Notes under the pieces: model-generated
The model's input: only the letters and a program-made list of their open reading frames with translations
What the model was told of the DNA's origin: nothing
Database searches by the model: none
Part shown: positions 1 through 54,407 of the stretch, in pieces
How positions within the stretch are numbered: position 1 is the first letter of the stretch
How the letters are laid out: the number at the start of each line of letters is the position of its first letter
Program-made: the position numbers and the translations under genes
NCBI GenBank assembly: GCA_021790935.1
Contig: JAJYFL010000002.1
Span: 268,315 to 322,721 of the forward strand
DNA length: 54,407 nucleotides
Direction of reading: 5' to 3'
DNA from: a bacterium
GTDB lineage: Bacteria > Vulcanimicrobiota > Vulcanimicrobiia > Vulcanimicrobiales > Vulcanimicrobiaceae

Positions 1-331
1 GGATTGGCCTGCGTACTGCGGTGGTAGGCGCGTGCGTAGCGTTGTTGAAGCGCTGCCAGATGTTGCTTGGCGCGAGTGGCGCTACGGCCGTGCGGGCGCT
101 TCCGGCAACGATCGGCGGGCTCCCTCCCGCGATGATGGGCCGCCGCGTCGGCGGTGCGAGGATTGGCCTGCGTACTGCGGTGGTAGGCGCGTGCGTAGCG
201 TTGTTGAAGCGCTGCCAAATATTGCTTGGCGCGAGTGGCGCTACGGCCGTGCGGGCGCTTCCGGCAACGATCGGCGGGCTCCCTCCTGCGATGATGGGCC
301 GCCGCGTCGGCGGTGCGAGGATTGGCCTGCG
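1..331 (-). repeat. 159-bp tandem repeat encoding 53-residue units
   Basis: The sequence starting GGATTGGCCTG at position 1 recurs at 160 and again at 319, a period of exactly 159 bp (53 codons), so the reading frame of the minus-strand FecR/DUF6600 gene is kept. Two full units and the first bases of a third are visible, and the array continues to the window edge or beyond. Each unit encodes RRPILAPPTRRPI, a Gly/Ala segment and SNIWQRFNNATHAPTTAV. The three base differences I see between the units are all synonymous. Confidence 0.9.
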
Positions 332-1774
332 ACCGGTCACGCCGTGCGGATAGGTGCGCTGCAGCACGTTGTGTATCGCCAGTTGCTGTTGCGCGAAATT
401 CGCACGCACGGCGGGCTGGATGTGCGTCCGGAACCCGACGAATGCCCCCGGTGCCGGTTTCGGAAGACGCGTCATAGCCACGGTACCGTTGGTGTAACGG
501 AGGTTGCGGCGCGTGGGTGCGAGCGGTACGACCGTATGGATGACCTTGGCGCGGCGCAACTCGTTGGGTAGGAGCGAGACGGTCTGCTGGAACTGGCCGG
601 CGTTCCAATTGGGTACCGAGACTCCCGTTACGCCGCCCGGCGCGTTGACATTACCGTAGACGTTCGTGATGTTCGTGATGTTGTTGACGATCGTGACGTT
701 GTTCCATTCACCGTCCGATCCCCACCATGGATAAAACGGGTTGCCGGGCGCGAGCGGTACCCAGCCGATATCGCCGAACCCGATGCCGAAACCGCCGCCA
801 TCGCCGAAGCCGAAGAACGCGACGAGAGCGGGTTCCCAGACGGGTTGCAGATACATCGAGCCGGGATCCCAGCACCAGCCGTCGGCGGTGTCGTAGAACC
901 AGCGACCGTAGTGATAGGGCGCCCAGCCCCACGGCTCGTCGCTGACCCACGTCCAGCCGTAGTAATTCTCCCACACCCACTGGCCGTTGCGATACGGGCC
1001 CCATCCGGGACCGACGTTTGGGCTCCAAACGTTGCCGTAGCCGGGTACGTCGACCCAGCGCCCGTAGTTGCCGAGATCGTATGCTCCGACGACGCCGCTA
1101 TTGAGATATTGGTATGAGTTCGCGTCGGCGATCGAGCGGTCGCGCTGCTGGTTCCAGCGGTCGAAGTTATCGTACGCAACGGCCTGGATGAATTGGATTT
1201 GCGGAGCGGATGCCGTTCCGGTAACGAGCATCGTGTTGCCCGGTCCGATCGTCTGCGAGTTACTCTCCGTAGCGACGGAGGCTTGCCCCGACCGCACCGT
1301 GACTTCGGTATTTCCGGCGCTGTCGACGGTCACCCGATAGGCACCGGCGACGAGGGGACGAACCGCAACGGTCGGCGTATCGACTTCCGGGTGCGCGTTG
1401 ATGCCGTTCAGGACGCGTATTTCGACGGTTCCCGCGGCGAGCTGAGCGACGTTGGCGTTCGATTGGATCTGCGTAAAGCGAAGCTGCGCGTTCGAACCGG
1501 CGCGCAGCATGCTGCCGTAGCCGAACTGCACTTCCGTGCGTGCGCCGCTGCCGGTCGTGAGATAATCGCCGACCATAAGCGGAGCGTTGATCGTCGCGGC
1601 GACGGTATCGCCGGAGATCGCTCGTTGTATTGATACGTTGCCCCTTATGACGCTGATGCGCGCCGTTCCCGGCGGTGCGGATGCCAGCGCGGCCGCGCGC
1701 GTACCGAAGATGGAAGCGGCAACGAGTGCCGCCAGGACGAGGGCCGATCGTGCCGCATTGGCCGGTTTCCGCAT
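1..1774 (-). CDS. FecR-domain / DUF6600-type secreted protein, 3'-partial
   Basis: An open frame runs from the ATG at 1774 off the left edge (591 codons visible, no stop). It begins with a signal peptide (MRKPANAARS, hydrophobic core, AALAS cleavage region). A FecR-like domain follows at about residues 38-170, with the typical repeated beta pattern (RISVIRGNVSI, then GDYLTTGSGARTEVQFG). Next comes an aromatic, Trp/Tyr/Gly-rich DUF6600-like region (YGRWVDVPGYGNVW, YYGWTWVSDEPWGWAPYHYG). An Asn-rich stretch (VNNITNITNVYGNVN) and a Pro/Arg-rich tail of tandem 53-residue repeats complete the visible part. The start is preceded by GGTGAGGT on the minus strand. Family knowledge: such proteins are exported and probably act in the envelope; substrate and partner are unknown. 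Confidence 0.85.
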   Translation of the reverse strand, partial: MRKPANAARSALVLAALVAASIFGTRAAALASAPPGTARISVIRGNVSIQRAISGDTVAATINAPLMVGDYLTTGSGARTEVQFGYGSMLRAGSNAQLRFTQIQSNANVAQLAAGTVEIRVLNGINAHPEVDTPTVAVRPLVAGAYRVTVDSAGNTEVTVRSGQASVATESNSQTIGPGNTMLVTGTASAPQIQFIQAVAYDNFDRWNQQRDRSIADANSYQYLNSGVVGAYDLGNYGRWVDVPGYGNVWSPNVGPGWGPYRNGQWVWENYYGWTWVSDEPWGWAPYHYGRWFYDTADGWCWDPGSMYLQPVWEPALVAFFGFGDGGGFGIGFGDIGWVPLAPGNPFYPWWGSDGEWNNVTIVNNITNITNVYGNVNAPGGVTGVSVPNWNAGQFQQTVSLLPNELRRAKVIHTVVPLAPTRRNLRYTNGTVAMTRLPKPAPGAFVGFRTHIQPAVRANFAQQQLAIHNVLQRTYPHGVTGRRPILAPPTRRPIIAGGSPPIVAGSARTAVAPLAPSNIWQRFNNATHAPTTAVRRPILAPPTRRPIIAGGSPPIVAGSARTAVAPLAPSNIWQRFNNATHAPTTAVRRPI

Positions 1775-1867
1775 GTTCTGCTACCTCACCAGAGCCCGGA
1801 GCTTTGACTATATAACGAAAGTCACTAGCCCAGCCGTTCCCCCTTTGACCAATCTGGGGCTGCCCCT

Positions 1868-2036
1868 CTAGGAGGCTGCCGGAGTTAAGCACGTTTCCAT
1901 CTTTGGGCCGCCTTTTGCCCGAATACTTCGTTGCTCATCAGTCACGAAGCTACGGCTTCGCTCCTTCTTCGCGCCTCGTCTCCGGACAAAATTCGGCGCC
2001 AAATCTGAAAACGGCTCAACTCCGACAGCCTCCTAG
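1868..2036 (+). mobile_element. TA-flanked 169-bp palindromic-ended repeat, copy 1
   Basis: The element is 169 bp, with 23-bp imperfect terminal inverted repeats (CTAGGAGGCTGCCGGAGTTA... left, matching the reverse complement of the right end with 2 mismatches). A TA dinucleotide sits at each edge. The conserved core reads TTGCTCATCAGTCAC, then a 6-bp stem with a TACG loop (CGAAGC-TACG-GCTTCG), then CTCCTTCTTCGCGCCTCG. It lies between the divergent FecR-like and D-aminoacylase genes and fills most of a gene-free stretch (1775-2155); I see nothing else clear there. It looks like a non-autonomous MITE. Confidence 0.85.
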
Positions 2037-2155
2037 GCGCGGCCAGGGCCTACGACGGAGCGTCCCGAGCCGGCGTCGAAGCACATGCGGTACCCGCTTG
2101 CTATGCCGGACGAGGCGAGATAGAGCGGAAACTATGGAGCGAGAGAGATGCAACG

Positions 2156-3739
2156 GTGATATCGACCGTATTAGAAAATGCTGAGATTATCGACGGTAGC
2201 GGCGGTAAACCGTACGTTGCCGACATCGGCATCGTCGGAGATCGGATCGCGCTAATCGGCGATCTGCGGGAGCGTGCCTCCGCCGGCCGTATCGACTGTA
2301 CCGGGCAGACCGTGACGCCAGGCTTCATCGACGTGCATTCGCACAGCGACGAGTTGTGGTTGGCGCTGCCAGGCTGCGACGGAAAGATCGCGCAGGGCGT
2401 TACGACGGAGATCGGCGGCAACTGCGGGATGTCGGCGGCACCGCTGCGCGGACCGGGACTCGAGCGCGTCCGACGTTCGGCCGAACACGTGGGTTTGCCC
2501 GTCGAGTGGCGCGATTTCGACGAATTTTTCGCGCTCGTGGAACGCAACGGGATCGCGCTCAACGTCGCGTCCCTGGTAGGGTTGGGTACGGCGCGGCAAG
2601 CCGTGACGGGCGATTCGGAGAAGCGTTTGAACCGCGCAGAGCTCGAGGCGCAGAGCGCGCTCGTTCGCGAAGCCTGCGAGCAAGGAGCGGTAGGCGCGAG
2701 CAGCGGTCTTGCGTACCCGCCATCGAGTTACGCCGATATCGACGAGCTCGCGGCGATGGCGGCCGCGGCGCGGGACGGCGGAGCCGCGCGCTACGCCTCG
2801 CATATTCGGAACGAGTCCGAGCACCTGCTGGAGGCGACCGCCGAGGCGCTTGAAGTGGGGCGCCGAGCGGGCGTGCTCGTGCAGTGTTCGCATCACAAGG
2901 CCGCGGGAAAGCGTAACTGGGGCGCGGTGCACCGTTCCCTCGCTGCGATCTCGCAGGCGCGCGCCGCGGGCGTGGAGGCCTACGCCGACGTGTATCCGTA
3001 CGTCGCGAGCTGGACCGAACTCGCCACGATCCTTCCGCCGGAGGCGCGCTACGGCGGCATCGAGGCGACCCTGCAACGGCTTCGCGAGCCCACGGATGCT
3101 GCGGTGGTCGCTGCGTACCTGGAGGCGACGCGCGGCGACGAGTGGCACGACATTCTCATTACGGACGTGGCCTCCGAGGGAAACGTAGCGCTTGCCGGGA
3201 TGCGCCTCGACGAGATCGCTGCCATGTGGGGTGTCGAGCCGGCGCGCGCCGCGATTACCTTGCTGATCGACGAGCGCCTCGACGTCGGCGCGGCGTATTT
3301 TCGCATGTGCGAAGACGACGTGGCGGCGGTCCTTTCGGCCGCGTTTTGCTGTGTGGGCAGCGATGCATCCGTTCGCGCGCTCTCGGGGCCGACGGCGCGC
3401 GGCGTTCCGCATCCGCGCACCTTCGGAACGTTTCCGCGCGTGCTCGCGCGCTTCGTGCGCGAGCGCAAAACGCTGCCTTGGGCCGAAGCGATCCGGCGTA
3501 TGACCTCGCTGCCGGCTTCGATATTCGGTTTGGATGGGCGTGGCAGTATCGGCGTCGGGAGCTTCGCGGATCTCGTGGTCTTCGATGCGGAGAAGATCGG
3601 CGACGCGGCGACCTACGAACGGCCCTATGCGTTCCCGACAGGCATCGCGCACGTCTATGTGAACGGCGAAGCCGTGCTGCGCGAGGGTGCGCTTACGAGC
3701 AAGCGCCCGGGCCGCGTCCTGCGCAATCGCGCCCACTGA
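2156..3739 (+). CDS. N-acyl-D-amino-acid deacylase family amidohydrolase
   Basis: The product is a 527-residue metal-dependent amidohydrolase of the D-aminoacylase / N-acyl-D-glutamate deacylase type, which removes acyl groups from N-acyl-D-amino acids. Visible marks are the N-terminal beta strand and metal HxH-type motif TPGFIDVHSHSDE, the family Cys in GGNCGMSAAP, SGLAYPPSSYA, the metal His in ASHIRNESE, QCSHHKA, and the late Asp in CVGSDASV. The C-terminal composite beta domain reads GSFADLVVFDAEKI. Length is normal for the family (480-540). The start is GTG at 2156 after GAGAGAG; an upstream ATG (2149) runs straight into a stop. No signal peptide is seen, so it is probably cytoplasmic. 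Substrate specificity cannot be read from sequence. Confidence 0.88.
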   Translation: MISTVLENAEIIDGSGGKPYVADIGIVGDRIALIGDLRERASAGRIDCTGQTVTPGFIDVHSHSDELWLALPGCDGKIAQGVTTEIGGNCGMSAAPLRGPGLERVRRSAEHVGLPVEWRDFDEFFALVERNGIALNVASLVGLGTARQAVTGDSEKRLNRAELEAQSALVREACEQGAVGASSGLAYPPSSYADIDELAAMAAAARDGGAARYASHIRNESEHLLEATAEALEVGRRAGVLVQCSHHKAAGKRNWGAVHRSLAAISQARAAGVEAYADVYPYVASWTELATILPPEARYGGIEATLQRLREPTDAAVVAAYLEATRGDEWHDILITDVASEGNVALAGMRLDEIAAMWGVEPARAAITLLIDERLDVGAAYFRMCEDDVAAVLSAAFCCVGSDASVRALSGPTARGVPHPRTFGTFPRVLARFVRERKTLPWAEAIRRMTSLPASIFGLDGRGSIGVGSFADLVVFDAEKIGDAATYERPYAFPTGIAHVYVNGEAVLREGALTSKRPGRVLRNRAH

Positions 3740-3752
3740 CGGCAGTTCTACG

Positions 3753-4382
3753 GTGTGCGGGCGTTTCACACTTACTCGACCGGAAGCGCTTCGTCGCGTG
3801 TTTCCGCGTTTCACGTTCGAGGAGTTCAGCGAGTACCGCCTCCCGCGCTTCAACATCGCGCCCGCGCAGACCGTGATCGGCGTGCGCAACGACGGCCGGG
3901 AAAGGGTGGAGGCGATGCACTGGGGCATCGACCGCCGGATCAACGCGCGTGCCGAGACCGTTGCCGGCCGTCGAACGCCGCGGCGATGCATTGTGTTCGC
4001 CGACGGGTTCTTCGAATGGAAAGCGCGGCAGCCGGTCTATTTCACGATGCGGGATGGCTCGCCGTTCGCATTCGCGGGAGTGTGGCAGCCCGGGCGGGAC
4101 GGACCGGCGTCGTGCGCGATCGTCACCTGTCCGCCGAACGAGTTGGTCGCGTCGGTTCACGACCGGATGCCGGTTGTGCTGCCGGGCAGCGCGATCGAGT
4201 TGTGGCTCTCCCAAGAGGAGCTGGCACTCGAGCCGATGCGCGCGATGCTGCGAGCCTACGATGCCGCGGCCATGAGCGCGCGGCCCGTATCGATGCGGGT
4301 GAATAACGCCCGATACGATGCCGCCGACCTTCTCTCGAACGAAGATGCTACTTCGTACCGTTATCCGGGTACAACGGAATGA
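3753..4382 (+). CDS. SRAP-domain protein (YedK/HMCES family)
   Basis: The 209-residue protein belongs to the SOS-response-associated peptidase family, which shields abasic sites in single-stranded DNA through a thiazolidine bond to Cys2. I chose GTG at 3753 because it places Cys directly after the initiator (M-CGRFTLTRP), as the chemistry needs; the longer open frame from 3687 would bury it. Other catalytic-pocket motifs are present: FNIAPAQ, INARAET, FFEWK and VHDRMPVVL. The segment after HWG is shorter than in E. coli YedK. It follows the amidohydrolase by 13 bp, and its stop overlaps the next possible ATG (4379). Confidence 0.9.
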   Translation: MCGRFTLTRPEALRRVFPRFTFEEFSEYRLPRFNIAPAQTVIGVRNDGRERVEAMHWGIDRRINARAETVAGRRTPRRCIVFADGFFEWKARQPVYFTMRDGSPFAFAGVWQPGRDGPASCAIVTCPPNELVASVHDRMPVVLPGSAIELWLSQEELALEPMRAMLRAYDAAAMSARPVSMRVNNARYDAADLLSNEDATSYRYPGTTE

Positions 4383-4393
4383 GGATCACGAAC

Positions 4394-4873
4394 ATGACAG
4401 CAAAACACACGCGCGCGCTCGCGCTGGCGGCAGCGGTGGCCCTGAGTTGCCTGCCGGCCGTCTCCCTTGCTCAAGCCTCCGCAACGGCCGGGATGCAGAC
4501 GACGAACTACCGCGCCGAGTTTACTCGCCTGTGGGGTCCGTCGGCGCCCTACGTCGGGAGACTCAATCTACGCATCGCGAATGACGGCATCATCAATGGC
4601 TTCTACCGGTGGGAAGGTTCGGGCAACGTGCTCTCGGTCACCGGCGGGCTCAACGGCAAGCACATCTGGCTGGATATCGGGGATCAGGGCCGGATCCAGG
4701 TCGTCGGTCTTTTCGAAAACGGGAGTATCGTCGGCATGGCTTCGAACGTCTCGATCGGGCAACCGATGCGGTTGGACCGAGGCCCCATGGCGGCGCACGA
4801 CCCGTTTGAAACGCCCACGCAGTATCACTTCCGCGCGACGAAAGAATCGGCAGCGGGATCGACCGTTTGGTAA
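4394..4873 (+). CDS. small secreted protein of unknown function
   Basis: I do not recognise the family. The protein has a clear signal peptide (MTAKHTRALALAAAVALS..., cleavage near SLAQA) and a mature part of about 130 residues rich in Gly and beta-forming residues (RLNLRIANDGIINGFYRW, GNVLSVTGGLNGKHIWLDIG). This suggests a small secreted beta-fold. The ATG at 4394 is preferred because GAGGAT lies 7 bases upstream; an ATG at 4379 that overlaps the SRAP stop would add five residues. It is convergent with the next minus-strand gene. Confidence 0.7.
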   Translation: MTAKHTRALALAAAVALSCLPAVSLAQASATAGMQTTNYRAEFTRLWGPSAPYVGRLNLRIANDGIINGFYRWEGSGNVLSVTGGLNGKHIWLDIGDQGRIQVVGLFENGSIVGMASNVSIGQPMRLDRGPMAAHDPFETPTQYHFRATKESAAGSTVW

Positions 4874-4880
4874 GCGGGCC

Positions 4881-5339
4881 TTAGCGTTCGCGCTCTATGA
4901 AGGCGTAGATGTCGTCTAAGAGACGTGCGACCGTGAGCCGCGCGATGAATCTTCCGGCGATCCAGTCGAATGCGCGGCCGGCGGTGCCCAGCGGCGGCTC
5001 GTAGACTCCTTCCAGACGGACCTCGGTATTCAATCCGCTGGGGCGCACGGTGACGAGCCCGCGCATATCCGGAAGGGGAAACCGGCTCCCGGCCTTCCAT
5101 CGCAAGACGAGCGCCTCGTGAAGACGTGTCTCGTCCGTGTAGTCGGGAATCTCATTGCACTCACAAACGATGCGCGTTCGTAGGGGAGGGAACGGCCCGA
5201 CGCGGAGCTCCGGTTCCTCATCGTGAAAGCGTTGAATGAGTTCGACCGTAGCGGTGAACGGTGCGCGGACGTCGCGCTTCGCTCGAACGGTGGTCACGAT
5301 CTGGCCATTCTTTCTTCCCCCTGCAGCAGATCGTACCAC
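4881..5339 (-). CDS. conserved hypothetical protein, possible SRPBCC-like fold
   Basis: The 152-residue cytoplasmic protein has no signal peptide. Its pattern resembles START/SRPBCC (coenzyme Q-binding/polyketide cyclase-like) proteins: an early strand with VRAKRDVRAPFTATVELI, a middle LRWKAGSRFPLPDMRGLVTV, the strands TEVRLEGVYEPPLG, and a long C-terminal helix (DWIAGRFIARLTVARLLDDI). The fold is an inference and no catalytic motif is visible. The start is GTG at 5339; an inner GTG (MTTVRAKRD) is also possible. Confidence 0.65.
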   Translation of the reverse strand: MVRSAAGGRKNGQIVTTVRAKRDVRAPFTATVELIQRFHDEEPELRVGPFPPLRTRIVCECNEIPDYTDETRLHEALVLRWKAGSRFPLPDMRGLVTVRPSGLNTEVRLEGVYEPPLGTAGRAFDWIAGRFIARLTVARLLDDIYAFIERER

Positions 5340-5363
5340 AGCCCGGCGTGAGCCGGCGAGACG

Positions 5364-5532
5364 CTTAACAGGTTGCGGGGAAAGCCCCGCACCAATCCCG
5401 CGGGCGCTTTTGGACGTTTTCTTCGTTGCTCATCAGTCACAACGCTACGGCGTTGCTCCTTCTTCGCGCCTCGAAATCGCCCAAAATCGCTCCGCGGATA
5501 TTGGCACGCGGCTTTTTCCGCAACCTGTTAAG
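5364..5532 (+). mobile_element. TA-flanked 169-bp palindromic-ended repeat, copy 2 (divergent ends)
   Basis: This copy is also exactly 169 bp but has different ends: CTTAACAGGTTGCGG on the left and its perfect 15-bp reverse complement on the right. A TA lies at 5366-5367 and 5529-5530. The core matches copy 1 (TTGCTCATCAGTCAC and CTCCTTCTTCGCGCCTCG), but the stem is CAACGC-TACG-GCGTTG: both arms have changed together, preserving pairing. An extra hairpin GCGGGG-AAAG-CCCCGC lies at the left end. It occupies the gap 5340-5728. The rest of that gap (5533-5728) has no gene I can support. Confidence 0.85.
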
Positions 5533-5728
5533 GAGCAGCGGAGGGCCGCCGATCTGTCGGGCGCCCACTTGGTTGGCGAGCGCCTACAACAAGTTGGATC
5601 GCGGCGGCAAATCGGGCGATCTAACGCGCTACGTTTAGACAGCTGCGACGAAAGATGCCGCTCCTTCGTTTCATGACGGCACGGTAATGGGTACCACTCT
5701 GGCAACCGTTCGTGCGGAGGACGCTACT

Positions 5729-6187
5729 ATGAATTTGCAACGAATCACCGGCGGGCTCGCCGCTACCGCCATTCTGGTGGGGACGCTTGCGGTTCCAGCG
5801 CTGGCTGACGGTCACGGTCACGGTCGCGGCGAGGACCACGGGCGGGGGTTCGGCCACGGGGTCTACCAGCGAGGTGAAGACGCGCACGGCTGCGTGAATC
5901 CAGCCGGACGCGTACGCGGCTGGTGCAGAAGTGAAGGCGAATTGGCCGGCTATGCCATTCCGTACGGCGGGCGTGCCGCGACGCTCGGCGGGATCGTCGC
6001 GTCGGTCGCCGGCAATATCTTTAGCGTATTGCTCAACGGCGGCAACCGCTATCAGCCTCTTTGGCTGAACTCGGAGACTTTGCAGCAGCGGCATGACCTT
6101 CAGGGATCGCTCTACGCGCGCCGTGCCGTGATGGTCGATGGCTATTACGATTCTGCCGGTCGCTTCCACGCGGTTCGCATCCGCTAG
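5729..6187 (+). CDS. small secreted protein, His/Gly-rich N-terminus
   Basis: I do not recognise this 152-residue protein. A signal peptide is clear (MNLQRITGGLAATAILVGTL..., ALA cleavage), followed by a His/Gly/Asp-rich segment (DGHGHGRGEDHGRGFGHG) that could bind metal. A globular C-terminal part ends in DGYYDSAGRFHAVRIR. ATG at 5729 is chosen because GGAGG lies 8 bases upstream; a longer frame from 5687 has no such site. Two Cys residues (HGCVNP, GWCRSE) could form a disulfide after export. Confidence 0.72.
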   Translation: MNLQRITGGLAATAILVGTLAVPALADGHGHGRGEDHGRGFGHGVYQRGEDAHGCVNPAGRVRGWCRSEGELAGYAIPYGGRAATLGGIVASVAGNIFSVLLNGGNRYQPLWLNSETLQQRHDLQGSLYARRAVMVDGYYDSAGRFHAVRIR

Positions 6188-6228
6188 ATTCACCCGTCCC
6201 CGCCGAAGTTTGGGCTGCGCATAGCGCC

Positions 6229-6397
6229 CTAGGAGGCTGTCGGAGTTAAGCACGTTTCCGTCTTTGGGCCGCCTTTTGTCCGAATACTTCGTTGCTCATC
6301 AGTCACGAAGCTACGGCTTCGCTCCTTCTTCGCGCCTCGTCTCCGAACAAAATTCGGCGCCAAATCCGAAAACGGCTTAACTCCGACAGCCTCCTAG
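6229..6397 (+). mobile_element. TA-flanked 169-bp palindromic-ended repeat, copy 3
   Basis: This copy is nearly identical to copy 1 and has perfect 23-bp terminal inverted repeats (outer part CTAGGAGGCTGTCGGAG), a TA at each edge, and the same CGAAGC-TACG-GCTTCG hairpin. It sits between two plus-strand genes (gap 6188-6498). The open frame of the next gene runs back into it, but that extension is an accident of the repeat. Confidence 0.87.
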
Positions 6398-6498
6398 CCC
6401 AGCATATTGCGAGCGTCGTACCGCCGGCACATTGCCAACATTCTGGCCTGAAGGTGCCGGCGCGCGGAGACGACAATGCCGCGCGAGAGGTCAAGGCA

Positions 6499-8043
6499 TT
6501 GAAAGTTCTCCAGTTCATCGGCGGCATGGCGTTCCTGTGCGCGTTCGTCCCCGTCGCCCAAGCGGCTGCGGCTCCAAAGAAGCCTGCGCCGGCTGCGACG
6601 ATGGCACCGGTGCCGCCGCGCACGCCCGACGCGGTTACGCAGCACGCGATCGTGCTCGACGGTAAGACCATCTCCTACACCGCGCGGGCCGGGACGATCA
6701 CGCTGCGTAACCAAGACCATAAGCCGACGCTGCGCATGTTCTACGTTGCCTACACGGAGAACGGCGCCAATCCGCAGACGCGTCCGGTCACGTTCCTTTA
6801 CAATGGCGGGCCGGGAAGCTCGTCGATGTGGCTGCAGATGGGATCGTGGGGGCCGGTACGCGTGGTGGTGGGCGACGGCGCGATCACCGGGCCGCCGCCG
6901 TACCGAATCGTCAAGAACGCGTACAGCCTGCTCGACACGACGGACCTGGTCTTCATCGATATGCCCGATAGCGGCTTCGGCCGGATAGTCGGTGCCGGCA
7001 CGCCGAAGATGTTCTTCGGCGTCGACCAGGACGTCGACGCCTTTGGGCAGTTTATCGAACGCTATCTGAACGCATTTGGGCGCTGGAATTCGCCGAAGTT
7101 TCTCTATGGCGAGAGTTACGGGACGACGCGATCGGCGGCGCTCGTCAACCATTTGCAGCAAATGGGCATCGGCGTGAACGGGGTCGTACTGCAATCCTCG
7201 ATTCTCAATTTCGGCCTCGATTTCACCAACGCTTCGCCGATCGGCGGCGACGACTGGCCCTATGCATTCTACCTGCCGAGCGAGGCCGCGACGGCTTGGT
7301 ATCACAACGCGCTTCCGAATCGCCCCGCTCACCTGCGGCCCTTCGTGCAGAAAGTCGCGTCGTTCGCAACCGGCGAGTACCTGAATGCGTTGGCGCAGGG
7401 CGCCCAAATATCGCCCTCGCTCGCAAACGACGTCGTCGCGAAGATTCATGCGTATACGGGCTTGCCGCAGCGTTATATCCGCAACAATAACCTGCGCGTT
7501 CCCTACTGGCGCTTGGAGAGCGAGCTGTTGCGTAGCCAGGGAGTCGACGTCGGGCGGCTCGACTCGCGTTTCCAGACCCCTTCGCTGGATCGCGCCGACA
7601 ACTCTCCGAGGTGGGACCCGACCGACGCCGCAATCGACTACCCGTACACGACCGCGATCAACCAGTACCTGCGCGAAGATCTGCACTACCACACCTCGCT
7701 GCTCTATCGTACGCAAGTGTACGGCATCATCCAGAAGGACGGCGGATGGGACAACAAACACGACGGTAATCCAACGACCGACGTGGCACCCGATCTCGCC
7801 GCGGCAATGAGTTACGACCCGCAGTTGAAGATCTTCTCGGCGAATGGCTATTACGACTTCGCCACGCCCTTCACGGCGACGGTCTACACCCTCAACCACC
7901 TCAACGTAAAGTCGTCGTTGCTCGGCAATATCACCTACGGGTTCTATAAATCCGGGCACATGATCTATCTCGCGCCGCACGCGCTGCAGCATTACCACGA
8001 CGACCTCGAACTTTGGTACGCCGCAACGCTGGCGGGGCGCTAA
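6499..8043 (+). CDS. S10 family serine carboxypeptidase, secreted (paralogue 1)
   Basis: This alpha/beta-hydrolase-fold peptidase of family S10 cleaves C-terminal residues from peptides. The N-terminal region has FLYNGGPGSSSMW (oxyanion-hole region), and the catalytic Ser lies in GESYGT at about residue 205. The catalytic Asp follows in NGYYDFATPF and the His in YKSGHMIYL near the C-terminus. Length (514) is normal for bacterial members. The start is TTG at 6499 after GAGAGGT, giving a good signal peptide (LKVLQFIGGMAFLCAFVPVA) and a Pro/Ala linker. The next gene is a tandem paralogue 21 bp downstream, so the two are probably co-transcribed. Acid-active secreted peptidases are the family norm; substrate is unknown. 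Confidence 0.88.
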   Translation: MKVLQFIGGMAFLCAFVPVAQAAAAPKKPAPAATMAPVPPRTPDAVTQHAIVLDGKTISYTARAGTITLRNQDHKPTLRMFYVAYTENGANPQTRPVTFLYNGGPGSSSMWLQMGSWGPVRVVVGDGAITGPPPYRIVKNAYSLLDTTDLVFIDMPDSGFGRIVGAGTPKMFFGVDQDVDAFGQFIERYLNAFGRWNSPKFLYGESYGTTRSAALVNHLQQMGIGVNGVVLQSSILNFGLDFTNASPIGGDDWPYAFYLPSEAATAWYHNALPNRPAHLRPFVQKVASFATGEYLNALAQGAQISPSLANDVVAKIHAYTGLPQRYIRNNNLRVPYWRLESELLRSQGVDVGRLDSRFQTPSLDRADNSPRWDPTDAAIDYPYTTAINQYLREDLHYHTSLLYRTQVYGIIQKDGGWDNKHDGNPTTDVAPDLAAAMSYDPQLKIFSANGYYDFATPFTATVYTLNHLNVKSSLLGNITYGFYKSGHMIYLAPHALQHYHDDLELWYAATLAGR

Positions 8044-8064
8044 GGGCCGCAGGAGAGAGAATCC

Positions 8065-9594
8065 GTGAAAATGCTTCGTCCCATCCTTTGCCTCGTGTTC
8101 GCTCTCGCGACTACGCTGCCGGCCTTGGCCGGCAAACCGCCGCACGATCTTCCGGCGTGGACGCGCGTTCCGGACTCGGTAACGCACCACTCGATGATGC
8201 TCGCCGGTAAGCGCCTGAATTATACGGCCCGCGCCGGCACGATCGTCGAACGCGGCAGTAATCGCAAGCCGCTGACGACGATGTTCTATACGGCGTATAC
8301 GCTCGACGGTGCCAACCCCAATACGCGCCCGGTCACCTTCCTTTACAACGGCGGGCCGGGAAGTTCGACGATCTGGTTGCGGATGGGCTCGTGGGGCCCC
8401 GTCCGAGCCGCGATCGCGCCGAACGGCGGCATCACGAAGCCCGCGCCCTACCGCCTCGTTTCCAACCCGTATACGCTGCTCGATACGACCGATCTCGTGT
8501 TCGTCGACATGCCCGCTAGCGGGTACGGCCGGATTTGGCCAGGCGCCAATGCGAAGAAAGTCTTCGGCACGGACAACGACGTCAAGATGTTCGCGCAGTT
8601 CATCGAGCGGTATCTGCGCAAGTTCAACCGCTGGAATTCGCCGAAGTTTCTCTACGGGGAATCCTACGGAACGCCGCGCACGGCGATGCTGGTCAACTAC
8701 CTGCAGCGGAACGCCGTATCGATCAACGGCATCGTTCTACAATCGTCGATCCTGAACTACGGGCTCGCCGCGCCCGATATCTACGGCGGGGCCTGCACCG
8801 ACGATTGGCAGTACGTTTTCGATATGGCGACCGAGGCCGCGACGGCGTGGTACTATCACGCGGTTCCGGGCGCGTCGAGCAACCTCAACGCGTACATGAA
8901 CGGCGTGAAGGCGTTCGCCTTGGGGAAGTACCGCGCAGCGCTCGCGCAAGGCGCGCAGCTGCCGCCCGCCCAGTACGACGAGATCGTCGCCGCGCTCCAT
9001 CACTATCTGGCGATTCCGGAACGGTACATTCGCGATTCGAACCTGCGCATACCCGCGCAACGCTACATCGCCGAGTTCCGCCGCGCGCAAGGGAAAACCG
9101 AGGGCATCTACGACTCACGCTATCATCTCTACACGCTGGACCGGGCCGAGGAGCAGCCGAGCCTGGAAGCCAGCGACGCTTCGATCGATTCCGCATTCTT
9201 TATGACCTCGAACGAATATCTGGAGCACGACTTGAAGTATCGCACGCCGTTGATGTATCGGATGGGCGCGTATTCGCAAATTCAGAAGGTGGCTCCGTGG
9301 AACTTCAAGCACGACGGCTCGCTTCCGCTCAATACCGCACCGGATCTGGCCTCGGCGATGACCTACAACCCGCACCTGCGCGTCTTCTCGGCCAACGGTT
9401 ATTTCGATTCGGTGACACCGTGGCTCGCGACCGTCTACACGCTCGATCATCTCAACCTCGCGCCCGCGCTGCAGAAGCACATCACCTACGGCTTCTATCC
9501 CTCGGGGCATATGATCTACCTCAACGTTCGGGCGCTCGGAGCGTTCCATCAGGCGCTCGAGAGCTGGTACCACATGGTGCTAGCGCGGCGCTGA
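8065..9594 (+). CDS. S10 family serine carboxypeptidase, secreted (paralogue 2)
   Basis: This 509-residue tandem copy of the preceding peptidase has the same landmarks: FLYNGGPGSSTIW, GESYGTPRTAM (nucleophile Ser), NGYFDSVTPW (Asp) and YPSGHMIYL (His). A signal peptide is present (MKMLRPILCLVFALATTLPAL, ALAG). GTG at 8065 is preferred to the ATG at 8071 because AGGAGAGA ends a few bases before it. It differs from paralogue 1 mainly in the insert region between Ser and Asp, which usually shapes substrate choice. Confidence 0.9.
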   Translation: MKMLRPILCLVFALATTLPALAGKPPHDLPAWTRVPDSVTHHSMMLAGKRLNYTARAGTIVERGSNRKPLTTMFYTAYTLDGANPNTRPVTFLYNGGPGSSTIWLRMGSWGPVRAAIAPNGGITKPAPYRLVSNPYTLLDTTDLVFVDMPASGYGRIWPGANAKKVFGTDNDVKMFAQFIERYLRKFNRWNSPKFLYGESYGTPRTAMLVNYLQRNAVSINGIVLQSSILNYGLAAPDIYGGACTDDWQYVFDMATEAATAWYYHAVPGASSNLNAYMNGVKAFALGKYRAALAQGAQLPPAQYDEIVAALHHYLAIPERYIRDSNLRIPAQRYIAEFRRAQGKTEGIYDSRYHLYTLDRAEEQPSLEASDASIDSAFFMTSNEYLEHDLKYRTPLMYRMGAYSQIQKVAPWNFKHDGSLPLNTAPDLASAMTYNPHLRVFSANGYFDSVTPWLATVYTLDHLNLAPALQKHITYGFYPSGHMIYLNVRALGAFHQALESWYHMVLARR

Positions 9595-9632
9595 GCGGTG
9601 GTGGCTCTGCCGATCGGCATTGCCGCCGCGAG

Positions 9633-9761
9633 TTAGGCGTCGGTCTGAAATCGCGCACGAATGGCATCGAGCGTTTTGGCGATGCCCTCATCGTATGTAG
9701 TTGTCACAAGGCCGGGCATGAGCGCGCGCAGACGCGCGTCATCAGAGAAGCTAGGCCAGAA
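9633..9761 (-). pseudogene. 3' fragment of an NAD-dependent epimerase/dehydratase-like gene
   Basis: About 42 codons read FWPSFSDDARLRALMP, then GLVTTTYDEGIAKTLDAIRA, then RFQTDA and a stop at 9633-9635. This looks like the C-terminal tail of an extended SDR (sugar epimerase) in which a last helix follows a TT..DG.A.TL pattern. Nothing upstream continues it: the 5' side runs at once into the lipid kinase end, in another frame. The family assignment is tentative. Confidence 0.5.
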
Positions 9762-10728
9762 CCAACTTGCTCAGATGCGCGACTTCAGCAGCGACCGGCG
9801 AGTGCATCGCGTCGAAGAGAGCGACGGTACTTTGCAGGGTGAGCCGTTCCCGGCGTGATCGCGCGGCGGGGGCGAACACACGCAAAGCCGCCGCCGAGAT
9901 ACGAGCGTCGATTGGCGTCGTGGCACAGATGTTGCCATCGATTGCGACATCCATCGGTACCGATGTCTCGAGCGTGAGCGAGGATACGGCGCGCTCGATA
10001 ATCTGCGCATCTTGCGGAACCCTTCGTAACAATATCGAGAGTGCGAGAAAGAGACCATCGCGTAGCGTAAGCGCCCGGCATGCTGTCATATGAAGCTTGC
10101 CGTCGTCGATAGCTTCGTACGCTACAGGAACGCCGCCCACATAACGGCCGACCCCGACGAGCGCTGCCTCACAGCGAGCCTCTAATCTCTGCTTGTCGGC
10201 CCTAACGCGCAAAATAAACGTTCGATGGTGACGTGCGATGCTAGGAGCCGCAGCCAGCGCAGCAAAGATGCCAAATCGCCGTTTGCGCTCCGCCGTCAAA
10301 TCGCGCGCGGCCTGTGCGGGTAAACCCACCGCCAGGACGTTCAAGAATGGCCGACCGTTTGCGAGACCAAGATCGACGTTGCGAACGTGACCCTGTGCAA
10401 TTGCGTGACAGGCGCTTTCAATATCCGCCACGCCGATGCTCCGCGCGAAATCATTCGCGGTCCCAAGCGGGAGCACGCCAAGGGGAAGGCGGCGTTCGAG
10501 CAGTGCCGGCAGTGCTAGCGAAATCGTCCCGTCGCCCCCGCCGATCGCGATGCCCGCGACATCGCCTGCCTCACGAATAGCACGGAGTGCGTCGTCCGGA
10601 TTCTTGGAGCGTATAACCGACAAGCTACAACCGAGCGCTCGCAATTGGTCTGTTCCATCGAGCCGGCCGGTAGCATTACCGCCAGCCTGCTCATTGAGAA
10701 TAACGAGTATGGGCTTACCAGATACCAT
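9751..10728 (-). CDS. YegS/DagK-type lipid kinase
   Basis: The 325-residue soluble enzyme of the diacylglycerol-kinase catalytic family phosphorylates lipid substrates using ATP. Visible are the Rossmann-like N-terminus (PILVILNEQAGGN), the ATP-loop motif AIGGGDGTISLALPALL, the second motif LPLGVLPLGTANDFARSIG, and the central NVDLGLANGRPFLNV strand pair. The C-terminal beta domain ends in MDVAIDGNICATTPIDARI. The length fits the family. The last codons (SKLVLA) overlap the epimerase remnant, so the C-terminus may have been made by the rearrangement. The ribosome site upstream of 10728 is weak. Base composition is less GC-rich than in the operons, which fits acquisition. Confidence 0.85.
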   Translation of the reverse strand: MVSGKPILVILNEQAGGNATGRLDGTDQLRALGCSLSVIRSKNPDDALRAIREAGDVAGIAIGGGDGTISLALPALLERRLPLGVLPLGTANDFARSIGVADIESACHAIAQGHVRNVDLGLANGRPFLNVLAVGLPAQAARDLTAERKRRFGIFAALAAAPSIARHHRTFILRVRADKQRLEARCEAALVGVGRYVGGVPVAYEAIDDGKLHMTACRALTLRDGLFLALSILLRRVPQDAQIIERAVSSLTLETSVPMDVAIDGNICATTPIDARISAAALRVFAPAARSRRERLTLQSTVALFDAMHSPVAAEVAHLSKLVLA

Positions 10729-11192
10729 GCCCGTCGTTACCCGGTCTTGCGATATCCTATGCGCGACGGGCTCCTAGAACGTTAGGAAGTGCCGTGGTTG
10801 CAAGAGCCGGGCGCCCCCGAAAGCCATTGACACGCCCGCCTCAGGCGGGCCCCAGCGCGCATTGACCGGATGATCTTACAAAATCGATGCGTCGTTGTCG
10901 CGGGGTTGCTATAGCTAGCAAGTGATTGGCGCTGATGATGTGACACCAAAATTGACGAACCTGACGGGTGAATCTCACGCCGCCGCCACTGCCTAAAGCA
11001 AAAGACCGGCATCGCGGTCGACGTAGCCTCTCGCTAGCGAGAGCACTGATGGTCGATCCGTTGTTGAGAATGATTACCATCAATAACACAATCAGGGTTC
11101 CCGTAGATGAGCGCCTATTTGCTTTACCTGTTTTGCGCCGTTATCTGAGTACGCCGTGTTTATTGATGCAAGTGTCGGGGTAACTGCCGTGC
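10729..11192. other. 464-bp gene-free stretch
   Basis: No gene can be supported. It holds a small hairpin (GCCCGCC-TCA-GGCGGGC, 10834-10850) without a T-run, a candidate Fur box (11066-11084), and a 13-codon ORF ATG at 11107 (MSAYLLYLFCAVI) that could be the start of a lost gene. Open frames across it look like shadows. Confidence 0.5.
11066..11084. promoter_or_regulatory. candidate Fur box
   Basis: GAGAATGATTACCATCAAT matches 14 of 19 positions of the classical Fur box GATAATGATTATCATTATC. It lies 109 bp before the glycine-zipper stress gene and 23 bp before a 13-codon orphan ORF. With one site and no known Fur here, this is suggestive only. Confidence 0.35.
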
Positions 11193-11741
11193 ATGAAAAA
11201 CAATTTTGAAACCGGTATCTACTACGATCGCGCATCGGCGGAGACAACCGTTCAGAGGTTGCGCGATCTCGGTTATTCTGACAAAGACATTAGTGTCATG
11301 ATGAAAGACAAGGAGCACGCGCGCGCATTCGCTGAAGACACGGGAAGCCATGCTGCAGAAGGTGCAGTTACGGGCGGTGCAATCGGTGGCGGCCTCGGCG
11401 CCATCGTTGCGGGTCTTATGGCAACTGGCAGTGTTGCAGCGATCGTCGGTACAGGAGGCGTGGCGACACCTCTGGTCGTCGGCCCGCTTGCGGCAGCGCT
11501 CGCCGGTCTTGGCGCCGGCGCAGCCACGGGCGGGATCGTTGGCGCGCTCATTGGCGCGGGCATTCCGAAGGAAAAAGCCGCAGAATATGAGGAGGGCTTA
11601 AACCGCGGCGGTATCTTGCTCGGGGTCAACCCGCGCGACGAAGATCGGGACCGCGTCCGCGTAATTTTCACATCGCCAACGATGAGGCATGCGGGGAAGG
11701 GCGATATCGATTCCAGGGAGCTTACCTCAACGAGGAGTTAA
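11193..11741 (+). CDS. general-stress-type protein with glycine zipper (YflT-like N-domain)
   Basis: The N-terminal part (residues 1-60) resembles the general stress protein 17M / heat-induced YflT domain: ETGIYYDRASAETTVQRLRD, then LGYSDKDISVMM. A long Gly/Ala-rich hydrophobic stretch follows (about 55-125; GAVTGGAIGGGLGAIVAGLM, GAATGGIVGALIGAGIP), a glycine zipper that may insert in a membrane. The tail has the family-like GILLGVNPRDEDRDRVRVIF. Such proteins are often induced by stress; the exact role is unknown. A strong terminator follows. Confidence 0.8.
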   Translation: MKNNFETGIYYDRASAETTVQRLRDLGYSDKDISVMMKDKEHARAFAEDTGSHAAEGAVTGGAIGGGLGAIVAGLMATGSVAAIVGTGGVATPLVVGPLAAALAGLGAGAATGGIVGALIGAGIPKEKAAEYEEGLNRGGILLGVNPRDEDRDRVRVIFTSPTMRHAGKGDIDSRELTSTRS

Positions 11742-11779
11742 GAGCTCAGGTTCACAGGCGTTGAGCCAGGTCTGCTGCG

Positions 11780-11816
11780 AGAGAAAGCTCGCGTCGTAAC
11801 GACGCGAGCTTTCTCT
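11780..11816 (+). terminator. intrinsic terminator-like hairpin
   Basis: A perfect 17-bp stem (AGAGAAAGCTCGCGTCG and its complement) with a TAA loop at 11797-11799. It lies 38 bp after the stress-protein stop. The stem's own 3' arm supplies the pyrimidine run (TTTCTCTTTC). Confidence 0.85.
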
Positions 11817-11835
11817 TTCAAACGAGGATGATGGA

Positions 11836-12066
11836 ATGGGCAGGCGTGGGGTGCACTCCTTGCGATCGAAAGATGTTCAGCGTACGGCGATGTGGACGAC
11901 GGTCTCGACCGAAGAACTGGTTCCCGCCGACCACCCTCTGCGAACCATGCGGGTTGTGGCCAGCGCTGCGCTCGACGAACTCTTGCCGGTGTTCGCAATG
12001 ATCTACTCGCCGTCTGGCCGCCCCTCGATTGCGCCGGAGCAGCACGAGCAAGTGGGCATGCCGTGA
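11836..12066 (+). pseudogene. 5' fragment of an IS5/IS1182-type transposase
   Basis: The 76-codon frame contains LVPADHPLRTMRVVASAALD and LLPVFAMIYSPSGRPSIAPE, the typical N-terminal region of IS5/IS1182-like DDE transposases. It then breaks off at a stop just where the conserved region should continue. No catalytic DDE part follows and I see no clear inverted repeats. This is a decayed insertion. Confidence 0.72.
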
Positions 12067-12160
12067 GTCGCATGATTGCCCAGGTCAACGCCGAAAACCG
12101 CTGTACGGACTCTCCCGCTAGCACGCCCTGCGAAATGTTAGAGTATGATGGGAGCAAACA

Positions 12161-12208
12161 ATGCATCGAACCCGAGCAACAGTGCTAAACGAAACCGTCG
12201 ATGCGTAG
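12161..12208 (+). CDS. possible 15-residue leader ORF coupled to the ClC gene
   Basis: ATG at about 12161 (MHRTRATVLNETVDA) is preceded by GGGAG at good spacing, and its stop overlaps the ClC start by 8 bases. The ClC ATG itself has no visible ribosome site, so translation could be coupled. A TATGAT hexamer 11-17 bases upstream could be a -10 box. Confidence 0.35.
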   Translation: MHRTRATVLNETVDA

Positions 12209-13496
12209 GTCGCTGCAGCCAAACGTCGCCAAAGAACGCGGTTTCTCCGTACGCTTTTGGATGCTTCTGGTTGTCACCGGCGTTGGCGCAGGGGTCGGCG
12301 CCGCAGCGCTCATGAAGCTTCTGCGTGCGGTGCAATATCTCGTATGGACACATCAGCCCGGTACGTTTCTCGCAAGCGTTGAGAGCGCGTCGTCCGAACA
12401 GCGCGTGCTCGTCGTACTAGCTGGCGGAGCGGTTACAAGTGTCGGACTTCTAGTGTTACACCGTATGCGGTCCAGGGAGAGCACCGACGTGTCTGAAGCA
12501 ATATGGCTTCGAGCCGGACGTCTTCCCGTACTAAAGACGGTGTATAGCGGCGTACTCTCGATCGTGATCGTTGCGATGGGTGCGGCGCTTGGACGAGAGG
12601 GGGCGCCAAAGCAGGTCGGGGCGGCCATCGGGAGCCTTCTTTCTGTATGGACGGACCTACCGCCATCAGAACGTCAGCTGCTAGCGGCTTGCGGTGCTGG
12701 CGCGGGGATGGCGGCCGTGTACAACGTCCCGTTGGGTGGAGCGCTGTTTGCGCTTGAAGTACTTCTCGGCACCCTAACTATTCCGCGCGTGCTTCCCGCA
12801 CTCACCGCTTCGCTGCTTGCGACGGCGGTGTCGTGGATTTGGCTTCCGTCGATACCGACGTATACGGTTGGCGTGTCGGCGGTTTCGATGCAAGAGCTGG
12901 CTTGGGTGCTCGTTATCGGGCCATTGGCGGGCATAGCGTCGCTGGTTTACGTTCGCGGCATCGTCTGGGCCGATACGCGGAAGCTGCGAGGATGGAAGGC
13001 GACCGCGGCTCCCATTCTCGTATTCGCAGGTCTGGGTTGCGCCGCCATCCTCTTTCCGCAACTCCTTGGAAACGGAAAGGATGTTATTCAGCAAGCCTTT
13101 GATAATCGGTTGGGCGTTCCGCTGCTGTGCGCATTGCTCTTCCTAAGGCCGATCGCCACAGCCGCGTGTCTTGGCAGCGGTGCCCCCGGTGGGCTGTTTA
13201 CGCCGACGATGACGTTTGGTACTTTGTTCGGCGGACTTCTTGGACACGTGTGGTCGAGTTTCTGGCCGGGCGTCGCATTTGGGAACTACGCCATGATCGG
13301 AGCGGGCGCATTCCTCGCTGCGGCGACCTTGGGACCTATTTCAGCAATCGTGTTGACACTCGAACTAACGCATCACGTGAACCAGATCGTGGTCCCGTTG
13401 ATGCTTGCCGTCGCTGCCGCCACGCTCGTCGCTCGGACATTCGATTCCCGCTCGATTTATTCGGCCCATCCGATGGCATCGCCGTCACCGCAATAA
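12201..13496 (+). CDS. ClC family chloride channel/transporter
   Basis: The 431-residue integral membrane protein of the ClC family moves chloride, by exchange for protons or as a channel. The family motif with the gating Glu is present (GAALGREGAPKQVG), as is the third motif GSGAPGGLFTP. The helix-D motif GSGIP is replaced by a TDVSEAI sequence, as in a subset of bacterial ClCs. Many membrane segments are evident and no CBS domain is seen. The gene stands apart from neighbouring operons, in a region with transposase debris and a less GC-biased composition, so it may have been acquired. Confidence 0.88.
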   Translation: MRRSLQPNVAKERGFSVRFWMLLVVTGVGAGVGAAALMKLLRAVQYLVWTHQPGTFLASVESASSEQRVLVVLAGGAVTSVGLLVLHRMRSRESTDVSEAIWLRAGRLPVLKTVYSGVLSIVIVAMGAALGREGAPKQVGAAIGSLLSVWTDLPPSERQLLAACGAGAGMAAVYNVPLGGALFALEVLLGTLTIPRVLPALTASLLATAVSWIWLPSIPTYTVGVSAVSMQELAWVLVIGPLAGIASLVYVRGIVWADTRKLRGWKATAAPILVFAGLGCAAILFPQLLGNGKDVIQQAFDNRLGVPLLCALLFLRPIATAACLGSGAPGGLFTPTMTFGTLFGGLLGHVWSSFWPGVAFGNYAMIGAGAFLAAATLGPISAIVLTLELTHHVNQIVVPLMLAVAAATLVARTFDSRSIYSAHPMASPSPQ

Positions 13497-13646
13497 CCCG
13501 ACGCCAAACCGGCGACCGCGCAGGCACGAACCCGTCGTTCGCTTCGCGGCTGCGGCGCTCGGTTGCATTGGGAACCGTTGCGCGTCAAAGGCCTGCGCGC
13601 AGGCCAGCAGGGAGCAGAAAAGTGGGTGCGAACGCCATTAGGTCCA

Positions 13647-16214
13647 ATGGATACAGGCGCCAAACGGTTAGTTGTTACGGGTTCGTCGGCTGGCGGTATT
13701 GAAGCCCTCTCGAAGGTCCTTGGAGGCCTCGCGAGCGGCTTCCCCGCGCCGATCGTCGTTGCGCAACACCTCGATCCGCGCGTCACTTCGAGCCTCGACA
13801 CGATTCTGGCCAAACGCACGGCGTTGCGAGTGGTATCGGTGGCCGACCACGAAGAGCTGTGCCCCGGAACGGTGTACGTCGTGCCGGCGAACCGCCATGT
13901 CGAAATAAACGACGGCCACGTCGCCTTGCGCGACGGGCCCCCGCACCCCATGCCCTCGATCGATCTGCTCTTCGCTACGGCGGCGCAAGCCTACGGAGAG
14001 CGACTCGTCGCAATCGTCCTCACGGGAATGGGCAGCGATGGAAGCGCCGGCGTGCGGGCTGTGAAGAGCGGCGGCGGCACGGTAATGATCGAAGATCCCC
14101 TGACCGCGACGTTCCCATCCATGCCCGCGTCGCTCCCGGCATCGATGGTCGACATCGTCGCACCGGCCGATCGCCTCGGGGCCGAATTGGAAAAGTTGCT
14201 GAGCGAACAGTTGGACATCGTCGAAGACACGGACCTTCTCGCCGCGCTGCTCAAGCGCATAAACGCCACGAGCGGCATCGACTTCACGCATTACAAGATG
14301 CCGACGATCAAGCGGCGCCTGGCACGCCAAATCAAGAGCGTGGGCGCGAACTCGCTGGCGGAGTATCTCGAATACCTCGATAACACGCCAGGCGAGTACG
14401 AACGGTTGACCGCACATTTCCTCATAAAGGTGACGGAGTTTTTTCGGGATCCCGATCTTTTTGCGTGGCTGCAGGAGAAAGTGATTCCCGAGATCGTCCG
14501 CGAAGCGCGCTCCGGCGACAAACAATTGCGTCTTTGGTCGGCGGGCTGCGCCACTGGCGAAGAAGCGTACTCGCTGGCGATCGCGATTACCGAGGCGCTC
14601 GGCGACGAGGGCGGCAGTTCCAACGTCCGGATTTTCGCAACCGATGTCGACGAAGCGGCGATTTCGTTTGCCCGCCGCGGCCTCTACCCTGCCGACGCGC
14701 TCGTGAACCTCGCGCCCGACATCGTCAAGCGCTATTTCAGGGCCGCCGACGGATCCTACGAGGTCGACAAGATGATTCGCGGCATGACGGTGTTCGGGCA
14801 ACACGATCTCGCGCAGCGCGCGCCATTCCCGCACATCGATCTCGTCCTCTGCCGTAACGTCCTCATCTATTTCAGTAAGGAACTCCAGGAGCGCACGCTG
14901 CAGGCGTTTGCGTTTTCGCTTCGTAACGGCGGATATTTGGCCCTTGGAAAAGCAGAGACGCCGAATCCGCTGCCGAATCACTTCGAAATCGTCGAGCCGA
15001 CCTTGCGCCTCTTCCGCCGCTTCGGCGAGCGAGTCGCGATTCCAACACCGTCGCCCATGCAGTTTCCGAAGCGGCTGGCACTCGACGAGCGAACCTACGG
15101 TCGTTCGGCTGTGTACGATGCCGCGCGCAATCTGCGCCGGAACGATAACGAAGAGGTCGGCGGATTTCTTATGGAGTCGACGGTCGGTTTCGTCTCGGTG
15201 AACGCTCACTACGATATAGCGATTATCAATGCGGCCGCCCGGCAAATGCTCAACATCCACGGAACCGCGGTCGGCGAGGACCTGGTGCACCTGGCAGCGC
15301 CCAACTGCGCGCCGCGGCTACGCTCCATCGTCGATGCGGCTCTGCATAGCGAACAGCCGCAAGTCGGCGGTGAAGAGATGGAAGTCCCCGGTGAAGACGA
15401 AGAAGAGACGCGCTGCGTTACAGTCTTTTGTTACCCGAAACGGGCACGCGAGCTCGGCGATGTCTCCGGGGCCGCGCTGCTGATCTTCGACGTTAACGAT
15501 CTGGTTCGGGCGCGTCATATCGTGGAAGCGCGTGCGAACGAGCAAGCCGCCGAGGTCGCGAAGATGCGGGCGCTCGAATCGGAGTGGCGGGAGCGTCGCC
15601 GCATGTTGCTCGACGCCAATCATCAGTTGTTGGAAGCAAATGCGGAGCTTCGTACGCGAATGGATGCATTGCTGATCGGGGCCGAGGAGGCGACGGCCTC
15701 GACCGAGGAGATCGAGACGCTCAACGAAGAGATGCAGGCGACGAACGAGGAGTTGGAAACGCTCAACGAAGAGTCTCAAGCCACGATCGAGGAACTCACC
15801 ACGACCAGCGACGAGCTGGAGGCGCGCACGCTAGATCTTCAAGAGCTCGTCGTCTCAAGCGAGATCCAGCGCCAGGTGGCGCTCGCCGCCAGGACTGCGC
15901 TCCAGGCGATCGTCGACGCGCTCATTCAACCTATGGCGGCAATTGGTTCGAATAGTGAGATCCTTGCCGCCAATCGTGAATTTCAGGAACTCCGGCGCTC
16001 GGCCAGCGAAAGCACCGTTCACATCGACGACGATTCCGATGCGGCGATCGCGTTCTCGGTGCTACTGCGCCGCGCCGCGACGGGCGAAGCGCTTCGGTTC
16101 ACTTATGAGGCAATCGAAGCCAACCAAAACCGTACCGTCTATCGCGGAACGGTTTCTCCCCTGGGCGGCGAAGCGACCCCAGGCGGACTTATGATCTTGG
16201 AACGAACCTCGTGA
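13647..16214 (+). CDS. CheB-CheR fusion signalling protein with coiled coil and PAS-like regions
   Basis: Domain order: a CheB methylesterase (about residues 5-190) with Ser in GSSAGG, His in AQHLDP and Asp in GMGSDGSAG; then a CheR methyltransferase (about 205-480) with KVTEFFRD, SAGCATGEEAYSLAIA, FATDVDEAA and LCRNVLIYF. A PAS-like region follows (about 510-640). A long Glu-rich coiled coil comes next (EEIETLNEEMQATNEELETL) and a final PAS-like domain. No histidine kinase or receiver domain is present. ATG at 13647 is chosen; GTG at 13623 is possible. Its stop overlaps the next gene (GTGA). Such fusions are usually sensory-control proteins rather than true chemotaxis adaptors. Confidence 0.88.
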   Translation: MDTGAKRLVVTGSSAGGIEALSKVLGGLASGFPAPIVVAQHLDPRVTSSLDTILAKRTALRVVSVADHEELCPGTVYVVPANRHVEINDGHVALRDGPPHPMPSIDLLFATAAQAYGERLVAIVLTGMGSDGSAGVRAVKSGGGTVMIEDPLTATFPSMPASLPASMVDIVAPADRLGAELEKLLSEQLDIVEDTDLLAALLKRINATSGIDFTHYKMPTIKRRLARQIKSVGANSLAEYLEYLDNTPGEYERLTAHFLIKVTEFFRDPDLFAWLQEKVIPEIVREARSGDKQLRLWSAGCATGEEAYSLAIAITEALGDEGGSSNVRIFATDVDEAAISFARRGLYPADALVNLAPDIVKRYFRAADGSYEVDKMIRGMTVFGQHDLAQRAPFPHIDLVLCRNVLIYFSKELQERTLQAFAFSLRNGGYLALGKAETPNPLPNHFEIVEPTLRLFRRFGERVAIPTPSPMQFPKRLALDERTYGRSAVYDAARNLRRNDNEEVGGFLMESTVGFVSVNAHYDIAIINAAARQMLNIHGTAVGEDLVHLAAPNCAPRLRSIVDAALHSEQPQVGGEEMEVPGEDEEETRCVTVFCYPKRARELGDVSGAALLIFDVNDLVRARHIVEARANEQAAEVAKMRALESEWRERRRMLLDANHQLLEANAELRTRMDALLIGAEEATASTEEIETLNEEMQATNEELETLNEESQATIEELTTTSDELEARTLDLQELVVSSEIQRQVALAARTALQAIVDALIQPMAAIGSNSEILAANREFQELRRSASESTVHIDDDSDAAIAFSVLLRRAATGEALRFTYEAIEANQNRTVYRGTVSPLGGEATPGGLMILERTS

Positions 16215-18340
16215 CGATCCAGCCGCCGCAAACCGAAGGCGCTATCGACGAGGTCATCGCTAGAAGCCTGCGGCAGATCGTGCGGTTTCTGCGTTTCGAC
16301 GGCGCGGTTCTGTACTCGTGGGCGCCGGATCTCAACGTGCTGTGGCCGTTGACCAGTTGCGGCGATCTGTTCGGTCGCGTCCCTCCGGCTCTGCCGGATC
16401 TGGGCCTCGTGGGCGCGGCGTTCGGCTCGGCCGCCCCGCTGATCGCCGATCACGCAGTCATCGCCTCCATGGGCGAAGCCTGGCTGCAAGCCGAGAACGT
16501 TCGTACGGCAGTCGCGCTCCCACTCGGCGCCGGCGCGGAGACGATCGGCGTCTTGACGGTGTTCTCGCTGCGCGGCATCCACGTCGATCAGCAGATGCTG
16601 CGAGCCGTGAGCGTCTTCGCCAGGCAACTCAGCTCGGCCATGCGGCGCGCGCCGCTCCTTGCGACCGCCGATATCCAGCGTCGCCAGATCGAAGCGGTGA
16701 CGAAGATCGTCGCCGCCGCTGCGGCCGAGAAAATCGTCGACGAAACTGCGCTCTACGATACGATGGCCTGCGAAGCGCGGCTGTTGACCGGCGCGCATGC
16801 CGTCATGTTCTTGCGTTCGGAGCGGCTCTACGCATTTCGGGAGAACCGGCACGCGACGCCGGCGCGCCGCTGGCGCCTGCGTTCGTTCCATCGGCGCGCT
16901 CGCGCGCCGGCAAGGGTACCACGTACCGTTCTACGCAGCGAGCCGGTAGCGCAGAATCTTACGCTCGCGCTGGTGTGGCGCAGTTCGTTTATGCCCACAG
17001 ATCAGCAGCGGCGACTCGTGGAGTTGATCGCGAATGCCGTTTCGGCCGTCGAGGGACTGCGGGTGCGCGTGGCGATGGCCGAGCAAACTCGGCGAGCGCA
17101 GTACCTCTTCGACGTAAGCCGGGCACTTTCGGCCTCGCTCGATCTCCAGGTCGTGCTCGAACAGGTGCAAAAATTATTCGTACCGTCGAGTGCCGATTGC
17201 ATCGCCGTCTTCACGCCGTACGCGCGGGGCGACGATGCCGACGCCGTCGCGCGGGTTTTTGGGAATGCCCCGAGCCTCCTGAACGATGCCGTGGGCTCGG
17301 TCTCGATGGCCGGCGCAGAGGCAACGGGACGTTACACGTGCGAACGGTTCGAGCCGCCGCTCGAGGGAGATATTGCCGAGGCGGTGATCGTGCCGATGGT
17401 CAGTGAAGGGCGTGGGATCGGCAGCGTCGGCTTTGGGCGCTCGACCGCACGCGGCTCGGCCGGTCCCGAAGATTCGGCGCTGTACGTTGAATTGGCTTCG
17501 TACGCGGCCGCGGCAATCACCAACGTCGCATCGTTTCGCAAGGAGCGCGATATCGCGGATATTCTGCAGCACGCCTTGCTCCCGACCGTGCTGCCGGTCG
17601 ACCCACGCGTGCTCTTCGCCGCCGCATACGTGCCGGCCGGCGCTCAGGCACACGTCGGCGGCGACTGGTACGACGTATTCATGCTGGATAACGATCGGTT
17701 CGCGGTATCGATCGGCGACGTTTGCGGACACGGAACGTATGCCGCGGTCACGATGAACGTCGTCCGCTTGGCGCTCCGGACGGCGGCACTTGGCGAGCAG
17801 GATCCGTTGCGGGTGATCGAGCGCGCAGACGCGGTACTTGGGCTGGAACGGGAGCCGCCGATGGTGACCGCGATCTACGGCATCGTCGATCTGAAGCGCA
17901 GGGCCTTTTCATATGCGTGCGCGGGCCATCTCCCGCCGCTGCTCGTGAAGTGCGACGGGTCGATGGCAACGCTGCCGACGTTCGGCGTTCCGCTGGGAAT
18001 AGGCTTCACCAGCGAGCGAAAGCGTTTCGAAACGGTGCTCGCACCGGGAGATACGCTGGTGCTCTACACGGATGGTTTGGTGGAATACGCGCGCGATAGC
18101 CTAGAGGGCGACCGGCGTTTACACGAATTGCTGCAAACGCTCATCGATCGCGGGTCGCACGCGACGCTCGCCGGCGATCTGCACGCGGTGACCTTCGGCA
18201 GCGGTGCCGTGCAGTCCGACGACGTTGCGGTGCTCACGATGTCGCTGCGCCCCGCGGAGCGGGCGACACCTTGGGAGATGCTGTCGGTTCCGTCCTCGCT
18301 ACCCGCTCCGCGCGAGCGTCAAGTCCCGGAGATGCGGTAA
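16211..18340 (+). CDS. GAF-domain PP2C (RsbU/SpoIIE-type) phosphatase
   Basis: The 709-residue protein has an N-terminal GAF domain (about 10-150), a second GAF-like region (about 175-290), a third (about 300-445), and a C-terminal SpoIIE/RsbU-type PP2C domain (about 455-690). PP2C motifs are clear: HVGGDWYDVF, SIGDVCGHGTYA, CAGHLPPLLV, VLYTDGLVEYA and SDDVAVLTM. These enzymes dephosphorylate anti-anti-sigma factors in partner-switching stress control. The 4-base overlap with the CheB-CheR fusion suggests one signalling unit. About residues 214-250 are unusually Arg-rich and may be frame-scrambled (see findings). Confidence 0.88.
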   Translation: MTIQPPQTEGAIDEVIARSLRQIVRFLRFDGAVLYSWAPDLNVLWPLTSCGDLFGRVPPALPDLGLVGAAFGSAAPLIADHAVIASMGEAWLQAENVRTAVALPLGAGAETIGVLTVFSLRGIHVDQQMLRAVSVFARQLSSAMRRAPLLATADIQRRQIEAVTKIVAAAAAEKIVDETALYDTMACEARLLTGAHAVMFLRSERLYAFRENRHATPARRWRLRSFHRRARAPARVPRTVLRSEPVAQNLTLALVWRSSFMPTDQQRRLVELIANAVSAVEGLRVRVAMAEQTRRAQYLFDVSRALSASLDLQVVLEQVQKLFVPSSADCIAVFTPYARGDDADAVARVFGNAPSLLNDAVGSVSMAGAEATGRYTCERFEPPLEGDIAEAVIVPMVSEGRGIGSVGFGRSTARGSAGPEDSALYVELASYAAAAITNVASFRKERDIADILQHALLPTVLPVDPRVLFAAAYVPAGAQAHVGGDWYDVFMLDNDRFAVSIGDVCGHGTYAAVTMNVVRLALRTAALGEQDPLRVIERADAVLGLEREPPMVTAIYGIVDLKRRAFSYACAGHLPPLLVKCDGSMATLPTFGVPLGIGFTSERKRFETVLAPGDTLVLYTDGLVEYARDSLEGDRRLHELLQTLIDRGSHATLAGDLHAVTFGSGAVQSDDVAVLTMSLRPAERATPWEMLSVPSSLPAPRERQVPEMR

Positions 18341-18369
18341 ACTCGATGCGGTAAACTCGATTCGGTAAC
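18331..18369 (+). repeat. short tandem repeat across the phosphatase stop codon
   Basis: GATGCGGTAAACTC occurs at 18331 and 18345, and a third degenerate unit starts GATTCGGTAAC. The first copy contains the stop codon (ATG CGG TAA) of the phosphatase gene. Confidence 0.8.
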
Positions 18370-18448
18370 GGTTCCGTCGCCCGTTCGCAATCGGCGCGGC
18401 GCGCCACCGTCCCAGGCGAAAACCGATAACGATGCCGCGGCCTTTAAT

Positions 18449-18524
18449 TGGTAGCCCCAACCGGATTCGAACCGGTGTTACCGCCGTGAGAGGGCGGCGT
18501 CCTAGGCCTCTAGACGATAGGGCC
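18449..18524 (-). tRNA. tRNA-Glu (anticodon CTC)
   Basis: The 76-nt cloverleaf on the minus strand has a 7-bp acceptor (GGCCCTA / TGGGGCT, with G:U pairs), an anticodon stem CCGCC/GGCGG with loop CTCTCAC, a T-arm containing GGTTCGAATCC, and an encoded CCA. It reads GAG. Confidence 0.95.
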
Positions 18525-18525
18525 A

Positions 18526-18599
18526 TGGCTCCCGGTCATGGACTCGAACCACGATAAGCAGAGTCAGAGTCTGCTGTCCTACCATTAGACGAACCGGGA
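18526..18599 (-). tRNA. tRNA-Gln (anticodon CTG)
   Basis: The 74-nt cloverleaf on the minus strand has acceptor TCCCGGT / ACCGGGA, anticodon stem GCAGA/TCTGC with loop CTCTGAC, T-arm GGTTCGAGTCC, discriminator G and an encoded CCA. It reads CAG. It lies 1 base from tRNA-Glu, so the pair is surely one transcript. Confidence 0.95.
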
Positions 18600-18719
18600 A
18601 CAACGTGCGCCGAGAAAGACGCTCGACGCCTATACTACATAAACTTCCGGCGTCCTGGCAAGCCACCTTCGGGCGCGCTCGCGGCGGGAATACGCCCGGG
18701 GCCCGGCGGAGTTAGCGGA

Positions 18720-19793
18720 GTGCAGGCAATCGTTTTGGTGGGCGGGGAAGGGACGCGCTTGCGTCCCTTGACGTACGGTACGCCCAAGCCGATGGTGCCG
18801 ATCGTGAACGTTCCATTTCTGGCGCGCACCCTCGAGCGGCTCTACGAGGCCGGCATTCGCGATGTCATCCTCCCTGCCGGCTACATGCCGGGCGCGATCA
18901 CGGAGTACTTCGGCGACGGCTCCCGCTTGGGCATGAAGATCACCTACGTCATCGAGGAGGTGCCGCTGGGGACGGCCGGCGCCGTCAAGAACGTGGAGAA
19001 TCACATCACCGGCCCGTTCTTCGTGCTCAACGGCGACGTGCTCACAAGCCTCGACCTCACGGCGATGATGCGCTACCACGGCGAGAAGGGCGGGCTTGGG
19101 GCGCTGCATCTCATCAAAGTCGACGACCCCTCGGCCTTCGGATGCGTGGTCCACGATGCGGTGGGGCGCATCACGCGTTTTGTAGAGAAACCGCCCAAGG
19201 GAAGCGAGCCAACCGACGAGGTGAACGCCGGGACCTATCTCTTCGAGCGGGCCGTGCTCGATCTGATCCCCCCCGGCCGAAACGTCTCCATCGAGCGCGA
19301 GACCTTTCCACGCCTGCTCGCCGAGGGGTACCCGCTCTACGCCTATACGACGGCGGACTACTGGATCGACCTGGGCCGTCCGGAGCACTACCTGCAGGCG
19401 CATCGAGATATGCTGGCGGGAGCGATGCCCTTTCGGCCGGATGCTGGCTCGAGCGAGGTCGCCGCTCGTGGCGCAGGGATCGTGCCGCCGGTGCATCTGG
19501 GCGCCGGCGTGAGCATCGACCCGAGCGCGACGGTCGGTCCTCACGTGGTCCTCGGCCCGGGCTGCCGCATCGGGCGCAATGCCGTCGTGCGGGGCTCCGT
19601 GCTGTGGGACGGCGTGACCGTGGGTGACGGTGCCGTGATCGACGAGAGCATCGTGGCGAGCCGTTCCAGCATCGGCGCTGGGGCCAGCATCGGTGCCGGC
19701 AGCGTCATCGGTCACGATATGGTCATCGCCCCAGGAAGCATCGTCGAACCCGGCGGCCGCCGGGGCCCGGCCGCCCCGGCCGTCGCCGGCTAG
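18720..19793 (+). CDS. sugar-phosphate nucleotidyltransferase with left-handed beta-helix (paralogue 1)
   Basis: The N-terminal NTP-transferase domain (about 1-235) begins with the activation loop VLVGGEGTRLRPLT and has KPMVPIVN, FVLNGDVLTSLDL and FVEKPPKGSEPTDEVNAG. The C-terminal 110 residues form a left-handed beta-helix with hexapeptide repeats (IDPSATVGPHVVLGPGCRIG). It joins a nucleotide to a sugar-1-phosphate; mannose-1-phosphate guanylyltransferase or glucose-1-phosphate thymidylyl/uridylyltransferase are the likely options and cannot be separated here. GTG at 18720 is the start. A second paralogue is at 29226. It probably feeds the glycosyltransferase downstream. Confidence 0.87.
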   Translation: MQAIVLVGGEGTRLRPLTYGTPKPMVPIVNVPFLARTLERLYEAGIRDVILPAGYMPGAITEYFGDGSRLGMKITYVIEEVPLGTAGAVKNVENHITGPFFVLNGDVLTSLDLTAMMRYHGEKGGLGALHLIKVDDPSAFGCVVHDAVGRITRFVEKPPKGSEPTDEVNAGTYLFERAVLDLIPPGRNVSIERETFPRLLAEGYPLYAYTTADYWIDLGRPEHYLQAHRDMLAGAMPFRPDAGSSEVAARGAGIVPPVHLGAGVSIDPSATVGPHVVLGPGCRIGRNAVVRGSVLWDGVTVGDGAVIDESIVASRSSIGAGASIGAGSVIGHDMVIAPGSIVEPGGRRGPAAPAVAG

Positions 19794-19796
19794 GCT

Positions 19797-19966
19797 CCTA
19801 GGAGTTTGTCTGACTTGGGCCGTTTCCGAATCCGGAGGCGATTTTTGTTCGAAGACGAGGCGCGAAGAAGGAGCGAAGCCGTAGCTTCGTGACTGATGAG
19901 CAACGATGTATTCGGCAAAAAGCGACCCGGAGACGGAAACGCGCTCAAGGCAGACAAACTCCTAAG
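19797..19966 (-). mobile_element. TA-flanked 169-bp palindromic-ended repeat, copy 4 (opposite orientation)
   Basis: The ends are CTAGGAGTTTGTCTGACTTG and a near-perfect inverted match (GGCAGACAAACTCCTAAG), with TA at each edge. The core is the reverse complement of copies 1-3, with the same CGAAGC-TACG-GCTTCG stem. Its end sequence differs from copy 1 but equals the solo end at 40579. It lies between the sugar nucleotidyltransferase and the glycosyltransferase. Confidence 0.85.
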
Positions 19967-20048
19967 GCCAAACGGAAGGTTTGTCCTCCACGGAAGGCGG
20001 GAATAGAGATAAGGCCTCGTTTCCTCTGCTGGCGTTGGGAGTTTACCG

Positions 20049-21248
20049 GTGATTGGTCTTGCTGCGGACGCCCTTTCCGTGGTCTCCGCGCCGCACACGC
20101 TCTTCCTTGGGTCGTTTCCGCCCCGAGAGTGCGGCATTGCGACCTTTACCAAGGATGTGGTCGACTCGTTCGACCGCGCCTTCGGGATGCGTAGCGACAT
20201 CGTCGCGATCGACGAGCCGGGCGGTGAGGTTCGCCGGTATGGGCGCGAGGTCGTCGCCCGCTTGGAAGAGCAGGATCGCCGGTCGTATGCCGAGATCGCA
20301 CGGCGCATCAACGAGCACCCGGCCGAGTTGGTGAACATTCAGCACGAATACGGCTTGTTCGGCGGCGAACGCGGCGAGTGGCTGCTCGATGCCCTGGATG
20401 CTATCGAGAAACCGGTCGTGGTGACGCTGCACACCGTGCTGCCGGAGCCCGATGCGACGATGCTCCGCGTAACCCGCGCGATCGGCGAGCGAGCCTCCGC
20501 GGTCGTCGCCCTCTCCGAAACCGGAAGAGAACTCCTCGAAAGCGCCTACGGCATCGACCGGTCCAAACTGCGCGTCATTCACCACGGCGTTCCGGACGTT
20601 CCGTTTCACGACACGGATGCGGCGAAAGCCTCGTTCGGGATCGGCCAGCGCCTGGTGATCTCGACCTTCGGCCTAATCAACCGCGGCAAAGGCCTGGAAT
20701 ACGCCATCGAAGCGATGCGCGCCGTGGTGCGGGAGCATCCCGAAGCGCTCTATCTCATCTTGGGGCAGACCCACCCGGTGGTGCGGCGCCACGAAGGCGA
20801 ATCGTATCGCGAATCGCTGCTCGAACTCGTGCGCGCGTACGGCCTGCAACGCAACGTGCAGCTCGTCGACAAGTACCTCGATTTCGACGAGTTGGTCGCC
20901 TATCTCGGTGCGACCGATATCTACCTGACGCCGTATCTCAATCCCGTGCAGATCGTCAGCGGCACCCTGGCCTATGCGGTCGGCTGCGGCAAGGCGATCG
21001 TCTCCACGCCGTACCTGTACGCGCAGGAGCTGCTCTCCAGTAGCCGCGGTTTTCTCTGCCGGTTCCGCGACGCGTCTTCGATCGCGCAGAACCTCATCGG
21101 ACTGCTCGAAGATCCCTCGCTCCGCCGCGCAACCGAGCGCCGCGCGTACCGTTTCGGGCGGCAGATGACGTGGCCGCACGTCTCGATCGAGTACGGTAAA
21201 CTCTTTTTCGATCTCGCGCCGCAGATGGAGCTGGTGCCCTCTGCGTAG
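20049..21248 (+). CDS. GT4-type glycosyltransferase
   Basis: The 399-residue GT-B fold protein of family GT4 transfers a sugar from a nucleotide donor. The N-terminal Rossmann half starts with FLGSFPPRECGIATFTKDVV (glycine-rich acceptor loop) and has VNIQHEYGLFGGERGEWL and VVTLHTVLPEP. The C-terminal half has VISTFGLINRGKGLEYAIEA, YLILGQTHPVV and the late YLTPYLNPVQIVSGTLAYAVG, whose usual ExxxxxxE pair is partly replaced. GTG at 20049 follows GGGAG. Its stop is within 40 bp of a six-hairpin glycosidase-type gene. Both probably serve surface or storage polysaccharide. Confidence 0.87.
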   Translation: MIGLAADALSVVSAPHTLFLGSFPPRECGIATFTKDVVDSFDRAFGMRSDIVAIDEPGGEVRRYGREVVARLEEQDRRSYAEIARRINEHPAELVNIQHEYGLFGGERGEWLLDALDAIEKPVVVTLHTVLPEPDATMLRVTRAIGERASAVVALSETGRELLESAYGIDRSKLRVIHHGVPDVPFHDTDAAKASFGIGQRLVISTFGLINRGKGLEYAIEAMRAVVREHPEALYLILGQTHPVVRRHEGESYRESLLELVRAYGLQRNVQLVDKYLDFDELVAYLGATDIYLTPYLNPVQIVSGTLAYAVGCGKAIVSTPYLYAQELLSSSRGFLCRFRDASSIAQNLIGLLEDPSLRRATERRAYRFGRQMTWPHVSIEYGKLFFDLAPQMELVPSA

Positions 21249-21285
21249 GAAAGACGAGCCGTACCCGCCTCCGTCGCTCGAGCAC

Positions 21286-22314
21286 TTGGCGGCGTTAAGC
21301 GACGATACGGGGATCATCCAGCATGCGACGCACGACGTGCCGAACCGCTCGACCGGGTACTGCACGGACGACGTGGCGCGCGCGTATGCCGTCGCGCTCG
21401 CGGCGCTCGAAGCGGAGCCGCAGAGCGCGGTCGCAGCGCGCATGGCGACGACCTACCTGGCGTTCTTGCACGACGCTCAGACCGCTGACGGCCGCTTCCA
21501 TAACTTCATGGGTTTCGATCGGGCGTGGCTCGACACGGTGGGGAGCGAAGATTCGTTCGGGCGCGCGATGCGCGCGCTTGGGTACGCCATGCGTTACGCG
21601 CCGCGAGCGAGCTGGCGCAGCGTTTCGAAGCAGCTGTTCGACCGCGCTTGCGGCGCACTCGACTCGCTTTCGTACCCGCGGGCGCGAGCCTACGCGCTGG
21701 TAGGGCTGGCGGATGCCTGGGAGGCCGAGGGGCGCCCCGAGGGCAGCCGATCTTACGCTGTGGCGATGCGGGCGCAGGCGGATGCGCTCAAGGCGTGCTA
21801 CATGGACGCGCGAGACGGCGGTTGGCAGTGGTTCGAGGAGTCGCTGACCTACGACAACGCACGCCTGCCGGAGGCGATGCTGCGCGCCGGTCTCGCGTTG
21901 CGCGACGACGAATTGGTCGCGATCGGGCTGCGCACGTTCGGCTTCTACGAACGCACGACCGTGGAGCACGGCATCTTCGTGCCGATCGGAAACGACGGCT
22001 GGTACCGGCGCGGCGGTCCCCGCGCGCGCTACGGCCAGCAGCCGCTGGAGGCCGCCGCGCTTATCGATGCGGCCCTGGCCGCCCGCGAAGCGACCGGCGA
22101 CCCGGCCTTCGGCGCGGCGGCGCAGGTCGGGCTCGAGTGGTTTTACGGGCGCAACAGCGCCGGCGCGGTGCTCGTCCGTCGCGGCGGCTGCGCCGACGGC
22201 ATCGAGGCCTCCGGACCCAGCGCAAACATGGGTGCGGAGTCGACGCTTGCGTATCTCGCGAGCTCCTACGCACTGCAGATTCGCCCCGTGAAGGTGCTCG
22301 AAGTCGCCCGGTAG
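21286..22314 (+). CDS. (alpha/alpha)6-barrel protein linked to the glycosyltransferase
   Basis: The all-helical protein of about 342 residues has motifs seen in glycosyltransferase-associated six-hairpin domains: ALSDDTGIIQHATHDVPNRS followed by TGYCTDDVARAYA, FHNFMGFDRAWLD, WQWFEESLTYDNARLPEAM and IFVPIGNDGWYRRGG. It may act on mannosides or glucans; activity is not proven. The TTG at 21286 is the first normal start codon in frame. The family-like sequence RRKDEPYPPPSLEHL lies just upstream in frame, so translation may begin at CTG 21241, which has GGAG 10 bases before it. It is probably co-transcribed with the GT4 gene. Confidence 0.75.
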   Translation: MAALSDDTGIIQHATHDVPNRSTGYCTDDVARAYAVALAALEAEPQSAVAARMATTYLAFLHDAQTADGRFHNFMGFDRAWLDTVGSEDSFGRAMRALGYAMRYAPRASWRSVSKQLFDRACGALDSLSYPRARAYALVGLADAWEAEGRPEGSRSYAVAMRAQADALKACYMDARDGGWQWFEESLTYDNARLPEAMLRAGLALRDDELVAIGLRTFGFYERTTVEHGIFVPIGNDGWYRRGGPRARYGQQPLEAAALIDAALAAREATGDPAFGAAAQVGLEWFYGRNSAGAVLVRRGGCADGIEASGPSANMGAESTLAYLASSYALQIRPVKVLEVAR

Positions 22315-22379
22315 CGTCGCCCGGAGTCTCTCCGACGCACTCCTAGGCCGTTTTTGCGCGCCCGTCGAATACCTATAGC

Positions 22380-24536
22380 ATGATCCTGGAGACCGAGACC
22401 CTCAACGACGTACAATCTGCCGCCGTTCGGCATACGAATGGCCCTTGCTTGATATTCGCCGGTGCCGGCAGCGGGAAGACGCGCGTCCTCACCCACCGCA
22501 TCGCCTATCTCCTCAACGAGTTGAACGTCTCGCCGGATCGCATTCTCGCCGTGACCTTCACCAATAAGGCGGCGGGGGAGATGAAGCGGCGCCTCGAGCG
22601 CATGGTCGGTGCGGCCGCGCGCGATCTGTGGGTCGGCACCTTTCACGCGATGTGCGTGCGCATCTTGCGCCGCGACGGCGCACGGGCGGGCATCTCGCCG
22701 AACTTCGCCATCATCGACGATACGGACCAGCGCCAGATCGTTCGCGAGATCGTCGCCGATCTGGATTACGACGAGCGGCAGGTCGCACCGGGCGCCGCGC
22801 TGACCGAGATCAGCCGGGCCAAGAACGCCTTGATCTGGCCGGACCAGTACAGCGAGAAGAATAGCTCGGCGATCGGCGAGCGTTTCGGCAAGGTCTACGA
22901 GGAGTATCAGCGCCGCCTGCACGAGTCCAACAGCTTGGATTTCGACGACCTGATCGTGAGAACGATCGAGCTGCTCGAAAAGGACGCGGCCTCGCGCAAG
23001 AAATGGCGCAAGCAGTTTCAGTACGTGCTGGTCGACGAGTACCAGGATATTAATTTCGCACAGTACCGGCTCATCTCGATGCTGGCTGCCGACCACAAGA
23101 ACGTCACGGTCGTCGGCGACGACGATCAGTCGATCTACTCGTGGCGCGGCAGCGACTATCGCATGATCCTGCGCTTCGAGGAGGATTTCCCGGGAGCTAC
23201 GGTCTTCAAACTCGAGGAAAATTATCGCAGCTCGCAGCGGATCGTCGACGTCGCCAACGCGCTGGTCGCCAACAACAAGACGCGTGCGCCCAAGACGCTG
23301 CATACCAAGCGCGCCGAAGGCGAGCCGGTCTCGGCCTACGGTGCCGATACGGAGCGTTCCGAAGCCCGTTACGTCGTCGAGAAGATCAAGGAGCTCGTTC
23401 GAGACGGCTCCGCCTATAAGGATTTCTCGATCCTCTACCGCACCAACGCGCAGTCGCGCGTCTTTGAAGAGGCGCTGCTCTCCGAAGGCATACCGTATCG
23501 CGTCGTCGGCGGGGTTGGCTTCTACGCGCGCAGCGAGATCAAAGATATCATCGCCTACTTGCGCTACGTCATGAACCCTGCGGACGCGCTGGCGTTCAAG
23601 CGCATCGTCAACGTTCCCAGGCGCAGCATCGGCCAGCAGACGCTCGCAAGCCTGGTGCAGTTTGCCACGGCGGCGCACACGTCGGTCGGCGAGGCGATCT
23701 TCGACAAAGAACTCCTCAAACACGCCGTGCCGAAGAAGATTAGAGAGCTCGAGCGCTTTGCCGAGCTCGTCGCGGCGCTGCGCGAGCGCCTCGGTAACTG
23801 TTCGATCGCCGATCTGCTGATCGCCGTGATGGAGGACTCGGGCTATCTGCGCGAGTTGCGCAACGAGGACACGGTCGACGCCCGCGCTCGGCTCGAGAAC
23901 CTCCAAGAGTTAGTCGGGGTGGCGCGCGAGTATGAAGCGACCGAGCCGGAGGCGACGCTGGCCGGCTTTCTCGCCAACATCGCGCTCGTCAGCGACCTGG
24001 ATACGCTCGACGACGACGCATCGTATGTGACGCTGATGACCCTCCACGCTGCGAAAGGCCTGGAGTTTCCGAACGTCTTTCTCACGGGCATGGAGGAGGG
24101 CGTCTTCCCGCACAGCCGAGCGCTCGTCGATACGGTCGAACTAGAAGAAGAACGCCGCCTCGCCTACGTTGGCGTGACGCGCGCGATGGACCGCCTCTTC
24201 CTCTCCTACGCCGAACGGCGAACGCTCTTCGGCAACACCTTCGCTCATCCGAAATCGCGCTTCTTGGAAGAGATGCCCGAGATCGAGATGCTGGGCGGCG
24301 TGGTCTTACCGCGGCCGGCCGGTGGGCGCTGGCGCGAGGTCGCGATCCACGAGAGCGCCGGTGCCGGCGTCGGCATGGATCTGCAACCGGGCGACCGCGT
24401 ACGGCACCCGAAGTGGGGCGAGGGGAAGATCGCCAACGTCATCGGTGCGGGGGGCGACGGCCTCGTGACCATTAACTTTCCGAACGTCGGGCAGAAGATG
24501 GTCATGCTCAAGTACGCGCCGCTCGAAAAAATCTAG
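22380..24536 (+). CDS. pcrA: UvrD/PcrA-type superfamily 1 DNA helicase
   Basis: The 718-residue ATP-dependent 3'-5' helicase acts in DNA repair and clearing of replication and transcription conflicts. It has the Q motif (LNDVQSAA), Walker A (FAGAGSGKTR, about 27-36), motif Ia (VTFTNKAAGEMKRRL), motif II DEYQD (about 219), motif III DDQSIYSWRG, motif IV EENYRSS, motif V (TLHAAKGLEF) and motif VI (YVGVTRAMDRL). The C-terminal domain ends in a PcrA-like Tudor fold (DRVRHPKWGEGKI). The symbol reflects family similarity. It is followed 20 bp on by dapB. Confidence 0.93.
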   Translation: MILETETLNDVQSAAVRHTNGPCLIFAGAGSGKTRVLTHRIAYLLNELNVSPDRILAVTFTNKAAGEMKRRLERMVGAAARDLWVGTFHAMCVRILRRDGARAGISPNFAIIDDTDQRQIVREIVADLDYDERQVAPGAALTEISRAKNALIWPDQYSEKNSSAIGERFGKVYEEYQRRLHESNSLDFDDLIVRTIELLEKDAASRKKWRKQFQYVLVDEYQDINFAQYRLISMLAADHKNVTVVGDDDQSIYSWRGSDYRMILRFEEDFPGATVFKLEENYRSSQRIVDVANALVANNKTRAPKTLHTKRAEGEPVSAYGADTERSEARYVVEKIKELVRDGSAYKDFSILYRTNAQSRVFEEALLSEGIPYRVVGGVGFYARSEIKDIIAYLRYVMNPADALAFKRIVNVPRRSIGQQTLASLVQFATAAHTSVGEAIFDKELLKHAVPKKIRELERFAELVAALRERLGNCSIADLLIAVMEDSGYLRELRNEDTVDARARLENLQELVGVAREYEATEPEATLAGFLANIALVSDLDTLDDDASYVTLMTLHAAKGLEFPNVFLTGMEEGVFPHSRALVDTVELEEERRLAYVGVTRAMDRLFLSYAERRTLFGNTFAHPKSRFLEEMPEIEMLGGVVLPRPAGGRWREVAIHESAGAGVGMDLQPGDRVRHPKWGEGKIANVIGAGGDGLVTINFPNVGQKMVMLKYAPLEKI

Positions 24537-24556
24537 ATCCCGTAGCCGTTTGGCAG

Positions 24557-25282
24557 ATGATCAGAGTCGCCGTGGCAGGGGCGCTCGGGCGCATGGGGAC
24601 CATCGCGCGCTCGGCCGTGCGTGAAGCCGAGGGTCTCGAATACGCCGGCGGTTTCGCGCGCCTGTGCGTCCCCCAAGAGCGCATCGTCGACGATCTCGAA
24701 ACGCTGTTTGCCTCCGCTACGCCCGACGTGCTGGTCGACTTCACGACCTACCCTACGACCCTCGAGGTCGCGCATTCGGCCATAGCGCACGGCGTGAGCC
24801 CCGTCGTCGGTGCGACGGGCTGGAGCGATCGCGAGCGCGGCAAACTCGAGCTCGCCGCGGTCGAACGCGGCGTCGGCGCGATGCTCGTGCCGAACTTCGC
24901 GATCGGCGCGGTGCTGATGATGCGCTTCGCGGAAGAGGCGGCACGGTTCTTTCCCACGGCCGAGATCGTCGAGATCCACCACGACGGCAAACGCGATAAA
25001 CCCAGCGGAACGGCGAAGCTCACCGCCGAGCGCATCGCCGCGGCGGGCGGGCCGGCGGAGGTTCCGATTCATTCGGTGCGCTTACGCGGAGCCGTCGCGC
25101 ATCAGGAAGTGCTCTTCGGCAATACGGGCGAGGTGCTGACGATTCGGCACGATTCGCTTTCACGCGAATCGTTTGCCGCCGGTATCGTGTACGCGGTTCG
25201 GCACGTGCGCGAGCTGCGTGGACTCTCCGTGGGTCTGCAATTAGTAACCCATGGCCCGAAAGGGCCACATGGAAGCGGATGA
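24557..25282 (+). CDS. dapB: 4-hydroxy-tetrahydrodipicolinate reductase
   Basis: DapB reduces 4-hydroxy-tetrahydrodipicolinate with NAD(P)H in the lysine/DAP pathway. It has the Gly-rich nucleotide loop VAGALGRMG, VDFTTYPTT, VVGATGWS and the catalytic signature VEIHHDGKRDKPSGTA (paired His and Lys). Its 241 residues are at the short end of the family range. It begins the dapB-asd-lysC-dapA series. A TGGCCC-GAAA-GGGCCA hairpin (25252-25267) lies within its last codons. Confidence 0.92.
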   Translation: MIRVAVAGALGRMGTIARSAVREAEGLEYAGGFARLCVPQERIVDDLETLFASATPDVLVDFTTYPTTLEVAHSAIAHGVSPVVGATGWSDRERGKLELAAVERGVGAMLVPNFAIGAVLMMRFAEEAARFFPTAEIVEIHHDGKRDKPSGTAKLTAERIAAAGGPAEVPIHSVRLRGAVAHQEVLFGNTGEVLTIRHDSLSRESFAAGIVYAVRHVRELRGLSVGLQLVTHGPKGPHGSG

Positions 25283-25349
25283 AAATGCGCGAAGCGCGCA
25301 GCGCGGATGCGCCAGTTTCAGGTCAGTGACGATGTATGAGGGGGGTTCG

Positions 25350-26372
25350 GTGAAGGTTGCGGTGGTTGGGGCGACGGGGGCCGTGGGGGAGACGCTGCTG
25401 CGCGTGCTTGAGGAGCGTGGCGTTCCGGTGAGCGAGCTCGGGGCCTTCGCCTCGCGTTTTCGTCCGGATGCGGCGGCCTTTCGGGGACGGCGCTGCGACG
25501 TGCACGAGACCAGCGAGGCCGCGCTGCGCGGATACGATGCGGTCTTCTTCGCCGGTTCCGACGAGGCGAGCGAACGATACGTCCCCGCGCTCCTGGAGCG
25601 CGGCGCGATCGTCATCGACAACAGCGCGACCTATCGCATGGAGCCGGGCGTGCCGCTGATCGTTCCGGAGGTGAATCCGCACGCCGTGCTGCCGACGCAC
25701 CGCCTCTTTCCGGTCGGTAACTGCACCGCCATCATTCTATGCGTGGCGCTGGCTCCGGTGCGCGCCGCGGCGGGCTTGGTGCGCGCGCAGGTCGCAACCT
25801 ATCAGGCCGTAAGCGGCGCCGGCCGAGCGGGGCTCGACGAATTGGCCGCCGGCGAACGCGCGCTCGCAGAGGGCCGGCCGGAGCCGCATCCGCAGGCTTT
25901 TGCCACGGCCATCGCGCGAAACGTCATTCCGCAGATCGGATCCTTCGACGCCGCCGGTTGGAGCGGCGAAGAGAACAAGGTGCGCGCCGAAACGCGCAAG
26001 ATTTTGGATCTGCCGGACCTTGCGATCGCGGTAACCTCCGTGCGAGTGCCCGTGCGGACCGCACATTCGGAGGCGGTCTTCTTCGAGACGGAACGCGCGA
26101 CGTCGGTGGCGGAGTTGGCGGCTGCGTTCGAGCGCGCGCCCGGCGTTGCGTACCACGCCGAAGGGATCGTCACCCCGCGCGAGGTCGAGGGCACGGATGC
26201 GGTTCACGTCGCTCGCTTGCGCGGCGGCGCCGCGCTCGAGCCGGATCCGCGGGAACCGCAACGGCATTTCCAGATGTGGATCGTCGGCGACCAGCTGCGC
26301 AAAGGCGCGGCGACGAACGCCGTGCAGATTCTCGAACTCGCGATCGCGCGCGGTGCGGTAACCTCGGCATGA
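25350..26372 (+). CDS. asd: aspartate-semialdehyde dehydrogenase
   Basis: This enzyme reduces aspartyl-phosphate to aspartate-semialdehyde with NADPH. It has the nucleotide loop KVAVVGATGAVGETLLR, the FFAGSDEASE region, the catalytic Cys in GNCTAI, and the active-site segment VSGAGRAGLDEL. The C-terminal VPVRTAHSEAVF supplies the catalytic His. GTG at 25350 is chosen: GAGGGGGG precedes it and the product then begins MKVAVVGATGAVG like its family (340 residues). The open frame extends to 25251 without homology. Its stop overlaps the lysC start (ATGA). Confidence 0.92.
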   Translation: MKVAVVGATGAVGETLLRVLEERGVPVSELGAFASRFRPDAAAFRGRRCDVHETSEAALRGYDAVFFAGSDEASERYVPALLERGAIVIDNSATYRMEPGVPLIVPEVNPHAVLPTHRLFPVGNCTAIILCVALAPVRAAAGLVRAQVATYQAVSGAGRAGLDELAAGERALAEGRPEPHPQAFATAIARNVIPQIGSFDAAGWSGEENKVRAETRKILDLPDLAIAVTSVRVPVRTAHSEAVFFETERATSVAELAAAFERAPGVAYHAEGIVTPREVEGTDAVHVARLRGGAALEPDPREPQRHFQMWIVGDQLRKGAATNAVQILELAIARGAVTSA

Positions 26373-27595
26373 CCTCGCGCCGGCCGGCGGTCCTGAAGTT
26401 TGGCGGATCGTCGCTGGCAACGCCCGAACTTCGGGGCGTAGCCGTCGGGCGCGTGGAAGAAGCGCTCGCCGCAGGCTACGCGCCGGTGGCCGTGGTCTCC
26501 GCGATGGGGCGCGCGCCCGAGCCGTATGCGACCGACACGCTGCTCGCGCTGCTCGCAGAGACCGGCGGCACGCGCAATGCAGATACGCTGCTGGCGTGCG
26601 GGGAGCTGATATCGGCGGCCGTCTTCGCCGCCGCTCTTTCCGCTCGCGGGCTCGACGCGATCGCGCTGGCGGGCGCGCAGGCGGGGATCGTGACGGACGC
26701 GGCGTTCGGCAACGCCACGGTGCTGCGCGTCGAGCCGGCGGCGGTTCTGGCGGTGCTCGAGGCGGGCTGCGTGCCCGTCGTGGCGGGCTTCCAAGGGGCG
26801 ACCGAAGACGGCGTCGTCACGACGCTCGGCCGGGGTGGAAGCGATCTTACGGCGATAGCGCTCGGCCACGCACTGGGAGCGGAACGCATCGATATCTACA
26901 CCGACGTGAGCGGCGCTATGACGGGCGATCCGCGGCGCATCGAGGGCGCGCACACGATCGAACGGGCGCATCTCGACGAGATGACCGAGCTCGCCGAACA
27001 CGGCGCCAAGATCATGCATTACAAGGCGGCGGAGTTCGCGCGGCGCACGCAGACGCCGTATGCGATCAAAGGCTTGCGGAGCGGCGTCGGGACGACGGTC
27101 GACGACACGGTCCAACAGGAGCGGCCCGTGACGGGGGTCACGGCCTCGGGGCGCGTCACGTGGATTCGCGTGATTCGGGGCGATATCGAAGATCCGAAGC
27201 GCCGCATGGAGACCGAGTTGCAGATGTTCGCGCGCATCGCCGAAGGCGGCATCTCGATCGACCAGGTGACGATCAACCAGGCGGGCGTGGCGTTCGTGGT
27301 CGAAGGAGATCGCGGCACTGAGATCCGGCAGTTGCTGGGCGATTTGAACGTCGCCGTGCGCGTGCGTGAGGGCTGCTCCAAACTCTCGGTCGTGGGCTCG
27401 GGGATGCGGTATCTTCCGGGCGTCGTGCACGCGATCGTGGCGGCGCTCTCCGAAGCGAACGTCGAGATCATCCACTGCACCGACAGCAACATCACGGTCT
27501 CGGTGCTCGTGCCGGTCGCCGATGCGCGGCGCGCCGAGCAAGTCGTGCACGACCGGTTCCACCTCGACCGCATCGAACGGGAGGCGCCATCGTGA
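26369..27595 (+). CDS. lysC: aspartate kinase
   Basis: The 408-residue aspartokinase has its kinase domain (about 1-240) starting VLKFGGSSLATPE, with GFQGATEDGVVTTLGRGGSD, DIYTDVSGAMTGDPR and EHGAKIMHYKA. Two C-terminal ACT domains (about 255-408) would bind lysine or threonine for feedback control (GGISIDQVTINQAG, then GMRYLPGVVHAIVAALSEAN). Start ATG at 26369 overlaps the asd stop, and its stop overlaps dapA (GTGA). It feeds Asd and the DAP branch. Confidence 0.94.
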   Translation: MTSRRPAVLKFGGSSLATPELRGVAVGRVEEALAAGYAPVAVVSAMGRAPEPYATDTLLALLAETGGTRNADTLLACGELISAAVFAAALSARGLDAIALAGAQAGIVTDAAFGNATVLRVEPAAVLAVLEAGCVPVVAGFQGATEDGVVTTLGRGGSDLTAIALGHALGAERIDIYTDVSGAMTGDPRRIEGAHTIERAHLDEMTELAEHGAKIMHYKAAEFARRTQTPYAIKGLRSGVGTTVDDTVQQERPVTGVTASGRVTWIRVIRGDIEDPKRRMETELQMFARIAEGGISIDQVTINQAGVAFVVEGDRGTEIRQLLGDLNVAVRVREGCSKLSVVGSGMRYLPGVVHAIVAALSEANVEIIHCTDSNITVSVLVPVADARRAEQVVHDRFHLDRIEREAPS

Positions 27596-28467
27596 AACTC
27601 GGTACGATCCTCACGGCGATGGTGACGCCGTTCGACGCGCGCGGCGAACTGGACGCACGCGAAGGCGCGCGGCTGGCCGCGTGGCTCGTCGACCGCGGGA
27701 ACGACGGTCTGGTCGTCGCCGGCTCGACCGGCGAGGGGATGACGCTCTCGAACGGGGAGCGCGCCTGCCTCTGCGCCGCGGTAAAGGAGGCGGTCGGAGA
27801 CCGCGCTGCGGTGATCCTCAACGCCGGAACCAACGATACGAGAGCCTCCGTTGCAGCGGCACGAGAAGCGCGGGCGGCCGGCGCCGATGCGATTTTGGCG
27901 GTCGTTCCCTACTACAACAAACCGCTGCAGAGCGGCATGCTCGCGCATTTCGGCGCGATCGCCGGCGCGACGGATCTGCCGGTCGTCGTCTACAATATTC
28001 CCGGGCGGACGTGCGCGAACGTGCTCCCCGAGACGCTGATGGAACTTTCGCGCCGTCACCCCAACATCGCCGGTGTAAAAGAGTCGAGCGGCGATCTCAA
28101 ACAGATCGCGATGCTGCTGCGGGAGCGGCCCGAAGGGTGGCGCGTATGGTGCGGCGACGACCATCTCTTCCTGCCGTGCCTGGCGATGGGCGCCGACGGC
28201 GTCGTCGGCGTCGCGTCGCATCTCTGCTCGGAAGAGTACCGGCGTATGTACGACGCCTACCGAGCTGGGGGCGTGGAGGAGGCCGCTCGCATCCACCTTT
28301 CGCTCGTGCCGCTCTTCGATGCGCTGTTTGCCGCGACCAATCCGATCCCGGTGAAATGGGCGATGAATCGCGTCGGCTTCGCAGCGGGCGCATGTCGGCT
28401 GCCGCTCGATGCGATGCCGCAAGCGCTTGCGGACCGGCTGGGCCCGCTGATCGAGCCCTACCGTTGA
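27592..28467 (+). CDS. dapA: 4-hydroxy-tetrahydrodipicolinate synthase
   Basis: DapA condenses pyruvate with aspartate-semialdehyde. The TIM-barrel protein (291 residues) has VAGSTGEGMTLS, the YY motif in VVPYYNKPLQSG, IPGRTCAN, and the Schiff-base Lys in IAGVKESSGD. The end LPLDAMPQALADRLGPLI is typical. It shares 4 bases with lysC. A WecG-type gene starts 13 bp later, so the operon may run on. Confidence 0.94.
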   Translation: MKLGTILTAMVTPFDARGELDAREGARLAAWLVDRGNDGLVVAGSTGEGMTLSNGERACLCAAVKEAVGDRAAVILNAGTNDTRASVAAAREARAAGADAILAVVPYYNKPLQSGMLAHFGAIAGATDLPVVVYNIPGRTCANVLPETLMELSRRHPNIAGVKESSGDLKQIAMLLRERPEGWRVWCGDDHLFLPCLAMGADGVVGVASHLCSEEYRRMYDAYRAGGVEEAARIHLSLVPLFDALFAATNPIPVKWAMNRVGFAAGACRLPLDAMPQALADRLGPLIEPYR

Positions 28468-28480
28468 ACGGCGCGGCGGC

Positions 28481-29221
28481 GTGGTGATCTTGGGCTGCCG
28501 GCTCGATCTGCTCGACGCCGGCGCGGCTGCGGATGCGATCGTGCGATACGCGCGAGAGGGGCGCGGCGAACAGATCGTAACGCTCGGGACCGAGATGATC
28601 GTGCACGCGCAGAAGGACGAGCGTTTCCGCAGCATCGTCAACGGCTGCGCGCTCTCGCTCTGCGATACGGTCGGCCTGCTCGCGGCGGCGCGCGCGCGCG
28701 GAGCCGCGTTGAAGGAGCGCGTTACGGGGATCGACCTGATCGAACGGGTCTGCGCGCGCGCGGCAACGGGCGGTCTGCGCATCTTTTTCTTGGGCGGGGC
28801 ACCGGGCGTGGCCGAGCGCGCGGCTAGCGCGCTGCAGGGGCGCTACCCTCAGATGACGATCGCCGGCACGCACGACGGATTCTTCGATCCGCCGCAGTCG
28901 CCGGCGGTCTGCGAGCGGATCCGCCGCAGCGGCGCGCAATTGCTGCTGGCCGGGCTCGGTTCGCCACGCCAGGAGTACTGGCTCGCCGAATACCTCGGAC
29001 GAACCGGCTGCGGTGCGGGGATCGGCGTCGGCGGCTCGTTCGACGTTTTGAGCGGCGGCGTACGGCGCGCGCCCGCGGCGTGGCGGAGCCTGGGTCTGGA
29101 ATGGCTGTACCGTCTGCTGAAGGAACCCAAGCGGTGGCGGCGCCAATTGGCGCTTCCATATTTCGTGCTGCTGATCGTGGGCGATGGCCTGCGAGCACGC
29201 TTTTCGAAAGGAAAGACGTGA
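28481..29221 (+). CDS. WecG/TagA/CpsF family glycosyltransferase
   Basis: The 246-residue enzyme of the N-acetylmannosaminyltransferase family (GT26) transfers a sugar to a lipid-linked acceptor in wall or capsule synthesis. It shows TLGTEMIVHAQKDERFR, the ERVTGIDLIERVC segment, FFLGGAPGVAERAA, LLAGLGSPRQEYWL and GIGVGGSFDVLSGGVRRAP, and the late EWLYRLLKEPKRW. The acceptor is unknown. Confidence 0.9.
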   Translation: MVILGCRLDLLDAGAAADAIVRYAREGRGEQIVTLGTEMIVHAQKDERFRSIVNGCALSLCDTVGLLAAARARGAALKERVTGIDLIERVCARAATGGLRIFFLGGAPGVAERAASALQGRYPQMTIAGTHDGFFDPPQSPAVCERIRRSGAQLLLAGLGSPRQEYWLAEYLGRTGCGAGIGVGGSFDVLSGGVRRAPAAWRSLGLEWLYRLLKEPKRWRRQLALPYFVLLIVGDGLRARFSKGKT

Positions 29222-29225
29222 TCTC

Positions 29226-30251
29226 GTGAGAGCGATGATACTGGCGGGTGGGCTCAGCACGCGCCTCTACCCGTTGACGAAACAAGTCCCGAAGCCCCTC
29301 GTGCCGGTCGCCGGCGAGCCCAATGCCGTGCACCTGATGAGGTATCTGGCCGCCTCCGGCTTCGACGAGATCGCGATCAACGTGCACTACCTGGCCGACG
29401 CGATTCGGAGCGCGCTCGGCGACGGTTCGCGATTTGGCGTGCGCCTGGAGTACCTGCACGAACCGGTGCTGCTCGGAAGTGCCGGCGCGGTGAAGCAGAT
29501 GGAGGCGTTTTTTTCCAGCGGTACGTTCGTCGTCGTCGGCTGCGACGATCTCACCGATCTTCCGCTGGAAAATCTGCTCGCCGCACACCGAGAGCGGCGC
29601 GCGCTCGCGACGATCGGTCTGGTGGAGCGAGACGAGGTCGAGCATTACGGCGTCGTCGTCACCGACGGTGTGGGGCGGATCACCGGGTTTCAAGAGAAGC
29701 CGCCGAAGGGCACCGAGCGCAGCAAGCTCGTCAATACCGGTATCTACGCGTTCGAGCCGGAGATCTTCGAACACATTCCGGCGGGCGAGTTCTACGATTT
29801 CGGTAAGGACGTCTTCCCGGCGCTGCAGGGCAGGGGCGCGGCGTTTTACGGTTTCGACGCGCGCGGCGCGTATTGGTGCGATATCGGGACGCCGCCCGAG
29901 TACCGGCGCGCGACCAACGACGTGCTCTGCGCGGCGTTCCGCATCCCCGATACGCGCGCCAGCGGTGCCGATCCGAGCGCGCGCATCGCGCCGGACGCGA
30001 TCGTCGAAGGCGATGTCTGGATCGGGCGCAACGCGCGTATCGAGACGGGCGCGCGCGTTGTCGGGCCATCGGTGATCGGCGACGGCGTGCGCGTTGGTGT
30101 GGGCGCGACGATCGAGCGATCGATCGTGTGGGAGAATGCGTCGGTCGGCGCGGGTGCCGCGCTGCGCGACGCGATCGTCGGCATCGGCTATCAGGTGGCG
30201 GACGGGACGACGCTCGACGGAGCGATCGTCGCGGGAGAGTCGCCGGTCTAG
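29226..30251 (+). CDS. sugar-phosphate nucleotidyltransferase with left-handed beta-helix (paralogue 2)
   Basis: This is a 341-residue homologue of the gene at 18720: MILAGGLSTRLYPLTKQ, KPLVPVAGEPN, VVGCDDLTDLPLENLL and FQEKPPKGTERSKLVNTG, then hexapeptide repeats (DPSARIAPDAIVEGDVWIG). GTG at 29226 is chosen since the protein then begins MRAMILAGGLSTRL; GGAAAG lies upstream. It is 5 bp after the WecG-type gene, so it probably supplies its donor or a donor for related glycans. Confidence 0.87.
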   Translation: MRAMILAGGLSTRLYPLTKQVPKPLVPVAGEPNAVHLMRYLAASGFDEIAINVHYLADAIRSALGDGSRFGVRLEYLHEPVLLGSAGAVKQMEAFFSSGTFVVVGCDDLTDLPLENLLAAHRERRALATIGLVERDEVEHYGVVVTDGVGRITGFQEKPPKGTERSKLVNTGIYAFEPEIFEHIPAGEFYDFGKDVFPALQGRGAAFYGFDARGAYWCDIGTPPEYRRATNDVLCAAFRIPDTRASGADPSARIAPDAIVEGDVWIGRNARIETGARVVGPSVIGDGVRVGVGATIERSIVWENASVGAGAALRDAIVGIGYQVADGTTLDGAIVAGESPV

Positions 30252-30257
30252 GAGCCT

Positions 30258-30298
30258 CCGGCAACCGCTTGCCGGTGCGCCGTTCGTCGTGAACGGCG
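30258..30298 (+). other. pair of adjacent hairpins between nucleotidyltransferase and comF-like gene
   Basis: Stem 1 is CCGGCAA-CCGC-TTGCCGG (30258-30275). Stem 2 is CGCCGTTC-GTCGT-GAACGGCG (30278-30298). There is no T-run. It could attenuate or protect transcript ends; stem 2 ends 3 bases before the next start, which may also mask its ribosome site. Confidence 0.5.
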
Positions 30299-30301
30299 AG
30301 C

Positions 30302-30889
30302 GTGTTGTACGCGATTCTCGCGACGCTCTTTCCGCCGCAATGCGCGGTCTGTAACGCCGTCGGCAGCGGATTGTGCGATCGCTGCGCGCCGGAGGGCGCC
30401 GCGCGCGTGACCGCGCGTCTTCCAACGCTGCGCCTCGCGGCGCTGGGCCGTTACGAAGCGTCGTTGCGGCAGGCCGTGCTGGCGCTGAAAGCGGGGCGGC
30501 GCGACGTGGCGGGCGAACTCGGCCGGCGCCTGGCTGCGTGCGTCGAGCCGGCCTCCGTACTCGTGCCGGTGCCGACGACGCGCGCGCGGCGCCTACAGCG
30601 CGGTTTCGACGGGGCTGCGCTCTTAGCGCAGATCGCGGCGGATCGCGCGAACGCGTGCGTCCTACCCTCGCTCGAGCAGATCGCGGGAGACGCTCAGCGC
30701 GGTCGCGACCGCTCGGCTCGGCTGGCGGCCTGCGGGCGATTCGCCTGGCGCGGCGAATCATTGAGCGGCCGGCGCGTCGTCTTGCTCGACGACGTTGCGA
30801 CGACCGGCGCCACGCTCGAAGATTGCGCGGCGACCCTCCGCGCGGCGGGCGGCATCGTCGATGAGGCGGTCGTCGTCGCCTGGGCCTGA
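30302..30889 (+). CDS. ComF-family phosphoribosyltransferase
   Basis: The protein has 195 residues. The N-terminal zinc motif is CAVCNAVGSGLCDRC (four Cys). The phosphoribosyltransferase domain has VLVPVPTTRARRLQRGFD and the PRPP-binding VVLLDDVATTGATLEDCA. ComF proteins take part in DNA uptake and repair, but the enzyme activity is unproven. GTG at 30302 is the start. RibD follows after 18 bp. Confidence 0.85.
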   Translation: MLYAILATLFPPQCAVCNAVGSGLCDRCAPEGAARVTARLPTLRLAALGRYEASLRQAVLALKAGRRDVAGELGRRLAACVEPASVLVPVPTTRARRLQRGFDGAALLAQIAADRANACVLPSLEQIAGDAQRGRDRSARLAACGRFAWRGESLSGRRVVLLDDVATTGATLEDCAATLRAAGGIVDEAVVVAWA

Positions 30890-30907
30890 GAAAGGACGAT
30901 ACCCCCT

Positions 30908-32008
30908 CTGGACGCGCTCGATCGCATCTACCTATCGCGCGCATGCGAACTCGCCGCGCGCGCGATAGGTAATACCACGCCGAATCCGACGGTAGGTGCC
31001 GTCGTCGTGGCCAACGGGCAGACGCTGGGCGAAGGCTACCACCATCGCGCCGGCGAGGAGCACGCGGAGGTGCACGCTCTGCGCGCTGCCGGCGACCGTG
31101 CGCACGGAGCGACGCTGTACGTTTCGCTCGAACCGTGCGATCGCACCGGACGCACGCCCCCCTGCACGAGTGCCGTCGTGGCCGCCGGCATCGCGCGCGT
31201 CGTCATCGGAGCCGCCGATCCGCATCCGGCAACCGACGGGCGCGGCGCCGCGCGCCTGCGCGAAGCGGGGATCGAGGTGGAGATCGCCGACGATCAGCGC
31301 GCGCGCGCGCTGATCGAGCGCTTCGCCGTTGCGGTTCGCGGCGAACGGCCATTCGTGACGCTCAAATTGGCGGCGTCGCTCGACGGGTACGTGGCCTCTG
31401 CAGCGGGCCGGCAGGAGTGGTTGACGGGCGAGGCGGCACGTGCGTTCGTGCGCGAGCTGCGCATCGAACACGACGCCGTCATGGTCGGTGCGGGAACCGT
31501 GCGCGTGGACGATCCGCAGCTCACGGTTCGCCCGGCGCACCACCGCCTGCACGACTACCTGCGCGTCGTAGCGTGCGAGAGCGGCGGCATCGATCCGGCG
31601 AGCCGCGTGCTGGAGGAGCATCCGGGCTACGCGCGCACCGTCGTGCTCGCCCCGGGAGGCGCGCGCGACGGTTTCGATGCGCTGGGCGGCGCGGCCGAGA
31701 CGATCTTCGTGGGCGGCGCGCGCGCGCGCCAGCTCGATCTCGAGGCGGCGCTGCGCGCTCTGCACGCCCGCGGCGTACAGAGCCTCCTCTGCGAGGGTGG
31801 GCCGACGCTCGCGAGCCGCTTGATCGCGCGCGGGCTCGTCGACCGCTTCCATTGGCTGATCGCGCCACGGCTGCTGCGCGGCGAGGGCGCCGTCCCCGCG
31901 CTGGGCGACGTGGATCTCTCGGCTATCCGACCGGGCCTACGGTACGAGCGCGTCGAACTGCTGGGGCCTGACGTACTGCTTACGGGATCGCTGCAACCTG
32001 ATGTTTAG
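30908..32008 (+). CDS. ribD: bifunctional riboflavin biosynthesis deaminase-reductase
   Basis: RibD deaminates the diamino-pyrimidinone and reduces the ribosyl group in riboflavin synthesis. The N-terminal deaminase has the zinc motif GEEHAEVHAL and PCDRTGRTPPCTSAV (two Cys). The C-terminal RibG-type reductase has VTLKLAASLDGYVA, EHDAVMVGAGTVRVDDPQLT, LCEGGPTLASRLI and LIAPRLLRGEGAVP. No ATG, GTG or TTG is in frame before 31007, which would cut off the conserved start. CTG at 30908 (DALDRIYLSRACELAARAIG) restores the normal 366-residue protein and lies 11 bases after AAAGGA. It overlaps ribE by 8 bp. Confidence 0.9.
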   Translation: MDALDRIYLSRACELAARAIGNTTPNPTVGAVVVANGQTLGEGYHHRAGEEHAEVHALRAAGDRAHGATLYVSLEPCDRTGRTPPCTSAVVAAGIARVVIGAADPHPATDGRGAARLREAGIEVEIADDQRARALIERFAVAVRGERPFVTLKLAASLDGYVASAAGRQEWLTGEAARAFVRELRIEHDAVMVGAGTVRVDDPQLTVRPAHHRLHDYLRVVACESGGIDPASRVLEEHPGYARTVVLAPGGARDGFDALGGAAETIFVGGARARQLDLEAALRALHARGVQSLLCEGGPTLASRLIARGLVDRFHWLIAPRLLRGEGAVPALGDVDLSAIRPGLRYERVELLGPDVLLTGSLQPDV

Positions 32009-32609
32009 CGGGCTCATCGCCTATACCGGAACCGTCATGCGCGTAACGCCGCTTACCAGCGGCGGCGCGTCGTTGCGCGTGCGCTGCCCGAACGCTTCGG
32101 ACGAAGACGTCGAGCCGAAAGACTCTATCGCAATCAACGGGGTCTGCCTGACGGCGGCGCGCGTCGATCACAACGTCGTCGACTTCGACGTGGTTCCGGA
32201 GACGCTCGCACGTTCGACGCTCGGCGGGCTGCGCGAGGGCGAGCAGGTCAACCTCGAATACGCGCTGCGCTTGGGCGACCGCGTCGGCGGACATTTGGTC
32301 TACGGCCACGTTGACGCCGCGGCCGCGCTGCTCTCACGCGTGCCCGAAGGGCAAGGCGAGCGCCTGCGCATCGCGCTACCGCCGGGGCTGGAGCCATGCC
32401 TCTGCGAGAAGGCATACGTCGGCGTCGACGGCGTGAGCGTCACCGTTGCGCGAACGGGCGCCGAGTACTTCGAGGTCGCGCTCGTTCCGGAGACGCTGCA
32501 CCGCACGACGCTTGGCCGCCGCAGCGTGGGCGAGCGCGTAAACGTGGAGATCGACCCGGTCGCGCGCTACGCGGTTGCCGCGGCGCGAATCTTCGAGGCG
32601 CGCGCGTGA
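32001..32609 (+). CDS. ribE: riboflavin synthase, alpha chain
   Basis: The 202-residue protein is built of two similar lumazine-binding barrels. The start MFSGLIAYTGTV is typical, the first barrel ends with FDVVPETLARSTLGGL, and the second has HVDAAAALLSRVPEGQG and VALVPETLHRTTLGRR. Riboflavin synthase dismutates two 6,7-dimethyl-8-ribityllumazine molecules. It is translationally coupled to ribD and to the thioesterase gene (GTGA overlap). Confidence 0.93.
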   Translation: MFSGLIAYTGTVMRVTPLTSGGASLRVRCPNASDEDVEPKDSIAINGVCLTAARVDHNVVDFDVVPETLARSTLGGLREGEQVNLEYALRLGDRVGGHLVYGHVDAAAALLSRVPEGQGERLRIALPPGLEPCLCEKAYVGVDGVSVTVARTGAEYFEVALVPETLHRTTLGRRSVGERVNVEIDPVARYAVAAARIFEARA

Positions 32610-33058
32610 AGTATCGCGACGCCGCGCCGCCCGGGGCGCGCATCTTCGAGACGCGCCAGCGGGTGCAGTGGGCCGACATCGATATCGCCGGCATCATGTA
32701 TTTTGCAGCGTATCAGCGCTTCGTCGAGCGGGCCGAGATGGATATGTTCAACGAGATCGGCTTCCCGTACGTCGAGATCTTCGACCGCTACGACATGTGG
32801 CTTCCGCGCGTTCACGTCGAAGCGAGCTACCACAAGCCCGCGCGGATGGACGATTGGCTGCTGATGCGCACTCACGTCGAGCGAGTCGGTTCGTCGTCGG
32901 TACTCTGGACCACCACGCTCTCGAACGAGAGTACCGGTGAGGTCGGCGCCTCGATGACGCTGACGGTAGCGTGCATGGACCGCAAGACGCATCGCAGCCG
33001 CCCGCTGCCGCCGGATCTGCGAGCAGCTCTGGTGGCTTGCGTCCGGGGAACGCCATGA
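32606..33058 (+). CDS. hotdog-fold acyl-CoA thioesterase (4HBT type)
   Basis: The 150-residue thioesterase has RVQWADIDIAGIMYFAAYQR followed by FVERAEMDMF, the family active-site region in which Asp (WADID) and Tyr/Phe sit near the CoA. The long conserved helix and strands (VHVEASYHKPARMDDWLLM) fit 4-hydroxybenzoyl-CoA thioesterase-like proteins. GTG at 32606 overlaps the ribE stop. Its link to riboflavin synthesis is unknown; it may serve an acyl-CoA substrate made by neighbouring dehydrogenases. Confidence 0.87.
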   Translation: MKYRDAAPPGARIFETRQRVQWADIDIAGIMYFAAYQRFVERAEMDMFNEIGFPYVEIFDRYDMWLPRVHVEASYHKPARMDDWLLMRTHVERVGSSSVLWTTTLSNESTGEVGASMTLTVACMDRKTHRSRPLPPDLRAALVACVRGTP

Positions 33059-34116
33059 CGATGCGCGCCGCCGTGCTGGTCGCTCCCAAGCGTTTGGAGT
33101 TGCACGAGATCGAGAGACCGGCGCCGGGTCCGGGTGCGATCGTCGTGCGCGTCCGAGCGGCGCTCACCGACGGAACCGATCTGAAGGCGTATCGCCGCGG
33201 CCATCCGCAGATGCCGATGCCGACGCGTTTCGGGCACGAGTTCTCCGGCGACGTCGTCGCCGTCGGGCCGGCCCGCGCCGCGGAAACCGCGCCGGCCTTC
33301 GCGATCGGCGATGCCGTTGCTTGCGTTCATTCGGCACCCTGCGGGCGCTGCTACTGGTGCGAGCGGGCGGAAGAAGAGCTCTGCGAATCGGTCATGCGCA
33401 CGAAGATCTTAGGCGCGTACGCCGAGTACGTCGAGATTCCCGAGCATATCGTTGCCCGCAACTGCTATCGCAAGCCGCCGGAGATCTCTTACGCTGCGGC
33501 GGCGTTTCTCGAGCCGCTCGCCTGCGTCGTGCACTCGCTCGATATCCTGTACGCAGGCGCTCGCACGGCGCTCGCCGGCGCGCAGACCGTCGCCGTTTTG
33601 GGCGACGGCGGATTCGGGCTGCTGCACGCGCTTCTGCTCGAAGCCCAGGGCGCGGTTGCGCTGCTGATCGGGCGTAGGCCGGAACGTTTGGCGCTGGCGC
33701 GCGAACTTGGCTTGCGCCACGTGTTCGATGGGCGAGCAAGCGATTTTCGCGAAGCCGTGCCGGCCCAAACGGGCGGACGGGGGGCCGATGCCGCGATCGA
33801 ATGTACCGGGAAGGCCGAGGCTTGGGAGGCGGCGCCGTCGCTGGTTCGTCGCGGCGGCACGGTTTCGTTCTTCGGCGGTCTGCCGGCCGGCGAGGGCGTC
33901 TGCTTCTCGGCGGAGCGCCTGCACTACGACGAGGTCCGCCTGCTCGCTCCCTTCCACTTCACGACCGGTGCGGTGCGGCGCGCGTTCGATTTGCTCGCGT
34001 CGGGAACGCTCGGCGTGGAACGCTTGATCTCGCGCCGGTTTCCGCTCGAACGGATTGCCGATGCCTTCGCCTGCCTGGATGGCGGCGAAGGCATCAAGTT
34101 TGCGATCGAGCCGTGA
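33055..34116 (+). CDS. zinc-type medium-chain alcohol dehydrogenase (1)
   Basis: The 353-residue medium-chain dehydrogenase has the catalytic GHEFSGDVVAVG and the structural-zinc loop CGRCYWCERAEEELC (four Cys). It also has FLEPLACVVHSL, the Rossmann nucleotide site VAVLGDGGFGLLHALLL and RGADAAIECTGKAEAWEAA. The usual catalytic Cys before the first helix (as in GxCGTD) is replaced by ALTDGTD. Zn/NAD(P)-dependent sugar-alcohol or threonine-like dehydrogenases are closest. Start ATG 33055 overlaps the thioesterase stop and the gene is coupled to the next paralogue. Confidence 0.85.
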   Translation: MTMRAAVLVAPKRLELHEIERPAPGPGAIVVRVRAALTDGTDLKAYRRGHPQMPMPTRFGHEFSGDVVAVGPARAAETAPAFAIGDAVACVHSAPCGRCYWCERAEEELCESVMRTKILGAYAEYVEIPEHIVARNCYRKPPEISYAAAAFLEPLACVVHSLDILYAGARTALAGAQTVAVLGDGGFGLLHALLLEAQGAVALLIGRRPERLALARELGLRHVFDGRASDFREAVPAQTGGRGADAAIECTGKAEAWEAAPSLVRRGGTVSFFGGLPAGEGVCFSAERLHYDEVRLLAPFHFTTGAVRRAFDLLASGTLGVERLISRRFPLERIADAFACLDGGEGIKFAIEP

Positions 34117-35159
34117 GCGTCATGCGAGCTGCGGTGTTGTACGACGTCGACGACATACGCATCGAGGAGCGGCCGATACCGCAGCCCGGCCCCGGCGAAT
34201 TGCTGGTGCGGACAGGCGCGAGCGGCATCTGCAGCGGGGACGTGATGGCGTGGTACGTACGGCGCAAAGCGCCGCTGGTGCTCGGGCACGAACCTGCCGG
34301 CGTCATCGTGGCGATCGGGCCCGCGCAGGACGGAATCGCGCAGCCGCCGTTCGCGATTGGGGACCGGGTCTTCGTCCACCATCACGCGCCTTGCTTTGCC
34401 TGCCGCTACTGCGAGCGCGGCGATTACGTGCAGTGTGCGGTTTGGCGCGCGAGCAAGATCGATCCCGGCGGGCTTGCCGAATACTTTCGCGTTCCCCGCG
34501 AGAACGTCGCCGATACGCTGGCCTTGCCCGACGGGGTTTCGTTCGTCGACGGTTCGCTGGTGGAGCCGCTGGCGTGCGTCTGTAAATCGCTGCGCCGCAG
34601 CCGCCTGCGCCCGGGCGATTGTCTCTACGTCATCGGCCTGGGCGTGATGGGGCTCATGCACGCTCTCGCGGGCGCCGCTCGCGGGGCGCGCGTCATAGCG
34701 AGCGACTTCATGGAGACGCGTCGCGAAGCGGCCGCGCGCTGCGGCGTGCATGCCGTTCACCCCGACCGCGCCGAGCGCGAACTACGCGCGTTTACCGACG
34801 GCCGGGGCGCAGATGCCGCGATCTGCGGCCCGGGCACGCCGCAGGCCCTGCGCGACGCGCTCGCCGCCGTCTCTGCGGGCGGCACGATAGTGATGTTCAC
34901 GCCGCTCGAGCCGGGCGTCGCGTTCCAATTCGATGCCGACGATCTCTACTTCCGCGACGTGACGCTGACGGCGAGCTACTCGTGCGGTCCGGACGATACG
35001 CGCGAGGCGCTCGCGCTCGTAGCGGCCGGGGTCGTGACGGCCGAGCGGCTTGGAGCCTCGATCTTTCCGCTCGAGCAGGCGGCCGCCGCCTATGCGGCGC
35101 TGGCCGGCGCGCACATCGTGAAGCCCATCATCGACTTCGGCGAGCCCAGCCTCTCCTAA
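34113..35159 (+). CDS. zinc-type medium-chain alcohol dehydrogenase (2)
   Basis: This tandem paralogue (348 residues) keeps the catalytic Cys (ASGICSGDVMAWY), GHEPAGVIVAIG and the structural-zinc loop (CFACRYCERGDYVQC). It also has SLVEPLACVCKSL, the nucleotide-binding YVIGLGVMGLMHAL and GADAAICGPGTPQALRDA. Substrate is unknown. GTG at 34113 overlaps the preceding stop; ATG at 34122 (MRAAVLYD) is also possible. Together with the thioesterase it may form a small catabolic or cofactor-linked cassette in the rib cluster. Confidence 0.87.
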   Translation: MSVMRAAVLYDVDDIRIEERPIPQPGPGELLVRTGASGICSGDVMAWYVRRKAPLVLGHEPAGVIVAIGPAQDGIAQPPFAIGDRVFVHHHAPCFACRYCERGDYVQCAVWRASKIDPGGLAEYFRVPRENVADTLALPDGVSFVDGSLVEPLACVCKSLRRSRLRPGDCLYVIGLGVMGLMHALAGAARGARVIASDFMETRREAAARCGVHAVHPDRAERELRAFTDGRGADAAICGPGTPQALRDALAAVSAGGTIVMFTPLEPGVAFQFDADDLYFRDVTLTASYSCGPDDTREALALVAAGVVTAERLGASIFPLEQAAAAYAALAGAHIVKPIIDFGEPSLS

Positions 35160-35162
35160 ACA

Positions 35163-35194
35163 ACTTGACATCTGTTAAGTCGCGGGGGTACGCT
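35163..35194 (+). promoter_or_regulatory. sigma70-type promoter with overlapping imperfect palindrome
   Basis: TTGACA (35165-35170) and TACGCT (35189-35194) are 18 bp apart, so a transcript would start near 35201, the GTG of ribBA. The 18-bp sequence ACTTGACATCTGTTAAGT (35163-35180) is an imperfect palindrome (7 of 9 half-site pairs match if the centre is included loosely) that covers the -35 box. That is a typical position for an XRE-type repressor operator. Confidence 0.5.
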
Positions 35195-35200
35195 GGCCGG

Positions 35201-36606
<1,406 letters not shown>

Positions 36607-36610
<4 letters not shown>

Positions 36611-37101
36611 AAACCGAAGGCGAGCAGCCCGCGCCGGATTGCTCGGGAAAGCGATTTGCGATCGTTTCGGCGCGCTTCTACGCGGAGATCGCCGACCGGC
36701 TCGAGGAGGGGGCCCGCAGGGCGCTACACGATTGCGGCGTCCGCGAGGAGGACATCGAACTCTACCGCGTTCCCGGCTGCTTCGAATTGCCGCCGGCGGC
36801 CGGCCGCCTGATCGCGCAGGATCGCTTCGATGCGGTCGTCGCGCTTGGAGCGGTCGTGCGCGGGGAGACGCCGCACTTCGATTACGTCGCGGGCGAGTGC
36901 GCGCGCGGCATCATGAACGTTCAACTCGCAACCGGCGTCCCGATCGGCTTCGGCGTGCTGACCACCGAGAATCTGGCGCAGGCCCAAGAGCGCGCCGATC
37001 CGGCCCGAGGCGACAAGGGGTATCACGCCGCCATCGCCGCCGCAGCCTTGCTCCAGGTGCCCCGCGAAACCCCTCGCGAACCGGCCGGCTTCCGCTGGTA
37101 G
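36607..37101 (+). CDS. ribH: 6,7-dimethyl-8-ribityllumazine synthase
   Basis: The 164-residue lumazine synthase condenses the two precursors made upstream. Marks are FAIVSARFYAEIADRLEEGA, YRVPGCFELPPAAGRLI, VALGAVVRGETPHFDYVAGE with the catalytic His of the family, and IGFGVLTTENLAQAQERADP. GTG at 36607 overlaps the ribBA stop (GTGA). It closes the rib cluster; the island begins right after it. Confidence 0.94.
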
Positions 37102-37164
37102 GGCGGCGTTTTCTTGACACGGCGGCTCGGCTATAGTCTGCGCCCTTTGCCGACGTCTCGAGGA

Positions 37165-37530
37165 TCATGTGGCATCACGATAATTGTCAAACTCCCATGT
37201 CATCACCCGGCAGAGCTGCCGAACCACATCGTTCCACGATTCGCCAGTACACCGTGCGGAATAACGTGAGATGGTATCCCAGATTCTCCGATAGTCGAAG
37301 CGATCAACTATGAAGTAGCCGTGCGAGAACAAACCGCCACTAAGTCGAACACGCTGGACAAGCCATTCCTCCGAAATAACCGCTAGATGGAATAAGTCCC
37401 CACCGGCCATTTCATACTGACCGATCTCCGCCTCGACGAGCAGCGCAAATGAGCCTGCTCCGACGAACGATCGAAGGTCTGGGACGTCCGGCGACGATAG
37501 CGCTTTTAGCTCGGCAACGATCACGTACAT
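37165..37530 (-). CDS. Imm8-family immunity protein
   Basis: The 121-residue protein from ATG 37530 (MYVIVAELKALSSPD) matches the Imm8 pattern of polymorphic-toxin immunity proteins: ALSSPDVPDL at the start, LLVEAEIG, FHLAVISEEWLVQR, HGYFIVDRFDYRRI, the final CTGESWNDVVRQL and MTWEFDNY. GAAGGG precedes the start. Imm8 proteins neutralise nuclease-like or other C-terminal toxin domains of RHS/CDI systems. No toxin gene is intact here, so it is an orphan. Its stop lies on the remains of a HIT-type gene start. Confidence 0.8.
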   Translation of the reverse strand: MYVIVAELKALSSPDVPDLRSFVGAGSFALLVEAEIGQYEMAGGDLFHLAVISEEWLVQRVRLSGGLFSHGYFIVDRFDYRRIWDTISRYSARCTGESWNDVVRQLCRVMTWEFDNYRDAT

Positions 37531-37613
37531 ATCCCTTCGTATGCGCGCTATGCGAGGATGTCGATATGGGCGTTCGATCTCCACAGCGATGCACTTGTAG
37601 CACGTTGCTCAAG

Positions 37614-37811
37614 ATTGGCTTGCTCTCCCGCTTCGTCGAGGCCGCACCGCCGGCGTTGGTCGCCAAACTCTTCGGCGTCGTGCGGCGGCTTGGCAGCGAG
37701 CTCGGCCTAGAAGAGTGCCGCGCCGTCGTGAACGCGGGCCCGGCCGGGGGACAGACCGTCGGGCATCTCCACGAACACCTATGGCGGCAGATGCACTGGC
37801 CGCCGGGCTGA
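37614..37811 (+). pseudogene. HIT family nucleotide-binding protein, 5'-truncated
   Basis: The last 65 codons are typical of a histidine-triad protein: VVRRLGSELGLEECRAVVNA, then GPAGGQTVGHLHEHLWRQMH, WPPG, stop. The triad HLHEHL is complete, but the first half (including the Cys-rich start and first helix) is missing. Upstream sequence is instead occupied by the imm8 gene on the other strand. A ribosome-site-like GAGGATCATG at 37160-37169 may be the original start. Confidence 0.75.
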
Positions 37812-37837
37812 TGGGTAGTGGCCCCTTTTGAACAGCG

Positions 37838-38398
37838 CTACTCTCCCGCGAAAACGGGACTACCGTCGGACGCGGATATAGCAACGGCGTTCCACCTGTC
37901 GCCCTGCGGCGTGTATGCGGAGACGCGAATGATTCCCTTGTCGATACCGTTTATTCTGACGCCGTCTAAAGACAGCCGATCCGTTTTCCAACGCAGACCG
38001 CTAGGACCATACGCGGCAACGTAACAGAAATCCGCGACGACGACAATGTTGTCCGCGACGGAGCTGAGGGCCTGAGTGAGGTGCACAAAAACGGCCGGCT
38101 TCCAGTCTTTCGGATCACTCGCATTAACGACGTACCCAGCCCCCTTGCAGCAAACAAGTAGGTGCGACGGTGAGGGTAGCGACCAATAACCTGTCAGCTG
38201 GCCACCTGCGCGCGCAAAGACCCCCGTCCAGTTCAATTCACCCGTGCGGATCCTCAGTAGCAATCCGTCCGAACCCCGCGCTCCTGTCCGCTTGAACCAG
38301 AACGTGTTCCGCCCATTTCCAGGAAGTTCATCTGCCAGCTCAACGCTATAGTTGTGCTGAAACTCCAGTGACTGAGTGATGGTCATATCAGTAGACAT
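37838..38398 (-). CDS. hypothetical protein in the toxin/immunity island
   Basis: I do not recognise this 186-residue protein. It has no signal peptide and a beta-rich, Trp-containing pattern (NTFWFKRTGARGSDGLLLRI, LNWTGVFARAGGQLTGYWSL, LLVCCKGAGYVVNASDPKDW). The start at 38398 is good (GGAGG 6 bases upstream). Its place between an Imm8 gene and an LprI-like gene suggests another orphan immunity protein, but that is inference from context. Confidence 0.6.
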   Translation of the reverse strand: MSTDMTITQSLEFQHNYSVELADELPGNGRNTFWFKRTGARGSDGLLLRIRTGELNWTGVFARAGGQLTGYWSLPSPSHLLVCCKGAGYVVNASDPKDWKPAVFVHLTQALSSVADNIVVVADFCYVAAYGPSGLRWKTDRLSLDGVRINGIDKGIIRVSAYTPQGDRWNAVAISASDGSPVFAGE

Positions 38399-38561
38399 GC
38401 GTATCCTCCGGTTCGAAGAGATCTCCGTCTTAAAGGGCCGGTACGAGCGTGAGCACTCCGACGAGAAGGAACGGCGTCATGGCTAGTGCTTCTCGTGCGA
38501 AGCGGGCTTTCTTGCCGCACTCGGCATTGTCACTCCGTACGTTGCCTCGCGACGCCGATTC

Positions 38562-39005
38562 CTACCGATATCGACTGTACTGCTCGAGGAGATCGCGCAG
38601 CTGCGCGCTGTGTTCACGCGTCAGACGGGCGCGCAGGAGATCGACCTCCATTGGATACGCCGACCCATAGCGCGCCAGTTTGTTTCGCGCGGGGTACATA
38701 GCCCGCACGTATGCGTCGCGGTATTCCATCCAGGCCGCTTCCGCATGTCGCGCTTCGTTTAGCCCCACCGGTCTATGCGACGCCACCTTCAATACCTCAC
38801 GATAAAGAACTTGCTCGGCAGCATCAGCACTGGCAAGCTCAATATTAGCACATGTGTCCATTTGAAGTTGGGTCTGCGCCGCGTTCATGCACGACTGAAA
38901 TGATTTAGGCTGCCCTGATGCCGTTGCTGCGTGAATCGCCAGAAAAAATGCCACACTGGCGAGTAGCGCCCCGCGCCTGCCCGATGAGGCGATTTTCCGT
39001 CTCAT
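38562..39005 (-). CDS. LprI-like (DUF1311) secreted protein
   Basis: The 147-residue exported protein begins with an Arg-rich n-region and hydrophobic core (GALLASVAFFLAIHAATASG). The mature part is LprI-like: SFQSCMNAAQTQLQMDTCAN (paired Cys), then the long helix region AERAWMEYRDAYV-like (HAEAAWMEYRDAYVRAMYP). LprI-type proteins inhibit lysozyme; related proteins serve as immunity factors. The start ATG at 39005 lies inside DNA that also reads as an RHS-repeat remnant in another frame, so the first residues of its signal peptide may be chimeric. Confidence 0.75.
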   Translation of the reverse strand: MRRKIASSGRRGALLASVAFFLAIHAATASGQPKSFQSCMNAAQTQLQMDTCANIELASADAAEQVLYREVLKVASHRPVGLNEARHAEAAWMEYRDAYVRAMYPARNKLARYGSAYPMEVDLLRARLTREHSAQLRDLLEQYSRYR

Positions 39006-39118
39006 GCGAGCGGGTGGCGTAGCCGCCGCCGTTGTCGGTATTCGTGATCGTCGTCGGACGGCCGGCGGCGTCGTAGGTGTCATTGTTGGCGCTCTCCTTG
39101 AAGTACGCCCTGCCGTTG
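38990..39118 (-). pseudogene. RHS/YD-repeat core fragment
   Basis: The frame on the minus strand reads RNGRAYFKESANNDTYDAAG, then RPTTITNTDNGGGYATRSHE, then TENRLIGQ. TYDAAGRPTTI and the (D)AENRLIG-like end are the hallmark of RHS/YD repeats in RHS toxins. Only about one repeat pair remains. The right edge joins the lipoprotein stop and the left edge the LprI-like gene. Confidence 0.7.
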
Positions 39119-39124
39119 CGCAAC

Positions 39125-39508
39125 CTAACGCAGACGCTTAAATTGTTCGAAGGGCTGCCCGACAACGTCAATCGCGATATCGACGACCTGCGCGGTGCGG
39201 GCAACCGGGCACACCACCGCTCCTGTGTTTGCGCGGTAAGTCTCCGGGTGCCCGCCGGCAGAGACAATGCTGCCAAGACTAAGTCTTCGATAGATGTGAT
39301 GATCGCGGAGCATAATGGTAACGCGTCCACCGTCAATCCCTAAGTTCTTCGATATATTGTCTAGGTGGCACCCCGGCGGAATAGAGTTCTTAGCGAATCG
39401 GCTGATGTCGCAGCCAGCACAAATCACCATAGCCAAGCACGCCACGCTTACCGTAATCACCGTTTTGAGATTCGTATTCCCTCGTACCGGCTTGCAATGG
39501 ATGATCAT
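39125..39508 (-). CDS. small putative lipoprotein
   Basis: Translation from ATG 39508 gives 127 residues: an N-terminal signal with a lipobox-like stop (TVITVSVACLAMVICAGC), then a small domain with GCHLDNISKNLGIDGGRVTI and TGAVVCPVARTAQVVDIAID. ATG at 39526 also opens the frame. I do not recognise the family. The start is in DNA shared with the M16 remnant, so the gene may have been fused into place by the rearrangement. Confidence 0.5.
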   Translation of the reverse strand: MIIHCKPVRGNTNLKTVITVSVACLAMVICAGCDISRFAKNSIPPGCHLDNISKNLGIDGGRVTIMLRDHHIYRRLSLGSIVSAGGHPETYRANTGAVVCPVARTAQVVDIAIDVVGQPFEQFKRLR

Positions 39509-39685
39509 GGTCTTGCCCCACCCCATATGTGTTCCAGCGCGTGCGGCAGGCCTGTCCTCCCGGGTGTTTTGTGGAACGAACCGAAGTGGTACAACATCGC
39601 GGTGTGAACGACCGGCGCGACGCGGTCCTCGACGACGATCACCTGTAGCCGTTGGCCACACGGCCAGCGGGAAGAGTTTTTTCAC
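39505..39685 (-). pseudogene. N-terminal fragment of an M16 (insulinase-type) protease, frameshifted
   Basis: GTG at 39685 (MKKLFPLAV) follows GGAG. A second frame carries NG, then VIVVEDRVAPVVHTAMLYHF, then GSFHKTPGRTGLPHALEH, the classic start of M16 zinc proteases up to the first part of the HxxEH motif. The reading frame is restored only if GGCTACAG is read as GGC-CTA-CAG, so one base has been lost. The sequence stops at an early TGA (39505). Confidence 0.7.
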
Positions 39686-39700
39686 GAAAGTCTCCAAGAT

Positions 39701-40126
39701 TCAGACGCCAAGCGCAGCGACTTCGGGTTTGATGTCGGCGATGTCGACGCCCGCCCGCTCCGCTAAACGGAGCAGCAACTCGTCCTGCACCTGCTGGTGG
39801 TAAAGCAAGCGGGAGATTGTGTCGTGATCCGACTCGGCGCGGATCTCGTCGTGCTGCGTCTGTTGCTTTTGCGCGACCGCGATGACGAAGATCAGGATCA
39901 GCTGGATGACGTTCGAGCACGTCAGCAGGAAGACGAATGGGAATGGGTCCCAGTGGGTGACAGTGCCGACGGCCAGCCAGACGAGCTGCAGAACGATGGC
40001 CAGCACCAACGCGAGCGGCGCCCCGGTCGCGTCTGCGATCCGCCGGCAGATGCGCTCCGTGGCGGAAAGCCGGTCCTGATGGATCGCGTTGACATCATCG
40101 ACGAGCGGATGATCTTCGACGTTCAT
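39701..40126 (-). CDS. DUF1003 membrane protein
   Basis: The 141-residue protein has two central membrane segments (LALVLAIVLQLVWLAVG and FVFLLTCSNVIQLILIFVIA) and the DUF1003-type region after the second segment (QKQQTQHDEIRAESDHDTIS). ATG at 40126 is preferred: GGAGGTTTG lies just before it. Function is unknown. It is the one intact gene among the fragments here. Confidence 0.8.
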   Translation of the reverse strand: MNVEDHPLVDDVNAIHQDRLSATERICRRIADATGAPLALVLAIVLQLVWLAVGTVTHWDPFPFVFLLTCSNVIQLILIFVIAVAQKQQTQHDEIRAESDHDTISRLLYHQQVQDELLLRLAERAGVDIADIKPEVAALGV

Positions 40127-40149
40127 CAAACCTCCGATTCGGGTACGCC

Positions 40150-40343
40150 CAGTAGTAGGTCGCCGCGCCTGCGACCGCTGCACGCGGCAAACAGCCGATC
40201 AGTTCGCAGCGCAGGACGGCGACGCCCGCCTCCGCCGCCAGCGCACGAACGACCTCCACGATGCGGTGAAGCGGGGTCGCGCGGTACGCCGTGGCGTTGA
40301 GCGAAACCTGAACCACGTCCGAGGGCAGCGCAAGACCCAAGGC
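40150..40343 (-). pseudogene. glutamate formimidoyltransferase fragment
   Basis: The frame reads LGLALPSDVVQVSLNATAYR, ATPLHRIVEVVRALAAEAGV, AVLRCELIGCLPRAAVAGAA. This matches the VQVSMNLTD..TPL.RV.E.VR...A..GV.V.GSE.VGL.P pattern of the formiminotransferase domain of histidine degradation. Only about 65 codons remain, with no start and no stop of its own. Confidence 0.65.
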
Positions 40344-40344
40344 C

Positions 40345-40473
40345 CTGAGGGTTCACAGACACCGCCGTCACGCTCGTTTTGAGCGCCACCTCATGGTCTC
40401 GCCGGAACCGTGCGATCGTGGTGAAGTGCGGTTGCTGGTTGCCCGAAGCAACGTCTAGAAAGCGGCCCGGCAT
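40345..40473 (-). pseudogene. transposase fragment (IS5/IS1182-like)
   Basis: The frame from 40473 reads MPGRFLDVASGNQQPHFTTI, then ARFRRDHEVALKTSV. The AGNQxPxFxTIAxFRRxH pattern is the conserved region just after the N-terminal domain of IS5/IS1182-type transposases. It then merges with the formiminotransferase fragment. Confidence 0.6.
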
Positions 40474-40578
40474 GAATCAAAGTCCAATCACATTCGGCGG
40501 CATCAGAAACTACGCGTCGCGATCATATGAAACGAAGTTATCGTCCTTGCTTGTATTGCACTACAATCCAAACAGCAT

Positions 40579-40597
40579 AAGTCAGACAAACTCCTAG
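40579..40597 (-). repeat. solo end of the 169-bp repeat family
   Basis: AAGTCAGACAAACTCCTAG is the exact reverse complement of the left terminal repeat of copy 4 (19 bases). The rest of the element is missing. It marks the right edge of the island, next to intact housekeeping genes. Between here and 40716 I see nothing else. Confidence 0.75.
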
Positions 40598-40715
40598 AGT
40601 CGTGACTCTGAGGCGATGTCATACTTGGCGTCTTGGGCCCAGCCGGACAAGCGAGGAATCGATACGACGTTAGTCGCATGATTTGGGCCTGCTACTGTCG
40701 TGGAGGGCTCCGCAG

Positions 40716-41012
40716 TTGGAAGACAAGACGCTCGTCTGTAAAGAATGCGGCCATCAGTTCGTGTTCTCGGTTCGGGATCAAGAGTTCTACGTGGAAAAGG
40801 GCTTCTCGAACGAGCCTCAGCGGTGCCGCGACTGCCGCATGGCGCGGAAGGCTCAAGCGGCGGGCGGGGAGGCCGGGAGCGCGCGCCCGAGCTTCGCCAC
40901 GGTTTGCGCGGAGTGCGGCGCCGAGACGACCGTCCCATTCCGCCCACGCGGCGATCGGCCGATCTATTGCCGCCCCTGTTTCGCGGCGCGCGTCCCGGTA
41001 GCCGCGTACTGA
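40716..41012 (+). CDS. double zinc-ribbon protein
   Basis: The 98-residue protein has an N-terminal zinc ribbon (LVCKECGHQFVFSVRDQEFY, then RCRDCRMARK; four Cys) of the probable zinc-ribbon zf-trcl type, and a C-terminal second one (VCAECGAETTVPFRPRG, IYCRPCF). TTG at 40716 is chosen because GGAGGG lies about 8 bases upstream. Such proteins are small nucleic-acid or protein binders; the role is unknown. mtnA follows after 40 bp. Confidence 0.82.
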   Translation: MEDKTLVCKECGHQFVFSVRDQEFYVEKGFSNEPQRCRDCRMARKAQAAGGEAGSARPSFATVCAECGAETTVPFRPRGDRPIYCRPCFAARVPVAAY

Positions 41013-41052
41013 TCGGAATGACCGTGGCGGCGGTGAACCGAACGCCCGGAGC

Positions 41053-42066
41053 GTGAGCTCCGACGCGTTGGTCCCCGTCCGCTTTACCGGCGATGCGGTC
41101 GAGTATCTCGACCAGCGGCTGCTTCCGCACGAAGTGCGCATCGTGCGCGCCGAAACCGTCGACGAGATCGAGGCGGCGATTGCAACGCTGGCGGTGCGCG
41201 GCGCGCCCTGCATCGGCATCTTCGGCGCGTACGCCGTCGCGTTGCTTCGCCGAACCGTCGCCGGCGATGCCGCTTTTGCGGCTGCAGCTGCGCGCGTTCG
41301 CGCGGCCCGGCCGACGGCCGTCAATCTTGCGTGGGCGGTGGATCGCGTGCTGGCCGCAGGGGAGATGCTCGCGGAGGCGGAGGCGATCCATCGCGAGCAG
41401 ATCGCGATCGACCGCCGCATCGGCCGGGCGGCGATCGAGCTCTTTCCGAAACGCGCCGCGGTCCTCACGCACTGCAATACCGGTCCCCTCGCGACCGGCG
41501 GGGAAGGGACCGCGCTTGGTGCGATCGTTGCCGCAGCACGCGCGGGCCGCCGGATACATGCGTACGTCGACGAGACGCGCCCGCTGCTGCAGGGCTCGCG
41601 GCTTAGCGTCTTCGAACTCGCGCGCGCCGGTGTGGAGGCGACGCTTCTGGTCGACGGCGCGGCGGCCATCGCGATGCAGCGCAAGAGCATCGATCTGGCG
41701 ATCGTGGGCGCGGACCGGATCGCGCGCAACGGCGATACGGCCAACAAGATCGGCACCTACGGCCTGGCGATAGCGGCCGCGCACCACGGCATTCCGTTTT
41801 ACGTTGCGGCGCCGCGATCGACGTTCGACTTCTCGATCGCCACGGGCGCGGAGATTCCGATCGAAGAACGCGGCTCCGAGGAGGTCGCGTGTTTCGCCGG
41901 GGTTCGCGTTGCCGAGGAGGGAACGCGAGTCTACAACCCCGCCTTCGACGTGACGCCCGGGCATCTCATCACCGCGTTCGTCACCGAGTATGGAGTCATC
42001 CGCTCCCCCTACGCGGAGACGGTACCGGATCTCCAATACCGTCCCAGAATCGCGGAGATCGCGTGA
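41053..42066 (+). CDS. mtnA: methylthioribose-1-phosphate isomerase
   Basis: The 337-residue methionine-salvage enzyme converts methylthioribose-1-phosphate to methylthioribulose-1-phosphate. Family signatures are VRGAPCIGIFGAYAVA, THCNTGPLATGGEGTALG (catalytic Cys), HAYVDETRPLLQGSRL, IVGADRIARNGDTANKIGTY (catalytic Asp) and FDVTPGHLITAFVTEYGVI. GTG at 41053 follows GGAG. It overlaps holA (GTGA). No further salvage genes are in the window. Confidence 0.92.
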   Translation: MSSDALVPVRFTGDAVEYLDQRLLPHEVRIVRAETVDEIEAAIATLAVRGAPCIGIFGAYAVALLRRTVAGDAAFAAAAARVRAARPTAVNLAWAVDRVLAAGEMLAEAEAIHREQIAIDRRIGRAAIELFPKRAAVLTHCNTGPLATGGEGTALGAIVAAARAGRRIHAYVDETRPLLQGSRLSVFELARAGVEATLLVDGAAAIAMQRKSIDLAIVGADRIARNGDTANKIGTYGLAIAAAHHGIPFYVAAPRSTFDFSIATGAEIPIEERGSEEVACFAGVRVAEEGTRVYNPAFDVTPGHLITAFVTEYGVIRSPYAETVPDLQYRPRIAEIA

Positions 42067-43037
42067 AGTTTTACGATTTCGTCGACAAGCAGCCGGCGAT
42101 CGGCCGCCTCGTCATCGTCGAGGGGACGCAGCGAGCGCTGGCGGAGCGGGCGCTGGAACTGCTCGTCGACCGGGTGTTGCCGCCGGAGATGCGCGAGCTG
42201 AACCTCGAGCGGTTCTCCCCGGCGGACGCCGAGAACGCCGGGCGCGTGCGCGAGGCGGTGGCGGCGATGCCTTTTCTCGCGAGCTCGCGGCTGGTCGTGG
42301 TGCTCGACGCGCAGACGCTGAAAGCAGAGCCGCGGCGGCGGCTCTGGGAAGTGGCGCAGGCCGTTCCCGAAGGGAACACGCTGGTCTTGATGGATCTGCT
42401 GGCGCCGCGTTCGCAGCGCCCGCAGCCGTTTGGCGCGATGGCCGCCCGCGCCGCGCTGCGCATCGACACGACGGCCGGCCCGGAGACGCGCGCGCGCTTC
42501 ATCGAGGAGACGCTGGGACGCCTGAACGCGAAAGCCGAGAAGCGCGTGGTCGACGAGCTCGCGCGCGGTGAGGCCGACCTCTCATCCGTGCGCAACGATC
42601 TCGAGAAGCTCGCGATCGGCGGGGAGAAGATCACCTATGCCGCGCTGCAGCGCGAGAGCCTCTCGATCGAAGATCCCAAGGCCTATCGATATGCCGGCGC
42701 GTTACTCGAGGGGCGAACCGCCGAAGCGCTCGGCATCGCCGAGGAGATGCTGGCAAACGACCCTCGCGGCGCGGCGATCCCGCTGATTGCGGCGCTGGCG
42801 ACCGAGTGCGGCCTCGTCTGGGAACTCGCCCGCAAGGGCGGCACGCTGCCCGCGCGCGCGCAGTGGCGGGAGCGCACTTTGCGGCCCATCGCGGCTCGAG
42901 TCGGCGAGCGCCGCGCGCGGCTTGCCTACGAGCGGGCCGTGCGGGGATTCGAGTCCATCGTCACCGGGAGGGTGGAGGATCCGCGCTTGGTGGTCGAGAT
43001 GCTGACGGCAGAACTCTCCGGTCTCGGCCGGAGATAA
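42063..43037 (+). CDS. holA: DNA polymerase III delta subunit
   Basis: The 324-residue clamp-loader delta subunit opens the beta clamp. The N-terminal AAA-like fold without a working Walker A shows LVIVEGTQRALAERALELL, then FSPADAENAGRVREAVAAMP, FLASSRLVVVLDAQ and GNTLVLMDLLAPRSQ. The helical C-terminal domain is present (LEGRTAEALGIAEEML). GTG at 42063 overlaps the mtnA stop. The family is divergent by nature, but its pattern and length fit. Confidence 0.85.
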   Translation: MKFYDFVDKQPAIGRLVIVEGTQRALAERALELLVDRVLPPEMRELNLERFSPADAENAGRVREAVAAMPFLASSRLVVVLDAQTLKAEPRRRLWEVAQAVPEGNTLVLMDLLAPRSQRPQPFGAMAARAALRIDTTAGPETRARFIEETLGRLNAKAEKRVVDELARGEADLSSVRNDLEKLAIGGEKITYAALQRESLSIEDPKAYRYAGALLEGRTAEALGIAEEMLANDPRGAAIPLIAALATECGLVWELARKGGTLPARAQWRERTLRPIAARVGERRARLAYERAVRGFESIVTGRVEDPRLVVEMLTAELSGLGRR

Positions 43038-43067
43038 TCGCTCGTGGACCGAAGGCGCCCTCAACCC

Positions 43068-44483
43068 ATGGACCATGCAACGTATGCTTCCCCGTTCTCG
43101 TGGAGATACGGCCGGACTGAACTTCGCGCGCTGTTCTCGGAACTCGAGCGGCGTAGACTCATGCGCCAAGTTTGGGTCGCGCTCGCGGAGGCGCAGTCTC
43201 GCTATGGGCTCGTCTCCCCGGCGGAGGTCGAGGATTTGCGGGCGCACGCCTCCGACGTCGACATCGATGCCGCGCTCGAGATCGAGCGCGAGATCCAGCA
43301 CGACCTGATGGCGGAGATTCGCGTCTATGCCTCGCAGGCGGCGGTCGGCGGAGGAAAGTTGCATCTCGGCGCTACCTCGATGGATATCGAGGATACGGTC
43401 GAAACCTACCGCATGCGGCGCGCGCTGGCCCTCGTCGGCGCCTCGCTGCACGCTCTGCTCGCACGTTTCTCGGTAAAGATCCGCGAGTACGCCGAGACGG
43501 CGTGCATGGGGCTGACGCATCTGCAACCGGCGGAGCCCACGACGCTCGGGTATCGCTTCGCGGCGTACGCGCAAGATCTGACGATCGACGAAAGCCATCT
43601 GCGGTTCGCGTTCGAGAACCTTACGGCCAAGGGACTGCGCGGCGCCGTCGGAACGGCGGCGTCGTACGAGCATCTGCTGAGCGGCAGCGGCGAGTCGGCG
43701 CAGATGGAGGCGTACGTGCTCGAGCGGTTCGGCCTGCCGGCACGCGAGATCAGCACGCAGACCTATCCGCGGAAGCTCGACTACCTGCTGCTCTCCGCCT
43801 TGGCCGGCTTGGGGGCGTCGCTTTCGAAGTTCGCCGCCGACGTTCGCATCCTGAGTTCGCCCGCGTTCGGCGAGGTCTTCGAACCCTTCGGCGCTTCGCA
43901 GGTGGGCAGTTCGGCGATGCCGTTCAAACGCAACCCGGTCCTGTGCGAACGCATCGGGTCGCTGGCGCGCCTCTTGCCGGCGTATGCGGAGGTCGCGTGG
44001 CAGAACGCGGCGACGAACTATCTCGAGCGCACGCTCGACGACAGCGCGAACCGGAGAACCATCTTGCCGGAGGCGCTCTTGTGCGCCGACGAGATCCTTC
44101 AGCTCGCGCTGAAGGTCGTCGACGGTCTGCGCGTCGATGGAAGGCGCATCGCGCAAAACCTGCGGGCTTACGGGCCGTTTGCCGGAACCGAAGCGGTCAT
44201 GATGGAGGCGGCGCGCGCCGGCGGCGACCGGCAGGCCCTTCACGAGCGGCTTCGCTCGGCGGCGATGACGTCGTGGGACGAGATCGCGCAGGGGAGAGAC
44301 AACCCGCTCGGCCGATTGCTAGCGGAGGACCGCGAGCTCACCGCGTGGATCGACCCCGCCGAGATCCGGCGCATGCTCGAGCCGAGCAAGCATATCGGTA
44401 CCGCACCGGCGCGGGCGCGCGAACTGGCGGCGCGCATCGATGCGCTCCCTCCTTTCCCGATTCAGAAAGAGGTAAAGAGATGA
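43068..44483 (+). CDS. purB: adenylosuccinate lyase
   Basis: PurB cleaves adenylosuccinate and SAICAR in purine synthesis. It has LHLGATSMDIEDT, the catalytic-loop signature GSSAMPFKRNPVLCERI, LTHLQPAEPTTLGYR and NYLERTLDDSANRR. From ATG 43068 it is 471 residues; GTG 43044 would add eight without support. Its stop overlaps the small ORF that leads into purCE. Confidence 0.94.
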   Translation: MDHATYASPFSWRYGRTELRALFSELERRRLMRQVWVALAEAQSRYGLVSPAEVEDLRAHASDVDIDAALEIEREIQHDLMAEIRVYASQAAVGGGKLHLGATSMDIEDTVETYRMRRALALVGASLHALLARFSVKIREYAETACMGLTHLQPAEPTTLGYRFAAYAQDLTIDESHLRFAFENLTAKGLRGAVGTAASYEHLLSGSGESAQMEAYVLERFGLPAREISTQTYPRKLDYLLLSALAGLGASLSKFAADVRILSSPAFGEVFEPFGASQVGSSAMPFKRNPVLCERIGSLARLLPAYAEVAWQNAATNYLERTLDDSANRRTILPEALLCADEILQLALKVVDGLRVDGRRIAQNLRAYGPFAGTEAVMMEAARAGGDRQALHERLRSAAMTSWDEIAQGRDNPLGRLLAEDRELTAWIDPAEIRRMLEPSKHIGTAPARARELAARIDALPPFPIQKEVKR

Positions 44484-44611
44484 CCATGACGGAGCGCCTT
44501 TGGCGGCGCCCTCGGGGCGCGTGCGAGATGATAGTACGACAAGGCGCCATGAGGCCGGGGGCCCCACGCAGTGGGGGGCGCGGAGCGTGTAGCGGAGCGC
44601 CTTTAGAATGA
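44480..44611 (+). CDS. 43-residue ORF coupled to purB and purCE
   Basis: ATG 44480 overlaps the purB stop (ATGA) and is preceded by GAGG at 7 bases. The ORF (MTMTERLWRRPRGACEMIVR start) ends in TGA 44609-44611, which overlaps the purCE ATG (44608). The product is Arg/Gly-rich and resembles no family I know. The DNA could instead be a structured leader: CGGAGCGCCTTT occurs at 44490 and 44593, and GGGGCCCCACGCAGTGGGG can pair. Confidence 0.45.
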   Translation: MTMTERLWRRPRGACEMIVRQGAMRPGAPRSGGRGACSGAPLE

Positions 44612-45810
44612 ACAAGGGCATCGAGATCGCTCGCGGCAAGACGAAGATCCTTTACGAGCACCCCGGGCAGCCGGAGATGCTGGTCGTCAAACAGACCGAT
44701 CGCATCTCCGCCGGCGACGGCGCCCGGCGCAACGAGATCGCGGGGAAAGGACGTTTGGCGGCGCAGACGACCTCGCGCGTCTTTCGCCTGCTGAACCTCT
44801 GCGGTTTGCCGACGCATTTCGTCAACGGCGGGGAAGACGACGACGACAACGAGATGCTCGTGCGCCGGTGCAACATGATCCCGCTCGAGGTCGTCGTCCG
44901 CGGCGTGGTCGCGGGCTCGCTCGCGCGCCGCAATCCCGGGCTGCAGCGCGGCGGGTTGCTGATCCCGCGGATGATCGAATTCTTCGTGAAGGACGATGCC
45001 AACCACGATCCGCAGATCGCTCCGGACGCGATCGTCTCGCAGGGGATCGCTTCGGCGGCGGAGGTCTCGGCCATGTCGGAGATGGCTCGCCTCGCCTTCG
45101 AGATTCTGGCGCATGCATGGCGGCGGCGCGACGTGCTGCTCGTGGATTCGAAGGTGGAGTTCGGGCGGATAGCCAGCGGAGACGGAAAAGGGTCGCTCGT
45201 GATAGCCGACGTTATCGACAACGACGCATGGCGCATCTGGCCCCAGGGCCGCGAAGACCGCATGCTCGACAAGCAGATCTACCGCAACCTCGAGACGGTC
45301 GACGAGGAGGCGCTCGCGCGCGTCAAGAGCGCCTACGAACAGGTAGCCGAGATGGTCGGTGGGTTCCCGGTGATGCGTTCCGGAACGGTCGCGATCTTCG
45401 GCGGCGACGGCGATCAGAGCGAACGCGTCGAACGCATCGCGCAGGCGCTCGGGCAGTACGGGCTTCCGGCGATCCGCCACGTCGCGAGCGCCAGCAAGAC
45501 CCCGGGCTACGTGCTGCAGCTCGCGCAGCAGCATGACGCCACGTTCCCGCGCCTGCTCTACGTCGCGGCGAGCGCCGGCGACGCGGCGCTGCACGCGATG
45601 CTCTCGAGTGCGACGACGAACCCCGTCCTGAACGGCGACGGCGATGCCGACGAAGCCGCGCTGCAGTGCGCCAAGATCTTCGCGCTCGAAGATACGGTGC
45701 TCTTCGGTCGCACGCTGCTCGTGCAGACCAACGCCCGTTCGGCCGTGCTGCACGCCGACGCCGCGCTCAACGCACAGCTGCCGATGCCTCCCAGCTCGCA
45801 GACCGCATAG
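44608..45810 (+). CDS. purC: PurC-PurE fusion (PAICS-like) with degenerate PurE domain
   Basis: Residues 1-250 are an SAICAR synthetase of the animal PAICS type: ARGKTKILYEHPGQPEM, IPLEVVVRGVVAGSLARR, FFVKDDANHDPQIAPD, LLVDSKVEFGRI and VIADVIDNDAWRIWPQGRED. Residues about 255-400 align with PurE (AIR carboxylase): TVAIFGGDGDQSERVERIAQ, PAIRHVASASKTPGYVLQLA. The PurE active-site His of SAHRTP is Ser here (SASKTP), and the AGGAAHLPGM segment is replaced by ASAGDAALHAM. The PurE half is therefore probably not a normal carboxylase. Purine operon context is clear. Confidence 0.9.
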   Translation: MNKGIEIARGKTKILYEHPGQPEMLVVKQTDRISAGDGARRNEIAGKGRLAAQTTSRVFRLLNLCGLPTHFVNGGEDDDDNEMLVRRCNMIPLEVVVRGVVAGSLARRNPGLQRGGLLIPRMIEFFVKDDANHDPQIAPDAIVSQGIASAAEVSAMSEMARLAFEILAHAWRRRDVLLVDSKVEFGRIASGDGKGSLVIADVIDNDAWRIWPQGREDRMLDKQIYRNLETVDEEALARVKSAYEQVAEMVGGFPVMRSGTVAIFGGDGDQSERVERIAQALGQYGLPAIRHVASASKTPGYVLQLAQQHDATFPRLLYVAASAGDAALHAMLSSATTNPVLNGDGDADEAALQCAKIFALEDTVLFGRTLLVQTNARSAVLHADAALNAQLPMPPSSQTA

Positions 45811-45821
45811 CCTGCTGCGCG

Positions 45822-48140
45822 ATGGCGTATCCGAGCTTCCCGGTGATCGGAGTGAGCGACGGCGATCTCGGATCGGCGGCGGCGCGCTCCGGGCTCGCGT
45901 TGCGCGTGGACGAGCTGCGGCGCATCGCGGAGCGGCTCGGGCGCGATCCCAGCCGCGTCGAGGTGCGCGCCTTCGACGCGCAGTGGAGCGAGCATTGCTC
46001 GTATAAGAGCAGCCGGCATCTGCTTGGGCGCCTGCCGACGGATGGCCCGAACGTTATGCAAGGGCCCGGCGAGGATGCGGGCATCCTGCATGTTGGGGAG
46101 TGGAACGGCGAGCGGTACGGCGTCGTCATCGCGCACGAATCGCACAACCATCCTTCGCAGGTGGTGCCGTTTGAGGGGGCGGCGACGGGCGTCGGCGGCA
46201 TCGTGCGCGACGTGCTCTGCATGGGCGCCGAGGTGATCGCCGTGGCGGATGCGCTGCGCTTGGGGCGCACGGAGAGAGCCGATTCGCACCAGCGCTACGT
46301 GGCCCGGAGCGTCGTGAATGGGATCGCCGCCTATGGCAATGCGATCGGCGTGCCGAATCTTGCCGGCGACGTGTATTTCGACGAGCGCTTCGACGAGAAT
46401 TGTCTCGTCAACGTGGTCGCGCTCGGCCTGGTCAAAGAGCGGGACGTGATCCATTCCTGCGCGCCGCCGAACGCGGAGGGCTGGGAGATCGTCCTGGTCG
46501 GGAAGGCGACCGATGCATCGGGATTCGGCGGCGCCGCGTTCTCGTCGGTGAGGCTGGACGAAGGCGACGAAGAGGCCAACAGAGGTGCGGTGCAAGTTCC
46601 CGATCCGTTTCTCAAGAACGTCATCATGCGGGCGAGCTATCGCGTCTTCGAGTATCTGCGCGAACGCAAGCTCGCTGCCGGCTTCAAGGATTTGGGCGCC
46701 GGCGGCATCATGGGCTGCAGCGCGGAACTCTGCGGCAGCGGCGGCTTCGGCGCAGTCGTCGACTTGGATCGCGTGAGCGCGGCGATCCAAGGCATGCGCC
46801 CGGAGGTGCTGGCGGTCGGCGAGACGCAGGAGCGCCTATGCTGGGTGCTTCCGCCGGAGGTCACGCCGGCGGTCCTGCGCATCTACAACGAGGAGTTTTC
46901 GCTGCCGGAGATCGCGCGCGGCGCGGGTGCCGTTGCGATCGGTACGGTGACGCGCGAAAAGCGCTACGTGCTGCTGCATGGCGGCGAGAGCGTGATGGAC
47001 GTGCCGATCGAGTTGCTCGTCGGTACGATTCGCGACGACCTTCCCGTGCCCGTCGTGCCGGAGCCGGCTGCCGTAGACCCGCAACGGCGATGGATCGCCG
47101 GAGAGCGTGCCGTAGGAGATATCTTCGAACGCGTTCTATCTCACCGCGACGTCTGTTCGCGCGAAGCGCTCTACCGCGAGTACGACGGCGTCGTGCGCGG
47201 AACGACGGTGATTCCACGAGGGTACGCCGATGCCGGGGCGATCGCGCCGATTCCGGGCTCGCCATTGGGCGTGGCGCTCTCCGTGGACGGGAACCCGCGC
47301 TATGGGCGGCTCGACGCACGGCGCGCCGCCGAGCTCGCCGTCATCGAGAGCGTGCGCAACGTCGCGGCCGTCGGTGCACGGCCGCTGGGTTTGACCGATT
47401 GCTTGAACTTCGGAGATCCGCGCAACCCCGAGCACTATGCCGAACTCGTCGCGGCGATCGACGGCTTAGCGGTCGCCGCACGCGAGCTCGGAATGGCCTA
47501 CGTCTCCGGGAACGTCAGCCTGTATAACGAGTCCAAGAGCGGCAACGCCGTACCTGCCTCGCCGATCGTAGCCTGCGCCGGCGCGCTCGGCGACGTTGCG
47601 AAGATCGTGACGCTAGCGTTCAAGCGCCCCGGCTCGGCGCTCTATTTCATCGGAGAGGCGCAGAACGCGATCGGCGGCTCGGTACTCGCGGAGGTGCTTG
47701 GCGTGCGGGGCGCGCCGCTCCCGAATATCGCATACGCGCGCGTGCGCGGCGAGCTCGAATCGCTCGCGCGCGCTATCGATGCGGGGCTGGTCCTGGCCGC
47801 GCACGACATCTCCGACGGCGGCCTCGCGACGGCGATCGCGGAGATGGCCTTCGCGGCCGTCACTCAGCTCGGGCGTACGGTTGGAGCGCGGCTCGACGAT
47901 CCAAGCGCGTGGACGGGCGGTGCGGCCGGCAACCTGGAGGCATTATTCGGAGAGGCCGGCGGTTTCGTCGTGGAGGTGGCCGATGCCGCGGCCTTCGATC
48001 GCGCGTGCGCGGGCACGCCGTTCGTCAGCGCGATCGGCACGACGATAGCCCAACCCGCGATCGCGATCGGCGCGGAGCGCTTCGATCTCGCGCCCTTGCA
48101 CGAGGCGTGGAGGCGGCCGCTTGCGGAGGTCTATCCGTGA
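45822..48140 (+). CDS. purL: phosphoribosylformylglycinamidine synthase, large subunit (small-type PurL)
   Basis: The 772-residue PurL makes FGAM from FGAR with ammonia from PurQ. It has QWSEHCSYKSSRHLLG, the ATP-site region VIAHESHNHPSQVVPFEGAA, GFGGAAFSSVRLDE, the second-half DGNPRYGRLDARRAAELAVI and LTDCLNFGDPRNPEHYAEL, and LVLAAHDISDGGLATAIAEM. It is the small, two-lobed form which needs PurQ and PurS. ATG 45822 is used although its ribosome site is weak. Its stop overlaps purQ. Confidence 0.93.
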   Translation: MAYPSFPVIGVSDGDLGSAAARSGLALRVDELRRIAERLGRDPSRVEVRAFDAQWSEHCSYKSSRHLLGRLPTDGPNVMQGPGEDAGILHVGEWNGERYGVVIAHESHNHPSQVVPFEGAATGVGGIVRDVLCMGAEVIAVADALRLGRTERADSHQRYVARSVVNGIAAYGNAIGVPNLAGDVYFDERFDENCLVNVVALGLVKERDVIHSCAPPNAEGWEIVLVGKATDASGFGGAAFSSVRLDEGDEEANRGAVQVPDPFLKNVIMRASYRVFEYLRERKLAAGFKDLGAGGIMGCSAELCGSGGFGAVVDLDRVSAAIQGMRPEVLAVGETQERLCWVLPPEVTPAVLRIYNEEFSLPEIARGAGAVAIGTVTREKRYVLLHGGESVMDVPIELLVGTIRDDLPVPVVPEPAAVDPQRRWIAGERAVGDIFERVLSHRDVCSREALYREYDGVVRGTTVIPRGYADAGAIAPIPGSPLGVALSVDGNPRYGRLDARRAAELAVIESVRNVAAVGARPLGLTDCLNFGDPRNPEHYAELVAAIDGLAVAARELGMAYVSGNVSLYNESKSGNAVPASPIVACAGALGDVAKIVTLAFKRPGSALYFIGEAQNAIGGSVLAEVLGVRGAPLPNIAYARVRGELESLARAIDAGLVLAAHDISDGGLATAIAEMAFAAVTQLGRTVGARLDDPSAWTGGAAGNLEALFGEAGGFVVEVADAAAFDRACAGTPFVSAIGTTIAQPAIAIGAERFDLAPLHEAWRRPLAEVYP

Positions 48141-48907
48141 GCGCGAAGGTGGCGGTGCTCGTCTTTCCGGGTACGAATTCGGAGATGGAGACCGTACGCA
48201 TCTGTCGTGACGTTGGCCTGGATGCCCGCGCTGTGCAATGGAGTTACGCGGAGAGCCTGCCGTCCTACGATGCGTACGTGCTGCCCGGCGGATTCGCCTA
48301 CGAGGATCGCATCCGCGCCGGCGCGATACCGGCACACGATCCGATGATGGACGCGGTGATCGAGGGTGCGCAGCGCGGCAAATTGGTGCTCGGCATCTGC
48401 AACGGCGCGCAGATACTGCTAGAAGCGGGGCTCGTGCCCGGGACCGGTCCCGTGCGCAAACCGACCGCCGCGTTTACGCGAAACGCTCCGGTGCCGCGGT
48501 TCGTCTGCACGCACGTGCACGTGAAGCTCGCCATCGAACCGTCGCGCTGCGCAATCACCGCCGCGCTCGAGAGGGAGGCGCTGATTCCCGCGTGGGCGGC
48601 GCACGGTGAAGGGCGCCTCGCCGCGAACGACGAGCATCTCGCCGAGATCGCGGCGGGCGGCCATCTCGCGTTCGTCTACGCGCACGCCGACGGAACGGTC
48701 GACGCGCGCGCCGTCCCCAATGGGTCGGCGCTGGGCTGCGCGGGGCTTACCAATAAAGCCGGCAACGTGCTCGCGATCATGCCGCACCCGGAGCGCGACG
48801 CCTGGGAGTTCAACCATCCGGATCTTCGGAGTGGGGCGAACGTGCTGGCACCCTCCGGGGGCGCGATGCTCTTCGCGAGCTTTGCGGAGGCGTTGAAAGA
48901 CACATGA
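48137..48907 (+). CDS. purQ: phosphoribosylformylglycinamidine synthase, glutaminase subunit
   Basis: The 256-residue class I glutamine amidotransferase provides ammonia to PurL. It has VLVFPGTNSEMETV, LPGGFAYEDRIRAGAI, the nucleophile Cys in GICNGAQILLEAG, and the late His/Glu in IMPHPERDAWEF. GTG at 48137 overlaps the purL stop; its stop overlaps the PurS-like gene (ATGA). Confidence 0.93.
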   Translation: MSAKVAVLVFPGTNSEMETVRICRDVGLDARAVQWSYAESLPSYDAYVLPGGFAYEDRIRAGAIPAHDPMMDAVIEGAQRGKLVLGICNGAQILLEAGLVPGTGPVRKPTAAFTRNAPVPRFVCTHVHVKLAIEPSRCAITAALEREALIPAWAAHGEGRLAANDEHLAEIAAGGHLAFVYAHADGTVDARAVPNGSALGCAGLTNKAGNVLAIMPHPERDAWEFNHPDLRSGANVLAPSGGAMLFASFAEALKDT

Positions 48908-49323
48908 GCGAGCGGAGCGTCGCCATTGCGCTGAAGATCCCCGACAACGCGGCCTACACCGCGCTTCTTGCCCTGCGGCGTTTAGGGGTCCGCGTCGCGC
49001 GGGTAGAACGCGCGCAGATCTTGCAGTTCGACGACGGCGGCGACGCGGGCGCTGCGGTGCGGCGGATAGCGCGGAACGAAGCGCTCTTCAACCCGAACGT
49101 ACACGAGTTGAAGGTGCTGGAGAAGAACGTGCCGCGCCCGGGCGAGGCCTGGATCGAGATGCTGCGCGGGGAGCCGGAGGCTGCCGGTGGTTCGGGCGTG
49201 CGCCGTTCCATGGGTTGGCGGCTCTATACCGAAGGAGATACGCCGGCCGATGCGGCGACGGTACGGGCGGCCGTCGAAGCGCTGCTCTGCAATCCCGCGA
49301 TCGAAAGGGCCATCCTGGAATGA
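48904..49323 (+). CDS. PurS-like FGAM synthase accessory subunit, divergent
   Basis: The 139-residue protein carries the PurS pattern in residues 1-66 (VAIALKIPDNAAYTALLALR, RLGVRVARVERAQILQF, ending NPNVHELKVLE), and a second PurS-like half in 100-139 (CNPAIERAILE). The typical PurS is about 80 residues, so this one is longer, perhaps with a duplicated fold or an extension. The 4-base overlaps with purQ and purP strongly support a PurS job. The assignment rests mostly on context. Confidence 0.7.
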   Translation: MSERSVAIALKIPDNAAYTALLALRRLGVRVARVERAQILQFDDGGDAGAAVRRIARNEALFNPNVHELKVLEKNVPRPGEAWIEMLRGEPEAAGGSGVRRSMGWRLYTEGDTPADAATVRAAVEALLCNPAIERAILE

Positions 49324-50351
49324 GCCGGCACGACGGACAATACACCATTGCGACGCTCGGTTCGCACTCGGCCTTGCAGATTCTCAAGGGCGCGCACGAC
49401 GAGGGATTCCCGACGCTGGCGATCGCCAATCGCGAGACGGAGCGCCTCTACCGCTCCTTCAAGTTCGTCGACGAAGTCATCGCGATCGAGCGGTATCAGG
49501 ATTTTCCGAGCATCGTCGACCGGCTCGAAGAACGCAAGATCATCGTCGTGCCGCACGGGTCGTTCGTCGCGTATCTTTCGCTCGACGATCACAAGAAGAT
49601 GCGGATTCCGTACTTCGGGAACAAGGCCGTCCTCGATTGGGAAGCGAGCCGCGAACTGCAGCGGCAATGGCTCTCCCGCGCAAATCTGACGCTGCCTCGG
49701 CAGTTCAAGAGCGGCACGGAGATCGACCGCCCGGTCATCGTGAAATTGTACGGGGCGCAGGGCGGCAAGGGCTACATGTTCATTCGGGACGCGCAAGACT
49801 TCGAGACGCGCGCCGCCCACTTAAAGCAGCAGTACGTCATCCAAGAATACATCATCGGCGTTCCGCTCTACATCCATTACTTCTATTCGCCGCTCGAGGA
49901 TCAGCTCGAGATCATGAGCATGGACCGGCGTTACGAAACCAACGTCGATTCCTTGGGGCGGATTCCCGCCGCCGCGCAGGAAGGCATGGACGTGAGCCCC
50001 TCGTACGTCGTGGTCGGCAACTCGCCGGTCTCGCTGCGCGAGTCGATGCTTGCGGAGACCTACCGCATGGGCGAGGACGTCGTCCGCGTCAGCAAGGAGA
50101 TCTGCGGACCGAAGGGCCTTTTCGGTGCATTCTGCATCGAAACGATCATCACGCCCGACATGCAGTTCTACGTGATGGAGATCTCGGCGCGCATCGTCGC
50201 CGGCACCAACCTCTTCATCGACGGATCGCCGTATTCGTACTTGAATTATTCCGAGCCGATGTCTACCGGGCGGCGGATCGCTCGCGAACTCAAGAACGCA
50301 CTTTTCAGCAATAATCTGCGTTTAGTACTCGATGATTCGAGCGTGCTTTAA
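49320..50351 (+). CDS. purP: archaeal-type FAICAR synthetase (PurP)
   Basis: The 343-residue ATP-grasp enzyme is of the PurP family, which makes FAICAR from AICAR, formate and ATP in archaea. It follows the family closely: TIATLGSHSALQILKGAHDE, IVVPHGSFVAYLSLDDHKKM, GAQGGKGYMFI, YIHYFYSPLEDQLEIMSMDR, PSYVVVGNSPVSLRESML, MGEDVVRVSKEICGPKGLF and MEISARIVAGTNLFIDGSPY. ATG 49320 overlaps the PurS-like stop. Bacteria normally use PurH, and none is in this window, so PurP probably supplies this step. Confidence 0.92.
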   Translation: MSRHDGQYTIATLGSHSALQILKGAHDEGFPTLAIANRETERLYRSFKFVDEVIAIERYQDFPSIVDRLEERKIIVVPHGSFVAYLSLDDHKKMRIPYFGNKAVLDWEASRELQRQWLSRANLTLPRQFKSGTEIDRPVIVKLYGAQGGKGYMFIRDAQDFETRAAHLKQQYVIQEYIIGVPLYIHYFYSPLEDQLEIMSMDRRYETNVDSLGRIPAAAQEGMDVSPSYVVVGNSPVSLRESMLAETYRMGEDVVRVSKEICGPKGLFGAFCIETIITPDMQFYVMEISARIVAGTNLFIDGSPYSYLNYSEPMSTGRRIARELKNALFSNNLRLVLDDSSVL

Positions 50352-51453
50352 ATATGTAGCGGCGACCGTCTGCCTGGCTGCCGTGCTGCTGCCGGGGACG
50401 GCGCGCGCGGCACTCATGTACGATCCGCAGAGACTCTACGACCAGATGCAAGCAGCCTACCGGCGGGGAGCGGCGCACGGCTGGCGGTTTCGAGATCAGG
50501 AGTACTACCTCTCTGCGATCTTCGCGGCGGGGCGAGCCTACGCGCTGCAGCGCCCGAACGACCCGAACTACGCTCAGCTCTGCAGGTTGACGGTGCGGAT
50601 GGCGACGGCTCTGCATTACGATCCGCTTACCAATCACGAAGCCGTCCCGTGGTACGTGCGTGAGGCGGCGCTGTACGTCATCAAGAATCCGGCCGATGCC
50701 GCCGAGGAGGCCAACGCGAAGGCACTGCTTGCGCGCGTGAACGCCGAAGACCATCCGGCGCGGCTCGCGCGCTTTGCGGCGCAGGATGCCGCCGCGAATC
50801 TGCTGGCGTACCCGCGCCACGCCGTTCCGCTGCTCGACCGCGTCGAGGCGGATTGGCGAGCCTGGCTCATCACGAAAGACCCGTCTTGGAGGGCGCTCGC
50901 GATCGAGCACGCCGACGAGACGTATTTCCCGATCGGAAATCTGCCGACGACGTGGGGCCCGGAGTTCGTGAGCGTGCTGAAGAACGCGGCGCACGCTGCC
51001 GAGGGCTACACGCAAGCCGAGCAAACGGAGGCGCGGACCGTCTTGGCGCATCTGAAGGAGGTCGACCCGCTGATGATCATCGGCAGCGTGAAGGCCGTGC
51101 CGCACGACGTGTACATGACGACGCTGGCCCCTGCGGACGAATACTTCGGCCCGTTAGGGATGTCGGTGATCGGCATTCCCAACGAACTCAAACTCGTGAA
51201 CGAGTATCTCAACGTCGGCTGGGGTAACCGCGAGAGCGGTCTGGCGGTTCAAGTGGCCGCCTCGATCGACGATCTGCACCGCGTCTACCCGAAAGACCGC
51301 GCGCTGCCGCGGTTGCTCTATTCCTGTTACACGACGCTGGAGCGCCTCACGACGCCGGCGGCACGCGCCGCAGCCACGCACATGCGCTCGATTCTCACCA
51401 TAGAATACCAAGACTCGCCGCAGGCGCGGCGAGTCTTGGGGGAGGCGGGCTAG
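50332..51453 (+). CDS. secreted helical-repeat protein of unknown function
   Basis: The 373-residue exported protein (MIRACFKYVAATVCLAAVLL..., ARA cleavage) is almost all helical. It has repeat-like stretches (EYYLSAIFAAGRAYALQRPN, AADAAEEANAKALLARVNAE-type). The regions LAPADEYFGPLGMSVIGIPN and LNVGWGNRESGLAVQVAASI look conserved. I do not recognise the family. It starts 20 bp inside the end of purP, so it is transcribed with the purine operon. Its role there is unclear. Confidence 0.72.
   Translation: MIRACFKYVAATVCLAAVLLPGTARAALMYDPQRLYDQMQAAYRRGAAHGWRFRDQEYYLSAIFAAGRAYALQRPNDPNYAQLCRLTVRMATALHYDPLTNHEAVPWYVREAALYVIKNPADAAEEANAKALLARVNAEDHPARLARFAAQDAAANLLAYPRHAVPLLDRVEADWRAWLITKDPSWRALAIEHADETYFPIGNLPTTWGPEFVSVLKNAAHAAEGYTQAEQTEARTVLAHLKEVDPLMIIGSVKAVPHDVYMTTLAPADEYFGPLGMSVIGIPNELKLVNEYLNVGWGNRESGLAVQVAASIDDLHRVYPKDRALPRLLYSCYTTLERLTTPAARAAATHMRSILTIEYQDSPQARRVLGEAG
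51408..51439. terminator. bidirectional terminator-like hairpin between convergent genes
   Basis: A perfect 14-bp stem (CCAAGACTCGCCGC and its complement) has an AGGC loop. It lies in the last codons of the secreted protein gene and 18 bp before the convergent aminotransferase stop. No T-run follows, so it is likely a stabilising or Rho-independent-like element for both transcripts. Confidence 0.6.
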
Positions 51454-51457
51454 GCTC

Positions 51458-52753
51458 CTATCCCGGTAGTGCGGCCATCGACTCCTCGAAGGCGTGCAGG
51501 AACTCCGCAGCATCGGCGTCGTCGAAGATCAGCGGAGGCTGGATGCGGATGACGTTGCCGAAGCGGCCGCCCTTCCCGACGAGGACGTTACGCTTGCGCA
51601 TCTCCTCCAGGAACTGCGTAGCCTCGGCGGGAGCGTAGGCTTTGCTCTGGGGGTCTTTCACCAGCTCGACACCGATCATCAAGCCGTGGCCGCGGACCTC
51701 GCCGATCGTCCGGAAGCGGCGCTGCAGATCGCGAAGGCCGGCGAGCAGGCGATTCCCTTGGCGCTTGGCGTTCGCGACCAGTTGTTTCTTTTCGATGGTC
51801 TCGATCGTCACGCGTGCGGCTCGCGAACTCAAGGGATTGCCGCCGAACGTGTTGATATGCGGGCCTTTGAAGACGTCGGCGAGTTCCGGCCGGGTGATGG
51901 TGATGCCGATCGGCAGGCCGCTGGCAAGCCCCTTGGCCGAGGTGATGATGTCGGGCACGACGCCGTAGGTTGAGACCATCCCAAAGATGCCGTCGCCCAT
52001 GCGGCCCCATCCTGCCTGCACTTCGTCGGCGACGAGCAGCGTCCCAAACGGCGCCAGCGCCTCTTTGAGGACCTTGAAGTACTCCGGAGGCGGCGTGATG
52101 ATGCCGCCGACGCCTGCGAGCGTCTCGGCGATCATCGCCGCCGGCGCGCCGTTTGTCTGCGTCTCGATGACGCGCTTGGCTGCCTTGGCGCAGGCGATCT
52201 CGCACGATGGGTACGTCAGGCCCATCGGGCAGCGATAACAGTAGGGGCTTGGCACGAACGCGACGTGCGGCATCTGCGGTCCGAAGTTGCGCCAGTTGCT
52301 CTGCCCGGCCAGCGCGACCGTATAGAGCGTGCGGCCGTGATACGCGTGCTCCAGCGCGAGAAAATCGACGGATTTCATTGCAGTGCGAGCCACGAGCGCG
52401 GCGGTTTCGTTTGCCTCGGAACCGGAGTTGCTCATGAAGGACTTGGTCATGCCTTCGGGCGCGAGCTCCGCGATCTTCTCGGCGAGATCGAGCATCTCGT
52501 CGGTGAGGTAGAGCGTCGAGACGTGGGTCAACTTCTTGGCTTGTTCGGCCACCGCTCGTGCGACTTCGTGATCGCCGTACCCGAGCGTGTTGGTCGCGAT
52601 GCCGCCGAAGGCGTCCAGATACTCGTTGCCCTCGTCGTCCCGGACGTGCGTGCCTTCACCGTCGACCAGCGTGAGCGGCCGCTCGTAGTACGTCGTCTGC
52701 GCGGCGAATAGATGCTTCTTCGCGCGTTCGGAGTTGTTCTTGAGTGTCTTCAT
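51458..52753 (-). CDS. class III PLP-dependent aminotransferase
   Basis: The roughly 431-residue class III aminotransferase moves an amino group from a terminal amine such as beta-alanine or 4-aminobutyrate to an alpha-keto acid. It has the phosphate-binding SNSGSEANETAALVA, the Asp in LLVADEVQAGWGRMGDG, and the Lys region IITSAKGLASGLPIG. The catalytic Tyr/His region is EHAYHGRTLYTVALAGQSNW. ATG 52753 follows AGGAGG by 7 bases; ATG 52759, overlapping the transporter stop, is possible. Next to an NCS1 transporter it suggests import and breakdown of a pyrimidine or hydantoin. Confidence 0.87.
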   Translation of the reverse strand: MKTLKNNSERAKKHLFAAQTTYYERPLTLVDGEGTHVRDDEGNEYLDAFGGIATNTLGYGDHEVARAVAEQAKKLTHVSTLYLTDEMLDLAEKIAELAPEGMTKSFMSNSGSEANETAALVARTAMKSVDFLALEHAYHGRTLYTVALAGQSNWRNFGPQMPHVAFVPSPYCYRCPMGLTYPSCEIACAKAAKRVIETQTNGAPAAMIAETLAGVGGIITPPPEYFKVLKEALAPFGTLLVADEVQAGWGRMGDGIFGMVSTYGVVPDIITSAKGLASGLPIGITITRPELADVFKGPHINTFGGNPLSSRAARVTIETIEKKQLVANAKRQGNRLLAGLRDLQRRFRTIGEVRGHGLMIGVELVKDPQSKAYAPAEATQFLEEMRKRNVLVGKGGRFGNVIRIQPPLIFDDADAAEFLHAFEESMAALPG

Positions 52754-52755
52754 CG

Positions 52756-54282
52756 TCATGCCTCCTGAGGTGACCACGTCGTTGAGGGGTGGGCTTGCGG
52801 CGTCTCCACCGCCGTAATTTCGTCGTACCGTGTTTGGGTAAGCACGGAGGTTTCATTCCGCATCAAGAGCCAGTAACCGGCCAGGCCGCCGAGCAGACTG
52901 AAGAGCCAGCCGCCGCTCCATAAGAAGTGCAGGGGCGTGACGGCCAGCCCGAGCAGCGCGACGCCCCAGCCGATGGCTAGCGCGGCGACGGCCCGGATGT
53001 TGAAACCCTTGGCGTACGAGTAGATACCGGCCGGGGAATAGAGTTGCGCGAGGTCGAGCCGGCCTTTGCGCACGAGCCAGTAATCGGCGATGGCGATGCC
53101 GTCGAAGGCTCCGAGCATCGCGCCGTAGGTCCCGAGCCAGGTGAAGATATAGGTGGAAAAGGTGGCCAGGACGTACCACGGCTGCATCGCGAGGCTCAAG
53201 AGACCCGTGATCACCGCGCCGATCGCGAAGGTGATGCGGCGCGGCCAGAGATTTTCGAAGGCACGCGCCGGTGCCATGATGTTGGCGCCGACGTTGATCG
53301 TTACCGACGAGAGGATGACGATCAGCCCGGCGACGATGACGACCGCCGGCGGAAACTTCACGATCAGCTCGACTGGGTTCCAAAGCGCCGTGCCGAAGAG
53401 CGTGACCGTCACCGACGTGACGGCGATGCCGACGAACGAGAAGGCGGCCATCGCGAGCGGCATCGAGAGCACCTGGCCGAGCGCCTGTCCGCGCTGGGTG
53501 CGGGCGTAGCGCGTGTAATCCGGGATGTTGAGCGCCATCGTTGCCCAGAACGCGATTACGCCGACGACCGATGGATAGAAGGCCATCCAAAATGCGGTTC
53601 CGTGAATCGTTGCGGGTGCCGCGAGCATCGCACCGAATCCGCCCACACGCGTTATCGCCCAAACGAGCAGCGCGAGCGCGCCGAGCGCGAGGGTCGGTGC
53701 GGCGATCTGTGCGAGACGCCCGATGGCCTGCGGGCCGCGCATCGCGATCGCGACGTTGATCGCCCAGAAGGCGAGGAAGGCGATCGCCAAGTGCGGCGCG
53801 ATCCCGGTCCAGAACGGCAGTGCCCGCGTGAGTATCGCGTCGAGCGCCTGGCCGCCGAACCACGAGTTGATTCCGAACCAGCCGGCGGCGATCAGCGCGC
53901 GCGCCAGCGCCGGGAGGTGCGCTCCGCGCGTGCCGAACCAGAGCCGCGCGAAGACCGGGTAGGGGATTCCGTACTTCGCGCCGGCGTGCGAGACCAGCAA
54001 GATTGCGCCCATCACGACCACACTGCCGGTCAAGATCGTCAGCACCGCCTCCCACCAGTTCATGCCGAGGGCGATCATGCCGCTGGCCAGCGCGTAGGTT
54101 GGCAGGCAGATGCACATGCCGATCCAGAGCGAGGCGAATTTGCCGCCCGGCCATGAATGCTCGGCAAGCGAGCAGGGGCGCAAGTCGTCGTTCCACATCG
54201 AGTGGTTCGCGACGGCGCGCTGCTCGGCTGCGTCGGTCAGCACCACGACGTCGCCGACGCGGACTTGACTCGAAGCGGTCAC
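52756..54282 (-). CDS. NCS1-family nucleobase/hydantoin-type transporter
   Basis: The 508-residue integral membrane protein has about 12 segments. Marks are the N-terminal NHSMWNDDLRPCSLAEHSWP leading into the first membrane helix, the GMNWWEAVLTILTGS region, and the FGTRGAHLPALARALIAAGW stretch with the family GINSWFGGQAL. NCS1 proteins bring in cytosine, allantoin, uracil or hydantoins with H+ or Na+. Its end overlaps the aminotransferase start, so the two are one operon. The GTG start (54282) shares a base with the stop of the IS630-type transposase, so its original promoter may have been lost or replaced. Confidence 0.87.
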   Translation of the reverse strand: MTASSQVRVGDVVVLTDAAEQRAVANHSMWNDDLRPCSLAEHSWPGGKFASLWIGMCICLPTYALASGMIALGMNWWEAVLTILTGSVVVMGAILLVSHAGAKYGIPYPVFARLWFGTRGAHLPALARALIAAGWFGINSWFGGQALDAILTRALPFWTGIAPHLAIAFLAFWAINVAIAMRGPQAIGRLAQIAAPTLALGALALLVWAITRVGGFGAMLAAPATIHGTAFWMAFYPSVVGVIAFWATMALNIPDYTRYARTQRGQALGQVLSMPLAMAAFSFVGIAVTSVTVTLFGTALWNPVELIVKFPPAVVIVAGLIVILSSVTINVGANIMAPARAFENLWPRRITFAIGAVITGLLSLAMQPWYVLATFSTYIFTWLGTYGAMLGAFDGIAIADYWLVRKGRLDLAQLYSPAGIYSYAKGFNIRAVAALAIGWGVALLGLAVTPLHFLWSGGWLFSLLGGLAGYWLLMRNETSVLTQTRYDEITAVETPQAHPSTTWSPQEA

Positions 54283-54407
54283 TAGTGTCCCGATTCATAA
54301 ATGGAATGACACTTGCGAATCTTCGCCATGATTGATCGCGCAGATTTCGTCCACACGAATGGCTTGGCGTCGGCGTTGTGGTCAGCGACGTAAGCCGAGA
54401 TGGCCTT
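54282..54407 (-). CDS. IS630-type transposase, C-terminal part (cut by window edge)
   Basis: The 41 visible codons read KAISAYVADHNADAKPFVWT, then KSARSIMAKIRKCHSIYESG, then H and stop. The KPFVWT...I..KI.KC.. pattern is the end of IS630-family transposases. The rest lies beyond the window. It is the likely source of mobility for TA-flanked elements, as this family duplicates TA. Confidence 0.8.
   Translation of the reverse strand, partial: KAISAYVADHNADAKPFVWTKSARSIMAKIRKCHSIYESGH

Follow-up and report, generated by a model that had tools for sequence, protein, structure and literature searches.

The repeats analyzed here resemble the ERIC elements (IRU or RU-1), which are likewise flanked by TA, palindromic, and nonautonomous and fold into a single hairpin with a central hairpin. 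How ERIC-type palindromic repeats move has been an open question; according to PMC2229807, a role of transposases lacked experimental support. The Yersinia palindromic sequences (YPAL or RU-2) are similarly ∼168 bp long, palindromic, and intergenic, and effects on upstream transcripts have been proposed for them; however, their published description sets them apart, as elements without TA ends and with target duplications of 3–26 bp (PMC2229807), whereas the elements resolved here, by a search that required TA, all have TA ends. The REP/BIME elements, a system that includes RAYT transposases, are also multicopy imperfect hairpins, and some relatives found here have two inverted cores; REPs, however, are 20–40 bp long and carry a GTAG or CGTC tag at one end (PMC3733652), in contrast to the present elements, which are ∼166 bp long with TA ends.

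The RUP and IS630-type MITEs share the duplication of a TA target, and IS630 transposases are encoded by some hosts of the present element, but none of the IS630 elements was found to have matching ends. Insertion sequences of the IS5 family (NF033580 group) and their MITEs have TA or TTA beside a leading G, and one of them carries the core described below at both of its ends; however, the other IS5_3 matches that we checked are without the core, and most host genomes are without IS5_3. A literature search, in which coverage of subscription papers was thin, found no description of this core.

Four palindromic repeats in the window

Four repeats had been predicted in the window (the whole stretch of 54,407 nucleotides that was analyzed), and they were indeed found, at positions 1868–2036, 5364–5532, 6229–6397, and 19797–19965, with TA close to both edges. 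The core of copy 4 lies on the opposite strand compared with copies 1–3, and the four repeats are therefore not co-oriented (Table 1). Each element is laid out as TA, purine, arm, core, arm, and TA, with ∼60 bp in each arm and ∼166 bp overall. Folding of the strand with the core in R orientation (the R strand; for copies 1–3, the opposite of the window plus strand) gives a single long hairpin that spans the whole element. The calculated folding energies of the R strand of copies 1–3 were −108.5, −105.1, and −108.4 kcal/mol, compared with −75.9, −85.5, and −84.3 kcal/mol for the complement; the R strand is thus 20–33 kcal/mol more stable, and the core accounts for the difference. The structured strand is the opposite of the one chosen in the original prediction. 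Elsewhere in the window, two neighboring tRNA genes lie on the minus strand (18452–18599).

Table 1. Positions of the four repeats and their cores in the window
Feature	Position	Strand	Remarks
Copy 1, type A element including the TA duplications (TA 1869–1870 and 2034–2035)	1869..2035	-	Site empty in G001 and G002, both of the same genus
Copy 1 core, GCGAAGAAGGAG-CGAAGCCGTAGCTTCG-TGACTGATGAGCAACGA; tandem G·A helix and apical hairpin	1928..1972	-	
Copy 2, type B element, AACAGGTTGCGG... ends	5366..5530	-	Site empty in G001
Copy 2 core, alternative apical stem GCAACGC/GCGTTGT	5423..5467	-	
Copy 3, type A element	6230..6396	-	Site empty in G001
Copy 3 core	6289..6333	-	
Copy 4, type C element, GGAGTTTGTCTGACTT ends, inverted relative to copies 1–3	19799..19964	+	
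Copy 4 core	19862..19906	+	

The element is mobile and inserts at TA, often on stop codons

The host genome (2.65 Mb, 98.8% complete) is related to Candidatus Eremiobacterota MAGs and contains ∼40 copies of the element according to BLAST and pattern searches and at least 52 cores according to the covariance model. The core pattern gave 41 matches, compared with none for the reversed control pattern, and the copy number is therefore far above chance. Copies 1–3 are absent from a syntenic stretch, 93–96% identical, of a same-genus genome (G001), and copy 1 is also absent from a second one (G002). Because three copies of the window are missing in a same-genus genome, we conclude that the element is mobile.

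The TA is duplicated at YTAR sites: YTA..TAR flanks were present in 70 of the 78 elements with resolved ends, in a search that required TA ends and that agrees with the empty sites of the window copies. The first base after the TA is always a purine (G in 72 and A in 6 of the 78). Across 13 end families the length stays between 158 and 175 bp (S.D. 3.8), and TA and the purine are all that the ends of these families have in common; the ends of types A, B, and C resemble one another. The original prediction had described the repeats as opposite to ordinary MITEs, with a conserved core and diverging ends. This is true insofar as the ends differ between families; however, the ends are alike within one arm family, and the elements, like MITEs, are nonautonomous, have inverted repeats, and target TA.

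Among the 33 resolved copies of the host genome, 22 coincide exactly with the stop codon that ends a coding ORF, compared with 9.6% expected from YTAR sites at which an insertion leaves genes intact (p = 3e-15, with genes called by a simple codon-usage script). The same applies to 53 of the 78 elements overall and to none of the four window copies. Insertion into a stop codon is tolerated because the TA and the leading purine of the element rebuild TAG or TAA, a rule that shows how such elements can crowd compact genomes at little harm.

Selection on the core acts on a helix that alternates tandem G·A mismatches with Watson-Crick pairs

The original prediction inferred selection on a folded single strand from a stem that covaries around a C(UACG)G tetraloop. 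Selection on a folded strand is supported by covariation among the genome-wide and cross-phylum copies described below. The tetraloop, however, fails as the selected feature: of 51 distinct loops, only 10 are of the UNCG type, which therefore is not conserved, and it lies on the less stable strand. The selected feature, which the prediction had missed, is a helix in which tandem G·A mismatches, three to four of them with a fixed spacing, alternate with Watson-Crick pairs. The tip consensus on one strand is GC[GA]N[GA]NG[GA]GC-stem-loop-GU[GA]CN[GA]N[GA]GC, and the R-strand core in full reads C-GA-G-GC-GC-GA-N-GA-NG-GA-GC-(apical stem and loop)-GU-GA-CN-GA-N-GA-GC-AA-C-GA. In the minimal core, each GA is opposed by a GA of the other side, which gives three tandem G·A/A·G sites spaced by one and two Watson-Crick pairs; outside these follow one more site (GC/AA or GA/GA) and then another GA/GA. 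Folded as RNA, the R-strand core reached −17.6 kcal/mol (z = −2.2), compared with −11.9 kcal/mol for the complement. Folding with DNA parameters, which may undervalue tandem G·A, did not favor the G·A helix.

We then considered covariation within 62 distinct cores, namely those with the inner two G·A sites. Position N5, the pair between the outer and middle G·A sites, is paired in 57 of the 62, compared with a mean of 23.4 and a maximum of 35 in shuffles, which keep sequence relatedness so that odds taken from them are not exact probabilities. All four pair types occur at N5 (A-T 14, T-A 11, G-C 15, and C-G 16), spread over several arm families and phyla, with the neighboring G·A unchanged. 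The G9 pair also switches (G-C in 42 and C-G in 13), and 47 of the 62 cores retain the G·U pair adjoining the innermost G·A, with A·C never in its place. The apical stem varies in paired fashion among copies, with a third state, GCGACGT/GCGTCGT, in a relative. The change of CGAAGC/GCTTCG to CAACGC/GCGTTG, from which covariation had been predicted in copy 2, is real; however, it recurs in several copies of the host genome and represents one inherited state within that genome.

Consistent with the prediction that the core outlasts the ends, the mean frequency of nonconsensus bases per site in 35 type A copies was 0.0019 in the core and 0.043 in the arms, a ∼20-fold difference that is somewhat inflated because core-based searches favor conserved cores. 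Copies of the host genome that have lost the core each have a different deletion, and every one of them is single, as if copies without a core were unable to multiply. Overall, evolution appears to preserve the folded tip itself. As a separate observation, the core-deleted elements are ∼80–130 bp long (L348–L353 and single ends in the host genome, G000), and their differing breakpoints and very short end remnants are a record of palindrome deletion. An element at the same site was also seen in several species of genus g24 (L133, L151, L155, and L158), and in L155 an arm is partly lost with the core nearly intact.

Known structured motifs did not account for the core. The resemblance to a hammerhead ribozyme (CUGAUGAG...CGAA) does not hold, as many cores read CCGACGAG and the strand with the cleavage site is absent; the three-base bulge beside the G·A pairs of a kink-turn or box C/D motif is absent as well. 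No Rfam family matched, the match to mir-63 being under its cut-off.

The core occurs in several phyla

Within the same GTDB family, the core model matches 58 of 99 genomes; it also matches four genomes from a second family in the order and, weakly, one in the class. An exact pattern scan of GTDB returned at least 69 stretches, compared with ∼0.2 estimated by chance. Among the matches listed, the MAGs outside Eremiobacterota are labeled as Bacteroides sp., Muribaculaceae, Saprospiraceae, Bacteroidales, Elusimicrobia, Verrucomicrobiota, Myxococcales, Nannocystineae, Acidobacteria, and a proteobacterium, and the core is therefore found, going by the labels of the MAG records, in Bacteroidota, Elusimicrobia, Verrucomicrobiota, Myxococcota, Acidobacteria, and Proteobacteria. 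Most of these cross-phylum stretches form long palindromes whose arms bear no relation to the arms in the window, and several of the genomes carry 10–48 cores. A single contaminant is disfavored because the base composition of the arms differs. Searches for a vehicle gave no match in viral contigs and no convincing match in plasmids.

Structural variants were also seen. In several genomes, elements of ∼300 bp contain two inverted cores with one hairpin each (L189–L195; G031, G060, G064, G065, G071, and G075), between which lies a small conserved CCC...GGG spacer hairpin, and they fold into a three-way or four-way junction. In the host genome, a 53-bp insert of two hairpins (CCGCGCCAGCGCGCATCCTGCGCTGCGCGG and CACCTCCGCTTCCGTGCGGAGTG) interrupts the 5′ strand of the core in six copies (L063–L066, L069, and L070; G000:C33:334800-335350 and others), and these copies have multiplied; a site in G001 that is apparently orthologous to an insert-bearing copy (L119) has a plain core instead.

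Candidate mobilizing enzymes

In a Bacteroidota MAG (G149), a 1.1-kb insertion sequence of the IS5 family carries core hairpins in subterminal position at both ends (L266 3915–5038; L341, L337, and L322). The arm sequences of these hairpins differ and their tips agree. The transposase matches NF033580 with 136 bits (cut-off 110) and PF01609, and the element has conventional, identical ends of 34 bp. Other IS5_3 matches, such as L336 in a Saprospiraceae MAG and L338 in the host genome, are without the core, and a match to IS5_3, the only subgroup searched, was absent at 1e-8 from 15 of 20 host genomes. IS630 transposases are present in some element-bearing genomes and absent from most. A search of the host genome (98.8% complete assembly) for type A ends found truncated remnants and core-deleted copies only, and no pair at the distance of an insertion sequence.

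Movement of the elements and function of the tip

The repeats are short, lack a transposase, have terminal inverted repeats, are present in many copies, and duplicate TA with filled and empty sites, and they are MITEs in these respects. Known DDE transposases typically duplicate TA at CTAG/YTAR, IS5 members use YTAR/CTAG-type targets, and many accepted MITEs have no known parent, so that the lack of one in the host genome does not decide the matter. We consider it probable, if by no means certain, that the repeats are ERIC-like palindromic MITEs that are moved in trans by DDE transposases and share a structured tip needed for mobility. Each element consists of two ∼60-bp arms that are free in sequence provided they pair, a purine beside the TA at each end, and the conserved tip. 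Its movement would depend on a DDE transposase, of the IS5 (or IS630) kind, that is provided in trans, and the folded tip would be bound by a protein or aid passage through a single-stranded stage; an intact tip would thus be required for an element to multiply. This account is strained by the matching transposases missing in most hosts and by unrelated ends in elements of near-constant length. Several independent transposases do not easily explain unrelated ends together with one shared core and that length.

These strains are better accommodated if a dedicated mobility enzyme recognizes the folded tip, rather than the end sequence, in single-stranded hairpin DNA (or its RNA) and makes its cuts a fixed distance away, at TA. 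Under that reading, which we regard as possible but rather unlikely, the 13 end families would be expected to have only TA, the purine, and their length in common, the core could be shared between phyla, and copies without a core would not multiply, all of which agree with the results above. However, no such enzyme was found, the TA duplication is of the kind made by DDE transposases, the ends of types A, B, and C are alike, and the Bacteroidota IS5 element has identical ends.

It is also conceivable, although we think it unlikely, that the core is a functional RNA module, kept as a 3′ UTR structure, whose R strand is transcribed with the neighboring gene and whose hairpin is bound by an RNA-binding protein or protects the ends of mRNAs, to the advantage of the host or of the element. 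The frequent position on stop codons, the stability of the R-strand core as RNA, and the retention of a G·U pair where A·C never occurs would all suit such a role, and ERIC has been reported to affect mRNA stability in Yersinia (PMC2229807). However, elements on stop codons show no strand preference with respect to the gene concerned (26 sense versus 24 antisense), the core has no Rfam match, and its conservation in situ is not significant in two orthologous copy pairs, which offer few sites (1/94 changes in the core versus 13/239 in the arms). That an ordinary MITE burst produced all of this free of selection, with covariation left by template-switch repair of quasi-palindromes and a core conserved because the copies are young, is highly improbable: the arm ends do change in pairs among near-identical copies (21 double Watson-Crick changes), as template switching yields, but homogenization of the arms in this way would also have corrected the G·A mismatches, which persist in most distinct cores and across phyla with unrelated arms.

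Relationship to ERIC

We compared the tip with that of ERIC. The ERIC apex, AGGAGC-TTACATAAGTAA-GTGACT, has the same inner [GA]GC...GU[GA] motif, including the G·U pair; however, ERIC is ∼127 bp long, its consensus sequence and outer G·A spacing differ, and only the apex motif is shared. Model R1 scored 4.8 bits against ERIC (E = 0.5 over 728 bases), which is not significant, and a putative homology with ERIC is a lead based on sequence comparison. We also entertain, tentatively and with more doubt than belief, a multiphylum class of mobile hairpins defined by the G·A tip, of which ERIC would be a divergent member; a widely conserved factor would read the tip as single-stranded DNA or RNA, cut at a fixed distance, and insert the element at TA, preferably at stop codons. 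If this is true, such a class would answer how ERIC moves, and small mobile repeats of unrelated bacteria, each family of which has so far been regarded as distinct and species-specific, may belong to a single superfamily recognizable by its fold. In any case, a structural motif that is shared across phyla and has free end sequences offers a defined object for protein pull-down. Finally, in E. coli ERIC (L378/L379) we noted several sites at which G and A face each other, a feature not mentioned in the literature on ERIC that was examined, and one of these is the apex matching the inner core.

Follow-up and report, generated by a model that had tools for sequence, protein, structure and literature searches.

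Human PAICS is an octamer (PMC9376930; PMC9035706), and its C-terminus is described as ending in a stable helix on the face of the plate (PMC9035706). The AIR-carboxylase site of the enzyme has been placed in three short motifs, MGSTSD (residues 272-277), SAHK (301-304) and VAGRSNGL (328-335), and the residues of the SAICAR synthetase half that contact ATP, CAIR and Asp have been named (PMC9376930). According to the same account, His303 is conserved universally across PurE of both classes, and its mutants do not complement. AIR carboxylase is described as an enzyme found almost only in eukaryotes (PMC4177761), and the fused PurCE as common among them (PMC3261824). Biosynthetic fusions that carry an inactive domain have also been described: in fungal CAD-like proteins a dihydroorotase-like domain is inactive, its activity is encoded separately, and a structural role has been proposed for it (PMC9863657).

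A PAICS-type fusion is described here from a genome of Candidatus Eremiobacterota (G000; 2.65 Mb, 33 contigs). The window (i.e. the whole stretch of 54,407 nucleotides that was analysed) corresponds to G000:C9:268315-322721, and within it the fusion lies in a pur operon ordered purB, fusion, purL, purQ, a 139-aa ORF and a PurP-type ligase. The features of the operon and of the fusion are as follows, in window positions:

43056-44483, forward strand: purB (adenylosuccinate lyase), upstream in the pur operon; TIGR00928, 352 bits
44608-45810, forward strand: PAICS-type fusion gene (PurC plus class II-derived PurE relic), 400 aa, ATG start
44608-45366, forward strand: SAICAR synthetase (PurC) domain, residues 1-253, with conserved substrate-site residues
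45379-45774, forward strand: PurE-derived relic domain, residues 258-389; structure match to T. denticola 3rg8, class II profile
45400-45417, forward strand: former phosphate loop, GGDGDQ replacing MGSxSD (human 272-277)
45487-45498, forward strand: SASK replacing SAHK, catalytic His303 changed to Ser296, Lys retained
45568-45591, forward strand: former AGRSN loop (human 328-335), now ASAGDAAL
45628-45633, forward strand: deletion point of the lid segment (human about 349-373, CPP...SSLxxPSG)
45646-45774, forward strand: two C-terminal helices (residues 347-359 and 363-389), the conserved part of the relic
45807-48140, forward strand: purL, whose open frame extends to the stop codon of the fusion; TIGR01736, 657 bits
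48131-48907, forward strand: purQ; TIGR01737, 200 bits
48904-49323, forward strand: 139-aa ORF between purQ and the PurP-like gene; a 22-bit PRK05783 match only
49314-50351, forward strand: PurP-type formate--phosphoribosylaminoimidazolecarboxamide ligase of the pur operon; 384 bits, below the cut-off of 580 of its best model

The genome also encodes PurH (488 bits, below the cut-off of 528), so that one late step of purine synthesis could proceed either by PurH or by the PurP-type ligase.

A preliminary description, made from the letters of this DNA, had recognized an animal-like PurC-PurE fusion at 44608-45810, and this proved accurate. The coordinates mark an exact open reading frame with no stop or frameshift, which is the sole PurC of the genome and carries PurC N-terminally and PurE C-terminally on a single chain. 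Among solved structures the best matches are PAICS of silkworm (4ja0; 2e-66, residues 7-349) and of human (2h31; 1.1e-57, residues 2-342), and the predicted model of the fusion matches human PAICS 6yb8 over its whole length (Z 44.2, 386 residues, rmsd 2.8). Pfam assigns residues 7-233 to SAICAR_synt at 202.7 bits (cut-off 20) and, weakly, residues 261-342 to AIRC at 33.2 bits (cut-off 30), the latter covering profile positions 2-82 of 148 only. Among 40 named contigs with a related gene, 38 read through both domains; of the exceptions, L006 ends at residue 151, and the gene of L043 continues past the contig end. Three contigs (L032, L036 and L043) are titled Rhodospirillales or Acidimicrobiaceae yet hold a gene of the Eremiobacterota type, and their titles are probably misbinned or mislabelled.

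The PurC half combines the SAICAR_synt domain with the ATP and CAIR/Asp residues of a SAICAR synthetase. Thirteen positions (G10, K11, T12, K13, K128, D130, D134, K182, E184, D201, D206, K222 and R226) are invariant in 61 aligned sequences, and the contact residues named for human PAICS (PMC9376930) match the invariant residues of the window protein. The NCBIfam purC model TIGR00081 scores the protein at 146.5 bits, below its cut-off of 189.9, which counts against PurC membership. Judged by its residues, the PurC half looks active.

The PurE half differs at each part of the site. GGDGDQ, SASK and ASAGDAAL stand where an AIR-carboxylase site of the PAICS type has MGSxSD, SAHK and AGRSN, and the lid, of about 25 residues, is missing. 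The catalytic His and the phosphate-binding loop of a class II PurE are thus both absent, and as a class I PurE the domain scores 37.3 bits (TIGR01162 cut-off 149.6) without SAHRTP or AAHLPG. The preliminary description had read these changes as SAHRTP becoming SASKTP with an altered AAHLPG loop; the changes are present, but the right reference is class II (SAHK, AGRSN) rather than class I. Its view that PurE chemistry was probably lost agrees with the missing site residues, from which loss of AIR-carboxylase activity in this half of the window protein is very likely. A sequencing fault was rejected, because the altered motifs recur in dozens of independently assembled genomes; chance or artefact was rejected on the 38 contigs that read through both domains and on the low scores of shuffled relics (see below).

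The descent of the relic was assessed with two profiles, one based on 18 intact class II domains and the other on 22 sequences of class I PurE. The class II profile outscored the class I profile in 82 of 82 relics from the window's family (median 71.3 vs 12.1 bits), including the window relic (92.8 vs 26.4 bits); shuffled relics scored at most 5.4 bits. The relic is accordingly of class II descent, as is the PurE part of PAICS, and the alternative of a class I PurE fused to PurC was rejected by this comparison. An AlphaFold2 monomer model built on the 61 aligned sequences had a mean pLDDT of 93, with ten-residue blocks at 90-98 over residues 251-380 and 83 in the last block of the domain. Taken alone, the modelled relic matched the class II PurE of T. 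denticola (3rg8) with Z 17.4 and an rmsd of 1.2 Å over 132 residues; the remaining PurE entries listed were more distant (Z of 14.8 or less). The relic is thus predicted to fold like a class II PurE, although the model may lean toward the fold of intact homologues because its alignment contained them. Comparison with both PurE classes and modelling had been proposed in the preliminary description, as had a search for the real PurE elsewhere in the genome. That search returned a canonical class I purE at G000:C22:177732-178169 (211.8 bits, with SAHRTP and AAHLPG) and a purK at G000:C22:176653-177702 (391 bits) that overlaps or adjoins it, on a contig other than that of the fusion.

The distribution of these genes was surveyed in 149 genomes of the phylum, of which 120 contained PurC. 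The window's family (f1) accounts for 99 genomes; f2 belongs to the same order as the window, and f3 to the same class but another order. Standalone PurC rows from f14 and f15 and duplicate loci were left out of the motif comparison, dN/dS, conservation and PurC tree, as were the purC fragments of G054, G124 and G028. G112_L173, a contamination-like partial gene on a 4-kb contig, was kept in the motif and profile comparisons and left out of the conservation counts. Two fusion copies (L106, L126) were found in G102, a genome scored as 7% contaminated that is probably a mixture of strains.

All 13 f3 fusions that could be read have an intact PurE site (G028, the fourteenth genome, has a purC fragment only), and neither class I PurE nor PurK above cut-off was found in any of the 14 genomes. 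The same combination of an intact site with no class I PurE and no PurK above cut-off occurred in G006 and G008 (f6), G010 (f8, with AGKSN) and G133 (f13). All three f6 fusions are intact; the third, G007 (L086 G007:C18, L203 G007:C8), carries SVHK and has class I PurE (212.9 bits) and PurK (330 bits) as well, and its possession of both routes together may be a snapshot of a takeover. In f2 the His is lost in 4/4 fusions (SAQK, NAQK, SALK) and the lid retained; class I PurE was present in 4/4 genomes and PurK above cut-off in three, the fourth being a contig-edge fragment. In f1 the loops are altered and the lid is missing throughout. Class I PurE of at least 150 bits was found in 90/99 f1 genomes, PurK above cut-off in 80/99 and both in 78/99; seven had neither at these thresholds, mostly incomplete assemblies, with G057 scored 96% complete.

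Two further states were encountered. In f1 genus g35, six genes (L053, L066, L050, L044, L046 and L047) stop right after PurC with purL immediately next, and no trace of a PurE domain followed PurC in any frame of these six (a seventh is cut by the contig end). The domain is therefore dispensable in at least one background, since g35 lost it cleanly yet retains PurC; it is retained in all 36 other f1 genera examined. In f13, the PurE domains of L060 (G132:C392) and L088 (G131:C50) are degenerate, independently of f1, and neither class I PurE nor PurK above cut-off was found in G131 or G132, the latter scored as 100% complete. A purM gene lies downstream of the degenerate fusion in G132. Lastly, f14 and f15 (7 genomes) have a free-standing PurC of another type in six, class I PurE in 6/7 (G135 with a 61-bit fragment only) and PurK of 285-381 bits in all seven, only G139 being above cut-off.

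A PurC tree was built in which each f1 genus had a single row, except that g2, g5, g32 and g37 had two where several were usable and g35 was included in full; the partial genes G034, G047 and G112_L173 were omitted. The split between f1+f2+f3 and f6+f8+f13 was fully supported, and f2 and f3 each formed one clade. The tree did not place f2 and f3 outside f1, which was not resolved against them, and its root fell inside f1 and is not trusted. The human PAICS row, with a length of 2.27, was very long and joined f13 at an unstarred node (94/77). In the class I PurE tree a single gain in f1+f2 was neither shown nor rejected (p-AU 0.225). Fusions outside the phylum were also sought on plasmids, where none covered 80% of the query among 67 plasmid records with a match, and on viral contigs, where 22 matches reached query residue 294 at most and 21 of them ended by residue 256 (i.e. 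PurC).

The preliminary description had held that close homologues restoring the His would speak against loss of the site. In the letter such homologues exist: in eight of the 81 f1 relics the catalytic position is occupied by His (as SAH in one of them). These eight belong to one derived subclade, however, and Lys304, the phosphate loop, AGRSN and the lid are missing from them as well; none of the 81 combines SAHK, AGRSN and the lid. All eight fall within a starred 14-row clade of the PurC tree nested among relics without His. Regain is the simpler reading because of this nesting, and retention of the His of the STH/SAH subclade from an ancestor was rejected on the same ground.

We consider it probable that the window protein is a SAICAR synthetase in which a dead class II AIR-carboxylase domain has been retained as an assembly scaffold after a takeover by PurE and PurK. 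The ancestor of this bacterial class would have used a fused PurC-PurE as animals do, forming CAIR directly from AIR and CO2. In the window's order, class I PurE and its ATP-using partner PurK may then have arrived (or been kept) and taken over CAIR formation, after which the fused site would have decayed, the catalytic His first and the phosphate and AGRSN loops and lid later, with loss of the whole domain as the last step. We infer this order from the states seen in living lineages rather than from a dated tree. The fold and C-terminal helices would have been kept for holding the PurC domains in a PAICS-like, probably octameric, assembly of the kind that PAICS forms through its PurE core, a role proposed by analogy since fold and helices are retained and human PAICS is octameric. 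By sequence, the window protein has the makeup of a dead-domain scaffold, i.e. an apparently inactive domain on an apparently active fusion, with the activity encoded separately. The absence of the domain from g35, the degenerate domains of G131 and G132 with no PurE or PurK found, and the seven f1 genomes with neither count against this explanation, as do the invariant Ser301 of the relics (see below) and the PurC tree, in which f2 and f3 do not fall outside f1.

The pattern of conservation bears on whether the relic has instead become regulatory, its old AIR/CAIR pocket binding a nucleotide that tunes PurC. The domain is under selection and predicted to be folded, Ser301 and Pro306 are invariant in 36/36 f1 genera, and Phe320, Asn408 and Arg297 are fixed in f1 but not in f3; some pocket chemistry may therefore remain, given the invariant Ser301. 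However, the relic no longer has the phosphate loop, the Arg331 equivalent or the lid, and mean conservation at 18 site positions is 0.48 across the 36 f1 genera vs 0.94 in f3, which places these positions among the most variable of the relic. The C-terminal helices (human 386-420), not the pocket, are the conserved part, with mean conservation of 0.77 in f1 vs 0.78 in f3. A regulatory role appears unlikely on this evidence.

Equally unlikely, in our estimation, is a functionless leftover that is decaying toward deletion as in g35. Selection was estimated as dN/dS (NG86) within genera, a measure that is crude for GC-rich genes and with dS near saturation in many pairs. The PurE half had dN/dS below 1 in all ten f1 genera with usable pairs (means 0.040-0.475; g16 and g34 saturated), exceeding the PurC half in eight and not in g7 and g26 (one pair each). 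Values for the PurE and PurC halves were 0.191 vs 0.075 in g5 (52 pairs), 0.074 vs 0.022 in g32 (10 pairs), 0.475 vs 0.235 in g37 (21 pairs) and 0.040 vs 0.029 in g12 (39 pairs), and in intact f3 the halves were alike (g43, 0.060 and 0.066; g47, 0.073 and 0.071; g44, 0.116 and 0.153). The relic is under purifying selection, mostly relaxed. This relaxation relative to PurC in most genera favors a leftover, as do the clean deletion in g35 and the lower mean pairwise identity of the PurE half within f1 (0.52 vs 0.76 for PurC). On the other side, the domain persists in the 36 other f1 genera with dN/dS well below 1, 24 of its positions are at least 95% conserved in f1, and the window gene is free of frameshifts, although selection against misfolding alone could mimic part of the conservation signal. 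A pseudogene was rejected on the basis of the uninterrupted frame and the low dN/dS.

It is considerably less probable that the dead class II domain co-assembles with class I PurE, docking the N5-CAIR mutase onto PurC and channelling CAIR. Both partners have the PurE fold, CAIR is believed to be handed from one site of intact PAICS to the other (PMC9376930), and in f1 and f2 the damaged domain accompanies class I PurE in nearly all genomes. If so, the takeover enzyme would be plugged into the socket of the enzyme that it replaced. However, class I and class II subunits are distant in sequence, and g35 manages without the domain.

Continued activity of the domain, as an AIR carboxylase or mutase whose site has changed, is scarcely credible: the eight His-bearing relics and the seven f1 genomes without PurE and PurK at the thresholds used favor it, but the residues of the phosphate loop, Lys304 and AGRSN are absent even from those eight, separate PurE and PurK are present, and mutation of the His is described as leaving the enzymes of human, chicken, E. 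coli and A. aceti dead or nearly so (PMC9376930).

The scaffold reading, if correct, means that a lineage of soil bacteria has an animal-like two-part purine enzyme whose PurE half, where separate PurE and PurK are present, is apparently dead and probably structural. An animal-type AIR-to-SAICAR enzyme occurs in a bacterial phylum, and a whole order has PAICS, with neither PurK nor class I PurE found in these searches. The phylum shows apparent stages of the replacement of a route, namely fusion alone, both routes, site damaged, domain dead but kept, and domain deleted. The persistence of dead domains in biosynthetic fusions could be tested here on natural homologues that differ in just the PurE domain. 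As a warning for annotation, a PF00731 match above the gathering score is in this group not equivalent to a PurE enzyme. No reports of PurC carrying a dead PurE domain, or of Eremiobacterota purine genes, were found in the open-access literature; biosynthetic fusions that keep a dead domain are known as a kind, and the Eremiobacterota case, with its graded series, appears to be new.

Compared with known systems, the window protein resembles animal PAICS (human 2h31 and 6yb8, silkworm 4ja0) in domain order, alignment across two domains, SAICAR-synthetase residues and predicted fold (Z 44.2 and 43.5). Unlike animal PAICS, it has lost the PurE site and lid, and a separate class I PurE, together with PurK, presumably supplies its CAIR. 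The relic's predicted fold is like that of the class II AIR carboxylase of T. denticola (3rg8), also the best solved match of an intact f3 domain; the T. denticola protein is a free-standing active enzyme, whereas the relic is fused and lacks the His, phosphate loop, AGRSN and lid. A close parallel in kind is offered by fungal CAD-like proteins (e.g. yeast Ura2), as biosynthetic fusions with one dead domain and its activity supplied by a separate gene. The two differ in that CAD is a pyrimidine fusion of eukaryotes, whereas the present one is a purine fusion of bacteria, with intact, intermediate, relic and deleted states found in one phylum.
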